Below are positions 1 through 64,000 of a DNA stretch of 64,000 bases, one piece after another. Under the pieces are notes generated by a model. That model did not search any database and was not told where the DNA came from. It saw only the letters and a program-made list of their open reading frames with translations. The DNA comes from Chelativorans sp. YIM 93263. GTDB lineage: Bacteria; Pseudomonadota; Alphaproteobacteria; Rhizobiales; Rhizobiaceae. Where the stretch lies: assembly GCF_028767125.1 (NCBI RefSeq), contig NZ_JAKCWP010000001.1:620001-684000 (forward strand), written 5' to 3'. Every line of letters begins with the position of its first letter. Positions within the stretch are counted from its first letter, which is position 1. The position numbers were made by a program, and so were the translations under genes.

Positions 1-710
1 TGGATGATATAGGCGCGGTCGATCAGCCCCAGTGTCTCGCGCACATTGTGATCGGTGATGAGAACGCCAATGCCGCGCGCAGTCAAATGCCGCACGAGAT
101 CCTGGATGTCCGTCACGGCAATTGGATCGATGCCCGCGAACGGCTCATCGAGCAGCATGAAATTCGGCTTGCTTGCCAGCGCGCGTGCAATCTCCAGCCG
201 ACGTCTCTCGCCGCCGGACAGTGAGATGGACGGCGCCTTGCGTAGATGGCCGATGTGAAACTCCTCGAGCAGAGCGTCCAGCGACCGCTCGCGCTCCTTG
301 CGGCTCTTCTCGACCACCTCCAGGATCGCGCGGATGTTCCCCTCCACTGTCAGGCCGCGGAAGATCGAAGCCTCCTGGGGCAGGTATCCGATCCCCAGGC
401 GCGCCCTGCGATACATGGGCATGGAAGTGACATCGTGCCCGTCGATATAGATGCTTCCCTTGTCGACGGGCACAAGCCCGGTAACCATGTAGAAGCAGGT
501 GGTTTTGCCGGCCCCGTTCGGCCCCAGAAGGCCGACGGCCTCGCCGGCGCGAACGCCGAGAGACACACCGCTGACGACCTGGCGATTCTTGTAGGATTTG
601 GTGAGGTCGCGCGCAATCAGCGTGCCGTTCAGCCGCTCCGCCGTGGCGGCGCCTTGCGGCTGTGCAGCCTCATCGGCCGGAGCATCCTTCTGGCGGGAAA
701 AGAAATTCAC
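1..710 (-). CDS. lptB: LPS export ABC transporter ATP-binding protein LptB (C-terminus beyond window)
   Basis: Cytoplasmic ATPase that powers extraction of lipopolysaccharide from the inner membrane with LptF/LptG. Translation shows a Walker [10 protein letters not shown] at about residues 63-71, the signature LSGGERRR, Walker [12 protein letters not shown] and the switch-His region TDHNVRETL, all typical of LptB. A GTG at 710 is taken as start, 11 bases after the lptA stop; it gives an N-terminal extension of about 25 residues before the ABC core, so a later start is possible. At least 236 codons are present, near the usual 240-260, so only the last residues are lost at the edge. Last gene of lptC-lptA-lptB. 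Confidence 0.93.
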
Positions 711-721
711 TTGGCTATCCG

Positions 722-1282
722 TTACTGGTCCTGAGAACGCGGATTGAGAAGCATTCTGACCCGGTTCGTCTTTTGATCCTTGCAGCTTTCCAGCGTCGCC
801 TGACCCGTGGCCATCTGTACGGTCAGGCGACAGCCGACCACCACGTTATCGCCCTCGGTCAGCACCACTTCTTCTCCGGTGAGGACGAGTACTTCCGTGT
901 TCATGTCGAACGTGCCGGCATCGCCCGTTGCCTCCTGATCCCCGGAACTCAGATAGACTCCGCCGTCAAGCTCGATCTTCTCGATTTGTCCTCCGCCAGC
1001 GGCCACTGAGCCGCCATTCCCATTGTTTGAGCCGCCATTCTCATTGTTATAGTGGACCTGCATGCGTGCGGCCCGGAGCGACATTTCGCCCTGCACCACG
1101 GATACGTTTCCCGTGAAGACGCCGAGACTCTGATTGTCGTCCAGCTCGAACTTGTCGCTCTCGATCTGGATCGGCTCGTCATTGGACAACGCCAGACCCG
1201 TGGGTGCTCCCTGCGACCAGGCTACTGCCGAAAATGCGAGCAGGAAAACCGGCGCAAGGAACCAGCGAAAAAATCTATTCAT
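722..1282 (-). CDS. lptA: LPS transport periplasmic protein LptA (OstA family)
   Basis: Periplasmic bridge protein of the Lpt machine (186 residues). The chosen ATG at 1282 gives a clean signal peptide ([23 protein letters not shown]). The open frame continues upstream to 1381 but that part lies inside lptC in another frame and is not signal-like. The OstA/LptA beta-jellyroll follows, with [13 protein letters not shown], the [10 protein letters not shown] strand and [24 protein letters not shown] Gly/Asn-rich insert sits near residues 88-103 and may be a loop. The start overlaps the lptC stop by 8 bases, indicating translational coupling. Confidence 0.9.
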
Positions 1283-1973
1283 TCTCTTTCCTCTGTGCTG
1301 ACGTGCGCCTGACCTGCTTCGGGTCCATACGGACGCGCACGCGATCTTCGAAAACGAGCCGCTCACCACCTCCCGTGGCATTGAACTTGTTGGCCCGCAC
1401 CTGGATGCCGTCGAGATCGATTTCTACCGGATCCTCGGTCGTAAGACTGCCGGAGTCCATATCGATCTCCGCCGACTGCAGCCGGGCAGTAATTCCGGAG
1501 GTCGTCCTGACGGTGATCGAATCGTCGAGCTTGAGGCGGTCGTTCCCGCGCTCGAAGGTGCCTGCCGTGGCTCGAATCGAAGCCTCATTATGCTCGTCGA
1601 TCGGCACTGTGGCCGAAATATCCTCGAGCAGGATGGCTCCTCCATCCTCGCCGCCGATCGCCTGCCGCGCCCGCGCGGCGGTCATGTGATAGGGCAGATT
1701 GGCGCTGGTGAAACCGTCGAGCGAAGGATTGTCCATAACCAGATTGCCGCTTTCGATCGAGACGGATCCGGGATTCACCGAATCCCCGCCAATCGAGAAA
1801 AGAAAGGAATAACCGAGAAGGAGCGCCGATGCCACCACCGCGACGACCGGAAGGACGAATTTCAGCACACGCACCCGCCGGGAATGACGCGCCGCCCGGG
1901 AAAAGGCCTCTTCTCCACGTTCGCTGCGCCTGATCGGCGTTCCGGCCGTTTCCGCTTCAAGACCGTCCTGCAT
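1275..1973 (-). CDS. lptC: LPS export protein LptC
   Basis: 232-residue bitopic inner-membrane protein. An N-terminal cytoplasmic stretch is followed by one membrane segment at about residues 37-61 (VLKFVLPVVAVVASALLLGY) and a periplasmic LptC/OstA-like domain (SGNLVMDNPSLDGFTSANLP, RATAGTFERGNDRLKLDD). In the Lpt system LptC takes LPS from LptBFG and hands it to LptA. First gene of the minus-strand lptCAB group; its promoter should lie in 1974-2274. In many alphaproteobacteria a ribonuclease D gene precedes lptC; here the divergent neighbour is sppA. Confidence 0.88.
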   Translation of the reverse strand: MQDGLEAETAGTPIRRSERGEEAFSRAARHSRRVRVLKFVLPVVAVVASALLLGYSFLFSIGGDSVNPGSVSIESGNLVMDNPSLDGFTSANLPYHMTAARARQAIGGEDGGAILLEDISATVPIDEHNEASIRATAGTFERGNDRLKLDDSITVRTTSGITARLQSAEIDMDSGSLTTEDPVEIDLDGIQVRANKFNATGGGERLVFEDRVRVRMDPKQVRRTSAQRKENE

Positions 1974-2274
1974 CCGCCACTCCCGTAAAGGCGTCAGGCC
2001 CTCGCCAGAACGCCTGCCGCCCTTCGCCTAGCGCGGACAGACGCGAAACCCCGCCGCACCGCCAACATGGCCCCAATATGGGTTTTTTTTAAGGAGGAAC
2101 AATCGGATGGGCACGCTATTCCTTCTCAGCCGCGAAACATGGTAGCTCATATGCGCGGCTTCGTTTAGAACGCAAGCATCATGGAAGATACCAGGTTGTG
2201 ACGACTAACGATTTGCGCGCGGCGCAGCCAACCGTTAAATCGTCATTACAGCCTATCAGGAGAGAGGCCCGTCC
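1974..2274. other. Intergenic region between divergent lptC and sppA
   Basis: 301 bases without a confident gene; promoters for lptC (minus) and sppA (plus) are expected here. One visible feature is a T8 run at 2083-2090 directly after a weak 4-bp hairpin (CCCA/TGGG), followed by AAGGAGG at 2091-2097 and an ATG at 2107 that opens a 12-codon frame ending at 2145. The strong Shine-Dalgarno match is the only support for translation. Confidence 0.4.
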
Positions 2275-3231
2275 ATGTCCACCCGAGCCGACGATCTGAT
2301 CGACCGCAGACGTCTCCGGCGCAAGCTGACCTTCTGGCGCGTCGCCGTCTTTCTCATTCTCGGCGTCATCCTCGTCGTGGCTGGGCGGTGGCTTTTCGGT
2401 GACGCGCTGACCGGCACCTCCCATATCGCCCGCGTACACATAAACGGTGCGATCACAGGCGACGAGGAGATGCTTGATCTTCTGAAGCGACTTCGGGAAT
2501 CCGAAGCCGCTCAAGGCGCTATCATCACCGTCGATTCGCCGGGTGGAACGACCGTTGGCGGCGAGGCCTATTTCGAGGAGATCAGGCGTCTGGCGGACGA
2601 AAAACCGGTCGTCGCGCAGATCGGCACACTCGGCACATCCGCCGGCTACATGGTGGCGAGTGCAGCCGACCATATCGTCGCGCGCCAGTCGTCCATCGTC
2701 GGTTCGATCGGTGTTATCGTGCAGTATCCGGACGTCACCGAGTTGTTGGATAAGCTTGGCATTCAGGTGGAGGAGGTAAAATCTTCCCCGCTCAAGGCCG
2801 AACCGTCGCCTTTCAATCCAACGACCGACGAGGAGCGCCAGATGCTGGGGTCGATGGTTCGCGACAGCTATGACTGGTTCGTGGATATCGTTACGGCCCG
2901 GCGACCGCTGTCGCGCCAGGAGGTCCTGACCCTCGCCGACGGCGCGGTCTTTACCGGCCGACAGGCCATGGACAACAAGCTGGTCGATTCCGTGGGCGGC
3001 CCGGAAGAAGCCAAGAACTGGCTCGTGTCTCAAGGGCTTTCCGAGGAGTTGAACATAGTGGAGTGGAAACCTCGTGACACCGAAGGCTCGCTGTTCCTGC
3101 CGGGCATTGCAGGCACCTGGCTTGCTGGCCTTTTCGGCATACCCACGGCGGAGGACCTCCTGCGGCAAGTGGGAGCAGAGCGTCTCTTCCTTGACGGTCT
3201 GCTATCCGTCTGGCAACCTGAAAAAAGTTAA
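2275..3231 (+). CDS. sppA: Signal peptide peptidase SppA, S49 family
   Basis: 318-residue membrane serine protease that degrades cleaved signal peptides. One N-terminal membrane anchor (residues about 20-40) is followed by a single S49 domain. The catalytic Ser/Lys pair is visible: Ser122 in GTLGTSAGYM and Lys174 in SSPLKAEPSPF, with the oxyanion loop VDSPGGT near residue 87. The size fits short SppA (Bacillus type) rather than the 600-residue E. coli form. The ATG at 2275 follows AGGAGAG. It starts the sppA-ihfB-lapA series, a common rhizobial order. Confidence 0.92.
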   Translation: MSTRADDLIDRRRLRRKLTFWRVAVFLILGVILVVAGRWLFGDALTGTSHIARVHINGAITGDEEMLDLLKRLRESEAAQGAIITVDSPGGTTVGGEAYFEEIRRLADEKPVVAQIGTLGTSAGYMVASAADHIVARQSSIVGSIGVIVQYPDVTELLDKLGIQVEEVKSSPLKAEPSPFNPTTDEERQMLGSMVRDSYDWFVDIVTARRPLSRQEVLTLADGAVFTGRQAMDNKLVDSVGGPEEAKNWLVSQGLSEELNIVEWKPRDTEGSLFLPGIAGTWLAGLFGIPTAEDLLRQVGAERLFLDGLLSVWQPEKS

Positions 3232-3298
3232 ATGCGGGATTGAAAATAAACCACAAGTTCGCTGAATCCCGGTTATTCGAAAGCGGTGGAATATTAGA

Positions 3299-3583
3299 AT
3301 GATTAAGTCGGAACTGGTGCAGACCATTGCAAATCGAAACCCGCACCTGTTTTTGCGCGATGTCGAAAATATTGTGAATGCGATTTTTGAGGAGATCACC
3401 CAAGCCCTGGCGGAAGGAAACCGTGTCGAATTGCGCGGCTTCGGAGCCTTTTCCGTGAAAAACCGGCCCGCCCGGACGGGCCGCAATCCTCGGACCGGAG
3501 AAACCGTTCACGTCGAGGAGAAGTGGGTGCCCTTTTTCAAGACCGGCAAGGAGCTGCGTGAGCGGCTGAATGCCGGAAAGTAA
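3299..3583 (+). CDS. ihfB: Integration host factor subunit beta
   Basis: 94-residue HU/IHF-family DNA-bending protein. It shows the IHF-beta start MIKSELVQ, the [27 protein letters not shown] arm with the intercalating proline, and [15 protein letters not shown] at the C-terminus. It should pair with IhfA, encoded elsewhere, to bend DNA at promoters and recombination sites. It lies 67 bases after sppA and 12 bases before the lapA-like gene. Confidence 0.95.
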
Positions 3584-3595
3584 CCCAGAGGCCAC

Positions 3596-3940
3596 ATGCT
3601 CCATCGCTTTTTTCTTGTCGTCGTGGTCGTGCCTCTGGCGATTCTCCTGATCGTACTCGCCGTCGCCAACCGCGCGACTGCGCCTTTTACGCTCAATCCT
3701 TTCGATCCCGGGAGTCCCGGCCTGACGATCCATTGGCCGCTTTTCGTCTATCTTTTCATCACACTTATCCTCGGCGTCATTATCGGCAGCGTTGCCACTT
3801 GGATTCGCCAGGGGCGCTATCGCCGCATCGCGCGTGAGCGGACGCAGGAAGCTGAACAATTACGCCGCAAAGCGGCCGAACGCGAAGAACGTGCCGTCGC
3901 GCTTGCCCCTGCCGATGCTAAGGAGCGGAGGTCCCCATGA
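3596..3940 (+). CDS. lapA: LapA-domain membrane protein
   Basis: 114 residues with two hydrophobic segments (about 6-24 and 45-68) and a basic, charged, probably helical C-terminal tail (RQGRYRRIARERTQEAEQLRRKAAEREER). This is the lipopolysaccharide assembly protein A domain layout. In E. coli, LapA works with LapB in control of LPS synthesis; no lapB is visible here, so the role is inferred from family and from the nearby lpt genes. It overlaps the next gene by 4 bases. Confidence 0.75.
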   Translation: MLHRFFLVVVVVPLAILLIVLAVANRATAPFTLNPFDPGSPGLTIHWPLFVYLFITLILGVIIGSVATWIRQGRYRRIARERTQEAEQLRRKAAEREERAVALAPADAKERRSP

Positions 3941-4890
3941 TGACGATTTCCGGCGCCCAGGTCGATGAGTGCCTGACCCATGGCGGTCTGGTGGAGATCT
4001 TGAGGGAGGCCTTCCGGGCCGGCGCTGTCCAGCCTGTCCGTCACCACCACACTATCGAGCGACCCGAGGGACAAGACAGCACGCTGCTGCTCATGCCTGC
4101 CTGGAACAACCCGGCGCAGAAGGACGGCCATATTGGTGTGAAGGTCGCGGCGGTCTCGCCGGACAACAATGCAATAGGCAAACCCGCCGTAATGGGCGTT
4201 TATCTTTTGATGAACGGCACGACAGGTGAACCGCAAGCTCTGATCGACGGGCAGCGACTGACACTCTGGCGCACCGCCTGCGCTTCGGGGCTTGCCACAT
4301 CCTATTTGGCGCGTTCGGACGCCTCGCGTCTCCTGATGGTCGGCGCTGGTGCGCTCGCACCCCATCTGGTGCGCGCCCACGCCAGTCAGCGGCCGATTCG
4401 GTCCGTCCGGGTATGGAACCGCACCCCGGCCAATGCGGAGAAATTGGCCGAATCGCTGCGCCGGGACGGCTTTGAGGCCACCGCAGTCGACGACCTCGAC
4501 GAGGCGGTCGGCTGGGCTGATATCGTCTCCTGCGCCACCATCTCGACCGTGCCCCTCGTGCGCGGCGAATTGCTCACGCCCGGTACTCATGTGGATCTTG
4601 TTGGCGCCTTCTCGCCCATCATGCGTGAAAGTGACGATGCTGCGCTTGTCCGGGCGGAGGTGTATGTGGACACCCGCGCCGGTGCGACCAAGGAAGCCGG
4701 CGATATTGTCCAGGCGGTTCAGTCCGGCGCCTTCACCACCGATGCCATCCGTGCCGATCTTTTCGAGCTGACGCGTGGAGAGAAGCGGGGGCGCCAGAGC
4801 GACGAGGCGATCACGCTGTTCAAGTCAGTGGGCGCTGCAATCGAGGACCTCGCCGCCGGCATAGCCGTTTATCGCGCCTCTTCTGGCTAG
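3937..4890 (+). CDS. Ornithine cyclodeaminase / mu-crystallin family protein
   Basis: 317 residues. The N-terminal part carries LLLMPAWN and GVKVAAVSPDNNAIGKP, and DGQRLTLWRTACASGLAT is the family substrate-side motif. A Rossmann segment follows (RLLMVGAGALAPHLVRAHAS), then VWNRTPANAEKLAE. Members use NAD(P)H and act as ornithine cyclodeaminase, delta1-pyrroline-2-carboxylate reductase, ketimine reductase or alanine dehydrogenase; sequence alone does not choose. The first of two adjacent ATGs overlaps the lapA-like stop codon. Confidence 0.85.
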   Translation: MMTISGAQVDECLTHGGLVEILREAFRAGAVQPVRHHHTIERPEGQDSTLLLMPAWNNPAQKDGHIGVKVAAVSPDNNAIGKPAVMGVYLLMNGTTGEPQALIDGQRLTLWRTACASGLATSYLARSDASRLLMVGAGALAPHLVRAHASQRPIRSVRVWNRTPANAEKLAESLRRDGFEATAVDDLDEAVGWADIVSCATISTVPLVRGELLTPGTHVDLVGAFSPIMRESDDAALVRAEVYVDTRAGATKEAGDIVQAVQSGAFTTDAIRADLFELTRGEKRGRQSDEAITLFKSVGAAIEDLAAGIAVYRASSG

Positions 4891-4898
4891 GTCATCCC

Positions 4899-5756
4899 AT
4901 GAGCGAGGCGGGCAGGGAGAAACGGGCGCCGGGCCGCGTCAAGGCGGTGACGAGCCTGTCCAACCCGATCATCAAGGATATCCGGGCGCTTTGGCTCAAA
5001 AAGCACCGCGACCGGGACCGCGCCTTTATCGCGGAAGGAGCGGAGGCGATCCGGCAAGCGCTGGATGCCGGGTGGACGATCCGCACGCTCCTTTGTGCCA
5101 CGGCTGAGCGCGATGCCGTCATGGAAAAGATCGCTGCGCGGACCATCGCCGCCGGCGGGCTGGTGCTGGAAGTCGGCAACAAGATCCTTTCCACGGTCGC
5201 GCACCGGGAGAACCCGCAGGGCCTGGTCGGCGTTTTCGAGCAGCGCTACCAGCCGCTGGACTCCATTCGCCCTGCGAGGGGCGACGTTTGGCTGGCGCTC
5301 GACCGGGTGCGCGATCCGGGCAATCTCGGCACAATAATACGTACGGTCGATGCGGTCGGTGCGAAGGGCATCATCCTTGTAGGGGCATGCGTCGACCCCT
5401 TTTCCGTGGAAGCTGTTCGCGCCACAATGGGATCGCTCTTCTCCATCCCCATCGCGCGGGCGGAAGAGAGTGCATTCCTGTCCTGGCGCCGAAGCTTTTC
5501 GGGCCTCACCGTCGGTACGCACATGGAAGGCGCGGAAGACTTTCGCGTACCCGACTATGCAGCGCAACCCGTCCTGCTCCTCATGGGAAACGAGAAGCAC
5601 GGTCTCTCCGAGCCGCTCTCTCACAATTGTGACCGTCTCGTCCGCATCCCGCAGGCGGGCAAGGCGGAATCACTCAATTTGGCCGTCGCCGCGGGAATCA
5701 TGCTCTATGAGGCCCGCCGCGCGGTGTTCCCCACCGAAGTGGACCGGGCTTCATGA
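4899..5756 (+). CDS. TrmH/SpoU-family RNA 2'-O-methyltransferase
   Basis: 285 residues. An N-terminal substrate-binding domain (about 20-105) is followed by the knotted SPOUT domain with the three family motifs: motif 1 DRVRDPGNLGTIIRTVDAVG, motif 2 LLLMGNEKHGLS and motif 3 VRIPQAGKAESLNLAVAAGIML. These bind S-adenosylmethionine and methylate a ribose 2'-OH of rRNA or tRNA. The exact target nucleotide cannot be told from the sequence. The stop overlaps the lspA start by 4 bases. Confidence 0.9.
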   Translation: MSEAGREKRAPGRVKAVTSLSNPIIKDIRALWLKKHRDRDRAFIAEGAEAIRQALDAGWTIRTLLCATAERDAVMEKIAARTIAAGGLVLEVGNKILSTVAHRENPQGLVGVFEQRYQPLDSIRPARGDVWLALDRVRDPGNLGTIIRTVDAVGAKGIILVGACVDPFSVEAVRATMGSLFSIPIARAEESAFLSWRRSFSGLTVGTHMEGAEDFRVPDYAAQPVLLLMGNEKHGLSEPLSHNCDRLVRIPQAGKAESLNLAVAAGIMLYEARRAVFPTEVDRAS

Positions 5757-6244
5757 CCACGCGCTCTCTCTCATTCTACGGCCTGATCATCCTGCTCTCC
5801 GCCGCCATTGACCAGGCGCTCAAACTCCTGGTGGAGATGTGGATGCCTCTCCACGGCCGCATCGACATCCTTCCCTTTCTGTCGCTTCTGCATTCGCGAA
5901 ATACGGGCGTTGCCTTTTCGCTCTTCTCCGGTGTCGGCGGCCCCTGGCTCAGCCTTCTGATGATCGCGGTCATCATCTTCATGGTGGTCCTAGCCATCCG
6001 CACCGAGCCCACGCAGCTTTTCGCGCGGCTCGGCTTTGCCCTGATCATCGGCGGAGCGTTCGGAAATCTCATCGATCGCGCCCTGCGCGGTTACGTGGTC
6101 GACTACGTCTATTTCCATACGCCAGTCTGGTCGTTCGCCATTTTCAATCTGGCCGATGCGCTGATCACCATCGGTGCCGCCCTGATTATCCTGGAAGAAT
6201 TCTTTGCCTGGCGGCGGGCGAAAAGACACGGGTCATCTGGGTAA
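5753..6244 (+). CDS. lspA: Lipoprotein signal peptidase (signal peptidase II)
   Basis: 163-residue polytopic inner-membrane aspartyl protease that cleaves prolipoprotein signal peptides. Four hydrophobic segments are visible. Conserved motifs: DQALKLLVE near residue 21, NTGVAFSLFS near 49, GGAFGNLIDRALRGYVVDYVYFH with the first catalytic Asp near 112, and FNLADALITIGAAL with the second near 132. Translationally coupled to the upstream methyltransferase gene. Confidence 0.96.
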   Translation: MTTRSLSFYGLIILLSAAIDQALKLLVEMWMPLHGRIDILPFLSLLHSRNTGVAFSLFSGVGGPWLSLLMIAVIIFMVVLAIRTEPTQLFARLGFALIIGGAFGNLIDRALRGYVVDYVYFHTPVWSFAIFNLADALITIGAALIILEEFFAWRRAKRHGSSG

Positions 6245-6315
6245 ACAAGGCGTTTCCGTAACGCCTCAGATTCGAACGCTTTCCCAAAATCTTCCGAAAT
6301 GCCCGCGATGTATGA

Positions 6316-8370
6316 ATGTGCGTCATGGTGATGACGGGCATTAAGCAGTTCCTGAAACGGACATGGTCTCGGGCACCCGAGCCACGGCTGGAACCCGACG
6401 CGGAGCCGGAACATGTCGCTCCCGAACCAGGCGAAGCAGCCCAGCACAGTGAGCGGCGTTTCCTCGCCCTCCACGACGCGCTTGGCGACCTCGTGCTCCA
6501 TCGGGATCGGGAAGGACGCATTCTCTATGCCAACCGCGTTTTCTGCGAGCTGATGGAGACCACGCAGGACGAACTGGTCGGCGAGACGCTTCCACAACTC
6601 GGAATCGAGATCGATCACGTCCCCGACTCTCGGTTCACGGAAGGCGATGCGCTCGAATTCAAGGACGTTTCAATCGCCGGCAAGGGCGGATTGCGGTGGT
6701 TCTCCTGGACGGAGTTCCTCATGCCGGAGCGCGACGGCGAGGCTGCCACGCGCTGGAGCATCGCCCGGGAGATCACCGGCCGCAAGCGCACCGAGACGGC
6801 GCTTGTCAACGCGCGCGAGCGCGCCGAGCAGGCCAGCATCGCAAAATCCCGGTTCCTCGCCACCGTCAGCCACGAAATCCGCACGCCCATGAACGGCATC
6901 ATGGGGATGGCGACGTTGCTGGCCGACACCCGCCTTTCCGACGAGCAACGAACTTATGTCGGCGCGATCTCGACCTCTGCGAGCGCTCTCCTGGCGCTGA
7001 TCGAGGACCTGCTCGACTATTCCAAGATTGAGGCCGGGCGGCTGGAACTGGAGCTGCAGGCCGTCTCAGTTCGCGAGCTGGTGGAAAATATCGTCGAGCT
7101 CATGGCCGCGCGCGCTTTCACCAAAAATATCGGTCTTGGCTGCCACATTGCCCCAGACGTGCCGGAAACGATCACGACCGATCCCGGCCGGCTCCGTCAA
7201 ATCATGCTGAACCTCGTCGGAAATGCGATCAAGTTTACCGATGAAGGCGGCGTTCTGGTCATGGTCCGAAACGCCGAGATCAAGGGCGAGCCCGCGGTGG
7301 CCTTCAAGGTTGTGGACACGGGGCCGGGCCTGGACCAGTCAGCGATCGCGCGCATCTTCCAGGAATTCGAGCAGGCCGACACCAGTTCGACGCGCCGGCA
7401 CGGAGGTACCGGGTTGGGCTTGGCGATCAGCCGGCGTCTGGCATCCGCGCTGGGCGGCGAGATATCCGTGGAGAGCGCACCGGGAGAGGGGGCGGCCTTT
7501 AGCATCACGACACCCGCCGGTGAAACGGAGGGTGCGAGCGAAGCTCCGCTTGCGCTGAAGGGCTGGGATGTCGCGATCATCACGCCACACGCGGTGGAGG
7601 GAGAGGCGCTCGCCATGACCGTTCGCGAGCATGGCGGCAAGGCGCGTATCTTCGATAGCGAGAAGAGCGCGGCCGCCCTTCTGCGCCGCCGAAAGAACGG
7701 CTTCGACGCTCTTCTCGTTGATGCCTCGCTCGAAAACGACCGCGGCGACCTGTTGAAGAACCTGCGTCGACAGGGGCTTTCGGCAGCACAGGCCCTGACA
7801 TTGATCGCACCCACCGATCGGGGGCGGCTGACGACTTTCCGTGCCAATGGTTACGGCATTTTCCTGGCCCGCCCGGTACGCGGGCGCACGCTTTTGCGCA
7901 TGCTTCTCAATGACCGGCTAAGCCCGCCGGAAAGGGCGAAGCCGGAAACACGCCCCGCGAAAAAGGGATCCGCGCCGGCCGAGGCCGCGGGCATGCGCGT
8001 GCTTGTTGCCGAGGATAACGAGATCAACGCCATGCTTGCGCGCGCGGCCCTGACCAGGGCGGGCTATCGCGTCCGCGTCGTCCCCGACGGTCGAGCCGCA
8101 GTCGATGCGCTCACCCACCCGGTGCGCGAGCACGACATCGTGCTGATGGACCTGCATATGCCTGTTATGGACGGCCTCGACGCCATCTCCAATATCCGCC
8201 GCTATGAGGAGGAAATCGGGCTGCCTCCCATCCCCATTCTCGTTCTTTCGGCGGACGGCCAGGAAAAGACGCGTCACTCCGTGCTGTCCCACGGCGCCAG
8301 CGGCTTTATTGCGAAGCCGCTCGATCCCGATCGGCTGCTTTCCGCGGTCGAATCCCACGCTATGGCGTAA
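6316..8370 (+). CDS. Soluble hybrid histidine kinase with PAS, HisKA, HATPase and receiver domains
   Basis: 684 residues with no membrane segment, so cytoplasmic. Order: PAS domain (about 48-160), HisKA with phospho-acceptor His186 in ATVSHEIRTPMNG, HATPase (NLVGNAIKFTDEGG, DTGPGLDQ, GTGLGLAISRRL, to about 400), a receiver-like domain (about 415-530) and a C-terminal receiver (about 555-680; AEDNEIN, VLMDLHMPVMDG). The middle receiver has lost the usual acidic pair (IITPHAVEG) and is probably inactive. No partner regulator is adjacent. Several in-frame ATGs at 6316-6336 make the start uncertain. Confidence 0.88.
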   Translation: MCVMVMTGIKQFLKRTWSRAPEPRLEPDAEPEHVAPEPGEAAQHSERRFLALHDALGDLVLHRDREGRILYANRVFCELMETTQDELVGETLPQLGIEIDHVPDSRFTEGDALEFKDVSIAGKGGLRWFSWTEFLMPERDGEAATRWSIAREITGRKRTETALVNARERAEQASIAKSRFLATVSHEIRTPMNGIMGMATLLADTRLSDEQRTYVGAISTSASALLALIEDLLDYSKIEAGRLELELQAVSVRELVENIVELMAARAFTKNIGLGCHIAPDVPETITTDPGRLRQIMLNLVGNAIKFTDEGGVLVMVRNAEIKGEPAVAFKVVDTGPGLDQSAIARIFQEFEQADTSSTRRHGGTGLGLAISRRLASALGGEISVESAPGEGAAFSITTPAGETEGASEAPLALKGWDVAIITPHAVEGEALAMTVREHGGKARIFDSEKSAAALLRRRKNGFDALLVDASLENDRGDLLKNLRRQGLSAAQALTLIAPTDRGRLTTFRANGYGIFLARPVRGRTLLRMLLNDRLSPPERAKPETRPAKKGSAPAEAAGMRVLVAEDNEINAMLARAALTRAGYRVRVVPDGRAAVDALTHPVREHDIVLMDLHMPVMDGLDAISNIRRYEEEIGLPPIPILVLSADGQEKTRHSVLSHGASGFIAKPLDPDRLLSAVESHAMA

Positions 8371-8490
8371 CAGAGCGCGCGATTGTAAGCCGCATTCTTT
8401 CCTGTCATCCTGTTGTCGCAGCTTGCCATTATTTCCGCTTCGTTGGCAGGATCAGGAAAGCTTCTGACCCTAGGTGGAGGAAGAGAATTG

Positions 8491-9357
8491 GTGCAAGGCC
8501 TGACGCTGAAACCGGTAAAATGCCGCAACAATGTAGGGGAAGGAGCGTGTCCGGAGACATCCGTCCTCGGACGTATCGGCTCCCTCGAAGTGCGGCTTGC
8601 CTGCAATGCACGCGAGGTCGCGGCATCGCAAGCGATTCGCTTTCAGGTCTTTTATCAGGAAATGGGGGCGAAGACCCGGGCTTTGGAAGTTCAGGAAGAG
8701 CGCGACGCCGATCGCTTCGACGCCGTATGCGACCACCTCCTGGTAATCGACACGGCCTTATCCGGCGCCGTGCACGAAAGGATCGTCGGGACTTACCGGC
8801 TTCTGCCGCCGGAAAAAGCCATCGCGGCGGGCGGCTTTTATTCGGAGGACGAATTCGAGCTGAAAAGCCTGCTCAATCGCCATCCCGACAAGCGCTTTCT
8901 CGAACTCGGCCGCTCCTGCGTTCTTCCTGCCTATCGCTCCAAGCGTACGATCGAGCTGCTGTGGCAGGGTATCTGGGCCTATTGCCGCCAAAATCGCATC
9001 GATGTGATGACCGGCTGCGCCTCCTTTCCGGGCACGGTTCCGGCCGCCCACGCCGAGGCGCTCTCCTTCCTCGCTCATTTTTGCCAGGCCGAGGGGACGT
9101 GGCACGTCCGGGCGCGCAACAGCCGCTATATTCCTATGGATCTGATGCCATGTGAGGCGGTCAACATGAAATCGGCTCTCACGGCCCTGCCGCCGCTTAT
9201 CAAGGGATATCTGCGCCTCGGCGCAAAGTTTGGCGAGGGCTGTGTCGTCGACCCGGATTTCTCGACGACTGACGTTCTCGTCGTGCTGCCGGTCGAGGCG
9301 ATTTCGAAGCGCTATGTGGCGTACTACGGCGCGGAGGCCGAGCGGTTCGCTGCCTGA
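8491..9357 (+). CDS. olsB: L-ornithine N-alpha-acyltransferase (lyso-ornithine lipid synthase)
   Basis: 288 residues, GNAT-like acyltransferase of the OlsB family, which transfers a 3-hydroxyacyl chain from acyl carrier protein to ornithine, the first step of ornithine lipid synthesis. Recognised by QAIRFQVFYQEMGAK, VGTYRLLP, FLELGRSCVLPAYR, IELLWQGIWAY and the late LPPLIKGYLRLGAKFGEG. GTG at 8491 is chosen because GGAGG lies 10 bases upstream (8476-8480); TTG at 8488 is equally placed, while the longer TTG start at 8413 lacks a ribosome site. The O-acyltransferase olsA, often adjacent in rhizobia, is not here. Confidence 0.85.
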   Translation: MQGLTLKPVKCRNNVGEGACPETSVLGRIGSLEVRLACNAREVAASQAIRFQVFYQEMGAKTRALEVQEERDADRFDAVCDHLLVIDTALSGAVHERIVGTYRLLPPEKAIAAGGFYSEDEFELKSLLNRHPDKRFLELGRSCVLPAYRSKRTIELLWQGIWAYCRQNRIDVMTGCASFPGTVPAAHAEALSFLAHFCQAEGTWHVRARNSRYIPMDLMPCEAVNMKSALTALPPLIKGYLRLGAKFGEGCVVDPDFSTTDVLVVLPVEAISKRYVAYYGAEAERFAA

Positions 9358-9381
9358 TGTCGATCACCGCCTCGGCCTCCG
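9332..9381. terminator. Inverted repeat between convergent olsB and znuA
   Basis: An 11-bp perfect inverted repeat (CGGAGGCCGAG at 9332-9342, CTCGGCCTCCG at 9371-9381) with a 28-base loop spans the olsB stop codon and sits between two convergent genes. There is no T-tract on either side, so it could be a bidirectional transcript-end hairpin rather than a classical intrinsic terminator. Confidence 0.35.
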
Positions 9382-9417
9382 ATGGCGGGCCGCGGTCGAG
9401 TACCACGGCTTGCCCAA

Positions 9418-10461
9418 TCATGAGTCGGCCGACAGGCAGCCGACAAGCGACTCAGTCAGGTTTCCAATCAGCGTGAAATAAAGATCCGGGCCGTCCTCGA
9501 GATCGGCTCCGAGCGGATCGAGCACACCGGAGCGGGCATCCGTTCCTTCCGTGACGACGCTGATGAGCTTGGGTTCGAACTGCGGCTCACGGAAGACGCA
9601 AGTGGCGCCCAGTTCCACAATCTTGTCCTGGACTTCTCTGAGCCGCCGTGCGCCCGGCAGAACCTCGGGGCTGACCGTAATGGATCCGGCCGCCTGCAGA
9701 CCGAAGCGGTTTTCATAATAATGGAAAGCATCATGGAAGACGACGAAGGTTTCGTCGTCGACGCTCGCCAGCGCTTCCTCGGTTTCGGCGATCAGTGTGT
9801 CGATGCGAGTATAGAGTGCGGCGGCGTTCTGTTCATAAATCGACGCGTTCTGCGGATCGGCCTGGGAGAGAGAATGCGCGATGTGGTGCACCATCACGCG
9901 CGCATTTTCCGGGTCCAGCCAGATATGCGTATCAACCTCGTCATGCGCATGGTCGTGACCATGATCATCGTCATGAGCCGCGTGGTCGTGATCCTCATGC
10001 TCGGGATGATGCTTACCATGCGCCTCGTCATGATGGTCGTGGTCGCCGGCATCATCGTGGCCGGCATGATCGCCGTGATCATGGTCGTGAGCCTCGAAAG
10101 CGCCGCCCTCGCGGATCTCGAGCTGCGTCAGGCCGGGCGTTTCGGAAAGCATTACAACTTCGGCATCGCCCGCCAGCGATTGCAGCGACGATTCCAGGAA
10201 TGTTTCGATTCCCGGGCCCACCCAGAAGACCAAATCGGCATCTTCCAGCATCCCGGCTTCAGACGGGCGCATCGAATAGGTGTGCGGCGAAGCCGCTCCC
10301 TTCACGAGCAGTTCAGGAGTTCCCGCACCTTCCATAACAGCCGCAACCAGCGAGTGAACGGGCTTGATGGAGGCGACGACCTTTTCAGCAGCGTCCGCCT
10401 GCGCGGCAACGAGGAGGGGCGCGGTAGCGGCGCCAAGCAGGAGGTGACGTGACCTGAACAT
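9418..10461 (-). CDS. znuA: Zinc ABC transporter substrate-binding protein ZnuA
   Basis: 347-residue periplasmic zinc-binding protein. Start at 10461 is chosen since GAGGGA lies about 8 bases upstream and the product begins with a signal peptide (MFRSRHLLLGAATAPLLVAAQADA). The cluster A-I fold is shown by SIKPVHSLVAAVMEG, SPHTYSMRPSEAGML and VDTHIWLDPENA. Between these is a loop of about 55 residues extremely rich in His and Asp, typical of ZnuA zinc-collecting loops. Diverges from znuC over a region with two Zur-box-like palindromes. Confidence 0.95.
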   Translation of the reverse strand: MFRSRHLLLGAATAPLLVAAQADAAEKVVASIKPVHSLVAAVMEGAGTPELLVKGAASPHTYSMRPSEAGMLEDADLVFWVGPGIETFLESSLQSLAGDAEVVMLSETPGLTQLEIREGGAFEAHDHDHGDHAGHDDAGDHDHHDEAHGKHHPEHEDHDHAAHDDDHGHDHAHDEVDTHIWLDPENARVMVHHIAHSLSQADPQNASIYEQNAAALYTRIDTLIAETEEALASVDDETFVVFHDAFHYYENRFGLQAAGSITVSPEVLPGARRLREVQDKIVELGATCVFREPQFEPKLISVVTEGTDARSGVLDPLGADLEDGPDLYFTLIGNLTESLVGCLSADS

Positions 10462-10502
10462 TCGGAGATCCCTCATTTGTGGTAAATGCAAGTGTTGGAT
10501 AA

Positions 10503-10517
10503 TGTTATCACATTACA
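10503..10517. promoter_or_regulatory. Putative Zur box at the znuA promoter
   Basis: TGTTATCACATTACA is an imperfect palindrome matching 13 of 15 positions of the second site at 10604-10618. It lies about 40 bases upstream of the znuA start. Zinc-loaded Zur represses znu genes in alphaproteobacteria through such AT-rich dyads. Assignment by similarity and context. Confidence 0.65.
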
Positions 10518-10603
10518 TACGTGGCATTTCTATACTGTTCTGATTGGTTGCTGGCAAGCCGCCCGGACTGCTCGGGATCGACGTGCGATCCTTCGCGATC
10601 ATA

Positions 10604-10618
10604 TGTAATAACATTACA
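10604..10618. promoter_or_regulatory. Putative Zur box at the znuCB-zur promoter
   Basis: TGTAATAACATTACA, a dyad with perfect 6-bp arms (TGTAAT/ATTACA) around AAC, lies about 60-75 bases before the znuC start. The partner site at 10503-10517 serves the divergent znuA gene. zur itself is last in the operon, so autoregulation is likely. Confidence 0.7.
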
Positions 10619-10679
10619 CATCGGTTGCGTAACCCTATAACGTGTGCCATATGCATGGCAAGAGAGTTTGGAAAAACGA

Positions 10680-11534
10680 ATGCTGCAGAAGATGGCGGGA
10701 GACGGGCAGTCGCTGGTCGAAATGCGAAACGCCGGCATTCACCGGGGCGGGCGCTGGCTCGTTCGTGGCGTGGACCTGACCGTCCGCCGCGGTGAGATCG
10801 TCACTCTCATCGGGCCGAACGGGTCGGGCAAGAGTACGACAGTCAAGACTGCCATTGGTGTGTTGCGGCCGGACCAGGGCATGGTGGAGCGGTCTCGCTC
10901 CTTGAAAATAGGCTATGTGCCGCAGAAGGTCACAGTGGACTGGACGCTACCGCTCACCGTCGAGCGCCTGATGACATTGACGGGCCGGCTCGACCGAACA
11001 GCGCTTCAAGAGGCGCTTGAGGCGGCGGGTATCGAGCATCTGGCGAAGGCGGAGGTGCAGACGCTTTCGGGGGGCGAGTTCCAGCGCGCGCTTTTGGCCC
11101 GTGCGCTGGCGCGCAAACCCGATCTTCTGGTGCTCGACGAGCCGGTCCAAGGAGTCGACTTCTCCGGGGAGATCGCGCTCTATCAGCTCATCCGGGAGAT
11201 CCGCGACCGTACCGGGTGCGGCGTCCTGCTTATCTCCCATGATCTGCACGTGGTCATGGCCGAAACCGACACGGTGCTCTGCCTGAACGGTCATGTCTGC
11301 TGCCGCGGCACGCCGGAGAATGTGGTCAAGAGCGCCGAATACATGCAGCTCTTCGGCTCGCGGGCCGGCGAGACGCTTGCCATCTACCGCCATCACCACG
11401 ACCATACGCATCTGCCGGACGGCCGCGTGCGCCACGCGGACGGCACGGTTGCGGAGACCTGCGACGCCACGAGCCGGGAAGCGACCGGCGCCTCAGATGA
11501 CGAGACCGTAGGGGCCAACCGCAATGCTGGATGA
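10680..11534 (+). CDS. znuC: Zinc ABC transporter ATP-binding protein ZnuC
   Basis: 284 residues. ABC ATPase with Walker A GPNGSGKST, signature LSGGEFQRALLARAL, Walker B LLVLDEPVQGVDF and the switch SHDLHVVM. The C-terminal part carries a His-rich patch (YRHHHDHTHL), common in ZnuC. ATG 10680 is chosen; GTG 10644 and ATG 10692 are in-frame alternatives. The end overlaps znuB by 11 bases. Confidence 0.93.
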   Translation: MLQKMAGDGQSLVEMRNAGIHRGGRWLVRGVDLTVRRGEIVTLIGPNGSGKSTTVKTAIGVLRPDQGMVERSRSLKIGYVPQKVTVDWTLPLTVERLMTLTGRLDRTALQEALEAAGIEHLAKAEVQTLSGGEFQRALLARALARKPDLLVLDEPVQGVDFSGEIALYQLIREIRDRTGCGVLLISHDLHVVMAETDTVLCLNGHVCCRGTPENVVKSAEYMQLFGSRAGETLAIYRHHHDHTHLPDGRVRHADGTVAETCDATSREATGASDDETVGANRNAG

Positions 11535-12348
11535 TTTCTTCACCCGCGCGCTGGTTGCCGGCGTCGGTCTCGCCATCGTTGCAGGGCCGCTCGGTTGTTT
11601 CGTCGTGTGGCGGCGCATGGCCTATTTCGGGGATACGATGGCGCATTCGGCCCTTTTGGGCGTGGCGCTCGCCTTTTGGTTCGAGATCAACCTGATGGTC
11701 GGGGTCTTCATTGCCGCCGCGATGGCTTCCGTGGCGCTGTTGGCCTTGCAGCGGCAGGGGACACTCTCAACGGATGCTCTTTTGGGCATTCTGTCCCATT
11801 CCACTCTGGCGCTCGGTCTGGTCATGGTCGCCTTCATGAGCTGGGTCCGGATCGACCTAATGGGCTTCCTGTTCGGCGACATTCTGGCTGTCTCACGCCT
11901 GGACATCGCAATGATCTACGGCGGCGGTGCCGCGGTGCTGGCCGTGTTGGCGTGGCTCTGGCGGCCGCTTCTGGCGGCGACGGTCAACGGCGAGATCGCG
12001 GAGGCCGAAGGCATGCGGCCGGAGCGGGCGCGCTTCATATTCATGCTCCTGATGGCCGCCATGATCGCCATCGCCATGAAGATCGTGGGTATTCTCCTGA
12101 TTACATCGCTGCTCATCATACCGGCCGCAGCCGGGCGCCGATTCGCCGCCACGCCGGAGACGATGGCGGTGGCGGCATCCTTGACGGGCGCTGTTGCCGT
12201 GGTCACGGGACTATTCGGCTCACTGCATTTTGATACACCTTCGGGACCGTCTATCGTGGTGGCCGCGCTCATTCTGTTCCTCGTCAGCCTCGTACGCTTG
12301 CCCGCGCTGCTGGGCACGCGGGATACTCAGCCAGGACAATCGCCATGA
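11524..12348 (+). CDS. znuB: Zinc ABC transporter permease ZnuB
   Basis: 274-residue polytopic permease of the ABC-3 family with about seven to eight hydrophobic segments. Family stretches include FVVWRRMAYFGDTMAHSALLGVAL, GILSHSTLALGLV and KIVGILLITSLLIIPAAAGRRFA. With ZnuA and ZnuC it imports Zn2+. The start overlaps znuC and the end overlaps zur by 4 bases, so the three genes form one operon. Confidence 0.94.
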   Translation: MLDDFFTRALVAGVGLAIVAGPLGCFVVWRRMAYFGDTMAHSALLGVALAFWFEINLMVGVFIAAAMASVALLALQRQGTLSTDALLGILSHSTLALGLVMVAFMSWVRIDLMGFLFGDILAVSRLDIAMIYGGGAAVLAVLAWLWRPLLAATVNGEIAEAEGMRPERARFIFMLLMAAMIAIAMKIVGILLITSLLIIPAAAGRRFAATPETMAVAASLTGAVAVVTGLFGSLHFDTPSGPSIVVAALILFLVSLVRLPALLGTRDTQPGQSP

Positions 12349-12776
12349 ACGCACAAGTGGATCTGACCCGAAATCAGGCTTTGGTGCTGCAAGCGCTGGA
12401 CGGAGCCGAGGGCCCGCTCAGCGCCTATACTATTCTCGACAAGTTGCGGGACGACGGTTTTCGCGCCCCGCTCCAGGTCTATCGTGCGCTCGACAAACTT
12501 CAGGAACTCGGCCTCGTCCACCGGCTGGAAAGCATCAATGCCTTCGTCGCCTGCTGCCAGCCCCACCGCCACGACCACGAGATGATCGCCTTCGCCATTT
12601 GCGGGAAGTGCGGCAATGTCGATGAGTTCAGCGATTCGATGCTTGAGGAGCGGCTGGGCACATGGGTGCGGGCGCACCGGTTCAAGCCGGCCAAGACGAC
12701 CATCGAGATCAGAGGCGCCTGCGCCGACTGCGCCGACGCTGAGCGCGAATTGGAGAGCCCTGCGCGCTCTAATTGA
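12345..12776 (+). CDS. zur: Zinc uptake regulator Zur (Fur family)
   Basis: 143 residues. Winged helix (LSAYTILDKLRDDGFRAPLQVYRALDKLQELGLVHRLES) followed by the dimerisation/metal domain with HRHDHEMIAFAICGKCGNVDEF and a second cysteine pair CADCADAE, the structural Zn(Cys)4 site of Zur. Position after znuB and the dyads in the znuA-znuC gap support Zur rather than Fur. The 3' end overlaps the convergent tadC stop by 8 bases. Confidence 0.93.
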   Translation: MNAQVDLTRNQALVLQALDGAEGPLSAYTILDKLRDDGFRAPLQVYRALDKLQELGLVHRLESINAFVACCQPHRHDHEMIAFAICGKCGNVDEFSDSMLEERLGTWVRAHRFKPAKTTIEIRGACADCADAERELESPARSN

Positions 12777-13758
12777 TGATACCGTTCTGCGTGAGCTGAA
12801 TGGCCGCCGGGCCCAGGATTACGGCGAAAAGGACTGGCAGGAAGAAAAGGATCATTGGAACCGTAAGCTTCGGCGGCAGCGCGGCGGCTTTCTTCTCGGC
12901 CGCGTTCAGCCGTGCATCTCGGCTCTCGTCCGCCAGCACGCGCAGGGCGTGGCTCACGGGCGTGCCATAGCGCTCGGCCTGGATCAGTGCCTGCGACGTA
13001 CTCTTGACCGAATCCAGCCCCGTGCGGTTGGCAAGGTTCTCATAGGCTTGCCGGCGCTCCTGAAGGAAGGAAAGCTCGGCATTTGTAAGAACAAATTCCT
13101 CGGCGAGCGCTACCGATTGCGTGCCGATCTCGGCCGCCACCCGGCGGAAAGCCGCCTCCACCGACATCCCCGATTCCACGCAGATGAGCAAGAGGTCAAG
13201 CGCATCGGGCCAGGCCCGCTGTATCTGCTGCTTACGCTTGGTCGCCCGGTTGGTCACGTAAAGCACCGGGAGGTAGAATCCGGCATAGGCGGCGAGAATG
13301 CACACGAAAACACGCATGAAGAGAGGCTGCTCGGCGAGCGCTCCCAGCCCGAAGACGTAAAAGCCCGCGATCGCCAGCCCAACAAAGGGCAAAATCAGGC
13401 GAAAGAAGAGGAATTTCGTCAGCGGGCTCTCACCGCGGAAGCCGGCGGCGCGCAGCTTGGCGATCGTGGCATCGTCCACGAGCGCCCGGCGCAAATCGAG
13501 GCGGTCGACAATATTGCGCAGGCCGCGGTTGTCCTCCTGGCGCAGGCCGCCGCGGCGCCGGCGCTCGGCGTCGGCTGCCAGTTGCGCGCGCTGTTTGGCA
13601 CGCAGTTCCTCGCGTTCGAGGGCGACGGACTTCATGCGCGTGCGCAAGGTGTCGCTTTGCAGCGGCATCACCGTGAAGACCGTCGCGAAGACGGCGACGG
13701 CGACCAGGACGGCCACGAGAAAGCCGGGATCCATGATCGTGCTGACGACGCTGTCCAC
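12769..13758 (-). CDS. tadC: Tad pilus inner-membrane protein TadC
   Basis: 329-residue GspF/T2SF-domain platform protein of the Flp/Tad pilus. Hydrophobic segments lie at the N-terminus, in the middle (two, FFRLILPFVGLAIAGFYVF and FVCILAAYAGFYLPVLYV) and at the C-terminus. The family box AWPDALDLLLICVESGMSVEAAFRRVA is present. GTG at 13758 is chosen, 5 bases after the tadB stop; ATG 13734 is possible. Paired with tadB as in other tad loci. Confidence 0.88.
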   Translation of the reverse strand: MDSVVSTIMDPGFLVAVLVAVAVFATVFTVMPLQSDTLRTRMKSVALEREELRAKQRAQLAADAERRRRGGLRQEDNRGLRNIVDRLDLRRALVDDATIAKLRAAGFRGESPLTKFLFFRLILPFVGLAIAGFYVFGLGALAEQPLFMRVFVCILAAYAGFYLPVLYVTNRATKRKQQIQRAWPDALDLLLICVESGMSVEAAFRRVAAEIGTQSVALAEEFVLTNAELSFLQERRQAYENLANRTGLDSVKSTSQALIQAERYGTPVSHALRVLADESRDARLNAAEKKAAALPPKLTVPMILFFLPVLFAVILGPAAIQLTQNGIIN

Positions 13759-13763
13759 AGGCC

Positions 13764-14777
13764 CTAAACCTCGAAATTCATCATCTGGCGCATGACGAAG
13801 ATCCCCATGCACATCCACATGGCCGAGACCGCGAGAATGAGATGGCCCGTCGATGTGGTGAAAAGCGGCGCGATGTAGCCGGGGCTGGTGATATAGACCA
13901 GCACGGCGACGATGACGGGCAACGCGCCGATGATGGCGGCGGAGGCTTTGGCCTCCATCGAAAGTGCCTGCACCTTCGCTTTCATTTTCTTGCGGTCCCT
14001 GAGAACGCGCGAAAGATTGCCCAATGCTTCGGAGAGATTGCCGCCCGCCTGGCTCTGGATCTGGATCACGATGCCGAAGAAATTGGCTTCGGGGCAGGGC
14101 ATTGTTTCGGGCATGCGCATGGCAGCATCGGCCGCAGACATGCCGAGTTGATGGGATTCCACGAGCCGGCGAAACTCCGCCCGCACCGGCTCCCTGGCCT
14201 CGCTGGCAATCATCCGCACCGCGTCATTGAGCGGCAGGCCCGAGCGGACGGCCCGCACGATCACGTCCAATGCGTTGGGAAACTCGTTGAGAAACGCTTT
14301 GATGCGGCGTTTGCGCAGATAGACGACCACCCATCGCGGCAGCCCCAGGCCACCCGCCAGAAGGGCGCCGGGCAGGGCGAACAGCGGTGCACCCAGCAGG
14401 AACGCCAACAGTGTCACCACCACCGCGCTGACCGCCGAAAGCACGTAGAAGCGCTGCACACTCATATCCAGCCCTGCCTGCCGAAGTTTGATCGTCAGCG
14501 GCGGACGGATGAGATACTGCTCGCGGTCGCGCTGCTTCTCATCCAACTCCTTCAGCGATTGCTGAATGGTTCTGCGCCTCTTGGCTGCTTCGGCGACGCG
14601 GTCGCGCGAGGCTTTCACGATATCGCGGTCCGTCTCGGTGCGCTTGACCGTCTCGAGCCGGCGGCCGGCCTTCTTCTCGTTGGCCACCGCGTTGAACATC
14701 AGTCCATAGGCCACCGCTCCGGCGCTGCAGGCGGCAAGCGCGATAAAAGCCAAAAGGGTTACGTCCATGCCGAACAT
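13764..14777 (-). CDS. tadB: Tad pilus inner-membrane protein TadB
   Basis: 337 residues, GspF/T2SF domain. The conserved box FPNALDVIVRAVRSGLPLNDAVRMIASEA matches the TadC box, and LSEALGNLSRVLRDRKKMKAKVQALSMEAKASA is typical of TadB. Hydrophobic segments near residues 6-28, 112-150 and in the last 80 residues. It forms the platform that converts CpaF ATP hydrolysis into pilin movement. A 12-base gap separates it from cpaF. Confidence 0.9.
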   Translation of the reverse strand: MFGMDVTLLAFIALAACSAGAVAYGLMFNAVANEKKAGRRLETVKRTETDRDIVKASRDRVAEAAKRRRTIQQSLKELDEKQRDREQYLIRPPLTIKLRQAGLDMSVQRFYVLSAVSAVVVTLLAFLLGAPLFALPGALLAGGLGLPRWVVVYLRKRRIKAFLNEFPNALDVIVRAVRSGLPLNDAVRMIASEAREPVRAEFRRLVESHQLGMSAADAAMRMPETMPCPEANFFGIVIQIQSQAGGNLSEALGNLSRVLRDRKKMKAKVQALSMEAKASAAIIGALPVIVAVLVYITSPGYIAPLFTTSTGHLILAVSAMWMCMGIFVMRQMMNFEV

Positions 14778-14789
14778 CGAGATCGTGAC

Positions 14790-16304
14790 CTAGTCCGATT
14801 TCTTTTCCATTGCTTCCAGCGCCGCCGCCAGGCGCTGATCCTCGCCGTAGTAGCGCGCGCGGTCCCAGAAGGCCGGGCGGGCTACCCCGGTGGAAACGTG
14901 CTTGCCGAGAATACGGCCGGTGGAGTCCTCGCCTCTGATCTCGTAATCCATGAGGTCCTGGGTGACGACCACGTCCCCCTCCATGCCGACCACCTCGGTA
15001 ATCCGGGTGATGCGGCGGGAGCCGTCGCGCAGGCGGGCCGCCTGGATGATGACGTCCACCGAGCCGACCATGATTTCCCGCACCGTCCGCTGTGGCAGGG
15101 AAAATCCACCCATGGCCATCATGGATTCCATGCGGCTCAGGCATTCGCGCGGGCTGTTGGCGTGGATCGTGCCCATTGAGCCGTCATGGCCGGTGTTCAT
15201 GGCCTGAAGCAGGTCGAACACCTCCGGTCCGCGCACCTCGCCGACAATGATGCGCTCCGGACGCATGCGCAGGCAGTTGCGCACCAGATCGCGCATCGTC
15301 ACCTCGCCCTCGCCCTCCAGGTTCGGCGGGCGCGTCTCCAGCCGCACTACATGCGGCTGCTGAAGCTGGAGCTCGGCGGAATCCTCGCAGGTGATGATGC
15401 GCTCGTCCCGGTCGATGTAATTGGTTAGGCAGTTGAGCAGCGTCGTCTTGCCCGAGCCCGTACCGCCGGAAATCACGATATTGCAGCGGACCCGGCCGAT
15501 GATCTTCAGAACTTCCGCGCCCTCCGGGGAAATGGCTCCGAAACGTACGAGCTGATCCAGCGTCAGCTTGTCCTTCTTGAACTTGCGGATGGTCAGCGAC
15601 GGGCCCTCGAGAGCCAGCGGCGGCGCGATCACGTTGACGCGCGAGCCGTCGGGAAGGCGGGCATCGCAGATGGGGCTTGATTCGTCCACGCGCCGCCCGA
15701 CCTGGCTGACGATGCGCTGGCAGATATTGAGGAGCTGTTGGTTGTCGCGGAAGCGGACGCCCGTCTTCTCCACCTTCCCGTCAACCTCGATATAAACCTT
15801 GCGCGCGCCGTTCACCATGATATCGGCGATCTCGTCACGCGCCAGCAGCGGCTCCAAAGGGCCGAAGCCCAGGACATCGTTGCAGATGTCCTCCAGAAGC
15901 TCTTCCTGCTCGGATATCGACATTGCCAGATTCTTGATGGCGATGATGTCGTTGACGATGTCGCGGATTTCCTCGCGCGCGCTGTCCGGGTCCATCCGGG
16001 CGAGTTGGGACAGGTCGATCGTGTCGATCAGCGCCGAAAAGACCTGACTCTTTGTATCATAGTAGGCATCGCCACGCTGAGCGTCGAGCACGGGTGCCCC
16101 CACCCGTGGTGCCGCTGATGCCGGGCGCTCCACCGTGGGAGCGACCGGCGGCGCGCTCAACACCTCCCGGCGCTCGGCTGGTTCCTCCGTGGCTGCCGGC
16201 GCTTCACGGTTTAAGGTCGCCGTATCCGGTGCAGTTGGTGCGGCCGGTGTCGGCTTTGGCGGCGTGTCGGTGGAGCCTCTTTTGCCAAACATGCCTCGGA
16301 TCAA
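14790..16304 (-). CDS. cpaF: Pilus assembly ATPase CpaF/TadA
   Basis: 504-residue secretion ATPase of the VirB11/PulE superfamily. A Pro/Ala-rich disordered N-terminus (about 1-70) precedes the N-terminal domain. The core has Walker [43 protein letters not shown] (Asp box and Walker B region), [39 protein letters not shown] and the His box. It powers Flp pilin export and retraction. The start overlaps the cpaE stop by 4 bases. Confidence 0.94.
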
Positions 16305-17584
16305 TCCCGGTTCGATAGGGCCAGCCGGTCGAACAGCCCGAACAGGCCGGACTTCCGCTTGGGTTTCGGCTCGCGGCGCCCGGTGAGGATGTGCGCGAGT
16401 TCGTTGATGGCCTGAACGATAGCGTGGTTCGGGTCCATTTCGCCCAGCATGCGCCCGTTATTGGCGGCATTGCCGAAGAGCTGCGGCTCGAACGGAATGA
16501 CCGCAAGAGGTGTAATCTCCAGCGCGTCCGCGAAATCTTCCGTGCTTATCTCCGACCGCTTGGGAACGTTTGCTTGATTAAGGATGAGCTTGGGCGGCCC
16601 ATCATTGGGCCGGATCTTCTTCAACGTGTCGACTAGGTTCTTCGCATTGCGCAGATTGGCAAGCTCCGGCGTGGCGGTGATGACGATATCGTCGGCGCGC
16701 GCCAGCGTCGTCCTGCACCATTCCGTCCACATATGCGGCACGTCGAGCACGACCATGGGCGCGCTGCGCTGGGCGGTGTCGACGATATTGGCGAAAGCTT
16801 CCCCGTCGAAATCATAGGTGCGCTCCAGCGTCGACGGCGCGGCCAGAAGCGAAAGCCGTTCGGCGCATTGCGCCAGCAGCCGGTCGAGGTACACATCGTC
16901 CATCCGTTCCGGCGCAAATACCGCCTCTGCGATCCCCTGCGCCGGATCCTGGTCGAAATTGATGTTCGCGGTGCCGAAGGGCAGATCGAGATCGGCGATG
17001 ACCACTTCACTCTCGAAAAGCTTCGACATGGCCCAGGACAGGTTGTGGGCGAGCGTTGAGGAGCCAACCCCGCCCTTGGCGCCGACAAAGGCCAGGGAAC
17101 GCCCGACGGGCGCTGCATCGGGATCGACGTAGATGCCCGCAATGACATTGACGATATCTGCCATCGAAACCGGTGCGACCACATATTCCGAAACCCCGGT
17201 GCGAATCAGCTCGCGATAAAGGCTGACATCGTTGTGGTGCCCGATCACCACTACCTTGGAACTGGGATCGCAGACGTCAGCGAGTTGCCCGAGCGAAGCC
17301 AGGAGCTCCCGGGGCGGCGCACTGGATTCCAGCATAATAAGATTGGGTGTGGCCGCGTCCTGATAGAATTCGATCGCCGTCTGGATGCCGCCCATATGCA
17401 CCTTGAGGTGGGCCTTTGCCATGCGGCGGTCCTCGCCGGCGCGCGCAACGGGGTGCGCTACGGCCTCGGTTTCGCAGAATGCCTGAACGGAGATGCGCGG
17501 CACCGGCCGCACGGATTGGAAGTCCTGCTCGTCCTCGCTGCCCCGGGTTTCCGGTTCTCTTGTTTCGTAAGCCAGGCTGGTCAT
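16301..17584 (-). CDS. cpaE: Pilus assembly/localisation ATPase CpaE (TadZ)
   Basis: 427 residues. An atypical receiver-like domain (about 60-150) is followed by a ParA/MinD-like ATPase with deviant Walker A FVGAKGGVGSSTLAHNLS near residue 165, IADLDLPFGTANINFD and VVLDVPHMWTEWC. CpaE/TadZ proteins place the Tad machine at a cell pole and recruit CpaF. Ends 4 bases inside cpaF and lies 29 bases after cpaD. Confidence 0.92.
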   Translation of the reverse strand: MTSLAYETREPETRGSEDEQDFQSVRPVPRISVQAFCETEAVAHPVARAGEDRRMAKAHLKVHMGGIQTAIEFYQDAATPNLIMLESSAPPRELLASLGQLADVCDPSSKVVVIGHHNDVSLYRELIRTGVSEYVVAPVSMADIVNVIAGIYVDPDAAPVGRSLAFVGAKGGVGSSTLAHNLSWAMSKLFESEVVIADLDLPFGTANINFDQDPAQGIAEAVFAPERMDDVYLDRLLAQCAERLSLLAAPSTLERTYDFDGEAFANIVDTAQRSAPMVVLDVPHMWTEWCRTTLARADDIVITATPELANLRNAKNLVDTLKKIRPNDGPPKLILNQANVPKRSEISTEDFADALEITPLAVIPFEPQLFGNAANNGRMLGEMDPNHAIVQAINELAHILTGRREPKPKRKSGLFGLFDRLALSNRD

Positions 17585-17613
17585 GCTGTGTGCCCCCGGA
17601 ATTCTTCTACAGC

Positions 17614-18288
17614 CTAGTAATTGATTTCGGATTGCGAGCGGAAAATTTGGGAAACCTGGCCCCGTTTGTACCGTCCGATGGCCTCCGCGCGGTTTTCCGC
17701 ATCGATGCTGGTAACCTTTCGCGGTCCAAGGAAATCGTTCGGGTTGGCCACCTGCGCGGCCAGGTTCTGCTGATAGGAACAGCCGAAATTGGCGAAGTGC
17801 CGGTTATCGGCGTTGTCGAGAATATCCTCCGGCCACCGCCCGCACTGTCCGACGGAAGCCTCCATCACTGGATAGGCCAGCCGGATGGGCGGCGAACCCT
17901 CGCCGGTCGCGTTGTAGGAAAGGTGCTGGATGTGCCCGGCCGGAACGCCTTCCCGGCGCATGAACTCGGCAAACTGCATCGCAACGCTCTGCGCCACGGC
18001 GGCATTTACCGACCCTGAGGGCGAGAGGACCGTCACGCGTGGTGCGCCGTTGTCAGCGTATTCGGAAAGGAACCCGCGTATGGCCGAGGCCTGGTCAGGT
18101 GTCATCTGAAGGGTGGACGTGCCTACCGGCAAATCAAGTGTCTTGTCGCGTTCCGAGATCACGATCGGATGGTTAGTGCGGTAATCGTCGGGTACGGCGC
18201 CGACGACCACCGAGTCGGTTCCCGCACATCCCGCCAGCGCGATCCCGACCGCGCAAGGGAGGAGTTTTCTCATAAGCGTGTCGAACAT
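17614..18288 (-). CDS. cpaD: Pilus assembly lipoprotein CpaD
   Basis: 224 residues with a lipoprotein signal (MRKLLPCAVGIALAGCAGTDS; lipobox LAGC). The CpaD domain follows (DYRTNHPIVISERDKTLDLPVG, VTVLSPSGSVNAAVAQSVAMQFAEF, YQQNLAAQVANPNDFLGPRK). CpaD supports the CpaC secretin in the outer membrane. ATG 18288 is preferred because GGAGGG lies 6 bases upstream; the frame opens slightly earlier at 18309, overlapping cpaC. Confidence 0.9.
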   Translation of the reverse strand: MFDTLMRKLLPCAVGIALAGCAGTDSVVVGAVPDDYRTNHPIVISERDKTLDLPVGTSTLQMTPDQASAIRGFLSEYADNGAPRVTVLSPSGSVNAAVAQSVAMQFAEFMRREGVPAGHIQHLSYNATGEGSPPIRLAYPVMEASVGQCGRWPEDILDNADNRHFANFGCSYQQNLAAQVANPNDFLGPRKVTSIDAENRAEAIGRYKRGQVSQIFRSQSEINY

Positions 18289-18305
18289 GCCGAGCCCTCC
18301 GCCGA

Positions 18306-19889
18306 TCATTTGTAGATGTAGCCGACGACGCCGTGATAGCGCCCATTGGGCAGGTCGGTCTTCATCGTGCCGTAGATTCGATTGACTCGGCCGAGGAACA
18401 CACCCGCCCCGTCGCTGGGCGGGTTGAAGTTGTCGTCGGGCTTGGAGAACGCCGCGCGCTTGTTCGGCCGCGACAGATAGGGCGTCACCATAACCACAAG
18501 CTCGGTCTCGTTGCGCACGAAGTCCCGGCTGCGAAAAAGCGCGCCGAGGACGGGCAGCTTCGACAGGCCCGGCGCGCCGTTGAAGACCTGGCGCACATCG
18601 TCCTGCACGAGCCCGGCGATCATCATGGTTCCGCCAGAGGGCAGCTCGATCGTGGTATCCGCCAGCCGTTTGCGGATGGAGATGAAGGTCGTTCCCGGCA
18701 ATTGCCGGCTGACCGATCCTTCGAGAGTGGACGAGCCCTGGAATGTCGGTTCAGACACCGATGTCCGCACTTTCAGGCTGATGCGCCCCGGGGACAGAAC
18801 GGTGGGCTGAAACTCGAGCCCGATCCCGTACTCCACCTTCTCGGATTCATAGATGATCTCGCCGGTTTGGTTATCATCGGAGACAGCGCTGGATCGTCCC
18901 GTCACGATGTTGAACTCACCGCCGACCCTAAAGGTGGCCTTTTCGCCGGACACTGCGGACAGAGCAGGCTCAGCCAGAGTCTTCATGACGCCGCTCTGCT
19001 CCATGGCGTTTAGGTAGCCGTCGATGAGCGATCCGCCCGCCGCGATACCAGTTGAGGAACGCGGCTTGCCGAGACCAAACGCGTTCTCGGAAATTGCGCC
19101 CCAGCCGATCCCGTCCGCGCTGCCGCGTGCGATCAGATTTACACCGAGCTGCTTCATCACTGACCGGCTGACCTCGGCGACCGTGACCTTCAGTGTCACC
19201 TGATCTTCACCGACGATCTCCAGCATGTTGACGATGCTGCTCGACCGCCGCTGCCGGTCGGGGTTGTAGATGGCCACGCCGCCGCCATCGGTTGGCGCGG
19301 CTGCCGTCTGCGAAAACTGGCCAGTGGTCGCTTCACCGCCGGTGACGAAGATTCTCGCAAGCTGCTCGGCGCGGCCTGCGTCCTGAGGCGTTTGGACCAC
19401 GCCGGTGAGCACGACGTTGTCGTTGATCAACTCGACGTCGATTTCGGATTCGGGAAGAAAGCGCTTGAGATGTGCTTCAAGGCCGGTCACGTCACGTTCA
19501 ACGTCAATGTCCAGGCTGGCGATCTGCTCCCCGTCGGCGCCGAAAACGAAAATGTTCGTCTGGCCGACCTGCTTGCCGAAGAGATATACGCGCCGCGCGG
19601 TGCGAGTAACCGCATCCGCGACCGCCGGATTGGACACCAGGATGTCATAGGCATCGCGCGGCAGGTCGATCACCAGAGACTTGTTGAGGCCCAGCTTGAC
19701 GCGTTGCGATCGGCCGTCGACCGCCATAACGTCACTGGCCGCAGCGCTCGTCACAAGGCGCGCTTGGTCCGAAAGCCCGAACGGCCCGGCAAGGAGTACT
19801 AAGCCCAGTAGAGCCAGCCAGGGCAGGTGCGCGTTCAGGCATTTTCCTCTCGCGGTCGCATACTGCGCGGAGGCGCATCTTCTTTTCAT
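18306..19889 (-). CDS. cpaC: Tad pilus outer-membrane secretin CpaC (RcpA)
   Basis: 527 residues. N-terminal hydrophobic signal near residues 23-45, a pilus formation N-terminal domain (VKLGLNKSLVIDLPRDAYDILVSNPAVADAV), a BON-like region (NDNVVLTGVVQTPQDAGRAEQLA) and the secretin domain with VTLKVTVAEVSRSVMKQLGV and PVLGALFRSRDFVRNETELVVMVTPYL. It forms the outer-membrane channel for Flp pili. Its ATG overlaps the cpaB stop codon by a single base (ATGA arrangement). Confidence 0.94.
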   Translation of the reverse strand: MKRRCASAQYATARGKCLNAHLPWLALLGLVLLAGPFGLSDQARLVTSAAASDVMAVDGRSQRVKLGLNKSLVIDLPRDAYDILVSNPAVADAVTRTARRVYLFGKQVGQTNIFVFGADGEQIASLDIDVERDVTGLEAHLKRFLPESEIDVELINDNVVLTGVVQTPQDAGRAEQLARIFVTGGEATTGQFSQTAAAPTDGGGVAIYNPDRQRRSSSIVNMLEIVGEDQVTLKVTVAEVSRSVMKQLGVNLIARGSADGIGWGAISENAFGLGKPRSSTGIAAGGSLIDGYLNAMEQSGVMKTLAEPALSAVSGEKATFRVGGEFNIVTGRSSAVSDDNQTGEIIYESEKVEYGIGLEFQPTVLSPGRISLKVRTSVSEPTFQGSSTLEGSVSRQLPGTTFISIRKRLADTTIELPSGGTMMIAGLVQDDVRQVFNGAPGLSKLPVLGALFRSRDFVRNETELVVMVTPYLSRPNKRAAFSKPDDNFNPPSDGAGVFLGRVNRIYGTMKTDLPNGRYHGVVGYIYK

Positions 19890-20695
19890 CAGCGCGTCCC
19901 CTCATTCGTCACATCGCCCGATTTTATCAGGCGCACACTGTTGCCGCGTCCTGCCCCTACGACGAGATGCCGCCCGATCTTGCCGGCCGTCTCATTCGCG
20001 TCGGCCTTGGAGCGGAGGGCGAGGGTGAGGCGGTCGGCCATCTCCTGCGCTGCCGTGATGATCTCGGCCTCCTCCGCCGTCAGCTCGAGCGTGGCCGTCT
20101 CGCCGATCTTGACGCGCCGGCCGTCCTCATCTTCCTGCAGGGTTTGGTCGATGGCCAGAACGCGCACATTCTCCAAAACCGTTTCGGTCACGAAGCTGTT
20201 AGACGAAGACGGATCGTCGGCGCGCCGGGCCATGATCACGTCCACGTGATCGTTGGGAAGGATGAAACCGCCGGCGGATGTGTCGGCTGCGATCCTTGTG
20301 GCCACCGCCCGCTTGCCGGATGGAAGAATGGCCGACATGAAGCTTTCGCCGGCGCCGACCAGCTTGTTTCGGCTCAGCGGCTCGCCGGTGTACAGGGGAA
20401 CGCGAGCCACCGCCTCCTGCAATTCACTCACTGCATCCGGGTTTTCCTTGCGGGTGATGAAACCCGGGCTGACCGCTTCTGCCGGCCATTCCTGCCAGTG
20501 CAAGGCGGCTCCCACGGGTTCGCCCATCGGCACGTCGCTCGCCAGGGTAAGCACATCCTTCATCTCGACCGGCGGTCGGCCGGGAGGGGCGGAAGCGACC
20601 TGCGGCTCGGGCGTTGCAAGGTTCTTGGCCAGAAAGCCCGCACCGATCGCCGCGACGACCGCGACGCCGAGAATGACAATGCGGGTTTTGTTCAT
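19889..20695 (-). CDS. cpaB: Flp pilus assembly protein CpaB (RcpC)
   Basis: 268 residues. N-terminal membrane anchor MNKTRIVILGVAVVAAIGAGFLA, then an SAF domain (VLTLASDVPMGEPVGAALHWQEWP) and the RcpC/CpaB domain (FILPNDHVDVIMARR, VTETVLENVRVLAIDQTLQED, TLELTAEEAEIITAAQEMADRLTLALRS). GGGGGC precedes the ATG at 20695. First gene of the cpa-tad series; pilin and prepilin peptidase genes, which often lie upstream, are absent. Confidence 0.92.
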   Translation of the reverse strand: MNKTRIVILGVAVVAAIGAGFLAKNLATPEPQVASAPPGRPPVEMKDVLTLASDVPMGEPVGAALHWQEWPAEAVSPGFITRKENPDAVSELQEAVARVPLYTGEPLSRNKLVGAGESFMSAILPSGKRAVATRIAADTSAGGFILPNDHVDVIMARRADDPSSSNSFVTETVLENVRVLAIDQTLQEDEDGRRVKIGETATLELTAEEAEIITAAQEMADRLTLALRSKADANETAGKIGRHLVVGAGRGNSVRLIKSGDVTNEGTR

Positions 20696-20971
20696 TATTT
20701 TGCCCCCTTATACGGATGAACCGCATTTCGGGGCCGACCATGTTCCGGAAACGTCAAATTACAGTTAACAAAACCACTACAAGCATCTTAATCGAGAGTT
20801 GACACTTGCGGGCCGGAATCCGGCGATAGTTAAAATTTTACCGATTATTCACCATGGCCGCATTATAACCGCATTCAGCGCGGGTTCGCGAATCTGTTCA
20901 CGGAACGTTTTTACGCGACATTGCATTATGCGATCATGCAACGCGCAATGATGACCATTGCCGAGGATACA
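20696..20971. other. Upstream region of the cpa operon and of a small plus-strand ORF
   Basis: AT-rich non-coding stretch. It must hold the minus-strand promoter of cpaB-tadC. On the plus strand a TTGACA at 20799-20804 is followed by no convincing -10 at normal spacing. A short CCGGAATCCGG dyad lies just downstream. Nothing else recognisable. Confidence 0.3.
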
Positions 20972-21175
20972 ATGCAGCCGAGAAAAAAAAACGCCAAACA
21001 GACCTCTGAGACGGCCCGGTTGATTTTCCGCCAGGTCCGCCGTGCTGAAAACACGCGTTTTCTTCGCCGGCTGCCCGGCTTCACGCTGGATTGTGAATTG
21101 CCGAACCGCCTGCGCGAGCTGCTCGGTCACCTGCAAGAAGCCGAGGAGAGCCAGCGGGGCAGCGCCCAGCACTAG
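20972..21175 (+). CDS. Small basic protein of unknown function
   Basis: 67 residues starting MQPRKKNAKQ, predicted helical and charged, with RLPGFTLDCELPNRLRELLGHLQEAEE at the end. The ATG at 20972 is chosen because GAGG lies 5 bases upstream. No known domain is recognised. It is convergent with the adenosine kinase gene, ending 10 bases from it. Support is the ribosome site and coding-like composition only. Confidence 0.45.
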   Translation: MQPRKKNAKQTSETARLIFRQVRRAENTRFLRRLPGFTLDCELPNRLRELLGHLQEAEESQRGSAQH

Positions 21176-21185
21176 CTCTTCACAC

Positions 21186-22178
21186 CTACAACAAGCCGGC
21201 CTGCACGGCCGCTTCCTTCAGGCTCGTCTGAAGGCGCGGTCCGATCTGCTCGATCACCTTGGATGCGGCAAGTGAGCCCAGCCGACCACAATCGGTGAGG
21301 CTGCGGCCATGGGCGAGGCCGAAGAGAAAACCAGCCGCATAGAGATCCCCGGCTCCGGTCGAATCCACTATATCGTCCACCTGGACAGGGTTGACGGCCA
21401 CGGTTTCCTCTCTGGTGGCCACGATTGAGCCGTGTTCGGAACGCGTCACCACACCGAGGCGGCAATCGGCGCGAATGGCCGCAAGCCCCTCGTCGAACGA
21501 GGAGGTCTGGTAAAGCGAGAGCAATTCGTGCTCGTTGGCGAAGACGATGTCGACCGTGCCGGAGCGCATCAGATCGAGAAACTCGCCGCGATAACGGTCG
21601 ACGCAGAAGGAATCCGACAGGGTCATGGCCATCTGCTGCCCGGCCGCGTGAGCGATCTCGGCCGTCTTGCGGATCGCCTCCTTGGCGCGCGGCGGATCCC
21701 AAAGATATCCCTCGAAGTAGCTGATTTTGGCCGCTTTCACCTTTTCTTCCTCGACGTCCTCCGGCCCGAGCTCCACGCACGCCCCCAGATAGGTGTTCAT
21801 GGAGCGCTCGCCGTCGGGAGTCACGAAAATCATCGAGCGTGCCGTTGGCGGCCGGTTTTCGAGCGGACGCGTGTCGAAGGCCACGCCCTGCGCACGGATG
21901 TCGTGGCGATAGATATCGCCGAGCTGATCGTTGCAGACCTTCCCGAAGAAAGCCGCGGAGCCGCCGAATCCCGCCACGCCGGCCGCGGTGTTGCCGGCAC
22001 TGCCGCCGGAGGTTTCGACGGCAGGGCCCATATTATCGTAGAGGAAGGTCGCCCGCTCCTCGTCGATCAGGTTCATCGCCCCGCGGATGATGTCGTTCTC
22101 GACCAGGAATGCCTCGTCGCATCGCGCGATGATGTCGACAATGGCATTGCCGATGCACAGAACGTCGTAATCACTCAT
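21186..22178 (-). CDS. Adenosine kinase (PfkB family)
   Basis: 330 residues. PfkB-fold sugar/nucleoside kinase with SGGSAGNTAAGVAGFGGSAAFFGKV near residue 57 and the C-terminal signature DSTGAGDLYAAGFLFG with the catalytic Asp. The N-terminal YDVLCIGNAIVDIIA and the length match rhizobial adenosine kinases, which phosphorylate adenosine to AMP with ATP. Specificity within PfkB is inferred from overall pattern. Monocistronic, convergent with the small ORF. Confidence 0.85.
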   Translation of the reverse strand: MSDYDVLCIGNAIVDIIARCDEAFLVENDIIRGAMNLIDEERATFLYDNMGPAVETSGGSAGNTAAGVAGFGGSAAFFGKVCNDQLGDIYRHDIRAQGVAFDTRPLENRPPTARSMIFVTPDGERSMNTYLGACVELGPEDVEEEKVKAAKISYFEGYLWDPPRAKEAIRKTAEIAHAAGQQMAMTLSDSFCVDRYRGEFLDLMRSGTVDIVFANEHELLSLYQTSSFDEGLAAIRADCRLGVVTRSEHGSIVATREETVAVNPVQVDDIVDSTGAGDLYAAGFLFGLAHGRSLTDCGRLGSLAASKVIEQIGPRLQTSLKEAAVQAGLL

Positions 22179-22339
22179 ACAATTCTCCGAAACGGTTTGG
22201 GGATGGCGATAAGGATTTCCGGGGGTTTACCTCCTCACACCGGCTTTTGCAAAGGCCGGCTTTCCGCAGCGCTTGCACTGCTCTCCCCTTACCCCTATCT
22301 CGCAAAGTGACTTTTCTGCACGGGAAGGGCTGCCATCTC

Positions 22340-23047
22340 ATGATTCTCGAAGCCGCGCGCGCCGCCGCCAGCCAGCTCTTCCTGCCGGCCTTCCGCAAGG
22401 CACTCTACAAGACACTTGGCCTCACGCTCGTGATTCTGGCAGGCATCTGGGTCGCCACGAGCGCCTTGTTCGATGCCTATGCCATGCCGTGGCTGGAATC
22501 GCTTCTCCCGGGGCTGCCTTCCTGGGCGGGCTGGCTCGGCTTCATCGCGGCCATTGCCGCGGGGCTGGGCCTTGCCCTTGCATTGGCGCTCCTGATCGCC
22601 CCGGTCACCGCCATCGTCGCCGGCATCTTTCTCGACGAAGTGGCCGAAACCGTCGAGCGGGAGAGTTATCCACAGGACCCGCCCGGCGAAGCCGTGCCCT
22701 TCTTCCCGGCAATGATCATGGCGCTGAAATTTCTCGGCGTGATCATCATCGGCAATATCTTCGCGCTGTTGCTGCTGCTGGTGCCCGGCGTGAACCTGAT
22801 CGCCTTTTTTATCGTGAACGCCTACCTGCTCGGGCGTGAATTCTTCGAGTTCGCCGCCATGCGCTTTCGCGGCGAGAGCGAGGCCAAGGCCTTGCGCCGG
22901 CGCTATGCCGGAACGGTCTTCGTAGCTGGCTTCGTTGTCGCCGGCTTCCTGGCGGTCCCGTTTCTCAACCTGCTAACCCCGCTTTTCGCCGCGGCCATGA
23001 TGGTGCATCTTTATAAATCGATCTCGGCGCGCGAGGCCTCAGCGTGA
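22340..23047 (+). CDS. CysZ/EI24-family membrane protein
   Basis: 235 residues with four or more hydrophobic segments (about 24-43, 58-93, 129-155, 196-225). The EI24/CysZ pattern is seen in FRKALYKTLGLTLVILAG, IFLDEVAETVERESYP and NAYLLGREFFEFAAMRF. CysZ is a sulfate permease in enterobacteria; no sulfur genes lie nearby, so transport of sulfate is only a family-based guess. ATG 22340 matches the family N-terminus; an upstream in-frame start at 22247 would add an unlikely extension. The stop overlaps the convergent small gene by 9 bases. Confidence 0.78.
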   Translation: MILEAARAAASQLFLPAFRKALYKTLGLTLVILAGIWVATSALFDAYAMPWLESLLPGLPSWAGWLGFIAAIAAGLGLALALALLIAPVTAIVAGIFLDEVAETVERESYPQDPPGEAVPFFPAMIMALKFLGVIIIGNIFALLLLLVPGVNLIAFFIVNAYLLGREFFEFAAMRFRGESEAKALRRRYAGTVFVAGFVVAGFLAVPFLNLLTPLFAAAMMVHLYKSISAREASA

Positions 23048-23275
23048 TTTCCCGGCCCAGCGCATGCGCATGTAGACGTCACCGCGCCTGAGTTCATCCA
23101 GCATCTGCTGAAGACGTTTATCGCGCGTCTCCGCCCGCTTCGCGCGGGCGATCCAGTGCAGATAATCGTTACGCTGATAGGCCGGACGTTCCTCATAGGC
23201 CGCCATCAGGTCCCGTCCGTCGAGCGCGGCGCGCACATCGTCGGGCATCGGAGCGAGTGGTCTCTTCAGCGCCAT
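23039..23275 (-). CDS. YdeI/OmpD-associated-like small protein
   Basis: 78 residues starting MALKRPLAPMPDDVRAAL and containing YQRNDYLHWIARAKRAETRDKRLQQMLDELRRGD, the C-terminal module of YdeI/OmpD-associated (bacteriocin-protection-like) proteins. Function is unknown. ATG 23275 gives the family start; the frame is open further upstream to 23449 but that part lies within nth. It overlaps the 3' end of nth by 83 bases in another frame. Confidence 0.7.
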   Translation of the reverse strand: MALKRPLAPMPDDVRAALDGRDLMAAYEERPAYQRNDYLHWIARAKRAETRDKRLQQMLDELRRGDVYMRMRWAGKSR

Positions 23276-24098
23276 GTCTTTTCCTCCAGGCCAGGCATTC
23301 AGGCAGGTCAGCTTCCTCAATCGTCCGTTTCGCCTCCACCGGCTCGAGCGGCTCCAGGGGTGCCGGAACGTCCGTCGTCTTTTCCGGCGCCTTGCATACG
23401 TCCGCGATGATGCAGCCCGGGCAATCCGGCTTGCGCGCCTTGCACACATAGCGCCCGTGCAGGATCAGCCAGTGGTGGGCGTGACGCGCGAATTCATCCG
23501 GAATGACCTCGAGGAGCGCCTTCTCGACCGCATCCGGCGTCTTTCCGGGCGCCAGTTCGATGCGATTGGCTATGCGAAAGATATGCGTATCCACCGCCAT
23601 TGTCGGCTGCCCGAAGGCCATGTTGAGCACAACATTCGCCGTCTTGCGTCCAACACCCGGCAGTTTCGTCAGCGCATCCCGGTCGCCCGGCACCTCGCCA
23701 TCATGTTCCCGTATCAGGCCCTCGCAGAGTGCGATCACGTTCTTGGCCTTGTTGCGCCACAGCCCGATGGTGCGGATATATTCGCCCAGCTTTTCCTCGC
23801 CCAGCGCCAGCATCTTCTCCGGTGTATCGGCAACCTCGAAGAGGGCACGCGTCGCCTTGTTGACGCCCGCATCGGTCGCCTGCGCCGAAAGGACGACCGC
23901 CACCAGCAGCGTAAATGGGTTCACATGCTCCAGTTCCCCCTTCGGCTCCGGCCGCTGCACGCGAAACCGGCGAAAAATCTCCTCGACCTCGCTGCCGGAA
24001 TACGCCGTTAAGATTTTCTTCGGCTTGGCGGGCTTTTTCGCCCCCTTTGAAGCCGTTGCGGAACCGCGCGCAACTTTTTTTGTCTTGGGCTTTTGCAT
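23193..24098 (-). CDS. nth: Endonuclease III (base-excision repair DNA glycosylase/AP lyase)
   Basis: 301 residues. After a Lys/Ala-rich N-terminus come NPFTLLVAVVLSAQATD, the helix-hairpin-helix LPGVGRKTANVVLNMAFG with catalytic Lys, VDTHIFRIANRI with catalytic Asp, and the 4Fe-4S loop CKARKPDCPGCIIADVC (C-X6-C-X2-C-X5-C). It removes oxidised pyrimidines. The tail after the cluster is about 65 residues and ends in an Arg-rich segment overlapping the next gene, longer than usual. ATG 24098 is the family start; it diverges from the DUF2244 gene 21 bases away. Confidence 0.94.
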   Translation of the reverse strand: MQKPKTKKVARGSATASKGAKKPAKPKKILTAYSGSEVEEIFRRFRVQRPEPKGELEHVNPFTLLVAVVLSAQATDAGVNKATRALFEVADTPEKMLALGEEKLGEYIRTIGLWRNKAKNVIALCEGLIREHDGEVPGDRDALTKLPGVGRKTANVVLNMAFGQPTMAVDTHIFRIANRIELAPGKTPDAVEKALLEVIPDEFARHAHHWLILHGRYVCKARKPDCPGCIIADVCKAPEKTTDVPAPLEPLEPVEAKRTIEEADLPECLAWRKRHGAEETTRSDARRCARRARRTGPDGGL

Positions 24099-24119
24099 GC
24101 CGCCTCTATAATTCGAGTT

Positions 24120-24605
24120 ATGGAAGAAATGAATGCCGCCGACGCGCCTTTCTTCAAGGCCATGCTCGTTCCCCACCGCTCCCTTGGCACCAACGGCTTT
24201 GCCGTTCTCATGGGGGTGCTTCTGCTTATCTGGCTGACGGTCGGCGCCATCTTCCTGAGCATTGGTGCGTGGCCCATTGTCGGCTTTTTCGGGCTCGACG
24301 TCCTCGCGATCTATATCGCCTTCCGTATGAATTACCGCGCCGCCCGTGCGCGGGAGGAAGTATCCCTTTCCCGCACCAATCTCCACATCCGCAAGGTGCC
24401 GCCTTCCGGTCGTGTCGAAGAACACAGCATCAACCCATTCTGGGCGCGTTTCCAGGTCCAGCGCCATTCCGAGATCGGCATCACCGACATGGTGGTGGAG
24501 ACGAGAGGAAAGCGGGTGCTCCTGGGCAGTTTTCTCAATCCGGACGACCGCGAAAACTTCGCGGAAGCCTTTGGCCGCGCACTTGCCACGGCCAAGGGAC
24601 GATAG
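24120..24605 (+). CDS. DUF2244 integral membrane protein
   Basis: 161 residues with two adjacent hydrophobic segments (about 27-50 and 52-72) followed by a soluble domain (YRAAREEVSLSRTNLHIRKVPPSGRVEEH; GKRVLLGSFLNPDDRENFAEAFGRAL). This is the DUF2244 arrangement, found beside nth in many rhizobia. Function unknown. ATG at 24120; a second in-frame ATG four codons later is possible. Confidence 0.8.
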   Translation: MEEMNAADAPFFKAMLVPHRSLGTNGFAVLMGVLLLIWLTVGAIFLSIGAWPIVGFFGLDVLAIYIAFRMNYRAARAREEVSLSRTNLHIRKVPPSGRVEEHSINPFWARFQVQRHSEIGITDMVVETRGKRVLLGSFLNPDDRENFAEAFGRALATAKGR

Positions 24606-24669
24606 TTGCAAGAAACGGGTGGAGCGCGGCCTTTCTTCGGCACATATTGGCATTCAAGGAGACAAGACC

Positions 24670-25554
24670 ATGAATGCACAGATAGCGGTTCTTGAGCGCG
24701 ACATCACCCCTGCCGGCAGCGACTACGAGATCGTGCGGCATGTCATCGAGACGATTTCGCGCGACTATCGCGAACAGCCCTCGCTTGAGAGGCTGGCCAC
24801 GGAGGTGGGCGAGACCCCAACCGGGCTGCAGAAGCTCTTTACCCGTTGGGCCGGTCTTTCGCCAAAAGCGTTTCTGCAGGCCGTGACGTTGGACCATGCC
24901 CGCCGGCTGCTCGACGGGGGCGTGCCCCTCCTGGAGGCGTCGCTCGAGCTTGGCATGTCGGGTCCGGGCCGCCTTCACGACCTTTTCGTCACCCATGAGG
25001 CCATTTCGCCAGGCGAGTACAAGCTGCGCGGCGAAGGACTGACCATCCGATACGGCTTTCATGTCTCGCCCTTCGGCATTGCGCTGGTCATGGTGACCGA
25101 GCGCGGCCTTGCCGGGCTCGCTTTCGCCGATCCGGGGGAGGAGCAGGCCGCCTTTAAGGACATGAGCGGGCGCTGGCCGAATGCGCGATACGTCGAGGAT
25201 CTCTCGGCCACCGCACCTTTTGCAAAACGTGTTTTCGATCCGGCTCACTGGCAGTCCGAGGAGCCGTTGCGCGTTGTTTTCATAGGCACGGATTTTCAGG
25301 TCCGCGTCTGGGAAGCGCTTTTGAAGATCCCCATGGGGCGCGTCCGCGCCTATTCCGATATCGCCGCCGAGATCGGCAGTCCCAAGGCCTCGCGGGCCGT
25401 CGGTGCGGCCATCGGCGCCAACCCGCTTTCGTTCGTCGTTCCCTGTCACCGGGCGGTGGGCAAGTGCGGCGCGCTGACGGGCTATCACTGGGGGCTGACG
25501 CGCAAGCGCGCCATTCTGGGCTGGGAAACCGGGCAGCTTTGGCGCGCCGGCTGA
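24670..25554 (+). CDS. AraC-HTH / O6-methylguanine-DNA methyltransferase fusion (Ada-like)
   Basis: 294 residues. An AraC-type helix-turn-helix region (about 30-110: LERLATEVGETPTGLQKLFTRWAGLSPKAFLQ) is joined to an Ogt/MGMT domain with FQVRVWEALLKIPMGRVRAYSDIA, SRAVGAAIGANPLSFVVPCHRAVG (acceptor Cys in PCHR) and GYHWGLTRKRAILGWE. It repairs O6-alkylguanine by suicide transfer. Unlike E. coli Ada it lacks the N-terminal zinc methylphosphotriester domain, so auto-activation by that route is not expected. GGAG lies about 9 bases upstream. Confidence 0.88.
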   Translation: MNAQIAVLERDITPAGSDYEIVRHVIETISRDYREQPSLERLATEVGETPTGLQKLFTRWAGLSPKAFLQAVTLDHARRLLDGGVPLLEASLELGMSGPGRLHDLFVTHEAISPGEYKLRGEGLTIRYGFHVSPFGIALVMVTERGLAGLAFADPGEEQAAFKDMSGRWPNARYVEDLSATAPFAKRVFDPAHWQSEEPLRVVFIGTDFQVRVWEALLKIPMGRVRAYSDIAAEIGSPKASRAVGAAIGANPLSFVVPCHRAVGKCGALTGYHWGLTRKRAILGWETGQLWRAG

Positions 25555-25617
25555 ACGGCGCTTGCGGATTTTCAATAACTGGCTAGCCTTCCTGCGGTTC
25601 TTCGACGGGAGGCATTC

Positions 25618-26523
25618 GTGATCACCATTGCAGGCTCCATCAATCTCGACCTTATCGCGCGCGTTGCGCGACTGCCGGAGCCGGGCGAAACCGTGCCGGG
25701 GCGCGACTTTGTCACCGCGCCGGGCGGCAAGGGAGCTAATCAGGCACTCGCCGCGCGCCGGGCGTCCGCGGCTGTGCGCATGGTCGGGGCAGTAGGGGCC
25801 GACGCCTTCGCCGGTCAAGCCTTGTCGCTCCTGAGAGAGGCCGGCGTGGACCTCTCGGGGGTCAAGGAAACAGCGGAACCCACCGGTACGGCGATGATCC
25901 TAGTGGGCGATGATGGCGAGAACGTCATCACCGTCATCGCGGGCGCCAATGGGCAGGTTTCGGCGGCGGATATCGAGGCGGCCGCGTTTCGCGCGGGAGA
26001 ATTCGTACTCCTTCAGCACGAGATCCCGCTCGCCACCGTTAAAGCCGCCTTGAAATCCTGCCGTGCGGCCGGGGGCGTCTCGCTGCTCAACACAGCGCCG
26101 TTTCATGCCGAGGCCGCGCCGCTCCTCGGGCAAGCCGATTACATTATAGCCAATGAGACGGAATTCGACCTTTATGCGGAGGAGCTGTCGCTTGTCGGCA
26201 GCAGCCGCGAGGAGAAGATGCGGGCTTTTGCGTCCGAGAGCGGGCGCACCCTCGTCGTCACTCTCGGAAAGGAAGGCGTGCTCGCCGCCACGCCGGAGGT
26301 TTTCTTCCGTGTTCCCACACTCTCCGTTGTGCCGGTCGATACGGTCGGTGCGGGCGACACGTTCTGCGGTTACCTGGCAGCCGGCCTCGCCGAAGGATTG
26401 GCGCTCGAGGCCGCATTGCGGCAGGCCGCCGCTGCCGGCGCACTCGCCTGTCTCAAACCCGGCGCCCAGCCTTCCATTCCTTTGCGGGCCGAAGTGGACG
26501 CAGCGCTCGACGTCAGCGCCTGA
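25618..26523 (+). CDS. rbsK: Ribokinase-like PfkB carbohydrate kinase
   Basis: 301 residues, GTG start at 25618 with GGGAGG about 9 bases upstream. Ribokinase features: GSINLDLIARVARLPEPGETV, TAPGGKGANQALAARR, VGADAFAGQALSLLREAGVD and DTVGAGDTFCGYLAAGLAEG with the catalytic Asp. It phosphorylates D-ribose or a related sugar/nucleoside. No rbs transporter is adjacent, so the substrate is not fixed. Confidence 0.85.
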   Translation: MITIAGSINLDLIARVARLPEPGETVPGRDFVTAPGGKGANQALAARRASAAVRMVGAVGADAFAGQALSLLREAGVDLSGVKETAEPTGTAMILVGDDGENVITVIAGANGQVSAADIEAAAFRAGEFVLLQHEIPLATVKAALKSCRAAGGVSLLNTAPFHAEAAPLLGQADYIIANETEFDLYAEELSLVGSSREEKMRAFASESGRTLVVTLGKEGVLAATPEVFFRVPTLSVVPVDTVGAGDTFCGYLAAGLAEGLALEAALRQAAAAGALACLKPGAQPSIPLRAEVDAALDVSA

Positions 26524-26921
26524 TTCGCACGAGAGCGGCTCCCTTCGCTCGTCATCCTTTGGTATTCGCTCCGCCCAAGGACGGAATAACGACTGTTTCT
26601 GCTGACCACCGGCGCACCAACGCCTCTGCTAGGCACCTCCCTAAGCGATTAGCTGCGAGGTCGATGCCGGCGTTATCCCCTCCCTTGTGGGCAATAAAGC
26701 GACTTCAACATCTTAGCTGGAGCGTAGCAGAAGCTAAGTGTTGGAAACCGCAAGAGAGGGGCTCGCCGGCTGCAACGTAGCGCGCCAACCACGCTCCGAA
26801 TTTTATCCGCGTGCGGGGATAAAAAATGGCGCCTCAGACATTTCCTCGGCAGATAAGCATTTGTTTTTGCTCGATATCAGAAAAAAGTTTGAGCTTTTTC
26901 GGCTGATTTTATCCTACAACG
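26524..26921. other. Non-coding stretch with a long imperfect hairpin
   Basis: No open frame here has a ribosome site or recognisable protein pattern. The main structure is a two-part hairpin: outer arms 26677-26687 (CCCCTCCCTTG) and 26751-26761 (CAAGAGAGGGG), one mismatch; inner arms 26706-26718 and 26732-26743 around CTTAGCT/AGCTAAG, one bulged base; loop 26719-26731. AT-rich sequence at 26808-26920 may hold a promoter for the structured element that follows. Confidence 0.5.
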
Positions 26922-27296
26922 CCCAGCCGCTCTTATCATGCACCCCATCGCCCTCACGGGAACCGGGTCCGGACCGGGGATCAGGGAGGGCGGCGGCAGC
27001 CTCCCCCTGTGGTGCTCCGGTAGCCACAGGCATGTGAGGGCCCGCAACAGGCCGGCGGCGCCGGGGTGCTGGGTGACAGACAGCATCGCCGGAAAAGCCA
27101 GGCACCGGGTGAGAGACGGTGTCGGGCAGCCGCGGAGAAGCCGCTATGGCTTCGTCTTCGGCCCGGCCAAGACCACCCCCTAATTGGGTGCAGCCGGGCA
27201 GGAGAGAGAAGCCCGAGTGACCGGCCAACCGCGGGACAGCGGCCGGCGGGGCGCGTGGAACGCGCCACTTAAACTAATAGAGAGGCTCGGAACACG
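26922..27296. ncRNA. Candidate structured non-coding RNA (unidentified family)
   Basis: About 375 GC-rich bases in which perfect hairpins follow one another. An 8-bp stem 26950-26957/27034-27041 (GCCCTCAC/GTGAGGGC) encloses GGGAGG/CCTCCC (26984-26989/27000-27005) and CCTGTGG/CCACAGG (27006-27012/27024-27030). Then come CCGGCG/CGCCGG (27052-27057/27087-27092) enclosing TGCTG/CAGCA, CACCG/CGGTG (27103-27107/27117-27121), GAAGCC/GGCTTC (27137-27142/27148-27153) and GGCGCGT/ACGCGCC (27250-27256/27260-27266). The ends (AGCC..TCT near 26925, AGAGGCT near 27291) could close the whole. It lacks RNase P, tmRNA, SRP and 6S signatures. The strand is not settled; plus is slightly favoured. Confidence 0.5.
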
Positions 27297-27367
27297 CGCC
27301 CCGTTTCCCGATCTTTGACAAACCCCGGCGGAGAAGAGCCGCGCGGGAACGAATAGGTATGCCTTCA

Positions 27368-27380
27368 CCTCATCCTGAGG
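27368..27380. repeat. REP-like short palindrome
   Basis: CCTCATCCTGAGG (5-bp arms, 3-base loop) followed by AGGGC. Motifs of this shape are widespread intergenic repeats in Hyphomicrobiales genomes. Only one copy is in this window, so its repeat nature is inferred from general knowledge. It lies just past the coaBC 3' end. Confidence 0.4.
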
Positions 27381-27433
27381 AGGGCCGCTTACCCGGCTTG
27401 GCAGCGATGCCGCTCGCGCTCGGGCCGGGGCCG

Positions 27434-28651
27434 TTACTTCGCAAGCCTCTCGGCCACCAGCGCTGCAAGGCGTTCGGCCACGGCGTCCTTCGACATTTCG
27501 GGCCACTCCTCCACATGTTCGGTCCCCACGACCTGCACGCGGTTGCGTGCGCCCCCCATCACGCCACCCGGTCCCACTCCGCTGTCGTGCGAGACATCGT
27601 TAGCCACGATGATGTCGGCGCCCTTTTTCAGGAGTTTTACGCGGGCGTTCTCGATGACGTTTTCCGTTTCGGCCGCGAAGCCGATGACGAGTTGCGGGCG
27701 ACTTCCGTGATGGCCGATCTCGGCCAGGATGTCGGGGTTCTCGGAGAGCGTAAGCGTCGAGCCGTATTTGCCCTTCTTGATTTTCTCGGCACTTTGCGTC
27801 TCCGCGCGCCAGTCGGCGACGGCGGCGACGAAAATCCCCGCGTCGGCCGGAAGACAGGATTCGACCGCCTCGCGCATCTCCCGCGCGCTTTCGACATGGA
27901 CCGTCCGTGCGCCGACGGGGTTGGGGATTGTCACGGGCCCGGAAATCAGATGCACATCCGCCCCCAGCCTCGCCAGCGCCGCGGCGATGGCATGGCCCTG
28001 TTTGCCGGAAGAGCGGTTGGCAATGTAGCGCACGGGATCGATCGCCTCGTGCGTCGGACCGGAGGTCACGACGATTCGTTTCCCCGCGAGCGGCTTTTTA
28101 CCGTCGTCGAGAATGTTTTCTATCGCCGCGACGATCTCCAGCGGCTCGGCCATGCGGCCCTCGCCGGCCTCACCGCTTTCGGCCATCTCGCCGCTGTTGG
28201 GGCCGGTAAATCGGATACCGTCCTTTGCCAGGGTTTCAAAATTGCGCCGGGTTGCCGGATGTGACCACATCGCCGGGTTCATCGCCGGCGCCATGAGCAC
28301 CGGTTTGTCGGTGGCGAGCAGGACGGCCGAGGCAAGATCGTTCGCCAGCCCATGAGCAAGTTTCGCCATGAGATCGGCCGTTGCCGGCGCCACCGCGACA
28401 AGATCGGCCTCGCGGGCCAGCCGGATATGGCCAACATCCTGCTCGTCCTGGCGGTCGAAAAGGTCGGTAAAGACATGATCGGCCGACAGCGCGCCGACGG
28501 AAAGCGGCGTGATGAATTCCTGCGCGGCACGCGTCATGATGCACCGCACGGCTGCACCCTGTTCGCGCAGCCGCCGGATCAGGTCCAGGCACTTATAAGC
28601 CGCGATACCGCCGCCGATGATGAGAAGAACGCGCTTTCCCGAAAGGGCCAT
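27434..28651 (-). CDS. coaBC: Bifunctional phosphopantothenoylcysteine decarboxylase / phosphopantothenate-cysteine ligase
   Basis: 405 residues. The N-terminal CoaC flavoprotein domain (about 1-185) has GGGIAAYKCLDLIRRLRE, the SVGALSADHVF helix and VLMAPAMNPAMW. The C-terminal CoaB domain (about 190-400) begins GKRIVVTSGPTHEAIDPVRYIANRSSGKQGHAIA and carries GFAAETENVIENARVKLLKKGADIIVANDVS. It makes 4'-phosphopantetheine for coenzyme A from 4'-phosphopantothenate and cysteine. Follows ubiB on the minus strand with a 76-base gap. Confidence 0.95.
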   Translation of the reverse strand: MALSGKRVLLIIGGGIAAYKCLDLIRRLREQGAAVRCIMTRAAQEFITPLSVGALSADHVFTDLFDRQDEQDVGHIRLAREADLVAVAPATADLMAKLAHGLANDLASAVLLATDKPVLMAPAMNPAMWSHPATRRNFETLAKDGIRFTGPNSGEMAESGEAGEGRMAEPLEIVAAIENILDDGKKPLAGKRIVVTSGPTHEAIDPVRYIANRSSGKQGHAIAAALARLGADVHLISGPVTIPNPVGARTVHVESAREMREAVESCLPADAGIFVAAVADWRAETQSAEKIKKGKYGSTLTLSENPDILAEIGHHGSRPQLVIGFAAETENVIENARVKLLKKGADIIVANDVSHDSGVGPGGVMGGARNRVQVVGTEHVEEWPEMSKDAVAERLAALVAERLAK

Positions 28652-28727
28652 GGACCGCCTCTCAAGCCGGTTTCATTGCATTCCATTCATATGGACGAAT
28701 TTGCCGCCCTTGAAAAGCTGGGCACTG

Positions 28728-30302
28728 CTAAACGACGTTCCAGGTGATGACCAGGAGAAGAAGGGCGATCACCCACAGCGCTACCCGTCCGGAGCGGCTG
28801 TGCCGCGCCTCCGCGCGCCCGATGGCATCCGCCGTCGCCGCATCGAATCTGAGCCCGTGCTCGGCCATTTCGTCGACATCGCGCGCCAGGCGCTCCGCCC
28901 GCGCGGCCAGCTCGGGCGCCTGCCGGGCAAGCGACAACATAGCCCCGACGCCATCGCGCGCATCGATCAGTGCGCCGCGCGGGCCCAGATTGTCCCTGAT
29001 CCAGTCGGAGACCACCGGTTCGGCCGCCCTCCACATGTTGAAATGCGGATCGAGCGCACGCGAAACACCCTCCACAACGACCATGGTCTTTTGCAGAAGC
29101 AGAAGCTCCGGCCGCGTCTGCATGTCGAAAAGCTCGGTCACCTCGAAGAGCAGGGTCAAAAGCCGCGCCATGGAGATCGTCTCGGCGGGCTGACCGTGGA
29201 TCGGCTCGCCAATGGCGCGCAATGCTTGGGCAAAGGCGGCGACGTCATGATGGGCCGGCACATAGCCCGCCTCGAAATGCACCTCGGCCACCCGGCGAAA
29301 ATTTCGCGTGATGAAGCCGTAGAGGATCTCGGCGAGGAATCGCCGCTCCTTCTTTCCTATGCGCCCCATAATGCCGAAATCGACGGCCACGATGGTGCCG
29401 TCCGCCTCCACGAAGAGGTTGCCGGGATGCATGTCTGCATGGAAGAAGCCGTCGCGCAGCGTATGCCGCAGGAAACTCTGGATCAGCGTCACCGCCAACT
29501 GCTCAAGATCGTGCCCGGCCGCGCGCAGACCTTCCACATCGGACATCTTGATAGCCTCGACCCACTCCAGCGTGAGCACATCGCGCCCGGTGCGCTGCCA
29601 GTCGACCCAGGGCACGCGAAAGCCCGGATCGCCCTTGGTGTTCTCGTGAAGCTCGGAGATGGCGGCTGCTTCCAGCCGCAAATCCATCTCGATCTTTGTC
29701 GTATGCGCAAGCGTCTGGGTCACCTCCACCGGCCGCAGGCGCCGGGCCGCGGCGATGAATCGCTCCTGCAGGCGGGCGGCGAGGAAATAGCTTTCGAGAT
29801 CGTTGTAAAACCGCCGCCGTACGCCGGGCCGGATGACCTTGACCGCAACTCTCTGGCTTTCCCCCTCCCGCAGGATCTCCCCGCTGTGGACCTGCGCGAT
29901 GGAAGCTGCGGCAACGGGCTTGCCGAAGGAGCGGTAGAGCGTCTCGATCGGTGCGCCGAGCGAGGCTTCGATGGCCGCGCGCGACTGCGCGTCGGGAAAA
30001 GTGCCCATCTGGTCCTGCAGACTGGCAAGATCCTGCGCCATCTGGTGGCCGACGACATCCGGGCGCGTCGCCAGGAACTGCCCGAGCTTCACGTAGGAAG
30101 GCCCCAGCCTGTCGACGGCCATTGCCAGCCGCTCGGGGCGGTCCCGATGCGCCGAGCGGCGCCGTGACAAGAGCTTCGCCGCGCGCCATCCGACGCGCGG
30201 AAGACCGGTAAGCTGCTCGCCGGGAACGGCGGCAATGACGCCTTCGCGAACCAGAATCCAGCCCGCGCGGACGAGGCGTATATATGCGCCGAACGTACTC
30301 AT
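28728..30302 (-). CDS. ubiB: UbiB-family ubiquinone biosynthesis protein (ADCK-like ATPase/kinase)
   Basis: 524 residues. The atypical kinase fold shows the KxGQ motif in SYVKLGQFLATRPDVVG, AxAS in PVAAASIAQVHSGE, FHADMHPGNLFV and the metal loop VAVDFGIMGRIGKKERR. A C-terminal hydrophobic helix (WVIALLLLVITW) anchors it in the inner membrane. It is needed for coenzyme Q synthesis, probably as an ATPase that helps extract lipid intermediates. Six bases after ubiE, so the two form an operon. Confidence 0.93.
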   Translation of the reverse strand: MSTFGAYIRLVRAGWILVREGVIAAVPGEQLTGLPRVGWRAAKLLSRRRSAHRDRPERLAMAVDRLGPSYVKLGQFLATRPDVVGHQMAQDLASLQDQMGTFPDAQSRAAIEASLGAPIETLYRSFGKPVAAASIAQVHSGEILREGESQRVAVKVIRPGVRRRFYNDLESYFLAARLQERFIAAARRLRPVEVTQTLAHTTKIEMDLRLEAAAISELHENTKGDPGFRVPWVDWQRTGRDVLTLEWVEAIKMSDVEGLRAAGHDLEQLAVTLIQSFLRHTLRDGFFHADMHPGNLFVEADGTIVAVDFGIMGRIGKKERRFLAEILYGFITRNFRRVAEVHFEAGYVPAHHDVAAFAQALRAIGEPIHGQPAETISMARLLTLLFEVTELFDMQTRPELLLLQKTMVVVEGVSRALDPHFNMWRAAEPVVSDWIRDNLGPRGALIDARDGVGAMLSLARQAPELAARAERLARDVDEMAEHGLRFDAATADAIGRAEARHSRSGRVALWVIALLLLVITWNVV

Positions 30303-30308
30303 GGGCTA

Positions 30309-31085
30309 TCAGATTTTCCAGCCGGAGTGCAGTGCGGCAATGCCGCCCGAATAGTCGCGCCAGGTTACGCGGGAAAAGCCGGCGTGGCGCATCATGGCGG
30401 CGAAATTCTGCTGGTTGGGAAATTTGCGGATGGATTCCACCAGATAGCGGTAGGGCTCGCCGTCCCCGGTGACCATCCGGCCGATGCGCGGAATGGCCTG
30501 GAAGGACCAGGTCTCGTAGGCCTTGTCGAGAAAAGGCGTGTTCACGTCGGAAAACTCCAGGCACAGAAAGCGCCCGCCCGGTCTGAGAACCCGGTATGCC
30601 TCGGCAAGTGCCGTATCGATATGCGGAACATTGCGGATGCCGAAGGCAATCGTATAGGCGTCAAACGTCGATTCGGGAAACGGCAGGTCCTCCGCATTCG
30701 CTTCGATGAAAGCAAGATTGTCGGCCAGGCCGCGTTTTTCTGCCCGCTCGCGGCCGACGGTCAGCATCGAGTCATTGATGTCGAGCACGGTAACCTGCGC
30801 TTGCCGGCCGGAGGCCTCCACGATGCGCAAGGCGATGTCGCCCGTGCCGCCTGCCACGTCCAGGGTCTTGAAGCCCGGGCGTCGGGGTGGGGCGAGCCAG
30901 GACACCATGGCGTCCTTCCATGTGCGGTGAAGCCCCGCCGACATGAGGTCGTTCATCAGGTCATAGCGTTCGGCAACCCGATGAAAGACGTCATTGACGA
31001 GGGGCTGCTTCTCCGCCTCCTCGACCCGGCGGAACCCGAAGGCCGTTTCCATCCCGCCTGACGCGGTGGTTCGCTCTTCCGTCAT
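30309..31085 (-). CDS. ubiE: Ubiquinone/menaquinone C-methyltransferase UbiE
   Basis: 258 residues, class I SAM methyltransferase. UbiE signatures: [32 protein letters not shown] motif [57 protein letters not shown] and [21 protein letters not shown]. It methylates 2-polyprenyl-6-methoxy-1,4-benzoquinol in coenzyme Q synthesis. First gene of ubiE-ubiB. Confidence 0.95.
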
Positions 31086-31178
31086 TGTCTGCCTTTCACG
31101 AATTCGCGGCGACCATAGCCGATTGCAAGCCGGCTTGCCATTGCGAATAGAGCGACCTGGGGACGCGCCGGAAGAGGG

Positions 31179-31204
31179 GGTGAGGCCGGAATTCCGGCCT
31201 CACC
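31179..31204 (-). terminator. 26-bp perfect palindrome after the peroxiredoxin gene
   Basis: The arms GGTGAGGCCGGAA and TTCCGGCCTCACC abut with no spacer, giving a perfect inverted repeat that begins 9 bases past the prx stop codon on the minus strand. No T-run follows, so it may be a transcript-stabilising hairpin or factor-dependent terminator. Confidence 0.5.
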
Positions 31205-31212
31205 GCGAGGCA

Positions 31213-31872
31213 TTACGCCGAGGGCTGTTTGGTCTTGCGCAGATAGGGCAGGATCGTCTCGAAACCGCCGAAGCGGGCTTTGGCATCTTCGTCCGAGACG
31301 GCCGGCGTGATGATCACGTCGTCGCCCAGCTTCCAGTTGGCCGGGGTCGCTACCTGGTGCTTGGCCGTAAGCTGGATCGAATCGATGGCCCGGAGGATTT
31401 CCTCGAAGTTGCGGCCGGTGGTCATCGGGTAAGTCAGGACCAGCTTGATCTTCTTGTCCGGCCCGATGATGTAGACCGAGCGCACCGTCGCGTTGTCGGC
31501 CGGCGTGCGTCCCTCGGAAGAATCACCCGCCTCGGCCGGGAGCATGTCGTAAAGCTTGGCGATCTTCAGGTCTTTGTCGCCGATGAGCGGGTACTCGACG
31601 CGGAATCCTGTGGCCGTTTCGATATCGTCCTGCCAGCGATGATGATCCTGCACCGGATCCACTGAAATGCCGATGATCTTGGCATTGCGCTTGCGGAATT
31701 CGCCTTCCAGGCCCGCCATCGTGCCGAGCTCGGTAGTGCAGACGGGCGTGAAGTTTTTCGGATGGCTGAAGAGCACGGCCCAGCCGTCGCCGATCCACTC
31801 ATGAAAGTTGATCGTGCCCTGTGTGGTTTCGGCGGTAAAATCGGGTGCTGTGTCGTTGATGCGAAGGCCCAT
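31213..31872 (-). CDS. 1-Cys peroxiredoxin (Prx6 type)
   Basis: 219 residues. The AhpC/TSA fold has the peroxidatic Cys in HPKNFTPVCTTELGTM near residue 45, with no other cysteine in the protein, defining a 1-Cys enzyme. The Prx6-type C-terminal half is present (LVLTYPMTTGRNFEEILRAIDSIQLT, VATPANWKLGDDVIITPAVSDE). It reduces H2O2 and organic hydroperoxides. ATG 31872 is chosen because GGGAGAGG lies just upstream; a longer frame starts at 31902. Monocistronic. Confidence 0.93.
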   Translation of the reverse strand: MGLRINDTAPDFTAETTQGTINFHEWIGDGWAVLFSHPKNFTPVCTTELGTMAGLEGEFRKRNAKIIGISVDPVQDHHRWQDDIETATGFRVEYPLIGDKDLKIAKLYDMLPAEAGDSSEGRTPADNATVRSVYIIGPDKKIKLVLTYPMTTGRNFEEILRAIDSIQLTAKHQVATPANWKLGDDVIITPAVSDEDAKARFGGFETILPYLRKTKQPSA

Positions 31873-32009
31873 GGGTCCTCTCCCTGTCTCAAGGAATAAC
31901 ATTATACAGATAGGCGCCGCATATCACAGCTTTGAGTTCTGGATTGGACGTGAAAATCCAAGATCGGAAAAATAATTCTATTGGGCTGCCTTCCGGCGCA
32001 AAACGAGTT

Positions 32010-32882
32010 TCACTCGTCGTCTTCGCTCTGCATCTCTCGGAAAGGATGGGCGGCATATACACCCAGAATCCGCACCTCGCGGGAGAAGAAGCCGAGTTCC
32101 TCCAGCGCCAGGGCAACATTCCTGTCGTCTGGATGACCTTCGACATCGGCATAGAAGAGCGTCGAGAAAAACTTTCCGCCGAGCTGATAGCTTTCCAGCT
32201 TGGTCATGTTCACGCCGTTCGTGGCGAATCCGCCCATGGCCTTGTAAAGTGCGGCCGGAACGTTGCGCACGCGGAAGATGAAGGTCGTCATCATCTGCTG
32301 GTCGGGCGCGCTGCGCTGCGCCCAGCGCTTCTCTTTCGACAGGACGACGAAGCGGGTGACGTTGTTGTCCGTATCCTCGACATTTTCTGCGATGATGTCG
32401 AGCCCGTAGAGATCCGCCGCCAGCGCCGGCGCGAGCGCAGCGTTCGCGCGCACTTTCTCCTCTGCGACGCGGCGCGCAGCACCCGCGGTGTCGCCCGCTA
32501 CCCTCGGCGTCCAGCGGTGCCGGCGGATGATCTTGCGGCACTGCCCCAGCGCGTGGATGTGGCTGTAGACCGCCTTGATCTCGGATTGTGCGACCCCCGG
32601 CAGCACCATGAGCTGGAAGCGGATCGGCAGGAAATACTCGCCGACGATATAGAGTTTGGAATGCGGCAGCAAGTGATGAATATCGGCGACGCGCCCGGCG
32701 ATCGTGTTCTCGATCGGAATCATGGCGAGGTCGGCCTTACCGGTTTCTACCGCATTGAACGCGTCCTCGAAGGTCGGGCAGGGCAGTGGCTCCATATCCG
32801 GATACATGTTGCGGCAGGCAGTGTCGGAATTGGCCCCGGGTTCACCCTGGAAGGCGATCTTGTTTGTCATTTTTGGCGCCAT
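32010..32882 (-). CDS. pheA: Prephenate dehydratase
   Basis: 290 residues. The catalytic domain has IAFQGEPGANSDTACR, IPIENTIAGRVADIHHLL and the TRF motif in NNVTRFVVLSKE. An ACT domain follows (TTFIFRVRNVPAALYKAMGGFATNGVNMTKLESYQLGG) for phenylalanine feedback. It converts prephenate to phenylpyruvate. No chorismate mutase domain is fused. ATG 32882 starts 2 bases after the kdsB stop. Confidence 0.94.
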   Translation of the reverse strand: MAPKMTNKIAFQGEPGANSDTACRNMYPDMEPLPCPTFEDAFNAVETGKADLAMIPIENTIAGRVADIHHLLPHSKLYIVGEYFLPIRFQLMVLPGVAQSEIKAVYSHIHALGQCRKIIRRHRWTPRVAGDTAGAARRVAEEKVRANAALAPALAADLYGLDIIAENVEDTDNNVTRFVVLSKEKRWAQRSAPDQQMMTTFIFRVRNVPAALYKAMGGFATNGVNMTKLESYQLGGKFFSTLFYADVEGHPDDRNVALALEELGFFSREVRILGVYAAHPFREMQSEDDE

Positions 32883-32884
32883 TG

Positions 32885-33637
32885 TCAACTATTCCGATCG
32901 TTGGAAAGAATTTGCCGGGCACGGTCCAGGTCCTCGGGAGTATCCACACCCAGCGGAACGGAGCGCACGATTTCGGCCTCGATGCGCATGCCCGCCTCCA
33001 GTGCGCGAAGCTGTTCCAGCCGTTCGCGCTTCTCCAGCGCGGAGGGTGGCAGCGCGACGAAGCGCTCGAGAGCCGCCCGGCGATAGCCATAGATGCCGAT
33101 ATGGTGATAAAGCGGCCCCTCGCCCCAGGGCGCCGTGGCCCGCGTGAAGTAGAGCGCGCGCAGCCGCTTCGGATCGGCCCTGTCATCCAGGGGCGACCCC
33201 ACGATCTTGACCACGCTCGGATTGGTCTTTTCCGCTTCTTCCGCGATTTTCACGCCGAGCGTTGCGATATCGGCCTCGCCGGTTTCCAAGAGGTCGAGCA
33301 CGGCGCGGATATCCGCCGCCGGAATCGTGGGGAGGTCGCCCTGAAGGTTGATGACGACATCCGCCTGCCTGTCCGGATCGACCGTGGAAAGCGCCTCGGA
33401 AATCCGGTCCGAGCCGGACTGATGGTCCCCCCGTGTCAGCACGGCTTCAATGCCTTTCATTTCCACCGCAGTGACTATCTCGGGCGTATCGGTGGCCACC
33501 ACAACCCGCCCCGCCCCGCTTTCGAGTGCCCGCTCGGCCACATGCGCGATCATCGGCCTGCCTCCTATGTCCGCGAGCGGTTTTCCGGGAAGGCGGGTGG
33601 AGGCCATGCGGGCGGGAATGAGGATAATGGCGTTCAT
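32885..33637 (-). CDS. kdsB: CMP-KDO synthetase
   Basis: 250 residues. Nucleotidyltransferase with [67 protein letters not shown] and [36 protein letters not shown], diagnostic of KdsB. It activates KDO with CTP for lipid A-core assembly. Followed closely by pheA, a pairing common in rhizobia, and divergent from the cytochrome gene. Confidence 0.95.
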
Positions 33638-33839
33638 AGACGATCGGGCAATTGAGGGATTCGGTCAAAAGTGGCAAAAGGTCTCAGCGCAAACCGCCTT
33701 ATATGTGTTGCAAGCCTGAAGCAAAAGACATAGTTTCCGCGCGTTTTATCGGCAGCGGCCGATCATGGGGACAAACCATCAAGGCCTTTTGAGCCTGGCC
33801 TTTCAAAAGGGCGTGCGAGAACAAGGAATATCAGGGCGA

Positions 33840-34700
33840 ATGGACTCTTTCGAACTCAACAAGATTATCGGCGCCTTGCTCGCCGTGATTTTCGTCATCT
33901 TTTCCGTCAATCTTGTCTCGCACGCCGTTTTCTCCTCGCCTGCGCCGGAGACGCCGGGTTATGCGATCGAGGTTCCTGAGGACGACGGCACGGGCGAAGC
34001 CGACGCTGAGGAGGAGCCGGAGTTGATCCTGCCACTTCTGGCTTCGGCCGATGCCTCCGCGGGCGAGAGCGTTTTCAGGCGCTGTCAGGCCTGTCACTCG
34101 GTTGGGGAAGGCGAGCCCAACAAGGTCGGCCCGAATCTGTGGGACATTGTTAATGCGCCCATCGCCAGCGATGAAAGCTTCGGCTATTCCGGCGCAATCG
34201 TGGATTTCTCCGAGGGCGGAGAGGTCACATGGACCTATGAGAATCTGGATCATTTCCTTGCCGATCCGCGGGGCTTTATTCCGGGAACGGCAATGGCGTT
34301 TGCCGGTCTGGCCAACATCGAGGATCGCGCCAATGTGATCGCCTATCTGCGCTCCATGTCGGATGACCCCGCGCCGCTGCCCGAAGCCGGCGCGGAAGAG
34401 GGTGAAGCCGCCGCGGACGAAGACGATTCAGCGGCGTCCGAAGAAGGCGATGAAGCGGCAAGCGACGATGCGGCCGCTGATGGCGATGCCGGCCAGGCGG
34501 CGGGAGATGATGCCGCGGACACCGGGATTGGCGACGGGGGAGCCGATGCCGCTGACGATGCCGTTGAACCGCTTGATGGATCTGTGGATGAAAGCGGCGG
34601 CGGTGGCGAAGGCGCTGCCGGCGGGGAAACAGGCGATTCCGGTGCTGCCGCTGGCGAAGGTGATACGGCCGAAGAAGAGCCGGCGGGCGTAGAACAGTAG
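33840..34700 (+). CDS. cycM: Membrane-anchored cytochrome c (CycM-like) with long acidic C-terminal tail
   Basis: 286 residues. An uncleaved N-terminal anchor (about 8-33) precedes a class I cytochrome c domain with the haem motif CQACHSVGEGEPNKVGPNLW near residue 82 and the axial Met in PGTAMAFAGL. This architecture feeds electrons to cytochrome oxidase in rhizobia. After ANVIAYLRSMSD the last 95 or so residues are almost only Ala, Gly, Asp, Glu and Ser, an unusual disordered acidic tail. ATG 33840 (MDSFELNKIIG) is the family start; the frame opens earlier at 33765. Confidence 0.9.
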   Translation: MDSFELNKIIGALLAVIFVIFSVNLVSHAVFSSPAPETPGYAIEVPEDDGTGEADAEEEPELILPLLASADASAGESVFRRCQACHSVGEGEPNKVGPNLWDIVNAPIASDESFGYSGAIVDFSEGGEVTWTYENLDHFLADPRGFIPGTAMAFAGLANIEDRANVIAYLRSMSDDPAPLPEAGAEEGEAAADEDDSAASEEGDEAASDDAAADGDAGQAAGDDAADTGIGDGGADAADDAVEPLDGSVDESGGGGEGAAGGETGDSGAAAGEGDTAEEEPAGVEQ

Positions 34701-34741
34701 CCGGGTTGTCGCCGGAAAGGGTTTGTTGCTGTTTGCCCTCG

Positions 34742-34766
34742 AAAAGCCGGCTTTGCCGGCTTTTTT
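34742..34766 (+). terminator. Intrinsic terminator after the cytochrome c gene
   Basis: A 10-bp stem AAAAGCCGGC/GCCGGCTTTT with loop TTT runs directly into a T6 tract (34761-34766), 42 bases after the stop codon. Classical rho-independent terminator separating cycM from the yej operon. Confidence 0.85.
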
Positions 34767-34848
34767 CGTATTTCGAACCGGTACGGCCATTTGCCAAGCG
34801 CTTCTGATGGACTACGTTCGATAGGGTCAAATGTGTGGAGGCGATTGT

Positions 34849-36744
34849 ATGAGGGCATTGCACGGGTTCAGTTGCAGAACGGGAGTGCTGATCGGCGGTT
34901 TCGCCGCGATGCTCGCCGCGACAACGGCCGGCGCCCAGGACGAGCAGGAATGGCGGACGGCGAGTTCGCTCATCGATTCCGAGGCGGAGACCGAGGTTTT
35001 CGAGCGTTACGCTTACGTCAACCCGGACGCTCCCAAGGGAGGTACGCTGAACTCGACAGCCCCTGGCACTTTCGACAGCTTCAATCCCTTTGTCGTCCGG
35101 GGCACACCCGCGGCAGGGCTAACCAGTTTCGGTGGCCTCCTATGGGAAACGCTTATGCAACAATCGCCCGAGGAACCGGGTACCAGTCACCCGCTTGTAG
35201 CGGAAGCCTTCAAGTACCCGGAAGATTATTCCTCGGCCACCTACCGTATTAACCCCGAAGCCCGTTGGCATGACGGTACACCGATCACCGCGGAAGATGT
35301 GGTTTGGTCATTCGATACACTGAAGGAGGTAAGCCCGCAGCACAGCCAATACTTCGCAAATGTCGAAGAGGCTGTGGCGGTTTCGGAACGCGAAGTGCAC
35401 TTCCGTTTTGATCAGGCGGGTAACAGGGAGTTGCCGCATATAATGGGCGATCTTCCGGTGCTGCCGAAGCATTGGTGGACAGGAACCAACGCCGAAGGCG
35501 ATCAGCGCGATATCGCAGCACCAACGCTGGAACCGCCGCTCGGTAGCGGCCCTTACCGTATTGCGAGTTTCGAGCCCGGTTCGGAGATCGTTTGGGAGCG
35601 GGTAGAGGATTATTGGGCGGCCGACCTGCCGGTTAACATTGGCCGCTATAATTATGATCGGAGACGATATAGTTATTTCGTCGACGATAATGCCGCGTTC
35701 CTGGCTTTTACAAAGGGCGGTATAGAAGATATCCGGCGTGAGCTCAGTTCGCGTCGCTGGTCACAAGACTACAATTTCCCGGCCGTCGAGGCCGGCGACG
35801 TTATCAAGCGCGAGTTCACCGCTGGCAGCATCCACGCGATGCAGGCTTTCGTGTTCAACATGCGCAAACCACACTTTGATGATCCAAGAGTGCGCGAAGC
35901 CCTGACCCTCGCGTATAACTTCGAACAGCAGAACCGTACGCATTTCTTCGGCCTCAATGAGCGCTTCGGCAGCTATTTCGAAAACTCCGAGCTTGCGGCA
36001 ACCGGCTTCCCCGAGGGGCAGGAATTGGAGATCCTGGAGGAGTTCCGTGACGAGCTGCCGCCGGAGCTCTTCACCGAAGAATTCGAGCTGCCGGTTTTCG
36101 ACACCCCGCAGTCCGAACGGGAATATCTCCGCGAAGCTGTGCGGCTCTTCAAAGAGGCGGGATGGGTAATCAGGGATGGACGCATGGTCAACGAAGAGAC
36201 AGGCGAACAGTTCAGGATTGAGTTCCTTGGCTCCTCGCCGACATCGGAAGTTATCGCCGGCGGCCTCATCGCAAATCTGAGGAGGATAGGTATCGATGCA
36301 ACTTTGCGCATTGTCGATACATCGCAATATATCCAGCGCGTTCAACAATTCGATTTTGACGCCGTAACCTCTCGTTTTGCCCAGTCGAATTCACCTGGCA
36401 ACGAACAGCGAGATTACTGGAGCTCCGAAGCAGCCGAAATTCCTGGATCGCGCAATCTTGCCGGTATTCAGGACCCGGTGGTCGATGCATTGGTCAATAA
36501 AATCATCTACGCCGAAGACCGAGAGGAACTCGTCGCGCTGACACGGGCCCTCGACCGGGTGCTGCTGTGGAATTACTTTATGATTCCGCAATATTATCAG
36601 CCGACGCTGCGTTACGCGTACTGGAACAAATTCGGTATCCCGGACGAGCAGCCCGCGTATGCGGGAGTGGATATCGAGTCATGGTGGGTCCGCCCGGAGC
36701 GCGAGGAGGAGATCGAAGAGGAATACGGCGAAGACGAGAACTGA
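34849..36744 (+). CDS. yejA: YejA-like oligopeptide-binding protein 1 (Sec-exported)
   Basis: 631 residues, SBP family 5. ATG 34849 follows GGAGG by 7 bases and gives a Sec signal ending near AATTAGAQ. Mature domain features: YVNPDAPKGGTLNSTAPGTFDSFNPF, VAEAFKYPEDYSSATYRINPEARWHDGTPITAEDVVWSFD, LGSGPYRIASFEPGSEIVWERVEDYWAADLPVN. YejA-type proteins deliver peptides and microcin C-like compounds to YejBEF. A second, related protein is encoded 4 bases downstream. Confidence 0.9.
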   Translation: MRALHGFSCRTGVLIGGFAAMLAATTAGAQDEQEWRTASSLIDSEAETEVFERYAYVNPDAPKGGTLNSTAPGTFDSFNPFVVRGTPAAGLTSFGGLLWETLMQQSPEEPGTSHPLVAEAFKYPEDYSSATYRINPEARWHDGTPITAEDVVWSFDTLKEVSPQHSQYFANVEEAVAVSEREVHFRFDQAGNRELPHIMGDLPVLPKHWWTGTNAEGDQRDIAAPTLEPPLGSGPYRIASFEPGSEIVWERVEDYWAADLPVNIGRYNYDRRRYSYFVDDNAAFLAFTKGGIEDIRRELSSRRWSQDYNFPAVEAGDVIKREFTAGSIHAMQAFVFNMRKPHFDDPRVREALTLAYNFEQQNRTHFFGLNERFGSYFENSELAATGFPEGQELEILEEFRDELPPELFTEEFELPVFDTPQSEREYLREAVRLFKEAGWVIRDGRMVNEETGEQFRIEFLGSSPTSEVIAGGLIANLRRIGIDATLRIVDTSQYIQRVQQFDFDAVTSRFAQSNSPGNEQRDYWSSEAAEIPGSRNLAGIQDPVVDALVNKIIYAEDREELVALTRALDRVLLWNYFMIPQYYQPTLRYAYWNKFGIPDEQPAYAGVDIESWWVRPEREEEIEEEYGEDEN

Positions 36745-36748
36745 GCCG

Positions 36749-38617
36749 ATGTCCGCATGTTTCTCCAGACGCCGATTTCTCGAGCTTGCTGGAGCGGCGC
36801 TGAGCGCGCCGCTCCTCCCCGGCAAGGCGTTTGCCCGCTTGCCGACCGGGACCGCGCTGCATGGAATTTCGGCCTTCGGGGAATTCAAATACCCGGCGGA
36901 TTTCAGCCATTTCGAGTATGCCAACCCCGATGCGCCAAACGGCGGAACGTTCAATTTCCAGCCCACCTATTGGTATTACAATCAGAACGTCCTCACCTTC
37001 AACACACTGAACAGCTACGTGCGCGGGGGCGATGCGCCGCCGCGCATGGAGATGTGTTTCGACCAGCTGATGACCTGGGCCTGGGATGAGCCGGACGCGC
37101 TCTACGGGCTTCTGGCCGAAACCGTGACCCTTTCGGAGGACCGCAACAGCTTCACCTTCCGGCTCCGCCCCGAGGCACGATTTCACGACGGCTCGCCGCT
37201 GACCGCCGAGGATGTGGTCTTCAGCTATAACCTGCTCAAGGAAAAGGGCCATCCACAGATCGTCCTCAGTCTCAGGCAGCTGGTCGAGGCCGAGGCCGTC
37301 GACCGGCAGACCTGCCGCCTGTCCTTCTCCGGTAAACAATCGGAGCGGACGATCTTCGACGCGGTGCAGCTTCCGGTGTTTTCGCGCGAGGCCCTGGAAG
37401 GCGAACCTTTCGACAGCTCCGAAATCAAGCCTTTGCCCGGCTCTGGCCCCTACAAGGTCGGACGTTTCTCCGCTGGTCGGTACATCGAGTACGACCGCGT
37501 GGAGGAATACTGGGCGCGCGAGCTTCCGGTCCGTCGCGGCCTCTACCACTTCGATCGCATCCGCCTCGACTTTTTCCGTGACCGCAACGCCGCCTTCGAA
37601 GCGTTCAAGAAAGGCGATGCGATGTGGCGGGAAGAAATGACCTCGCGCGTCTGGGCGACCGGCTATGACTTTCCAGCGCTGCAGGAAGGGCAGGTGGTCA
37701 AGCGCGAGTTTCCCGGCGAGCCGCGGGCGAGCCTACAGGGCTGGGCGCTCAATCAGCGCCGCTCGCGTTTTGCCGATTCTCGCGTCCGCGAGGCCATTGC
37801 TTTGTGCTTTGACTTCAAGTGGACCAACCGCAATTTCTTCTACGAATTGTACGAGCGCCGGCACTCAATGTTTGAACACTCCGACTTTGCCGCCAGCGGA
37901 CGCCCCTCTCCTGAAGAGCTCGAAATCCTAAAGGAGTTCCGCGGCCAGATACCCGACGAAGCGTTTGGCGAGGCGGTTATGCAGCCCGTTTCCGATGGAT
38001 CGGGCCGGGATCGAGACCTCTTGTCGCGTGCACGCCAACTGCTGAACGAAGCGGGCTGGCAGAGCGATGGCCGGTTTCTTCAGAATGAGGCTGGTGAGCG
38101 GCTCGTGCTAGAGTACATCGTGCGCGACGAAGTGTTCGTTCAGGTCGCGAGCCCATTTATCCAGAATCTGCGCGCCGTCGGCATCGACGCCTCGATCCGG
38201 CGGCTCGACGCGTCACAATATGAGCGGCGGCTCACCGATTTCGACTTCGACATGGTGGGCGTCCATTTCTCATTGGGAGCGACGCCGACCTATGATGCTC
38301 TCGAGGTCGTCTTCCATTCCCGTTCGGCCGAGGTTCAGGGCTCGAGCAATCTCCCCGGCACGGCCGATCCCGCCGTCGACCGGATTGTCGAGTTTGCCGG
38401 CCGTGCCGAAAGCCGGGAAGAGCTCATCGTCGCCATGCGTGCGCTCGACCGGGTGTTGCGGGCCCGGCGCGACTGGATACCCAACTGGTATTCTCCCAAC
38501 CACCGCGTCGCCTATTGGGACATGTTTGGCTTCAGGGACAAGCCGGATTATTTCTTCCCGGTGGAGGCCCTATGGTGGTACCACGAGGAAAAGGCAAAGG
38601 CGATTGGAAGAGCGTAG
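36749..38617 (+). CDS. YejA-like oligopeptide-binding protein 2 (Tat-type signal)
   Basis: 622 residues, SBP family 5 and paralogous to the preceding protein (YANPDAPNGGTFNFQPTYWY, FHDGSPLTAEDVVFSYNLLKEK, LPGSGPYKVGRFSAGRYIEYDRVEEYWARELPV, RREEMTSRVWATGYDFPA-like region). The N-terminus SRRRFLELAGAALSAPLLPG carries a twin-arginine motif, unlike the Sec signal of its neighbour. It likely shares the YejBEF permease with a different substrate or folding need. Confidence 0.9.
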   Translation: MSACFSRRRFLELAGAALSAPLLPGKAFARLPTGTALHGISAFGEFKYPADFSHFEYANPDAPNGGTFNFQPTYWYYNQNVLTFNTLNSYVRGGDAPPRMEMCFDQLMTWAWDEPDALYGLLAETVTLSEDRNSFTFRLRPEARFHDGSPLTAEDVVFSYNLLKEKGHPQIVLSLRQLVEAEAVDRQTCRLSFSGKQSERTIFDAVQLPVFSREALEGEPFDSSEIKPLPGSGPYKVGRFSAGRYIEYDRVEEYWARELPVRRGLYHFDRIRLDFFRDRNAAFEAFKKGDAMWREEMTSRVWATGYDFPALQEGQVVKREFPGEPRASLQGWALNQRRSRFADSRVREAIALCFDFKWTNRNFFYELYERRHSMFEHSDFAASGRPSPEELEILKEFRGQIPDEAFGEAVMQPVSDGSGRDRDLLSRARQLLNEAGWQSDGRFLQNEAGERLVLEYIVRDEVFVQVASPFIQNLRAVGIDASIRRLDASQYERRLTDFDFDMVGVHFSLGATPTYDALEVVFHSRSAEVQGSSNLPGTADPAVDRIVEFAGRAESREELIVAMRALDRVLRARRDWIPNWYSPNHRVAYWDMFGFRDKPDYFFPVEALWWYHEEKAKAIGRA

Positions 38618-38671
38618 CGACCGCGTGAAAAGACTTCGATTAAGAACAATACCGGCCGGGGTGGAACGCTA

Positions 38672-39757
38672 ATGGGCGCTTATCTTCTACGTCGCCTGCT
38701 GCTCATGATTCCGACCCTGCTCGGGATAATGCTCATTTCGTTCATCGTAGTTCAGTTTGCGCCCGGCGGACCGGTCGAGCAGGTGATCGCCCAGGTCACC
38801 GGACAGGCCGGGGGCACCGACGCCCGACTGACCGGCGGCGGGTCGGACTTTGCCGGAGCCGAAAGCGGTAATTCCCAGTATCGCGGGGCTCAGGGGCTCG
38901 ATCCCCAATTCATCGCGCAGCTCGAGCAGCAATTCGGATTCGACAAGCCGGCCCATGAACGTTTCGGGCTGATGCTGTGGAACTATATCCGCTTCGATTT
39001 CGGGGAAAGCTATTTTCGCGATATTTCGGTCATTGACCTGATCATCGAAAAGATGCCCGTCTCCATTTCGCTCGGGCTCTGGATCACGCTCTTGTCTTAC
39101 GGCATTTCGATCCCGCTCGGCATTCGAAAGGCGGTCAGGGACGGTACACCCTTCGACGTGTGGACGAGTGGCGTCGTCATCGTCGCCTACGCCATCCCGA
39201 GTTTTCTGTTCGCCATTCTGCTGATGGTCCTGTTTGCCGGAGGCTCCTTCTTCGACTGGTTCCCGCTGCGCGGCCTCGTCTCGGATAATTGGGACCAGCT
39301 TTCCTGGCCGATGAGAATCGTCGATTATTTCTGGCATCTGGCATTGCCGCTGACGGCCTTGGTGCTTTCGGCTTTCGCCACCACCACGCTCCTGACCAAG
39401 AACTCCTTTCTGGACGAGATCCGTAAGCAATACGTGACGACGGCGCGCGCAAAGGGCCTTTCGGAGCGCCAGGTGCTTTATGGCCACGTTTTCCGCAATG
39501 CCATGCTCATCATCATCGCCGGTTTTCCAGGAGCGTTTATCTCGGCCTTCTTCACCGGCGCGCTGCTCATCGAGAGCATCTTCTCGCTTGACGGGCTGGG
39601 CCTGCTCGGCTTCCGCTCGGTCATCGATCGCGACTATCCGGTGGTGTTTGCCACGCTCTACATTTTCTCGCTTCTGGGCATGATCGTCACCTTGCTATCC
39701 GACCTCACCTACACGCTGATTGATCCGCGCATCGATTTCGAGCGGAGGGACGTCTAG
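38672..39757 (+). CDS. yejB: Oligopeptide/microcin C ABC transporter permease YejB
   Basis: 361 residues, binding-protein-dependent permease with six predicted membrane helices. The N-terminal [38 protein letters not shown] and the insert with a Gly-rich loop near residues 45-70 are typical of YejB. The cytoplasmic EAA-like loop is [24 protein letters not shown]. One base separates it from yejE. Confidence 0.94.
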
Positions 39758-40909
39758 ATGTCGGAGTTCCAAAGCCAAGCGCAGGTCCAGCGTGTCCGCC
39801 GCAGGGTTTCGCGGCCCTGGCTTTCGCCGCTCAACCGGCGGCGCTGGCAGAATTTCAAGGCCAATCGGCGCGGATACTGGTCGCTCTGGATATTCCTCGT
39901 CCTCTTTATTCTGTCGCTGTTTGCCGAGTTCATCGCAAACGACAAACCGCTGATCGCCTCCTACAACGGTGAGATCCTCTTTCCCGTCGTTGTCGACTAT
40001 CCGGAGGAAAAGTTTGGCGGCTTTCTGGCCGTCACGGATTATCGGGACCCCTTCATCCAGGAAGAGATCAATTCCAATGGGTGGATGATCTGGCCGCCCA
40101 TCCGCTACTCTTACCGCACGGTCAATAGCGAGATTCCCGAGGCCGCACCCGCCAAGCCCTCCTGGCTCTATACTCAGGAGGAACGCTGCGGGCGCTATCC
40201 GCTAGGCGTGGACGACCCCAACTGCACGGTTGGCAACTGGAATTGGCTTGGCACGGACGATCAGGCCCGCGATGTGCTCTCGCGCGTTATATACGGATTC
40301 CGCATTTCGGTGCTCTTCGGCCTCATCCTGACGGGCGCTTCGGCGGTGATCGGTGTTGCCTCCGGTGCCGTGCAGGGCTATTTCGGCGGCTGGACCGACC
40401 TTATCTTCCAGCGCTTCATTGAGATATGGACGTCCATCCCGGTCCTCTACCTCATCCTGATCATTGCCGCCGTGCTGCCGCCGGGCTTCTGGATTCTGCT
40501 CGGCATCATGCTGCTCTTCTCCTGGGTGGCTTTCGTGGGCGTGGTGCGCGCCGAATTCCTGCGTGCGCGCAATTTCGAGTATGTGAGTGCCGCGCGTGCC
40601 CTCGGCGTGCCGAACCGGACCATCATGTTCCGCCACCTGCTGCCGAACGCCATGGTGGCGACGCTCACCTTTCTCCCCTTCATCCTAAACGGATCGATTA
40701 CGACGCTGACCTCGCTCGATTTCCTCGGCTTTGGTCTTCCGCCGGGGTCCCCGTCACTGGGTGAACTGCTGCGCCAGGGTCAGCGCAACCTGAATGCACC
40801 CTGGCTCGGCGTCGCCGGCTTCCTGAGCCTTTCCATCATGCTCTCGCTCCTTATCTTCATAGGCGAAGCCGTGCGCGACGCCTTCGACCCGCGGAAGACC
40901 TTCAGATGA
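39758..40909 (+). CDS. yejE: Oligopeptide/microcin C ABC transporter permease YejE
   Basis: 383 residues. Begins with a cytoplasmic stretch containing LSPLNRRRWQNFKANRRGYWSLWIFLVLF, then a long periplasmic loop with GWMIWPPIRYSYRTVN and the DDQARDVLSRVIYGFRISVLFG motif. The permease domain carries YVSAARALGVPNRTIMFRHLLPNA. YejE-specific length and loop agree. Overlaps yejF by 4 bases. Confidence 0.94.
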   Translation: MSEFQSQAQVQRVRRRVSRPWLSPLNRRRWQNFKANRRGYWSLWIFLVLFILSLFAEFIANDKPLIASYNGEILFPVVVDYPEEKFGGFLAVTDYRDPFIQEEINSNGWMIWPPIRYSYRTVNSEIPEAAPAKPSWLYTQEERCGRYPLGVDDPNCTVGNWNWLGTDDQARDVLSRVIYGFRISVLFGLILTGASAVIGVASGAVQGYFGGWTDLIFQRFIEIWTSIPVLYLILIIAAVLPPGFWILLGIMLLFSWVAFVGVVRAEFLRARNFEYVSAARALGVPNRTIMFRHLLPNAMVATLTFLPFILNGSITTLTSLDFLGFGLPPGSPSLGELLRQGQRNLNAPWLGVAGFLSLSIMLSLLIFIGEAVRDAFDPRKTFR

Positions 40910-42534
40910 GCCAGGCCCTCCTCTCCATCCGCGATTTATCGGTCGCATTTGCCCAAGGTGGCGAGGAGACGCTCGCCGTCGACCATATCTCCTTCGACAT
41001 CGCACCGGGCGAGACGGTCGCCCTGGTGGGCGAATCGGGATCGGGCAAGTCGGTTACCGCGCTGTCGGTGCTGAAGCTGCTGCCCTATCCTGCAGCCAGC
41101 CACCCCTCCGGCGAGATCTTTTACGAGGGGCGAAACCTGCTCACCACGGACGAAACGGCGCTCCGGCAGGTGCGTGGTAACCGGATCAGCATGATCTTTC
41201 AGGAGCCGATGACCTCGCTCAACCCGCTTCATACGATTGAAAAGCAGGTTGGTGAGATTCTGAAGCTGCATCGCGGCATGGGCGAGAAGGCCGCCAAGGC
41301 GCGTACGCTGGAACTCTTGCATCAGGTCGGCATCCAGGAGCCGGAAAAGCGTCTCGACGCCTTCCCGCACCAGCTTTCCGGAGGCCAGCGCCAGCGCGTG
41401 ATGATCGCCATGGCGCTGGCGAACGAGCCCGACCTCCTGATCGCCGACGAGCCGACCACGGCCCTCGATGTCACCGTGCAGGCGCAAATCCTCGAGCTTT
41501 TGGGGCGCCTGCGCCGTGAGAGGGATATGTCGATGCTGTTCATCACGCACGACCTCGGCGTCGTGCGCAGGGTTGCGGATCGGGTCTGTGTGATGACGGA
41601 CGGCAAGATCGTCGAACGTGGGGCCACGAAGGAAATCTTTTCCAACCCGCAGCACGCCTATACGCGCCATCTATTGGCCGCCGAGCCCAAAGGGGAGCCG
41701 CCACAGGCGAACCTTTCCGCGGAGCGGGTGATGGAAGGGCAGGATATTCGCGTCTGGTTTCCGATTAAAAAAGGCTTTCTGCGCCGCACCGTCGATCACG
41801 TGAAGGGTGTTGACGGTGTCGATGTCACCGTGCGGGCCGGGCAAACCCTCGGCGTGGTGGGGGAATCAGGATCCGGCAAGACGACGCTCGGCCTGGCCCT
41901 CTCACGCATGATTTCGTCGCGTGGCGAAATCCGCTTTGATGGCCAGCGCATCGACACCCGCTCGTTCAGTGACATGCGGCCGCTGCGCCGGCAGATTCAG
42001 ATCGTCTTCCAGGATCCCTTCGGCAGCTTGAGCCCGCGCATGTCCGTGGCCGAGATCATTCAGGAGGGGCTGGAGATCCACGAGCCGCAACTTTCCCCCG
42101 AGGAGCGGGACCGGATGGTGGTGGATGTGCTGGGCGAGGTCGGGATCGATCCTGAAGCGCGCTTTCGCTATCCGCACGAATTTTCCGGCGGGCAGCGCCA
42201 GCGCATCGCGATTGCCCGCGCGATGGTTCTGAAACCCCGCTTCGTGATGCTGGACGAGCCGACCTCCGCCCTCGACATGAGTGTACAGGCACAGGTGGTG
42301 GACCTTCTCCGGGATCTGCAGAAACGCTATGATCTCGCCTACCTCTTCATCAGCCATGATCTCAAAGTGATCCGCGCGCTCGCCAACGAGGTGGTCGTCA
42401 TGCGTTCAGGCAAGGTCGTGGAGGCGGGTACGGCCGACCAGATCTTCCACAATCCGGAAACCGACTACACGCGCGCGCTGATCGCGGCCGCCTTCGACCT
42501 TGCAGCCGTTCCCGGCGGCGTGGTCAGCGAATAG
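40906..42534 (+). CDS. yejF: Oligopeptide/microcin C ABC transporter ATPase YejF (two ABC domains)
   Basis: 542 residues with duplicated ABC domains: first Walker [22 protein letters not shown], signature [32 protein letters not shown]; second Walker [18 protein letters not shown], signature [33 protein letters not shown] single fused ATPase drives YejBE. Completes the yejA1-A2-B-E-F operon, with ghrA 15 bases downstream. Confidence 0.95.
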
Positions 42535-42549
42535 ATCCAGGGAGGAAAC

Positions 42550-43503
42550 ATGACCGACAAGCCGGCGACCGGCCGCATTCTGCTGTCCGTAACGGGCATG
42601 CACCCGCAGCGTTGGTACGAGCTCTTGTCCCGGGAGCGGCCGGTCGTGCTGGAACCGAATGGGCCGGAGGATCCGAGCGTCGAATATGCTGTTGTTTGGA
42701 AGCAGCAGCCCGGCATCCTGTCGCGCCTGCCCAACCTCAAGGCGATTTTTTCGCTGGGCGCCGGTGTGGATCACATCTTCGCCGACCCGGACCTGCCCGA
42801 TGTGCCGATCGTGCGGGTGGTTGCGCAAAACCTCACCCAATATATGGTCGAATATGTCTGCTGGCGCGTCCTCGATCATCAGCGCCAGGGCAGGATTTAC
42901 CGCACACAACAGCAGGAAAAGGTCTGGCATGAACCTCCTCAGCCGCCGGCCAACGAGGTGGCCGTAGGCATCATGGGCCTCGGTGAGTTGGGTGGGACGG
43001 CGGCTCGGGCGCTGACAGCGCTCGGCTTCAAGGTGAATGGCTGGAGCCGCCGTCCACACCGGATGGAGGGTGTCACGGGCTTCCATGGTGACGAGGGTCT
43101 GACGCCATTCCTGAACGCCACAGACATTCTTGTTGTCCTACTGCCATTGACCGCCGCGACCGAAGGCATCATCGACCGCTCCGTGCTGGAGCGCCTGCGC
43201 CAGGAAGGGCCGCTCGGCGGGCCGTGCCTGATCAACGCGGGCCGTGGGCCGCTGCAGCGCGAGGCCGATATTCTGGAGGCACTGGAGAGAGGCACGCTGA
43301 AGGAGGCGAGCCTCGACGTGTTCGAGCATGAACCGCTCGACCCGGACAGTCCGCTCTGGAGCCATCCGCGCGTCTTCGTTACGCCGCACGCGGCCGCAAG
43401 CTCGGACCCCGCACATCTGGTCGCCCCAATGCTAGCCCAGATGGCCGCTCACGATCGCGGCGAACCGCTGAAGAACCTCGTTGACCGCAAGGCAGGCTAC
43501 TGA
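42550..43503 (+). CDS. ghrA: Glyoxylate/hydroxypyruvate reductase A-like dehydrogenase
   Basis: 317 residues, D-2-hydroxyacid dehydrogenase family. Nucleotide-binding motif VGIMGLGELGGTAARALTALGFKVNGWSR, catalytic Arg in LINAGRGPLQREADILEAL, Glu in SLDVFEHEPLDPDSPLW and His in VTPHAAASSDP. GhrA reduces glyoxylate and hydroxypyruvate with NADPH. GGGAGG precedes the ATG. It sits at the end of the yej operon; a functional tie to peptide uptake is not evident. Confidence 0.88.
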   Translation: MTDKPATGRILLSVTGMHPQRWYELLSRERPVVLEPNGPEDPSVEYAVVWKQQPGILSRLPNLKAIFSLGAGVDHIFADPDLPDVPIVRVVAQNLTQYMVEYVCWRVLDHQRQGRIYRTQQQEKVWHEPPQPPANEVAVGIMGLGELGGTAARALTALGFKVNGWSRRPHRMEGVTGFHGDEGLTPFLNATDILVVLLPLTAATEGIIDRSVLERLRQEGPLGGPCLINAGRGPLQREADILEALERGTLKEASLDVFEHEPLDPDSPLWSHPRVFVTPHAAASSDPAHLVAPMLAQMAAHDRGEPLKNLVDRKAGY

Positions 43504-43628
43504 AGGGTGCCGTCGAGTTCGACGGGCGAGGAAGCCGGAAAGCGACAGGGGGAATTGGGCACTCCGGAAGCGCCGAAGGGTCGGAGATGCGTTGACGCCG
43601 GGGCACTCCAACTCCTGATTTGCTCTTG

Positions 43629-44081
43629 TCAGTCTTCCACAGCGTTCACCCGCAGATGATGCCGACGCGCTTTGGTGCGATTTCCGCATGTTTCCATTGA
43701 GCACCATCGACGGCGCCCATTCCCGGTCTCATCCAGGAAGAGCCAGCCACAATTGCTACCCGGGCACTTCTTGATCCGCCGCGCCTCGTAAAAGTCGAGG
43801 AACAGGCTAGCAGCCGCGGCAGCTATTGCCTTTTCAACAGGTGAGGCGTCCGCATCACTCACGCCATACAAACGCGGCACGAATTGTCCCGAAGCGGCTG
43901 CGGCAACCAGATGGAGAAGATCGCTTCGCAGATGCATCCTCAACGCATGGATCCTATCCAGATCTGACGGCAGCTCGAAGGCATGAAGGCCCACTCTGCT
44001 GGCCCATAACTGAAGATCAGGCAGGCTTTCGATCTTTTCGTGGACGATCTCGCCGTCTTCCGACCAATCGGCGGTGTTCAC
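43629..44081 (-). CDS. CGNR zinc-finger protein (ABATE-like), possibly 5'-truncated or frameshifted
   Basis: 150 residues from GTG 44081. The C-terminal CGNR finger is complete: KKCPGSNCGWLFLDETGNGRRRWCSMETCGNRTKARRHH. The N-terminal part is the helical CGNR regulator-like domain. Family members usually begin further upstream, with a motif like LxFVNTxDW; here GCG CTT AAC TTC GTG AAC ACC precedes and includes the start, so coding similarity continues upstream, but no start codon exists before a stop in that frame. An ATG at 44134 in another frame could supply the missing N-terminus after a one-base shift. Confidence 0.6.
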   Translation of the reverse strand: MNTADWSEDGEIVHEKIESLPDLQLWASRVGLHAFELPSDLDRIHALRMHLRSDLLHLVAAAASGQFVPRLYGVSDADASPVEKAIAAAAASLFLDFYEARRIKKCPGSNCGWLFLDETGNGRRRWCSMETCGNRTKARRHHLRVNAVED

Positions 44082-44153
44082 GAAGTTAAGCGCGAGCCTC
44101 TCCTCACCGCCTGCCCCTCTTGGTTCTCCCCCATGACACTGACCAGGCTTGCC

Positions 44154-45686
44154 TCAAGCCGCCTGTGCAACCTGGTCACTGGCCACGCGATAGGAGATCG
44201 CCTCCGCAATGTGGATGCGCCCGACCTTCTCCTGTCCTTCCAGATCGGCCAGCGTGCGCGCTACCTTGAGCACGCGATGGAATGCGCGAGCGGAGAGGCT
44301 CATTTTCTCGCTCGCGTCCTGGATAAGGGCCAGGCCCTCCGAGTCGGGTGCGGCAACCTCCTCCACGAGCGCGGCCGAGCATCGGGCGTTCGTCATCCAG
44401 CCCGGCAGGCCGAGCGCGGCGTAGCGCTCGCGCTGAATGTTCCGTGCCCGTGCCACCCGCTCCGCGACCGATGCGCTCGCCTCGGCCTTTCGGGGGCGGA
44501 TGAGGTCGCTTGCCGTCACTGCCGGCACGTTAATCCTGAGATCGATACGGTCGAGGAACGGCCCGGAGATGCGCGCCTGGTAGTCAGTCTGGCAGCGCGG
44601 CCCCCGTGCGCAGCGATGGCCCGGCTCTCCCGCCATGCCGCAGCGGCAGGGGTTCATCGCTGCAATGAGCTGATGCTTGGCCGGATAACTGACCCGCTGG
44701 TTCGCACGGGCGATGATGCATTCGCCTGTTTCCAGCGGCTGGCGCAGGGAATCGAGCACCTGCTGGGAAAATTCCGGCAATTCGTCCAGGAAAAGCACGC
44801 CGTGGTGCGCGAGCGACGCCTCCCCGGGCCGGACCCGCAGCCCGCCGCCCACCATGGCGGCCATGGATGCCGAATGATGCGGCGCGCGGAATGGCCTGCG
44901 GTCCGAAAGTCGCCCGTCGGCCAGTTCCCCGGCGATGGAGGCGATCATCGAAACCTCCAGGAGTTCGCGCGGCGAAAGAGGCGGCAGGATGGAGGGAAGA
45001 CGCTGGGCGAGCATCGACTTTCCCGCCCCTGGAGGTCCGACCATCAAAAGATTGTGGCCGCCGGCCGCCGTCACTTCGAGTGCGCGCTTGGCGCTTTCCT
45101 GCCCCTTGATGTCGGCGAGATCGGGCATTTCCCCCGGCGGCGGGCCCACAGCCGGCTGCGGGCGGGTCATGACCTGCGTCCCGCGGAAATGGTTGGCGAG
45201 CGCCACCAGGCTGCGCGGGGCAAGAACGTCGATATCTTCGCTCGCCCAGGCTGCCTCCGGCCCGCATTCATACGGGCAGATCAGGCCCTTGCCCAGCCCG
45301 TTCGCCCCTATGGCGGCTGGAAGAACGCCGGCCACGGGCGCTACGGTGCCGTCAAGCGCGAGCTCTCCGAGCACGATATAGTCGCCCAGCGCGTCCGCCG
45401 GAACAGCCCCGAGCGCGGCCATGAGGCCCAGCGCGATCGGCAAGTCGTAATGGCTGCCTTCCTTCGGCAGGTCGGCGGGCGCCAGATTCACCGTTACGCG
45501 CTTTGGTGGCATGGAAAGGCCGGAGGCATGAAGCGCAGCCTGCACCCTTTCTCGGCTTTCCGTGACCGCCTTGTCGCCGAGGCCGACGATCTGAATGCCC
45601 ATCTTGCCCGGCGCGACCATCACCTGGACATTGACCGGAACAGCTTCGATTCCCTGAAACGCAACCGTCTGTACGCGCGAAACCAT
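44154..45686 (-). CDS. comM: ComM/YifB-family magnesium-chelatase-like AAA+ ATPase
   Basis: 510 residues. The N-terminal ChlI-like domain (VNVQVMVAPGKMGIQIVGLGDKAVTESRERVQAAL) precedes the AAA+ domain with Walker A GPPGAGKSMLAQRLPSILP, Walker B VLFLDELPEFS, RPFRAPHHSASMAAMVGGG and the C-terminal Mg-chelatase helix bundle. ComM is a hexameric branch-migration helicase for transformation and recombination. A GAAC-N7-GAAC motif lies about 80-90 bases upstream. It lies downstream of gshB on the same strand. Confidence 0.93.
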   Translation of the reverse strand: MVSRVQTVAFQGIEAVPVNVQVMVAPGKMGIQIVGLGDKAVTESRERVQAALHASGLSMPPKRVTVNLAPADLPKEGSHYDLPIALGLMAALGAVPADALGDYIVLGELALDGTVAPVAGVLPAAIGANGLGKGLICPYECGPEAAWASEDIDVLAPRSLVALANHFRGTQVMTRPQPAVGPPPGEMPDLADIKGQESAKRALEVTAAGGHNLLMVGPPGAGKSMLAQRLPSILPPLSPRELLEVSMIASIAGELADGRLSDRRPFRAPHHSASMAAMVGGGLRVRPGEASLAHHGVLFLDELPEFSQQVLDSLRQPLETGECIIARANQRVSYPAKHQLIAAMNPCRCGMAGEPGHRCARGPRCQTDYQARISGPFLDRIDLRINVPAVTASDLIRPRKAEASASVAERVARARNIQRERYAALGLPGWMTNARCSAALVEEVAAPDSEGLALIQDASEKMSLSARAFHRVLKVARTLADLEGQEKVGRIHIAEAISYRVASDQVAQAA

Positions 45687-45763
45687 ACGCCCCCGCCTTT
45701 CGGCGCCCCTCGCCTGAAGTATTGGCCCAAAGCCTATTCAGCACAAAAGAACACACGCTTCAA

Positions 45764-45778
45764 GAACGTTTGGCGAAC
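45764..45778. promoter_or_regulatory. Possible LexA (SOS) box upstream of comM
   Basis: GAACGTTTGGCGAAC fits GAAC-N7-GAAC exactly, the direct-repeat LexA operator reported for Rhizobiales. It lies 78-92 bases upstream of the comM start. A further GAAC sits at 45749-45752. The motif has eight fixed bases, so a chance match is possible. Confidence 0.45.
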
Positions 45779-45809
45779 AGAATAAGTCAATGCACGGAAA
45801 AGTAGCGGA

Positions 45810-46757
45810 TCACGTCCGTGTCCGGCGCTCCTCGACGGCATCCCAGAAGAGCCCGGCTATATCCGCGCCGCCGAACTTCTGCACCTCCCGCACGCCCGTC
45901 GGCGAGGTGACGTTGATCTCCGTGAGCAGTCCGCCGATCACGTCGATCCCCACCAGGGTGAAGCCGCGTTCGCGCAGGGCCGGGCCGATGCGTGCGCAGA
46001 TTTCGCGTTCGCGCTCCGTCAGTTCGGAGGGCTCGGCGCGCCCGCCCACATGCATGTTCGAGCGCGAATCGTGCTCTGCCGGCACGCGGTTGATGGCGCC
46101 GACAGGCTCGCCTTCGATCAGAATGATGCGCTTGTCGCCGCCGCGCACCTCTTTCAGGTAGCGCTGGACGATGAAGGGCTCGCGAAAGGTCTGCGTGAAC
46201 AGCTCCAGAAGGGCGGCAAGGTTGCGGTCGGCCTCGAGCAGGTGGAAAATGCCGGCTCCGCCATTGCCATAGAGCGGCTTGACGATGATGTCGCCGTGAT
46301 CCTTGCGAAAGGCATCGACCTCAGACGCGTCGCGTGTGATCAGCGTGTCCGGCATGAGGTCGGCGAACTCCGTGACGAAAATCTTTTCCGGGCTGTTGCG
46401 CACCCAGGCCGGGTCGTTGACCACGAGTGTCTGCGGATGAACCCGCTCCAGGATATGCGTTGTCGTGATGTAGTGCATGTCGAAGGGTGGATCCTGACGA
46501 AGCAGGACGACGTCCAGCTCCGACAGGTCCGTCTTCACCGGCGCGCCGAGTGTGTAATGATCGCCCGCCTCGTCGCGGACGCTCATCTCCTCCAGCGCCG
46601 CGATCGCGCGGTCGCCGCGCTGTGACAGCCGGTCGGGCGTATAGTGCCAAAGCTGATGACCGCGTCTCTGCGCCTCCAGCGCCAGCGCGAATGTGGTGTC
46701 ACCGGCGATCGACACTGTTGAAATGTGGTCCATCTGAAACGCGACGCTGAGCGGCAT
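45810..46757 (-). CDS. gshB: Glutathione synthetase
   Basis: 315 residues. ATP-grasp ligase with [87 protein letters not shown] and [21 protein letters not shown]. It joins gamma-glutamylcysteine and glycine to glutathione. The neighbourhood with comM is typical; the yraN gene often found beside it is absent. Confidence 0.96.
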
Positions 46758-46977
46758 GGCAGACTGTCTCCGTCAAGTTGGCGCCTAGAGCGAGAATCCA
46801 ATTCGCCCTGACTATCGTTGAGCGCAAATGACGCCGCCCGCGCCCGCCTGTCAAGAAACGGCATTTATACCGGTCCAGCACCAACATGTCTCAAGGCCTC
46901 GCGCCGATGAAAGATACGTTTCCTAAACACTTTCGCAGGCAAGATAAGGTCAAAACATTGTTTTATTGGGAAAATAG

Positions 46978-48327
46978 ATGGCGTCCGCCCTGCCGATCCG
47001 CAAAATCGAAAACGGCCGCAGTGAAGAGCTGGTGCTCACCGATCCACTGACAGGTCTGGGCAATGCCAACCGTTTCTTCGACAAGGTGAACCGGCTGATC
47101 GCCGAACGAGCGGATGATCCTGCTCCCTTCGCTGTTTTTGTTCTCGATCTCGACGGCTTCAAGCCGATCAACGATCTCTTCGGCCGCAGCGCGGGCGACG
47201 ACATTCTTCAGCAGGTCGCCATGCGGCTGCGCGCAGCCATGGACGAGACCTCCACCGTGACGCGCATCGGAGCGGACGAGTTCGCCTTTCTCTTTCCAAT
47301 GGTGTTCAGCGAGGATGCGGCGGCCGATAAAGCACGCATGCTGATCGAGATTCTGTCCGCGCCCTATGACGTGGGCCACCGCACGGCGCGGCTCTCCGCT
47401 TCCGTCGGCTGCTCCCTGTTCTACTCCGAAGGGGATACGACAGATCACCTCTTGAGCAAGGCCGAGACGGCGCTTTATCAGGCCAAGCGCTCCGGCCGGG
47501 GCCACGTTGTCGTCTACACGCAGCAAATGGAGGAAGCCGCAAAGCGCGTCACCCGCATCGAGCAGGCCCTTCGCCGGGCGGCCGCGGCTGGCGAGGTGGA
47601 GCCTCATTTCCAACCGATCGTCGATCTGGCGACGCGGCGAATCGTTGGGTTCGAGGCGCTGGCGCGCTGGACGGATCGGGACCTGGGCCCCGTTCCGCCT
47701 GGGGTTTTCATTCCCATCGCCGAGGAACGCGGCATCATCTCCCAGCTCTCGCAGCTGGTCCTGCGAAAGGCGGTGGAGACGGCCCGCGAATGGCCGGAGC
47801 ATCTTTTCCTTTCGTTCAATCTCTCGCCGTCGCAACTCGTTGACCACAACACCGGCCTGCAGATCCTCGCCATACTGGAGCGCACCGGCTTCAATCCGCG
47901 TCGCCTGGAAATCGAGATCACGGAGACCGGGCTGATGACCAATCCCGCCTCGGCAGAGAAGATCGTGCAGGACATGCAAAGGGTGGGCATTCGTGTCTCG
48001 CTGGACGATTTCGGCACAGGTCAGTCCAGCCTGGGGCGACTTCGCGACTTCCACTTCGACAAGCTCAAGATCGACCGCGCGTTCGTTTCATCGATACTCG
48101 AGGATCGGCCGTCCGAGCACATCATCCGCGCCATTCTCGCCATGTGCGAAGGACTAGGCATGGACGTCGTCGCCGAAGGCATCGAGCATGAGAAGCAGGC
48201 AAACCGCCTGATCGAATTCGGCTGCGGCAGTGGGCAGGGTTATCTCTTCGGCAAGCCGAAGAGCGCCGAAGAGACGCTGGATTATCTGCGCGCCGTGATG
48301 TCTTCGCCGAAAAAAGCCGCCTGCTGA
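46978..48327 (+). CDS. GGDEF-EAL protein, probable cyclic-di-GMP phosphodiesterase
   Basis: 449 residues, no membrane segment. The GGDEF domain (about 20-180) begins DPLTGLGNANRF but its active-site motif reads GADEF (residues 98-102), with Ala in the second Gly position, so cyclase activity is doubtful. The EAL domain (about 195-440) keeps EAL (226-228), the EITETGLM motif, LDDFGTGQSSL and VAEGIEHEKQANRL, so it should hydrolyse c-di-GMP. Monocistronic, divergent from gshB. It may tune the pilus or attachment functions; no sensor domain is present. Confidence 0.88.
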   Translation: MASALPIRKIENGRSEELVLTDPLTGLGNANRFFDKVNRLIAERADDPAPFAVFVLDLDGFKPINDLFGRSAGDDILQQVAMRLRAAMDETSTVTRIGADEFAFLFPMVFSEDAAADKARMLIEILSAPYDVGHRTARLSASVGCSLFYSEGDTTDHLLSKAETALYQAKRSGRGHVVVYTQQMEEAAKRVTRIEQALRRAAAAGEVEPHFQPIVDLATRRIVGFEALARWTDRDLGPVPPGVFIPIAEERGIISQLSQLVLRKAVETAREWPEHLFLSFNLSPSQLVDHNTGLQILAILERTGFNPRRLEIEITETGLMTNPASAEKIVQDMQRVGIRVSLDDFGTGQSSLGRLRDFHFDKLKIDRAFVSSILEDRPSEHIIRAILAMCEGLGMDVVAEGIEHEKQANRLIEFGCGSGQGYLFGKPKSAEETLDYLRAVMSSPKKAAC

Positions 48328-48439
48328 TCGCGCAACCCGAGAGCGCCGGCCACGTTACCGAGGGCGTGCCGGAAACCGGCCCGCTCTTGTCTTTGGGAAT
48401 TGCCAGAGGCATATCTGCCTTCCGAGGAGGCCGAGCATC

Positions 48440-49207
48440 ATGATGCCGAGCGAAAGATTTCCCGATCTCGAAGACGCATCCGTTCTCATTACCGGCGGCG
48501 GTTCCGGTATCGGCGCCGCTCTGGTGGAAGGTTTTTTCCGTCAGGGCGCACGTGTTGCGTTCATCGACATTGCGGAGGATGAAAGCCGCGCTCTATGTGA
48601 GCGCCTGGGCCAGGAAGAGGGGCATGTGCCGCTCTTCCTCCATGCAGACCTGCGCGACATCACCTCGCTTCGCAAGGCGGCGGAGGAGGCCGCGCAAGCA
48701 AACGGACCCGTATCCGTCCTCGTCAACAATGCCGCTTGGGACGATCGGCACGAGATCGAAGATGTCACGCCAGATTACTGGGACAATAACCAGGCGATCA
48801 ATCTACGCCCGCAATTCTTTGCCATTCAGGCCGTCGTCCCGGGCATGAAGGCGGCCGGCGGCGGCGCCATCATCAATTTCACGTCCATCTCCTATATGAT
48901 CAATCAGGGCGAAATGCCCGCCTACACGGCGGCAAAAGGCGGGATTGTCGGGCTCACCAAAGGTCTCGCCGGCGCGCTCGGCCCGTCCGGCATCCGCGTC
49001 AACGCCATTGCGCCCGGCTGGGTGCTCACCGAACGCCAAAAGGAGCTCTGGGTGACGGATGAGGGGCTTCAGAGCCATATCGAGCGGCAATGCCTCAGGG
49101 AGCCATTGCAGCCGGCGGATATGGTCGGCCCGTGCCTCTTTTTGGCGTCCAGCCTTTCGCGCATGATGACGGCACAGACACTGATCGTCGATGGAGGGGT
49201 TTTGTGA
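48440..49207 (+). CDS. Short-chain dehydrogenase/reductase (probable sugar dehydrogenase)
   Basis: 255 residues. NAD(P)-binding TGGGSGIGAAL near residue 16, VLVNNAAWDD near 94 and the active-site pattern YTAAKGGIVGLTKGLAGALGPSGIRVNAIAPGWVLTER. GAGGAGG lies 10-16 bases upstream of the ATG. The stop overlaps the start of an SMP-30 lactonase, suggesting sequential reactions: aldose to aldonolactone, then ring opening. Substrate not determinable; a close functional parallel lies at 51265-52035. Confidence 0.88.
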   Translation: MMPSERFPDLEDASVLITGGGSGIGAALVEGFFRQGARVAFIDIAEDESRALCERLGQEEGHVPLFLHADLRDITSLRKAAEEAAQANGPVSVLVNNAAWDDRHEIEDVTPDYWDNNQAINLRPQFFAIQAVVPGMKAAGGGAIINFTSISYMINQGEMPAYTAAKGGIVGLTKGLAGALGPSGIRVNAIAPGWVLTERQKELWVTDEGLQSHIERQCLREPLQPADMVGPCLFLASSLSRMMTAQTLIVDGGVL

Positions 49208-50082
49208 GCGACGTGAGCGTTTCGGTTTTTTCGGGGCTTCCCTGTCATCTGGGAGAGGGGCCGAGCTATGATGCCCGCACAGATACGCTCTTCTGGTTTG
49301 ACATCGTCGAAAAAAGACTTCTGGAAAAGCCTTTCTCCGGCGGCGAGACGATCATCCACGATCTGCCTCTGGTGGCCAGCGCCCTGGCAGCGGTGGACGC
49401 TGACCGCCAAGTCCTGGTGACGGAAAAAGGCCTGCAACTCAGAAACCGGTCCAGCGGTGCACTGGAGATGCTGGCCGAGGTAGAAGCCGACCGTCCGGAT
49501 ACCCGCTCCAATGATGCACGGCCGCACCCCTGCGGCGCGTTCTGGTTCAGCACCATGGGCAGGAAGGCCGAGCCGCGGGCCGGCGCGATCTATTGGTATT
49601 TCCGCGGTGAGGTGCGCCGGCTGTTCCCGGACATCACCATCCCGAACGCGATCAGCTTCTCGCCCGACGGCGCCACGGCGTATTTTTCCGACACGCGTGA
49701 AAACCGGCTATACCGGGTCCCCTGTGATCCGGAGATGGGGCTGCCGCTGGGCGAACCGACTCTTGTCATGAATGGCAACGATCGGCCGGGCGGCATAGAC
49801 GGTTCGGTGATTGATGCCGAAGGAACGATATGGAACGCCCGCTTCGGTGGCAGTTGCCTGGAGGCACTCTCCCCCGAGGGCGAGCTCATCCGCAGCATCA
49901 AGCTGCCGGCGCGGCAGCTCACCTGCCCAGCCTTCGTCGGGCGCAACGCCGACCGCCTCGGCGTCACCTCGGCTTTCGAGGGCATGGACGCCGAGGAACG
50001 CAGGGCCGACCCGCACGCGGGCAAGACGTTTCTTCTCGACCTGAAGGTCGAGGGCAGGCTGGATCCGCCGGTTCTGCTGTGA
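49204..50082 (+). CDS. SMP-30/gluconolactonase family lactonase
   Basis: 292 residues, six-bladed propeller. Metal-site pattern: Glu in HLGEGPSYDARTDTLFWFD, Asn/Asp in SNDARPHPCGAFWFSTMG, PNAISFSPDGATAYFSDT and GGIDGSVIDAEGTIWNARFGG. GTG 49204 overlaps the SDR stop (GTGA), so the two are coupled. The frame is open upstream but inside the SDR gene. It should hydrolyse the lactone made by the neighbouring dehydrogenase. Convergent with the Gfo/Idh/MocA gene. Confidence 0.87.
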   Translation: MSDVSVSVFSGLPCHLGEGPSYDARTDTLFWFDIVEKRLLEKPFSGGETIIHDLPLVASALAAVDADRQVLVTEKGLQLRNRSSGALEMLAEVEADRPDTRSNDARPHPCGAFWFSTMGRKAEPRAGAIYWYFRGEVRRLFPDITIPNAISFSPDGATAYFSDTRENRLYRVPCDPEMGLPLGEPTLVMNGNDRPGGIDGSVIDAEGTIWNARFGGSCLEALSPEGELIRSIKLPARQLTCPAFVGRNADRLGVTSAFEGMDAEERRADPHAGKTFLLDLKVEGRLDPPVLL

Positions 50083-50110
50083 GATGAAATCAGGCTCGGC
50101 GGGTCTGGCG

Positions 50111-51226
50111 TCAGGCAGCGGCGTCACGCGCGAACTGGCGTAGATCGACGGGCTGCCCGGTGCGAACGGAATGTTCGGCCGCTTCCCCAATCAGAACCGA
50201 CCAATACCCTTCGAAAAGGCCGACCTCCGGCTTGCCGGCCCCGCGCCGGGTCAGTTCCAGGAAACGCTCGTGCTGAAAGAAGGTCGAGCCGTGATGATCG
50301 CCGGCGCGCAGGATCTTTTCGTCCACGGCCACGGTCTCGCGCAGCTCCTCCTTCTCCTTTCGGTTGGCGACGACAAATTCGGCCGCGCGTTCCTTGCCGT
50401 GCCGGGAAAAGCGGGCCGGCCCCGGGACAAGTGCCTGGAGGCGGGCGACATCTCCGGCTACCATGACCTCTTCCTGCCAGCGCCCTCCCTCGGCAAACAT
50501 GCACAAATCGAGCATGCCGCGTGTGCCACCTGCAAAGTCGATGCAGACATAGGCGTTGTCGAGAATGTCAGGCACCTGGCCGTCATAGCGCTCGTCGCGG
50601 TGATTGACGTCCGCCCCTCCGGTCGCGAAGAGCCGCACCGGCTCGGCGTCGAGGATATGGCGCATGAGATCGAACAGGTGACAGCATTTTTCGACCAGCG
50701 TGCCGCCGGTGCGCGCGTTGAAGCGGTTCCAATCGTCCACCTTGGGAAGGAACGGGAAGCGATGCTCGCGAATGCTCACCATGCGCGGCGTGCCGGCGCG
50801 ACCGGCTCGCACCTCCTCGATCAACCGGGTGATCGGCGCCATGTAGCGGTATTCCATCGCCACCCATACAGGGGCTGACCGCCGCTCGGCCAACCGCATC
50901 AATTCCAAGCAGTCGCGGGTGTTTGTGGCCAGCGGCTTCTCGCAGAGAATCGGCTTGTCCGTCGCCATGAGATCCCGCATCAACGAAAGATGCAGGTCGT
51001 TGGGCGCGGCGACGACATAGACGTCGCACAGATCGGCCGAAAGCAAGTCGCGATGGCTGGTGAAGCTGCGAGTGCCCGGGCCTGCGAGATCGGCCGCTTT
51101 TTGGCGCATCGCCTCGTCCGGGTCGGCGATGGCGACGACTTCCGCACCGTCCAGAAGCGCGATGTTGCGAATGTGTTCCTGACCCATCATGCCCGCGCCA
51201 ACGAGACCGTAGCGGATCGTACTCAT
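50111..51226 (-). CDS. Gfo/Idh/MocA-family oxidoreductase
   Basis: 371 residues. N-terminal Rossmann domain YGLVGAGMMGQEHIRNI, dinucleotide region VVAIADPDEAM, and the catalytic-site motif CEKPLATNTRD with Lys near residue 97. The C-terminal alpha/beta domain has GGTLVEKCCHLFDLMRHIL. Such enzymes oxidise or reduce sugars, inositols or glycosides with NAD(P). AAGGAG precedes the ATG. Last gene of the dehydratase operon (55458 to 50111); it could oxidise the released sugar or a glycoside. Confidence 0.87.
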   Translation of the reverse strand: MSTIRYGLVGAGMMGQEHIRNIALLDGAEVVAIADPDEAMRQKAADLAGPGTRSFTSHRDLLSADLCDVYVVAAPNDLHLSLMRDLMATDKPILCEKPLATNTRDCLELMRLAERRSAPVWVAMEYRYMAPITRLIEEVRAGRAGTPRMVSIREHRFPFLPKVDDWNRFNARTGGTLVEKCCHLFDLMRHILDAEPVRLFATGGADVNHRDERYDGQVPDILDNAYVCIDFAGGTRGMLDLCMFAEGGRWQEEVMVAGDVARLQALVPGPARFSRHGKERAAEFVVANRKEKEELRETVAVDEKILRAGDHHGSTFFQHERFLELTRRGAGKPEVGLFEGYWSVLIGEAAEHSVRTGQPVDLRQFARDAAA

Positions 51227-51264
51227 GATTTCTCCTTGCTAGTGAACGCCCTGCGGACCGCCGG

Positions 51265-52035
51265 TCAGCCCAGCGTGATGCCCGCATCGACGATGAAATT
51301 CTGGCCCGTGCAGGCGGCTGATTCTTGCGATGCGAGGAACAGCACCATGCGCGCCACATGCTCCGGCTCGAGCGTCATCTTCAGCACCTGCCGCTCTTCG
51401 ATTTCGCGGTCCATCTCGGGCGTGCGCCAGAGACGCTGCTGCCTTTCGGTGAGCACGGCGCCCGGCACCACCGAGTTGACGCGAATGCCGAAGGGGCCAA
51501 GCTCGCTGGCGAGGGTGCGCGTCAGGCCGTTGATGGCCGCCTTGGACGTGGTGTAGCCGGCCATGCCGGGTTTGCCGCGCATCCAGCTCACCGAACCCAT
51601 ATTGATGATCGAGCCCCCTCCGGCTGCCTTCATGCCCTCGAGCACAGCCTGGCTGGAGAAGACGTGGTGCGACAGGTTCGTCGCCAGACAATCATTCCAG
51701 TAATCCGCCGAAAGGTCTTCAAAGGCATGGCGGTCGTCGCGCGAAGCATTGTTGACGAGCACGGTGAAGGCGCCACGCTGCTCCGAAAGCGCGACGATGG
51801 CCGCCTGCAGCGCCTCGACATCCCGCAGGTCGCAGGCGCGGAAGACGGTAGCCTCGCCGAGTTCCGCCACAAGCGCCTCCCCCGCCGCCTGGTCGATGTC
51901 CAGAATGCCGATCTGCGCCTCCTGGGCGACGAAGGCCCGAGCAATCTCGGCGCCGATGCCGCTTGCCCCACCGGTGATAAGCACGCGCGCGCCGAAAAGC
52001 GAACTGTACCGTACGGTTCTGTAGTCGGCCGTCAT
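51265..52035 (-). CDS. Short-chain dehydrogenase/reductase (probable sugar dehydrogenase)
   Basis: 256 residues. TGGASGIGAEIARAF, LVNNASRDD and YTTSKAAINGLTRTLASELGPFGIRVNSVVPGAVLTERQ show a classical SDR, clearly related to the enzyme at 48440. ATG 52035 is taken since AGGAT lies upstream and it follows the lactonase stop by 7 bases; an in-frame start at 52080 would overlap that gene. Probably oxidises an aldose to a lactone. Confidence 0.88.
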   Translation of the reverse strand: MTADYRTVRYSSLFGARVLITGGASGIGAEIARAFVAQEAQIGILDIDQAAGEALVAELGEATVFRACDLRDVEALQAAIVALSEQRGAFTVLVNNASRDDRHAFEDLSADYWNDCLATNLSHHVFSSQAVLEGMKAAGGGSIINMGSVSWMRGKPGMAGYTTSKAAINGLTRTLASELGPFGIRVNSVVPGAVLTERQQRLWRTPEMDREIEERQVLKMTLEPEHVARMVLFLASQESAACTGQNFIVDAGITLG

Positions 52036-52042
52036 TATCGGA

Positions 52043-52912
52043 TTATCCTGCGAATAGGGGTTCGGGTTGGCCTGCCACATCGGTGCTTATGGCAAAGAGG
52101 TTGCCGGACTGCGGCCAATCGGCCAGTTCTTCCGCCGAGCGGCCATGGCGCGCCGAGGTGACGTAAAGCGTTTTCAGATCGCTGCCGCCGAAGGCGCACA
52201 TGGTTGGACAGCGCGCCGGCACCGGGTATTCCTCCAGAAGCTCGCCCTCCGGCGAAAGCCGCACAACGCGTCCGCCCTCGTAAAGCGCCGACCAGTAGCA
52301 ACCCTCCGCATCAACCGCCGCCCCGTCGGGCCGTCCGTTGTCGTCGGGGAAGCGGTGGAACACGGACCGTTCACCGATTTCGCCGGTCGCCGGATCGAGC
52401 GGATAGCGATAGATCACGTGGGCGCGGGTATCGGCGTGAAAGGCCGTGCGCCGGTCGGGCGCGAAGGCCACGCCGTTCGAGACCTTTATCTCGCCGGCGA
52501 GACGATGGCATGAAAGGTCGGCATCCACGCGGTAGAGGTTGGCCGCCGGCCGGTCCCGCGGCTCATACATCGTGCCGGCCCAGAAACGCCCCCAGGGGTC
52601 GACGCGGCCATCATTGAAGCGGCTGATCGCGGTGTCTTCCTGCGGATTTGCGATAAACTGCTGCTTGCTGCCGTCCTCGCCAAGCAGCCACAGGCCGGAG
52701 CGCAGGCCGGCGATGAAACCGCCGCCGTTGCGAATACCGATGCAGCCGATGTTCTCGTCCATGGAGATCGCGGTGTTTTCGCCCGTTTCGGGGTCGAAAC
52801 GATTGAGGCTGGGGCCTTCGATATCCACCCACCAAAGCACGCCTTCCCGGACGGACCAGACCGGGCATTCGCCAAGCGCGGCCTGGGCGTTGAGCACTGT
52901 CTCGAAAGCCAT
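52043..52912 (-). CDS. SMP-30/gluconolactonase family lactonase
   Basis: 289 residues. Metal ligands appear in ALGECPVWSVREGVLWWVDIEG, RFNDGRVDPWGRFWAGTMYE, VSNGVAFAPDRRTAFHADT and DNGRPDGAAVDAEGCYWSALYEGG. Belongs to the sugar lactone lactonase branch. Nine bases after the aldolase gene and 7 before the SDR gene, within the dehydratase operon. Confidence 0.9.
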   Translation of the reverse strand: MAFETVLNAQAALGECPVWSVREGVLWWVDIEGPSLNRFDPETGENTAISMDENIGCIGIRNGGGFIAGLRSGLWLLGEDGSKQQFIANPQEDTAISRFNDGRVDPWGRFWAGTMYEPRDRPAANLYRVDADLSCHRLAGEIKVSNGVAFAPDRRTAFHADTRAHVIYRYPLDPATGEIGERSVFHRFPDDNGRPDGAAVDAEGCYWSALYEGGRVVRLSPEGELLEEYPVPARCPTMCAFGGSDLKTLYVTSARHGRSAEELADWPQSGNLFAISTDVAGQPEPLFAG

Positions 52913-52921
52913 TCTGCGTCC

Positions 52922-53713
52922 TCAGCTTTCCTCGGCGGGCTTACCCGCGTTCACACCGGCAATCGCCTTGCGGGCTGCACCCATCATCAGCGCCAGATCC
53001 GAGGCAATGGCGACAAAGGCGTAGCCCGCGTCGATGTAGCCATTCACCAGTTCCGGCGTCGCGCCGACAATCCCACACGGCTTGCCCGCCTGGCCGGCAC
53101 GTTCAACGGCCTCCCGAAGGGCCGCCTGAACATCCGGATGGCCGATCCCGCCCTTGTGCCCCATGGCCGCTGAAAGGTCGCCGGGCCCGATGAACAGCGC
53201 GTCCACCCCTTCCACCGCAGCGATTTCCGGCAGGCGCTCAAGCGCCTCCGGCGTCTCGATCTGCAGGATGACGGCGATCTCGTCGTCGGCACGGTTGAGG
53301 TAATCGTCCACCATGCCATAGCGGCTGGCGCGGTGCATCGCGGCCACGCCGCGCGTCCCGCGGCCCGGATAGCGCGTCGAAGAAACGGCTGCTTGCGCTT
53401 CCTCGGCATTCTGTATGAAGGGGAACATCAGCGTCGTCGCGCCGGCATCCATGACGCGCTTGACCAGGATGGGATCGTTCCAGGGCAGGCGCACCATCGT
53501 CTCGGCCGGCGTGCCGGCGATCGCCTGCATCAGCGCTGCGGCCTGCGGCACGTCCACGGGCACGTGCTCCATATCCAGCACGAGAAAGTCGAAGCCGGCA
53601 AAACCCATCGCCTCGGCGGTGACGGGGCTGGCTGCCATGAGCCACGAGCCCAGGGGCCGGCGCTCAGGCGGGTTCCGGAACCATTGCTTGAAACGATTTT
53701 GCTGCAGATCCAT
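52922..53713 (-). CDS. HpcH/HpaI-family class II aldolase (2-keto-3-deoxy sugar acid aldolase)
   Basis: 263 residues. PLGSWLMAASPVTAEAMGFAGFDFLVLDMEHVPVD, VRLPWNDPILVKRVMDAGATTLMFPFIQ, RGTRGVAAMHRASRYG, LQIETPEALERLP and FIGPGDLSAAMGHKG are the family landmarks, including the metal Glu and Asp. It cleaves 2-keto-3-deoxyaldonates or -glucarate to pyruvate plus an aldehyde. ATG 53713 is the family start; the frame opens earlier at 53791 inside the dehydratase end. Follows the dehydratase gene by 20 bases. Confidence 0.9.
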   Translation of the reverse strand: MDLQQNRFKQWFRNPPERRPLGSWLMAASPVTAEAMGFAGFDFLVLDMEHVPVDVPQAAALMQAIAGTPAETMVRLPWNDPILVKRVMDAGATTLMFPFIQNAEEAQAAVSSTRYPGRGTRGVAAMHRASRYGMVDDYLNRADDEIAVILQIETPEALERLPEIAAVEGVDALFIGPGDLSAAMGHKGGIGHPDVQAALREAVERAGQAGKPCGIVGATPELVNGYIDAGYAFVAIASDLALMMGAARKAIAGVNAGKPAEES

Positions 53714-53733
53714 GGGTGCTTCTTTCTCGTTTA

Positions 53734-55458
53734 TCAGAAGATATCCGGCTCGCCCTGAGCGGGCCCGCCGTCCAGAAAGGCGAAGTCGCATCCCTGGTCG
53801 GCCTGCATGACGTGGTCTTGGTAGAGCCCGGTATAGCCACGTCGGGTTTTCGGCTCAGGTGGCGTCCACTCGGCGCGCCTGCGCTTAAGTTCGGGCTCGT
53901 CCACCAGCAGGTCGAGGCTGCGTGCCTCCACGTCGAGCGCGATTTCGTCGCCGTTACGCACCAGCGCCAGCGGACCGCCGACGGCCGATTCGGGGCTGAC
54001 ATGCAGAACGCAGGTGCCGTAATGCGTACCGCTCATTCGAGCGTCTGAGATGCGAAGCATGTCGCGCACGCCCTCGGCGAGCAGCTTTTTCGGGATAGGC
54101 AAAGCACCCCATTCGGGCATGCCGGGCGCGCCCTTCGGGCCGGCGTTCTTCAGCACCAGGACCGAGTCGGCCGTGACCTCCAGCGCGGGATCGTCGATGC
54201 GCGCAACGAGGTCGGGGTAATCTTCGAACACGACTGCGCGGCCGGTATGACGGGCCAGACGCGGGTTGGCCGCACTCGGCTTGATGACAGCTCCCGTGGG
54301 GGCCAGATTGCCCTTCAGGACGGCAAGCGCAGCGCCTTCCTTGACCGGCCGGTCCATCGGCCGGATCATATCGTCATCGTAACATTCGGCTATAGTCAGC
54401 GTGTCCGAGACGGTCCCGCCCAGAACGTTTCCCGCTTCCAGGTCGAGCACGGCCTCCAGGCGCTTGAGTAATGCGGGCAGGCCGCCCGCGTAATAGAAGT
54501 CCTCCATCAGGCGCTCGCCGGATGGGCGGATATTGGCCAGCACCGGCACCTCGCGGGCGATGGTGTCCAGATCGTCCAGCGAAAGTTCCACTCCCGCCCG
54601 GCCCGCCATGGCGATCAGATGGATGGCGGCGTTGGTGGAGCCCCCGAGGGCCATATACACCCGGGCGCCGTTGAGGAAATTGGCCCGCGTCAGGAAGCTC
54701 GACGGCTTGCGGTCGGCCCAGACCATTTCGACGATCTGCTCGCCGCAGGCTGAAGCCATGCGAATGTGGCCCGAATCGGCAGCCGGGATAGAGGAGGCGC
54801 CGGGCAGGGTGAGGCCCATGGCATCGATGATGGACGTCATGGTGGACGCCGTTCCCATCGTGTTGCAGGTGCCGTGCGAGCGGGTCATCCGGCTTTCGAG
54901 ATCGACCCAATCCTCCTGGGTGATCTCGCCGGAGCGCAGATCGTCCCAGTATTTGCGGGTGTGCGTTCCCGCACCCAGAACCTGCCCCTTCCAGCGCCCG
55001 TTGAGCATGGGACCGGCCGGACAGAAGATGGCCGGTATGTCCATTGAGAGCGCGCCCATGACGAGGCCAGGCGCGGTCTTGTCGCATCCGCCCAAAAGGA
55101 CCGCGCCATCGATGGGATGCGAGCGCAGAAGCTCTTCCACCTCGATCGACAGGAGATTGCGGTAGAGCATGGTGGTGGGCTTGACCATCACCTCGCCGAG
55201 CGAAAGCGCCGGCAGTTCGACCGGATAGCCGCCCGCGGCCCACACGGCGCGTTTCACCGCCTCGGCGCGATCGCGTAGATGGGCATGGCAGGGGCTCATA
55301 TCCGACCAGGTGTTGAGGATGGCGATGACGGGCTTGCCCATGAACTCCTCGCGCCGCAGGCCCATCTGCTGCGTGCGCTGCCGGTGGGCGAAGGCGCGCA
55401 TATCGGCAGCCGCGAACCAGCGCTGGCTGCGCAACTCGCCTATCGACTTCGGTGCCAT
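53734..55458 (-). CDS. IlvD/Edd-family sugar acid dehydratase (arabinonate/xylonate/galactonate type)
   Basis: 574 residues. Iron-sulfur Cys residues at 57 (WSDMSPCHAHL), 125 (LLGGCDKTAPG) and 198 (SHGTCNTMGTASTM). The family end SDARMSGTHYGTCVLHVSPESAVGGPL is intact, with a C-terminal RRAEWTPPEPKTRRGYTGLY typical of the aldonate dehydratase branch rather than IlvD proper. It converts an aldonate to its 2-keto-3-deoxy form. First gene of the minus operon; an 18-bp palindromic operator lies 35-52 bases upstream, overlapping a TATAAT -10 box. Confidence 0.92.
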   Translation of the reverse strand: MAPKSIGELRSQRWFAAADMRAFAHRQRTQQMGLRREEFMGKPVIAILNTWSDMSPCHAHLRDRAEAVKRAVWAAGGYPVELPALSLGEVMVKPTTMLYRNLLSIEVEELLRSHPIDGAVLLGGCDKTAPGLVMGALSMDIPAIFCPAGPMLNGRWKGQVLGAGTHTRKYWDDLRSGEITQEDWVDLESRMTRSHGTCNTMGTASTMTSIIDAMGLTLPGASSIPAADSGHIRMASACGEQIVEMVWADRKPSSFLTRANFLNGARVYMALGGSTNAAIHLIAMAGRAGVELSLDDLDTIAREVPVLANIRPSGERLMEDFYYAGGLPALLKRLEAVLDLEAGNVLGGTVSDTLTIAECYDDDMIRPMDRPVKEGAALAVLKGNLAPTGAVIKPSAANPRLARHTGRAVVFEDYPDLVARIDDPALEVTADSVLVLKNAGPKGAPGMPEWGALPIPKKLLAEGVRDMLRISDARMSGTHYGTCVLHVSPESAVGGPLALVRNGDEIALDVEARSLDLLVDEPELKRRRAEWTPPEPKTRRGYTGLYQDHVMQADQGCDFAFLDGGPAQGEPDIF

Positions 55459-55492
55459 CTTCGCCCCTGCTCCTGCCGCCTTTGTGACAAAA

Positions 55493-55510
55493 AATCGTAG
55501 CGCTACGATT
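55493..55510. promoter_or_regulatory. Palindromic operator 1 at the dehydratase promoter
   Basis: AATCGTAGCGCTACGATT is an 18-bp perfect palindrome with a central CG, the style of LacI-family operators. On the minus strand it overlaps TATAAT (plus positions 55508-55513), with TTGACA 19 bases further upstream (55533-55538). The LacI regulator at 61171 is the likely ligand-responsive repressor. Confidence 0.75.
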
Positions 55511-55668
55511 ATAGAACCGAAATTACCCCACCTGTCAAATCGGTCATGAAGAACTTGCCAGTTCGTTAGAATTCAGCGCATTGAGGGTGTAGTGATAGCC
55601 TCATATGTACGACTTGCATTCAGCGGGGCAGGGAGTTTGACAAAGGTTGGCGGCCTTGCTAGCGTGAA

Positions 55669-55686
55669 TTTCGAAGCGCTACGATA
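55669..55686. promoter_or_regulatory. Palindromic operator 2 at the TRAP promoter
   Basis: TTTCGAAGCGCTACGATA matches operator 1 at 14 of 18 positions and keeps the AGCGCT core. It lies just downstream of a plausible plus-strand promoter, TTGACA at 55637-55642 and TAGCGT at 55660-55665 with 17-base spacing, so a bound repressor would block initiation of the TRAP operon. Confidence 0.7.
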
Positions 55687-55738
55687 TGCTAGGCGGCCAC
55701 ATTCGAAATGGCCGAATACGCGCAGGCGGGAGGACGTT

Positions 55739-56284
55739 ATGGATGCATTCATCCAGGTCTTGGAGCGTATCAATACTGTGGTGACCCGCGTCTGCGGTTA
55801 TGCGGCCGGGGCTTTGCTGGCGAGCATGCTGGCCGTCGTCGTCGTGCACGTCTTCTTCCGCTACGCGCTCAACAGCGGCTTTGCCTGGACGGAGGAACTG
55901 TCACGCACCATGATGGTGTGGATGGGCTTTCTCTACTTCCCCACCGCGCACCGCAAGGCTCTGAATGTCAGTCTCGACCTCTTCGTCGCCCCCATCGAAA
56001 AATCCGCGGTCTACAGGTGGATCGGCCTTGTCATCGAACTGGCGATATTCCTGCTTTTGTGCGGTGCGGTCTATTATTCCTACAATCTGACCATGGGCGC
56101 GGCGCGCAGCGAGACGCTGGCGCTCAGGATCCCCTTGATCTATGTCTACGCCATCATGCCCGTCGGCTTTACACTCGTTGCGCTCTGCTCGCTCGAGCGG
56201 CTGCTGCGGATCGCCGGAAATCTGGCACGTCCGGGGCGCTACGAGGTGCATGTCTTCGGCAGCTCGACGGGAGCGGGCGCCTAA
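55739..56284 (+). CDS. TRAP transporter small permease (DctQ family)
   Basis: 181 residues with four hydrophobic segments. Family stretches: VVVVHVFFRYALNSGFAWTEELSRTMMVWMGFLYFPTAHRKALNVSLD. ATG 55739 has GGGAGG just upstream; the frame is open back to 55592 without support. It partners with the large permease 2 bases downstream. First gene of dctQ-dctM-dctP. Confidence 0.9.
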   Translation: MDAFIQVLERINTVVTRVCGYAAGALLASMLAVVVVHVFFRYALNSGFAWTEELSRTMMVWMGFLYFPTAHRKALNVSLDLFVAPIEKSAVYRWIGLVIELAIFLLLCGAVYYSYNLTMGAARSETLALRIPLIYVYAIMPVGFTLVALCSLERLLRIAGNLARPGRYEVHVFGSSTGAGA

Positions 56285-56286
56285 CC

Positions 56287-57573
56287 ATGGCTGCGCTTTA
56301 CCTTTACTTCTTCTTCCTACTTCTGGTCGTCGGCGCGCCGATCATCTTTGTGATGCTGATGGCGCCGGCCATGGCGCTGGTGATCGAGGGAAATTTCCGG
56401 TTCCTGAACCTGCTTGTGCAACGCCTCTTTGCGGGCATGGACAGCTTTCCCCTCATGGCACTGCCGTTTTTCATCCTCGCCGGTGACCTGATGACGGCCG
56501 GCGGCGTGACCCAGCGCATCGTGCGCTTCGCCGAAACCTTTGTCGCGCATCGGCGGGCGGGTCTCGGCCAGGTCTCCGTCACCTCCTCCATCATGCTGGC
56601 CGGCGGTTCTGGGTCGGCCGTTGCCGATGCGTCCGCACTCGGCGGCGTGATGATTCCGGGTATGCACCAGGCCGGCTACAGCAAGTCCTTCTCGGCGGCC
56701 ATCACCGCGGCCTCGGCGGTGCTCGCCAGCATCATCCCGCCAAGTGGGCTGATGATCCTTTACGCCTTCATCATGAATGTCTCGGTGGCGGCGATGTTCG
56801 CAGCGAGCATCATTCCCGGTCTCATCATCGGCTTCGGTCTGATGGTCGTGGTGGCAATCGTCGCGCGTTTCCGCAGCTTTCCCGAGCCGTCCCCCCGCGC
56901 CACCTGGCGCGAATGCTGGGAGGAGGGCAAGCGTGCCTTTCTGCCGATGCTCACCCCCGTCATCCTGATCGGCGGGATTGTCGGCGGCGTCTTCACACCG
57001 ACGGAAGGGGCGGCTGTTGCTGCCTTTTACGCGCTGCTTCTGGGCCTGTTCATCACGCGCGAGATCAGGTTTTCCGATCTGCCGGATCTCTTCCGCGCGG
57101 CCGCTCTGCGCTCGGCGGTGGTGCTTCTGCTTGTCGGCGCTGCGGTTGCCTTCGCTTCCGTTGTCAGCCTCAAGGGGACGCCGCAGATGGTCAGCGGATT
57201 TGTCCTCGGCCTAACCTCGGATCCGCTGACCCTGTTCTTCGTCGTTGTCGCGTTCCTTTTCGTGATCGGTACCATCATGGATGCCGGACCGGCGATCCTC
57301 ATTCTCGGCCCGATCCTGGCTCCGGTCATGGTCGGCGTCGGGGTCGATCCCATTCATTTTGCCGTGGTGATGTGCATCGTGCTGATCCTGGGGCTGATAA
57401 CGCCACCCCTGGGACTGGTGCTTTTCGTGGTCTCCGGCGTCTCCGGCGAGCGTATCGAACGCATTTCCTGGGACCTGATCCCCTATTTCCTGTTCGAGGT
57501 CGCGGTGGTCGCCGCACTCGTCTATTTCCCCGAGCTCGTTCTGTGGATGCCACGGATGCTCGGGTATGTGTGA
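56287..57573 (+). CDS. TRAP transporter large permease (DctM family)
   Basis: 428 residues, about twelve hydrophobic segments. Signature regions: GMDSFPLMALPFFILAGDLMTAGGVTQRIVRFAE, SSIMLAGGSGSAVADASALGGVMIPGM, ITAASAVLASIIPPSGLMILYAF, and ILGLITPPLGLVLFVVSGVSG. It is the Na+-coupled secondary permease subunit. Starts 2 bases after the small permease stop and ends 31 bases before the binding protein. Confidence 0.93.
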   Translation: MAALYLYFFFLLLVVGAPIIFVMLMAPAMALVIEGNFRFLNLLVQRLFAGMDSFPLMALPFFILAGDLMTAGGVTQRIVRFAETFVAHRRAGLGQVSVTSSIMLAGGSGSAVADASALGGVMIPGMHQAGYSKSFSAAITAASAVLASIIPPSGLMILYAFIMNVSVAAMFAASIIPGLIIGFGLMVVVAIVARFRSFPEPSPRATWRECWEEGKRAFLPMLTPVILIGGIVGGVFTPTEGAAVAAFYALLLGLFITREIRFSDLPDLFRAAALRSAVVLLLVGAAVAFASVVSLKGTPQMVSGFVLGLTSDPLTLFFVVVAFLFVIGTIMDAGPAILILGPILAPVMVGVGVDPIHFAVVMCIVLILGLITPPLGLVLFVVSGVSGERIERISWDLIPYFLFEVAVVAALVYFPELVLWMPRMLGYV

Positions 57574-57604
57574 GAGTTATGATCAACCAAAGGGAGGATT
57601 CTCA

Positions 57605-58690
57605 ATGATTCTGAAATCCATGAACTTGGGCGCACGTGCACGCGCCATACTTCTGGGCTCCGCCACTACGCTCCTTGTGTCGCTTGCGCCGCAGGCCGCC
57701 AGCGCGGTGGAGCTCAACCTGACCTTCCTCGCCAACGAGCAGGATGAGGAATACGATGCCGCGCAGGTGTTCAAGAACTACGTGGAAAGCCGGACCGGCG
57801 GGGAAGTCACCGTCAACATCTTTGTCGGCGCCCAATTGTGCGGCTCGGCCAACGAGTGCTTCGAATCGATCCGCACCGGCGTGCTCGACATTTATACGGC
57901 GACGGCCGGCGGCACGTCGGCGATTTATCCGCCGATCCAGGGTATGGATATTCCCTACATGCTTTCCGGCGACCGCGTTGCGGAGCTGACACTGAAGGAT
58001 CCGGAGTTCAACCGCTTCATCCGTGAAAAGGTGCTGGAGTCCTCCGGCGGCGACATCATGGTTCTTTCCATGACCCAGACCGGCGGTTGGCGCAATTTCG
58101 CCAATACGCAGCGCGAGATCCGCTCCCCAGCCGATGTCGAGGGTCTGCGTTTCCGCACCATCGAATCGCAGATTCAACAGCAGCTCGTCGAGGAAATGGG
58201 CGGCTCTCCGACCCCCGTTCCGTGGCTGGAGGTCTATACCGCCCTGCAGACCGGCGTGGTCGACGGCTCGAAGAACTCGATCAGCGACATTGTCAACGCC
58301 AATCTGAACGAGCAGCTGAAATATCTCACCCTCGATGGCCACGCCTACATGGCCTCCATGTGGGTCATGGGCAAGCAGGTGTTCGACTCGCTGCCGCCAG
58401 AGCAGCAGCAGGTCGTGCTCGACGGCGCAGCCATGATGTCCACCGTCCAGTTCGGTATCCAGCCGCGCAAGGAGCTGGAGTCCTTCAAAGCGTGGACCGA
58501 CGGCGGCGGCGAGATCTACACGCCGACGGAAGAGGAAGCGGAGCAGTTCCGCACCGCGGCTGAACCGATCCGTGACTGGTATCTGGAAGAGTTTGGCGAG
58601 GACGGGCAGGAATTCCTCGATGCTTTCCAGGCCGCGATCGATCGGGCCGAGAGCCAGGTGGAAGAGTCCCGCGCCTCAGCGATGCAGTAA
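57605..58690 (+). CDS. TRAP transporter substrate-binding protein (DctP family)
   Basis: 361 residues. The N-terminal signal ends near PQAASA. DctP features: GGEVTVNIFVGAQLCGSANECFESIRTGVLDIYT, WRNFANTQREIRSPADVEGLRFRTIESQIQQQLVEEMGGSPTPVPWLEVYTALQTGVVDGSKNSISDIVNANL; the Arg that binds a ligand carboxylate is present in LRFRT. TRAP binding proteins almost always bind organic or sugar acids, suggesting an acidic substrate. AGGGAGGATTCT precedes the ATG. Confidence 0.92.
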   Translation: MILKSMNLGARARAILLGSATTLLVSLAPQAASAVELNLTFLANEQDEEYDAAQVFKNYVESRTGGEVTVNIFVGAQLCGSANECFESIRTGVLDIYTATAGGTSAIYPPIQGMDIPYMLSGDRVAELTLKDPEFNRFIREKVLESSGGDIMVLSMTQTGGWRNFANTQREIRSPADVEGLRFRTIESQIQQQLVEEMGGSPTPVPWLEVYTALQTGVVDGSKNSISDIVNANLNEQLKYLTLDGHAYMASMWVMGKQVFDSLPPEQQQVVLDGAAMMSTVQFGIQPRKELESFKAWTDGGGEIYTPTEEEAEQFRTAAEPIRDWYLEEFGEDGQEFLDAFQAAIDRAESQVEESRASAMQ

Positions 58691-58733
58691 CTGCAACGGT
58701 CCGCCCTCCTCCTCCTCCGGGCGGATCGCGAAG

Positions 58734-58765
58734 AGCGCCGGTGCAATCGCACTGGCGCTTTTCTT
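58734..58765 (+). terminator. Intrinsic terminator/attenuator between the TRAP genes and the glycosidase
   Basis: An 11-bp stem (58734-58744 with 58749-58759, one G-T pair) with loop AATC is followed by TTTTCTT. A GC hairpin CCGCCC/GGGCGG (58701-58706/58719-58724) precedes it. Probably lowers GH116 and LacI expression relative to the binding protein, or ends the operon. Confidence 0.7.
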
Positions 58766-58793
58766 ACCATTCCAAGCGAGGTCATCGACAGTA

Positions 58794-61160
58794 ATGGCTT
58801 CCGAATATCTGAGCGACGCCCATTTCGACCGTGCTCACCGCTACGGCTTTCGTTACGAGCCGGGCCGGGGCGAACCCGCGGCCGGAGCCCGCGCCCGCGA
58901 GCGAAGCCATGATGACGGGCCGGATTGCGGGCCGTTCCTCGGTGGTCTTGGGGGGCCGAATTTCGCGCGCGGTCTGAAGGGCAGCTTCTCGCGCTGGCAG
59001 CTCGAGCCCGGCCGCCACGGTCATCAGGACATCGACGCGGCATTCTTCATGCTGCGCTGGCGCACGGCAAGCGGCGCGGGATATCGCCGCCTCCGCGAAG
59101 GCCCCGGCGGCTTCGATGCGCTCACGCGCAGCGTTGCGGTTCTTTATCCGCTGGTCGTCGAGACCTATGACGATCCGGCTTTGCCCTTCGTGCTGACACT
59201 GGAATATTTTTCACCGTTGCTGCCGGAAGATGAGGCGTCCTCCGCGCTGCCGGTCACTCTGTTCTCCGCTCATGTCGCGCCGCGCGGCACGGAAGAGTCG
59301 GACGTTGCAATCGGGCTTTGCTGGCCTAACCTGCTCGGCTGGTCGCTACCGCCCATGACGCCAGCCCGTCGCGAGGGCATCCTGTGGCCGAACCAGAGCC
59401 ACGCAGGACAGGTTCACCACGATGCGAAGGAAGGCGCCGGCCGGCTGGGCATTGTCCAGACGCGGGAGAGCCTTGATATCGACACGATCCCGCCCGGTGA
59501 AGTCGCGCTGATGGCCGAGGGGACGGGCTGGGAACTGTCTCGGGCCCTCAGCTTCAAGGCGGACCAGAACGCACTCGGTCGCCCCGATGCCGAACAGCGC
59601 TACACCATTGCCCATATGGAGGCGGCCTTTGCCGGCGGGACCGGCTGGGCCGGTTACGACAAAAGCTGGAGCGCCCACTGGCATGAGCCGCTGGCGAGCG
59701 CGATCGCCGGCCGCGTCACCATGAAAGAGAAAGCACCGGCGCCAATCCATTTCGCGATCGCCATGGATGTGCCGGTCGTCCGCTTCGGCATGGGCCGGCG
59801 TTGGTGGCGCGCTTACACGGAAACCGTGGGGCGAGAGGGCAACAACGGTTCGCGCCTTGCTGCCCGGGCGCTCGACGCGCGCGAAGATTGGCTGGAGCGG
59901 ATCGGGGCGTGGCAGGACAGGATGCTGGAACGCAACACTGAAATCGCGCCAGCCGCGATCAATCAGCTCGCTTTTCTCACTGGCGGCGGTACGGCATATC
60001 TTGCCGAGGCTCTGGACAAACCCGAGCGGAAGGAATTGCGCAATCCGGCGCATTTCGGGCTGCTGGAGGGCTTCGACTCCGGCTATTATTACTACAATAC
60101 GCTGGATCTGTGGGTCTACGCGGCCCCTGCGCTCAGCCTGACCTACCCGCGGCTTGCCGAAAGCGTGTTTCAGGATTTCATCGATACCATAGCGATGAGG
60201 GATGAGCGCCAGCGCATCGTCTACCGCACCGAAACCATGGAGCCGATACTGGTAGAGGGCAAGCTGCCGCATGATCTCGGCGCGCCGCCGGAAGACCCGT
60301 TCGTGAGATTGAACGGCTATGTCATGCGCGACGATCCTAACCTCTGGAAGGATCACAACCCCGCCTTCATCGTCGCCTTCGCGCTGCACCGCCAGATCAC
60401 GGGGCAATCGGTCACCGCCGATGACTATGCGGCCCTGACGCAAGCCGCGGCCTTCACCATCGCGCAGGACGTCCATGGCGAGGGAGTGCCACGGCACAGC
60501 GATTTCGGTGACAGCACCTGGGACAACCTCGACATGAGAGGCCACTCGACCTATGCAGCCGGGCTGTGCCTGGCCGCCTGGGCAGTGATGGAGCGCCTGG
60601 CTGCCGGACAGGGGGATTCTGAAGGCGCGCGGCGTTATTCCGATTTGCGGGCGCGCGCGGGCGAGACGTTGCAGACGCTCTGGACCGGCTCCTTCTACCG
60701 CACCAATAGCGACGGAAAATACCGCGACGCCACCCAGGCCGACGCCCTCTTCGGTCCATGGCAGGCGCTGCTCATGGGCATTGACGATCTCATCCCGCCC
60801 GACACGGCGCGGGCGCACCTCGGGCGCGTATACGAGACCAATTTCCTGGCTTTTGGAGAGGGGCGCTTCGGACCGCTTCTGGTGGCGGAGCCGGGCGTGA
60901 CGGACTATGAACGCGATGGTGGAGAGGAACTTCAGGTGAACGAGGTTCTGGTTGGCTCGGGCTATGTTCTGGCCGGCTGCTTGCGTGCTTGGGGGCTGAT
61001 CGAGGAATCACGCAACGTGCTGTCAGCGATGACCCGCCATCATGACGAGACTGCCCGCCTTCAGTTTCGCACGCCGGCGGCGTGGGATGGACAGGGTTGT
61101 TTCCGGGCACCGCTCAATATGCGTCCACTTGCCCTCTGGGCGATGATGGCCGGCGATTGA
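58794..61160 (+). CDS. GH116-family beta-glycosidase (glucosylceramidase/GBA2-like fold), cytoplasmic
   Basis: 788 residues without a signal peptide. The N-terminal beta domain contains CGPFLGGLGGPNFARGLKGSFSRWQLEPGRH. The (alpha/alpha)6 catalytic domain holds FGLLEGFDSGYYYYNTLDLWVYAAPALSLTYPRL, aligning with the GBA2/TxGH116 nucleophile segment (Glu425), and STWDNLDMRGHSTYAAGLCLAA, aligning with the acid/base segment (Asp577). Known GH116 enzymes cleave beta-glucosides, beta-xylosides or N-acetylglucosaminides. Placement between a TRAP importer and a LacI regulator suggests it hydrolyses an imported glycoside inside the cell. Confidence 0.85.
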   Translation: MASEYLSDAHFDRAHRYGFRYEPGRGEPAAGARARERSHDDGPDCGPFLGGLGGPNFARGLKGSFSRWQLEPGRHGHQDIDAAFFMLRWRTASGAGYRRLREGPGGFDALTRSVAVLYPLVVETYDDPALPFVLTLEYFSPLLPEDEASSALPVTLFSAHVAPRGTEESDVAIGLCWPNLLGWSLPPMTPARREGILWPNQSHAGQVHHDAKEGAGRLGIVQTRESLDIDTIPPGEVALMAEGTGWELSRALSFKADQNALGRPDAEQRYTIAHMEAAFAGGTGWAGYDKSWSAHWHEPLASAIAGRVTMKEKAPAPIHFAIAMDVPVVRFGMGRRWWRAYTETVGREGNNGSRLAARALDAREDWLERIGAWQDRMLERNTEIAPAAINQLAFLTGGGTAYLAEALDKPERKELRNPAHFGLLEGFDSGYYYYNTLDLWVYAAPALSLTYPRLAESVFQDFIDTIAMRDERQRIVYRTETMEPILVEGKLPHDLGAPPEDPFVRLNGYVMRDDPNLWKDHNPAFIVAFALHRQITGQSVTADDYAALTQAAAFTIAQDVHGEGVPRHSDFGDSTWDNLDMRGHSTYAAGLCLAAWAVMERLAAGQGDSEGARRYSDLRARAGETLQTLWTGSFYRTNSDGKYRDATQADALFGPWQALLMGIDDLIPPDTARAHLGRVYETNFLAFGEGRFGPLLVAEPGVTDYERDGGEELQVNEVLVGSGYVLAGCLRAWGLIEESRNVLSAMTRHHDETARLQFRTPAAWDGQGCFRAPLNMRPLALWAMMAGD

Positions 61161-61170
61161 AAGGAGCACG

Positions 61171-62253
61171 ATGAGTGGAAACCGCCGCAGGCGCGGCACC
61201 AACCGCACAACGATGACCGACGTCGCGCGCATGGCCGGCGTGGCGCCATCCACCGTGTCGCTCTACCTGCGTGCGCCGGAGGAGGTTTCTCCCAAGCTCG
61301 GAACCCGCGTGCAAAAGGCCATCGACAGCCTGAATTACGTTCCCAATCTCATGGCTGGTGCTCTGGCGGCAACGCGCACGCGCGTCGTGGGCGTCGTTGT
61401 TCCTTCCATCGTCAATTCCTTCTTCGCAGACACGGTGACGGCGTTACAGGCCAGGCTCTGGGCCGAGAACTACCAGATGCTGATCGGCCATACCGACTAC
61501 GATCCGGAAACGGAGGAGCAGCTCGTCCGCACCTTTCTCTCCTGGTCGCCGGGCGCGATGGTGCTGACCGGGCTTCACCACAGCAGGACGACGCGGCGCA
61601 TGCTCGAAGCCACGGATATTCCGGTGGTGGAGATGTGGGAGCTCGGACCGCAGCCGATCGACCGGCTCGTGGGCTTTTCCCATGGGGATGTCGGCCGCAT
61701 GCAGGCACGCCACCTGATCGAGAACGGCGCGCGCGAGATCGCTTTTATTGGCGCGCGCCTCGAGCGTGACCAGCGCGCGGCGCAACGCGCGGAAGGCTAT
61801 GCGGAGACCTTGCGCAGCCACAGCGAAATGGCGCCGCCGGAAATCATCGATATTGGCCACGAAGCCTCAACCGCGGCAGCCGGTGCTACTTTTGCCGAAC
61901 TTTTAAGGCGACGTCCTTCAGTTGACGGAATTGTCTTCTCGAACGACCTTCTGGCGCTCGGTGCGCTCTTCGAGGCCCAGCGAAGCCGCATCGCGGTTCC
62001 CGACCGCGTGGCTCTGATTGGCTTTGGCGATCTTGACTTCGGGCGTGACAGCGTGCCGGCGTTGAGCACGGTCGCGCCGCCGCGCACGGACATTGGCGAG
62101 CGCGTCGCTGACCAGATTCTGGCAGGGCCCGACAGCGGGGACGAGGGCCGTATCCGGATCGATCTTGGCTTCGAGCTCACTGTCCGGGAAAGCTCCGCTC
62201 GCGGCGCGATCTCTGCTATCTCAGGTCGGCACGATAATGCGCCTGCTCGGTAA
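61171..62253 (+). CDS. LacI-family transcriptional regulator
   Basis: 360 residues. N-terminal helix-turn-helix and hinge (TMTDVARMAGVAPSTVSLYLRAPEEVSPKLGTRVQKAIDSLNYVPNLMAGALA) followed by a periplasmic-binding-like domain (RVVGVVVPSIVNSFFADTVTALQARLW; SVDGIVFSNDLLALGALFEAQ; ALIGFGDLDFGRDSVPALSTVAPPRTDIGE). Ten bases after the GH116 gene. Probable repressor acting at the palindromes 55493-55510 and 55669-55686. Its 3' end overlaps the convergent GntR gene by 38 bases. Confidence 0.92.
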   Translation: MSGNRRRRGTNRTTMTDVARMAGVAPSTVSLYLRAPEEVSPKLGTRVQKAIDSLNYVPNLMAGALAATRTRVVGVVVPSIVNSFFADTVTALQARLWAENYQMLIGHTDYDPETEEQLVRTFLSWSPGAMVLTGLHHSRTTRRMLEATDIPVVEMWELGPQPIDRLVGFSHGDVGRMQARHLIENGAREIAFIGARLERDQRAAQRAEGYAETLRSHSEMAPPEIIDIGHEASTAAAGATFAELLRRRPSVDGIVFSNDLLALGALFEAQRSRIAVPDRVALIGFGDLDFGRDSVPALSTVAPPRTDIGERVADQILAGPDSGDEGRIRIDLGFELTVRESSARGAISAISGRHDNAPAR

Positions 62254-62953
62254 GGCAGCGTGAGACGCGCAGTTCGACGGGCGCCTGCGCGAGATCGAAA
62301 GCCGTGCGCGAGATCTCCAGCAGTGGCGTTCCGGGCGCGCAGCCGAGAACGCGCGCGTCCTCGGCGCTTGCGCTGATCGCCTTCAGCGCCTCCGATGCGC
62401 CGCCGATCGTGATTCCCCAGGTCTGGGAATAGAGCCGGTAGACATTGTTGGGGATCGCCGCGAGTGCCTCGAATTCGGGAAAGCGCGCGGCCGGCAAAGT
62501 GATCGTTTCGATCAGCAGCGGCTTGGCGTCCTCGAGCGTGCGCACACGCTCGATCCGCCAGACCTCCGCGCCCGCTTCTGTATTGAGCCCTTCGGCCTCG
62601 GCCTTGCTCGCGCGCGCTCGGTCCCGGTGCAGCACGCGCGAGTTCGGAAAGGAGCGCTCTCCATTGTCGGGCACGAGGTGGAAGAACTGGAAGAGGATTC
62701 GGCTCTCCTCTGGCTCGGCCACGCGGGTTCCGCGCCCCTGGCGGCTGATGAGGAGGTTTTCGGCCCGCATGACGTCGAGTGCCTTGCGCACGGTTCCTTG
62801 GCTTATCCCGAGCTCGCGCGCAAGCTCCATCTCCGATGGAATGAGCTGGCCGGGCTGCCAGCTTCCGTCAATCAGCCGGCGGACCAGACTCTCCCTGACC
62901 TGGAGGTAGAGGGGCCGGAACCCGAAGGCCCTGGGCTTGGTGTCCTCGGTCAT
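62216..62953 (-). CDS. GntR-family regulator with UTRA domain (HutC subfamily)
   Basis: 245 residues. Winged helix (LQVRESLVRRLIDGSWQPGQLIPSEMELARELGISQGTVRKALDVMRAENLLISRQGRGTRV) and a UTRA effector domain (WRIERVRTLEDAKPLLIETITLPAARFPEFEAL; PLLEISRTAFDLAQAPVELRVSRCL). Divergent from the UxaA-family lyase genes and likely controls them through the palindrome at 63038-63049. HutC-type regulators bind small carboxylates or sugar derivatives. Confidence 0.9.
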   Translation of the reverse strand: MTEDTKPRAFGFRPLYLQVRESLVRRLIDGSWQPGQLIPSEMELARELGISQGTVRKALDVMRAENLLISRQGRGTRVAEPEESRILFQFFHLVPDNGERSFPNSRVLHRDRARASKAEAEGLNTEAGAEVWRIERVRTLEDAKPLLIETITLPAARFPEFEALAAIPNNVYRLYSQTWGITIGGASEALKAISASAEDARVLGCAPGTPLLEISRTAFDLAQAPVELRVSRCLTEQAHYRADLR

Positions 62954-63037
62954 GGTGCGTGCCCTCGTTTGCGAGAAGAATGCTGCGGACCTTTTGCGTG
63001 CCCGCCGATTGACATGGCTTCTAACTTATGACCTATA

Positions 63038-63049
63038 TCTTATATAAGA
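63038..63049. promoter_or_regulatory. Palindrome in the GntR/UxaA-lyase divergent promoter
   Basis: TCTTATATAAGA is a 12-bp perfect palindrome in an AT-rich block between the divergent start codons at 62953 and 63079, well placed as an operator for the adjacent GntR/UTRA regulator. It may overlap a -10 element, since TATA lies at its centre. Confidence 0.55.
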
Positions 63050-63078
63050 CATTAAATGTAAGATAGCAGAGAGACAAG

Positions 63079-63366
63079 ATGCAAAGTCCGCACCTTCTCG
63101 TGCATGAGCACCAGGACAATGTCGGCGTCGTCGTCGTGGAAGGCCTCAAGGCCGGCACGGATATGCTGTGCGTCGTCACCGCCGATAATTCGAGCTTTCA
63201 ACTCACGGCGAAGGCCGATGTGCCGATCGGCCACAAGATCGCGCTCAAGGATCTCAAGAACGGCGATACAGCGATCAAATACGGCGAGGACATCGGCAAG
63301 TTCATCGCCGACGTCGAAAAGGGCGGACACGTGCACGTCCACAATCTCAAGACCAAGCGCTGGTAG
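63079..63366 (+). CDS. UxaA-family lyase small subunit (SAF domain; SuyA-like)
   Basis: 95 residues forming one SAF domain: SPHLLVHEHQDNVGVVVVEGLKAG, VPIGHKIALKDLKNGDTAIKYGEDIGKFIADVEKGGHVHVHNLKTKRW. This is the separate N-terminal subunit of altronate-dehydratase/sulfolactate-lyase type enzymes. The KIALKDL..GDTAIKYGEDIG and HVHVHNLKTKRW forms resemble SuyA as recalled from the family. Nineteen bases before the large subunit. Confidence 0.85.
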   Translation: MQSPHLLVHEHQDNVGVVVVEGLKAGTDMLCVVTADNSSFQLTAKADVPIGHKIALKDLKNGDTAIKYGEDIGKFIADVEKGGHVHVHNLKTKRW

Positions 63367-63384
63367 GCCGAAGAGGGCAGTTCA

Positions 63385-64000
63385 ATGGCATCCAAGTATT
63401 CGAATATCACCTTCAAGGGATATCGTCGCGACAATGGCCGTGTCGGCGTGCGCAACCACGTGGTCATTTTGCCGGTCGATGACATTTCCAACGCCGCCTG
63501 TGAGGCAGTGGCCAACAACATCAAGGGCACGCTGGCCCTGCCGCACGCCTATGGCCGGCTGCAATTCGGCCCGGATCTCGATCTGCATTTCCGCACCATG
63601 ATCGGCACCGGAGCGAACCCGAACGTCGCGGCGGTGGTCGTGATCGGCATCGAGCCCGGCTGGACGAAGAGAATCGTCGACGGCATCGCCGAGACGGGAA
63701 AGCCGGTCGTCGGTTTCTCCATCGAGCAGAACGGCGACCACAAGACGGTCATGGACGCTTCCCGCAAGGCCAAGGAATTCGTTCATTACGCCACCGAACT
63801 GCAGCGTGAGGAGTGCTCCATCTCCGAGTTGTGGGTTTCCACCAAGTGCGGTGAGAGTGACACCACCACGGGGCTGGGTTCCTGCCCGACCGTCGGCAAC
63901 ATGTACGATAAGCTTCTGCCGGAGGGCATCTATGGCTGCTTCGGCGAGACTTCCGAGATCACCGGCGCCGAGCACATTGCCAAGGCCCGCGCCATCAATC
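63385..64000 (+). CDS. UxaA-family lyase large subunit (SuyB/altronate dehydratase-like), 3' end beyond window
   Basis: First 205 codons. [76 protein letters not shown] and [22 protein letters not shown] place it in the UxaA/GarD/SuyB superfamily of iron-dependent lyases. The [11 protein letters not shown] segment and split subunits favour (2R)-sulfolactate sulfo-lyase beta-like over UxaA, but altronate or another hydroxyacid is possible. With the small subunit it should eliminate water or sulfite from an acidic substrate. Confidence 0.8.

Follow-up and report, generated by a model that had tools for sequence, protein, structure and literature searches.

The locus and its predicted RNA

The window analysed here, a stretch of 64,000 nucleotides, holds an intergenic element between rbsK (ORF 25618-26523, + strand) and coaBC (ORF 27434-28651, minus strand). 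When the copies of this element in the same genome are aligned together with their flanks, the repeated unit spans from about 26813 or 26895 to 27345, 27361 or 27380, which corresponds to a length of about 450-560 bp. The features discussed below are the following, all on the + strand.

26813..26823, +, upstream motif GCGGGGATAAA, common to many copies, in inverted orientation to the TTTATCC box some 90 bases 3' of it
26908..26914, +, –35-like box TTTATCC, conserved in alignments A1 and A2 at a constant distance 5' of the –10-like box
26934..26939, +, –10-like box TATCAT (majority TATAAT), from its conservation in A2
26947..27350, +, proposed RNA, from comparative structure, promoter-like spacing and the tail hairpin; putative start placed by the –10-like box, 3' end between about 27310 and about 27350
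26948..26993, +, P1, 5' hairpin, arms 26948-26955 and 26986-26993 (RNAalifold, 95 copies)
26957..26962, +, pseudoknot 5' strand CGGGAA, complementary to 27305-27310, covarying across genera in a fixed register
26994..26997, +, P0 5' strand CGGC, pairing with 27242-27245
26998..27241, +, variable branched middle domain, differing in length and sequence between subfamilies
27242..27245, +, P0 3' strand GCCG, pairing with 26994-26997
27247..27303, +, T, terminal hairpin, outer arms 27247-27257 and 27293-27303 (29 distinct stems)
27305..27310, +, pseudoknot 3' strand TTCCCG, complementary to 26957-26962
27322..27350, +, tail hairpin, CCCCGGCGG...CCGCGCGGG version, one of two interchangeable 3' modules among the genome's own copies

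The first-pass annotation of this DNA had described 26922-27296 as a densely structured stretch and had proposed comparing its fold with dinucleotide shuffles on both strands. On the + strand the predicted fold reaches –190.5 kcal/mol, against a mean of –172.0 (sd 6.2) in 100 shuffles, none of which is equally stable (z –3.0), while on the minus strand z is –1.56 and 7 of 100 shuffles are equally stable; the description of the stretch as densely structured is thus borne out. Its ends have to be moved. Since the likely start lies near 26947, where relatives place it, and conserved structure continues to 27310, with the tail hairpin near 27350, a start at 26922 is about 25 bases too early, inside promoter-like sequence, and an end at 27296 costs T its 3' arm and leaves out the pseudoknot strand as well as the tail hairpin. 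The closing helix is a different one as well: the outermost helix of the single-sequence fold uses bases 5' of the likely start and is not part of the comparative structure, where the corresponding place is taken by P0 (26994-26997 with 27242-27245). A CCTCATCCTGAGG-type repeat adjoins the 3' end of the window copy (27363-27390), and in another copy (L016) a similar repeat is found within the spacer between T and the tail hairpin.

The earlier view that no credible protein gene is present agrees with two results. In a Pfam search of the six ORFs of the region, five gave no match at E<=1 and the sixth a single one, at E 0.15 and below its cut-off; moreover, when 15 copies of the same genome were compared with the window copy, 11 of 11 indels in the RNA part had a length not divisible by three. 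A protein gene was rejected on these results. The element was likewise rejected as a known Rfam RNA, a class that includes RNase P, tmRNA, SRP, 6S, HEARO and the known riboswitches. The search of Rfam 15, already suggested by the first reading, found nothing at gathering score anywhere in the 64,000-nt window, the window copy included; between 26500 and 27500 it returned three matches at E<=10, all with E 4.5 to 8.2. Among 20 relatives no match attained the gathering score, and six sub-threshold ones (E<=0.1) all lay outside the RNA. ARAGORN detected neither tRNA nor tmRNA in the window. No paper was recognised as describing this RNA family in a literature search that covered few subscription journals.

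A conserved frame around a variable domain

In the copies compared the RNA design is conserved: a TATAAT-like box, P1, P0 enclosing the variable branched domain, T, and a pseudoknot that links P1 with the bases after T. The starting set of 143 copies was reduced to 119 by dropping exact duplicates and those with fewer than 120 bases after the search pattern, to 102 by dropping bodies shorter than 480 bases, and to 95 by dropping seven bodies in which no stem of 7 bp or more precedes a TTCC-like motif; thinning at >=93% identity left 46 copies for the comparison of strands. As a consequence of the third step the counts given for T are conditional on a stem, a condition covered by the finder control reported below.

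Each of the eight outer pairs of P1 is formed in 92 to 95 of the 95 copies, many of which were gathered by a pattern lying inside P1. The P1 loop (26970 region) contains a perfect palindrome that occurs as TCCGGA or as TGCGCA, both alleles being found among the copies of a single genome, and such a palindrome could allow RNA dimers. The four pairs of P0 (alignment columns 129-132 with 440-443) are each formed in 95 of 95 copies, one of them as C-G in 54, A-U in 30 and U-A in 11. A fifth pair next to them is not formed in 44 of the 95. Two adjacent hairpins with GGT-NNN-AGA loops (27067-27085 and 27103-27120) are seen in the middle domain, and their stems and the middle three bases of the loop differ among the genome's own copies. 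Of two relatives, each with a single detected copy, one (L161) is without about 230 bases of middle domain found in the other (L166); since L161 keeps P1 and, by eye, T, the middle domain looks dispensable.

Compensatory change, which had been named in advance as a check on homologues, was found in the P0 pair just described, in the stems of T and in the pseudoknot. T has 29 distinct 12-bp outer stems among the 95 copies, with 323 Watson-Crick and 10 G-U cells, i.e., 333 of 348, and a G-U to C-A ratio of 10:3, the hairpin of one copy (L015) having been placed by hand. A finder that asks for a perfect stem of at least 10 bp followed by the TTCC-like motif recognised T in 85 of 102 bodies, and 0, 0, 0, 1 and 0 of 102 in five shuffled sets; long hairpins were present in 64 of 76 cross-genus bodies, with 3, 3, 0, 4 and 4 in five shuffled sets.

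Cross-genus copies were collected with a covariance model, R1, built from 55 sequences over 101 positions and covering the promoter-like region and P1 together with the bases that follow. For the pseudoknot, 71 of these copies were used, because the first set had been picked in part by a pattern containing CGGGAA. In a fixed register, complementarity over the 47 distinct strand pairs scores 236.4, a value reached by none of 1000 permutations (mean 215.1, maximum 226.4) in a scheme that ignores the relatedness of the sequences. Covarying pairs include TGGGAAC/GTTCCCA (L249), CGAAG/CTTCG (L273), CGGGAC/GTTCCG (L225), AGGGAA/TTCCCT (L172), GGAAC/GTTCC (L270) and TGGAGT/ACTCCA (L171); two copies, L243 and L264, do not fit. 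A free-register control, for which the hairpin was present in 71 of 77 bodies, was not discriminating (mean of 4.83 in 23 variant copies vs 4.42 with mismatched partners). The alternative version of the tail hairpin, GGCCAGA-stem-GGGCGTGGC, was found across genera in a comparison made without the second R1 matches of L235, L205 and L160.

As to the strand, RNAalifold on the 46 non-redundant copies gave –163.0 for the + strand against –50.2 (sd 4.8, lowest –62.1) in 30 column shuffles, and the reverse strand of the same copies scored almost as well, –157.0 against –44.5 (sd 6.1). The two structures differ in their G-U to C-A cells, 229:63 on the + strand vs 185:148 on the minus strand, and over all 95 copies the ratio in the + structure is 563:138. 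This excess of G-U favours the + strand; by itself it does not separate RNA from single-stranded DNA, in which G-T pairs are tolerated too. Taken with the negative Rfam searches, the fold excess and the finder control, the covariation supports the part of the first-pass annotation that saw here a lineage-specific structured RNA outside the known families.

Promoter-like boxes and upstream modules

The hexamer taken as a –10-like box was evaluated in alignment A2, whose 80 cross-genus rows were gathered with a covariance model that includes the promoter-like region. Counted on all rows, secondary R1 matches included, its second base is A in 97% and its sixth base T in 96%, and these two positions are the most conserved in real –10 boxes. 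About 19-20 bases 5' of it in A2 lies TTTATCC, which is not a canonical sigma-70 –35 sequence, and a scan of 26500-27450 with the sigma-70 consensus reported no promoter.

Further upstream, modules alternate among copies, some of which carry an inverted GGGGATAAA motif and others a doubled TGTCAGCA motif, and the TTATCCAC core of the upstream motif is presumably similar to a DnaA box. In the window copy, the putative upstream motif GCGGGGATAAA at 26813..26823 stands at the start of upstream module U1. A CGTC-type REP palindrome, CGTCATACCA...TGGTATCCATG, is found 5' of seven of the genome's own copies (L035, L036, L037, L038, L040, L044 and L046), so that different kinds of repeats pile up at these sites.

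Copy number and taxonomic range

The genome of the window carries at least 24 copies, counting full, partial and diverged ones: after merging of pieces, at least 19 belong to the main subfamily (including a partial tandem copy) and at least five to a diverged subfamily. This count rests on 40 scored candidates among 54, with 30 places listed before merging. The 3' module is also observed at four contig ends of the same assembly, G000 (C1, 7-33; C3, 1-40; C12, 604655-604693; C22, 362758-362784), indicating that the assembly probably broke in further copies and that the true number may be higher. A first search of 101 genomes had given, besides the window copy, six scored copies in this genome at 92 to 95% identity, and matches in 18 other genomes; a pattern scan found, among the matches listed, Chelativorans, Mesorhizobium, Nitratireductor, Tianweitania, Aquamicrobium and other Rhizobiaceae assemblies.

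With R1 at E<=0.01 and 13 candidates scored per genome, matches were obtained in 107 of 297 sampled Rhizobiaceae genomes, from 52 of 109 genera, of which about three genomes could be chance; some of the weakest matches (e.g., L184) look like coding sequence by eye. The other 190 genomes were without a match at that sensitivity, and the RNA is accordingly not essential in the family. In a class-wide sample of 289 genomes, R1 at E<=0.001 matched the genome of the window and only two of the 288 others, weakly (families f136 and f90; E 3.3e-4 and 4.8e-4). When more candidates were scored per genome, copies at E<=0.001 numbered 31 (G158), 29 (G048), 24 (G162), 23 (G201), 21 (G113) and 21 (G229), and some other genomes have one detected copy. 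A distant group (L170, L173, L174, L176, L177, L178, L180 and L185) shows a P1-like GATCGCCGGGATC and a T-like 11-bp hairpin and, with weak R1 scores (E 5e-6 to 0.003), is probably a further subfamily.

Mosaic copies and likeness within genomes

The left and right ends of the genome's own copies are alternative modules, and internal stretches, such as TCCGGA vs TGCGCA in the P1 loop, combine differently from copy to copy; the copies are therefore mosaics. Several sites can be recognised in more than one species because both flanks match, namely L036 with L008, L010, L080 and L090, L042 with L024, L091 and L138, and L040 with L150, while other cross-species pairs have one flank in common. Own copies of the main subfamily are 34.9 to 83.4% identical to their same-site counterparts in other species, and in 14 of 14 comparisons the mean identity to paralogs in the same genome (84.6 to 91.7%) is higher. 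Gaps are counted as differences, so deletions lower some of the same-site values (L080, L063). Own paralogs that are closer than same-site copies of other species form the pattern of concerted evolution; no such signal is given by the diverged copy L049 (47.6% to its own paralogs, 46.4 and 39.5% at the same site).

At the window site, no R1 match lies near coaBC in 15 other genomes of the genus, and in at least nine of these another gene, by eye an acetyltransferase, directly follows coaBC. As rbsK and the element, over 26523-27434, stand where genus mates have that other gene, a rearrangement must have affected this site. A second site is full in G004 and empty in its close relative G005 (about 590 vs about 20 bp, no duplication visible), a difference that could equally be a deletion, and in two congeneric genome pairs (L163/L164 and L176/L170) the RNA is alike and the flanks are unrelated.

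Dispersal over many sites, mosaic and partly tandem copies, a presence that varies by species at the window site and the G004/G005 site, and likeness confined to the RNA in the two congeneric pairs would all suit a non-autonomous mobile or selfish repeat. In such a repeat an enzyme encoded elsewhere would use the hairpins and the pseudoknot as its substrate, in RNA or in single-stranded DNA, and the promoter-like boxes would serve mobility alone. One survey points the same way, since it regards a motif as likely selfish when it occurs in many copies per genome (PMC11109978). Against a repeat of this kind, several sites are common to more than one species, one RNA design is combined with different upstream modules, and no target-site duplication accompanies the G004/G005 difference, itself possibly a deletion.

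The search for a mobilising enzyme points in the same direction. The Y1 transposase of the IS200/RAYT type (PF01797) was not found in the genome of the window, and a mobiliser of this kind was rejected; it occurs in 2 of 15 copy-rich genomes and in 2 of 18 genomes with no detected copy, 16 of the latter defined by the R1 search and two, G002 and G014, by DNA search only. Small GIY-YIG genes lie, in differing orientation, beside copies in three genomes (L279 in G004, L040 in the genome of the window, L105 in Tianweitania). The one next to L040 is the sole such gene found in its genome, which speaks against a GIY-YIG mobiliser. No transposase-like neighbour was recognised among the grouped ORFs by reading, and no recurrent protein neighbour was found with a crude ORF caller, some of whose groups are spurious. 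The window copy has no match in 72,556 plasmid and 50,697 phage records, so that a phage- or plasmid-borne element was discarded as well; L178 has no plasmid match, and a Mesorhizobium relative matched plasmids only within its first <=57 bases, a different repeat. Overall, a mobile or selfish repeat appears less likely than an RNA gene family and is its most serious competitor.

Position relative to neighbouring genes

A cis-acting role, as a terminator, an attenuator or an mRNA-stability structure at 3' ends or between genes, on either strand, is suggested by the genome of the window: of its 20 scorable copies, 11 are flanked by genes called convergent, and several genes end at about 30 bases or less from where the aligned element ends. 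In other species, however, 48 scorable loci comprise 10 convergent, 14 divergent and 24 co-directional ones, with no orientation bias relative to neighbouring gene pairs (Fisher p 0.86), and a general orientation rule was discarded, the convergent excess being seen in the own copies and not elsewhere. In addition, no terminator-like site is found in 26500-27450, little G-U excess is seen on the minus strand, and a pseudoknotted design of 370 bases with its own –10-like box exceeds what a terminator needs. A cis-acting element is thus improbable.

The first-pass annotation had also considered a riboswitch-like element; this reading, or that of another leader element of the downstream gene, would suit the complex fold with a pseudoknot. 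This second half of its interpretation is not sustained. Of the own copies flanked on both sides by genes from a crude ORF caller, 4 of 20 have a co-directional 3' gene, as do 24 of 48 scorable loci in other species; the downstream genes are unrelated and differ from copy to copy, and there are many copies per genome. A leader function is consequently very improbable, and the riboswitch reading appears largely refuted.

Comparison with known systems

Being dispersed, palindrome-rich, intergenic and present in tens of copies per genome, the family resembles REP/BIME repeats, and true CGTC-type REPs adjoin some copies. REPs are palindromes of 20-40 bp with GTAG or CGTC tags (PMC3733652). The present unit differs from them in its length of about 450-560 bp, its long-range helices, its pseudoknot and its promoter-like boxes, and from REP/BIME associated with RAYT in that the genome has no Y1 transposase. 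RIME and the Sm repeats are likewise mosaic intergenic repeats of rhizobia; by its general description, about 210 bp with two palindromes, RIME would differ from the present unit. RIME/Sm repeats are named for exclusion in an RNA screen of S. meliloti (PMC2245857).

OLE, ROOL, GOLLD and HEARO are, like the present RNA, hundreds of bases long, multibranched and pseudoknotted, and HEARO, the IscB-associated RNA, can be multi-copy. The present family differs from all four in having no Rfam match to any family, and no nuclease gene was recognised beside its copies; neither IscB nor TnpB was recognised by reading and grouping the neighbouring ORFs. A candidate motif of Rhizobiales, Rhizobiales-1, is tabled without an Rfam number (PMC2864571; Weinberg et al., 2010) and, judged by its main-text description, could be the same family. 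Finally, rRNA genes offer a model for the evolution of dispersed copies kept similar within a genome; they show no sequence relation to the present family, whose copy number varies much more between genomes.

A proposed family of noncoding RNA genes

The explanation that we prefer, at a probability of roughly 0.6, is a multi-gene noncoding RNA family whose members have their own promoters, are kept alike within genomes and act in trans. The comparison of copies establishes a conserved structure, the number of copies and their taxonomic range, an exchange of modules, and the likeness of copies within a genome; the structure is conserved by compensatory change, as expected of an independent noncoding RNA gene family. 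From these we infer transcription, its start and end, action in trans, gene conversion as a cause and a function of any kind. The element between rbsK and coaBC would thus be one gene of a dispersed multi-copy family of Rhizobiaceae, each copy with its own promoter-like sequence. Its product would be a strongly folded + strand RNA of about 370 to 400 bases, in which P1, P0, T and the pseudoknot form an invariant frame and the middle domain varies. Such an RNA would act in trans, and a regulatory function or that of a scaffold in an RNA-protein particle seems most likely; the many copies may provide dosage, and gene conversion would keep them alike, as for rRNA genes. The multi-copy, mosaic and family-wide nature of the element, like its true ends, was not part of the earlier reading.

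A more specific version is put forward tentatively, at somewhat less than even odds: a new pseudoknotted noncoding RNA class, specific to Rhizobiaceae, that has dozens of genes, each with its own promoter, which evolve in concert as rRNA genes do, and that acts in trans as an RNA-protein particle or a ribozyme. To our knowledge, bacteria have few large structured RNAs apart from those of the ribosome, and almost all of these are encoded by one gene per genome. The family described here is absent from Rfam, attains 31 copies per genome, and combines a fixed frame with a swappable middle and with copies homogenised within genomes. The species with a single detected copy make a knock-out direct. 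For the Rhizobiaceae, which include nitrogen-fixing symbionts, the finding would mean a new RNA class of considerable size or else a repeat that is unusually elaborate.
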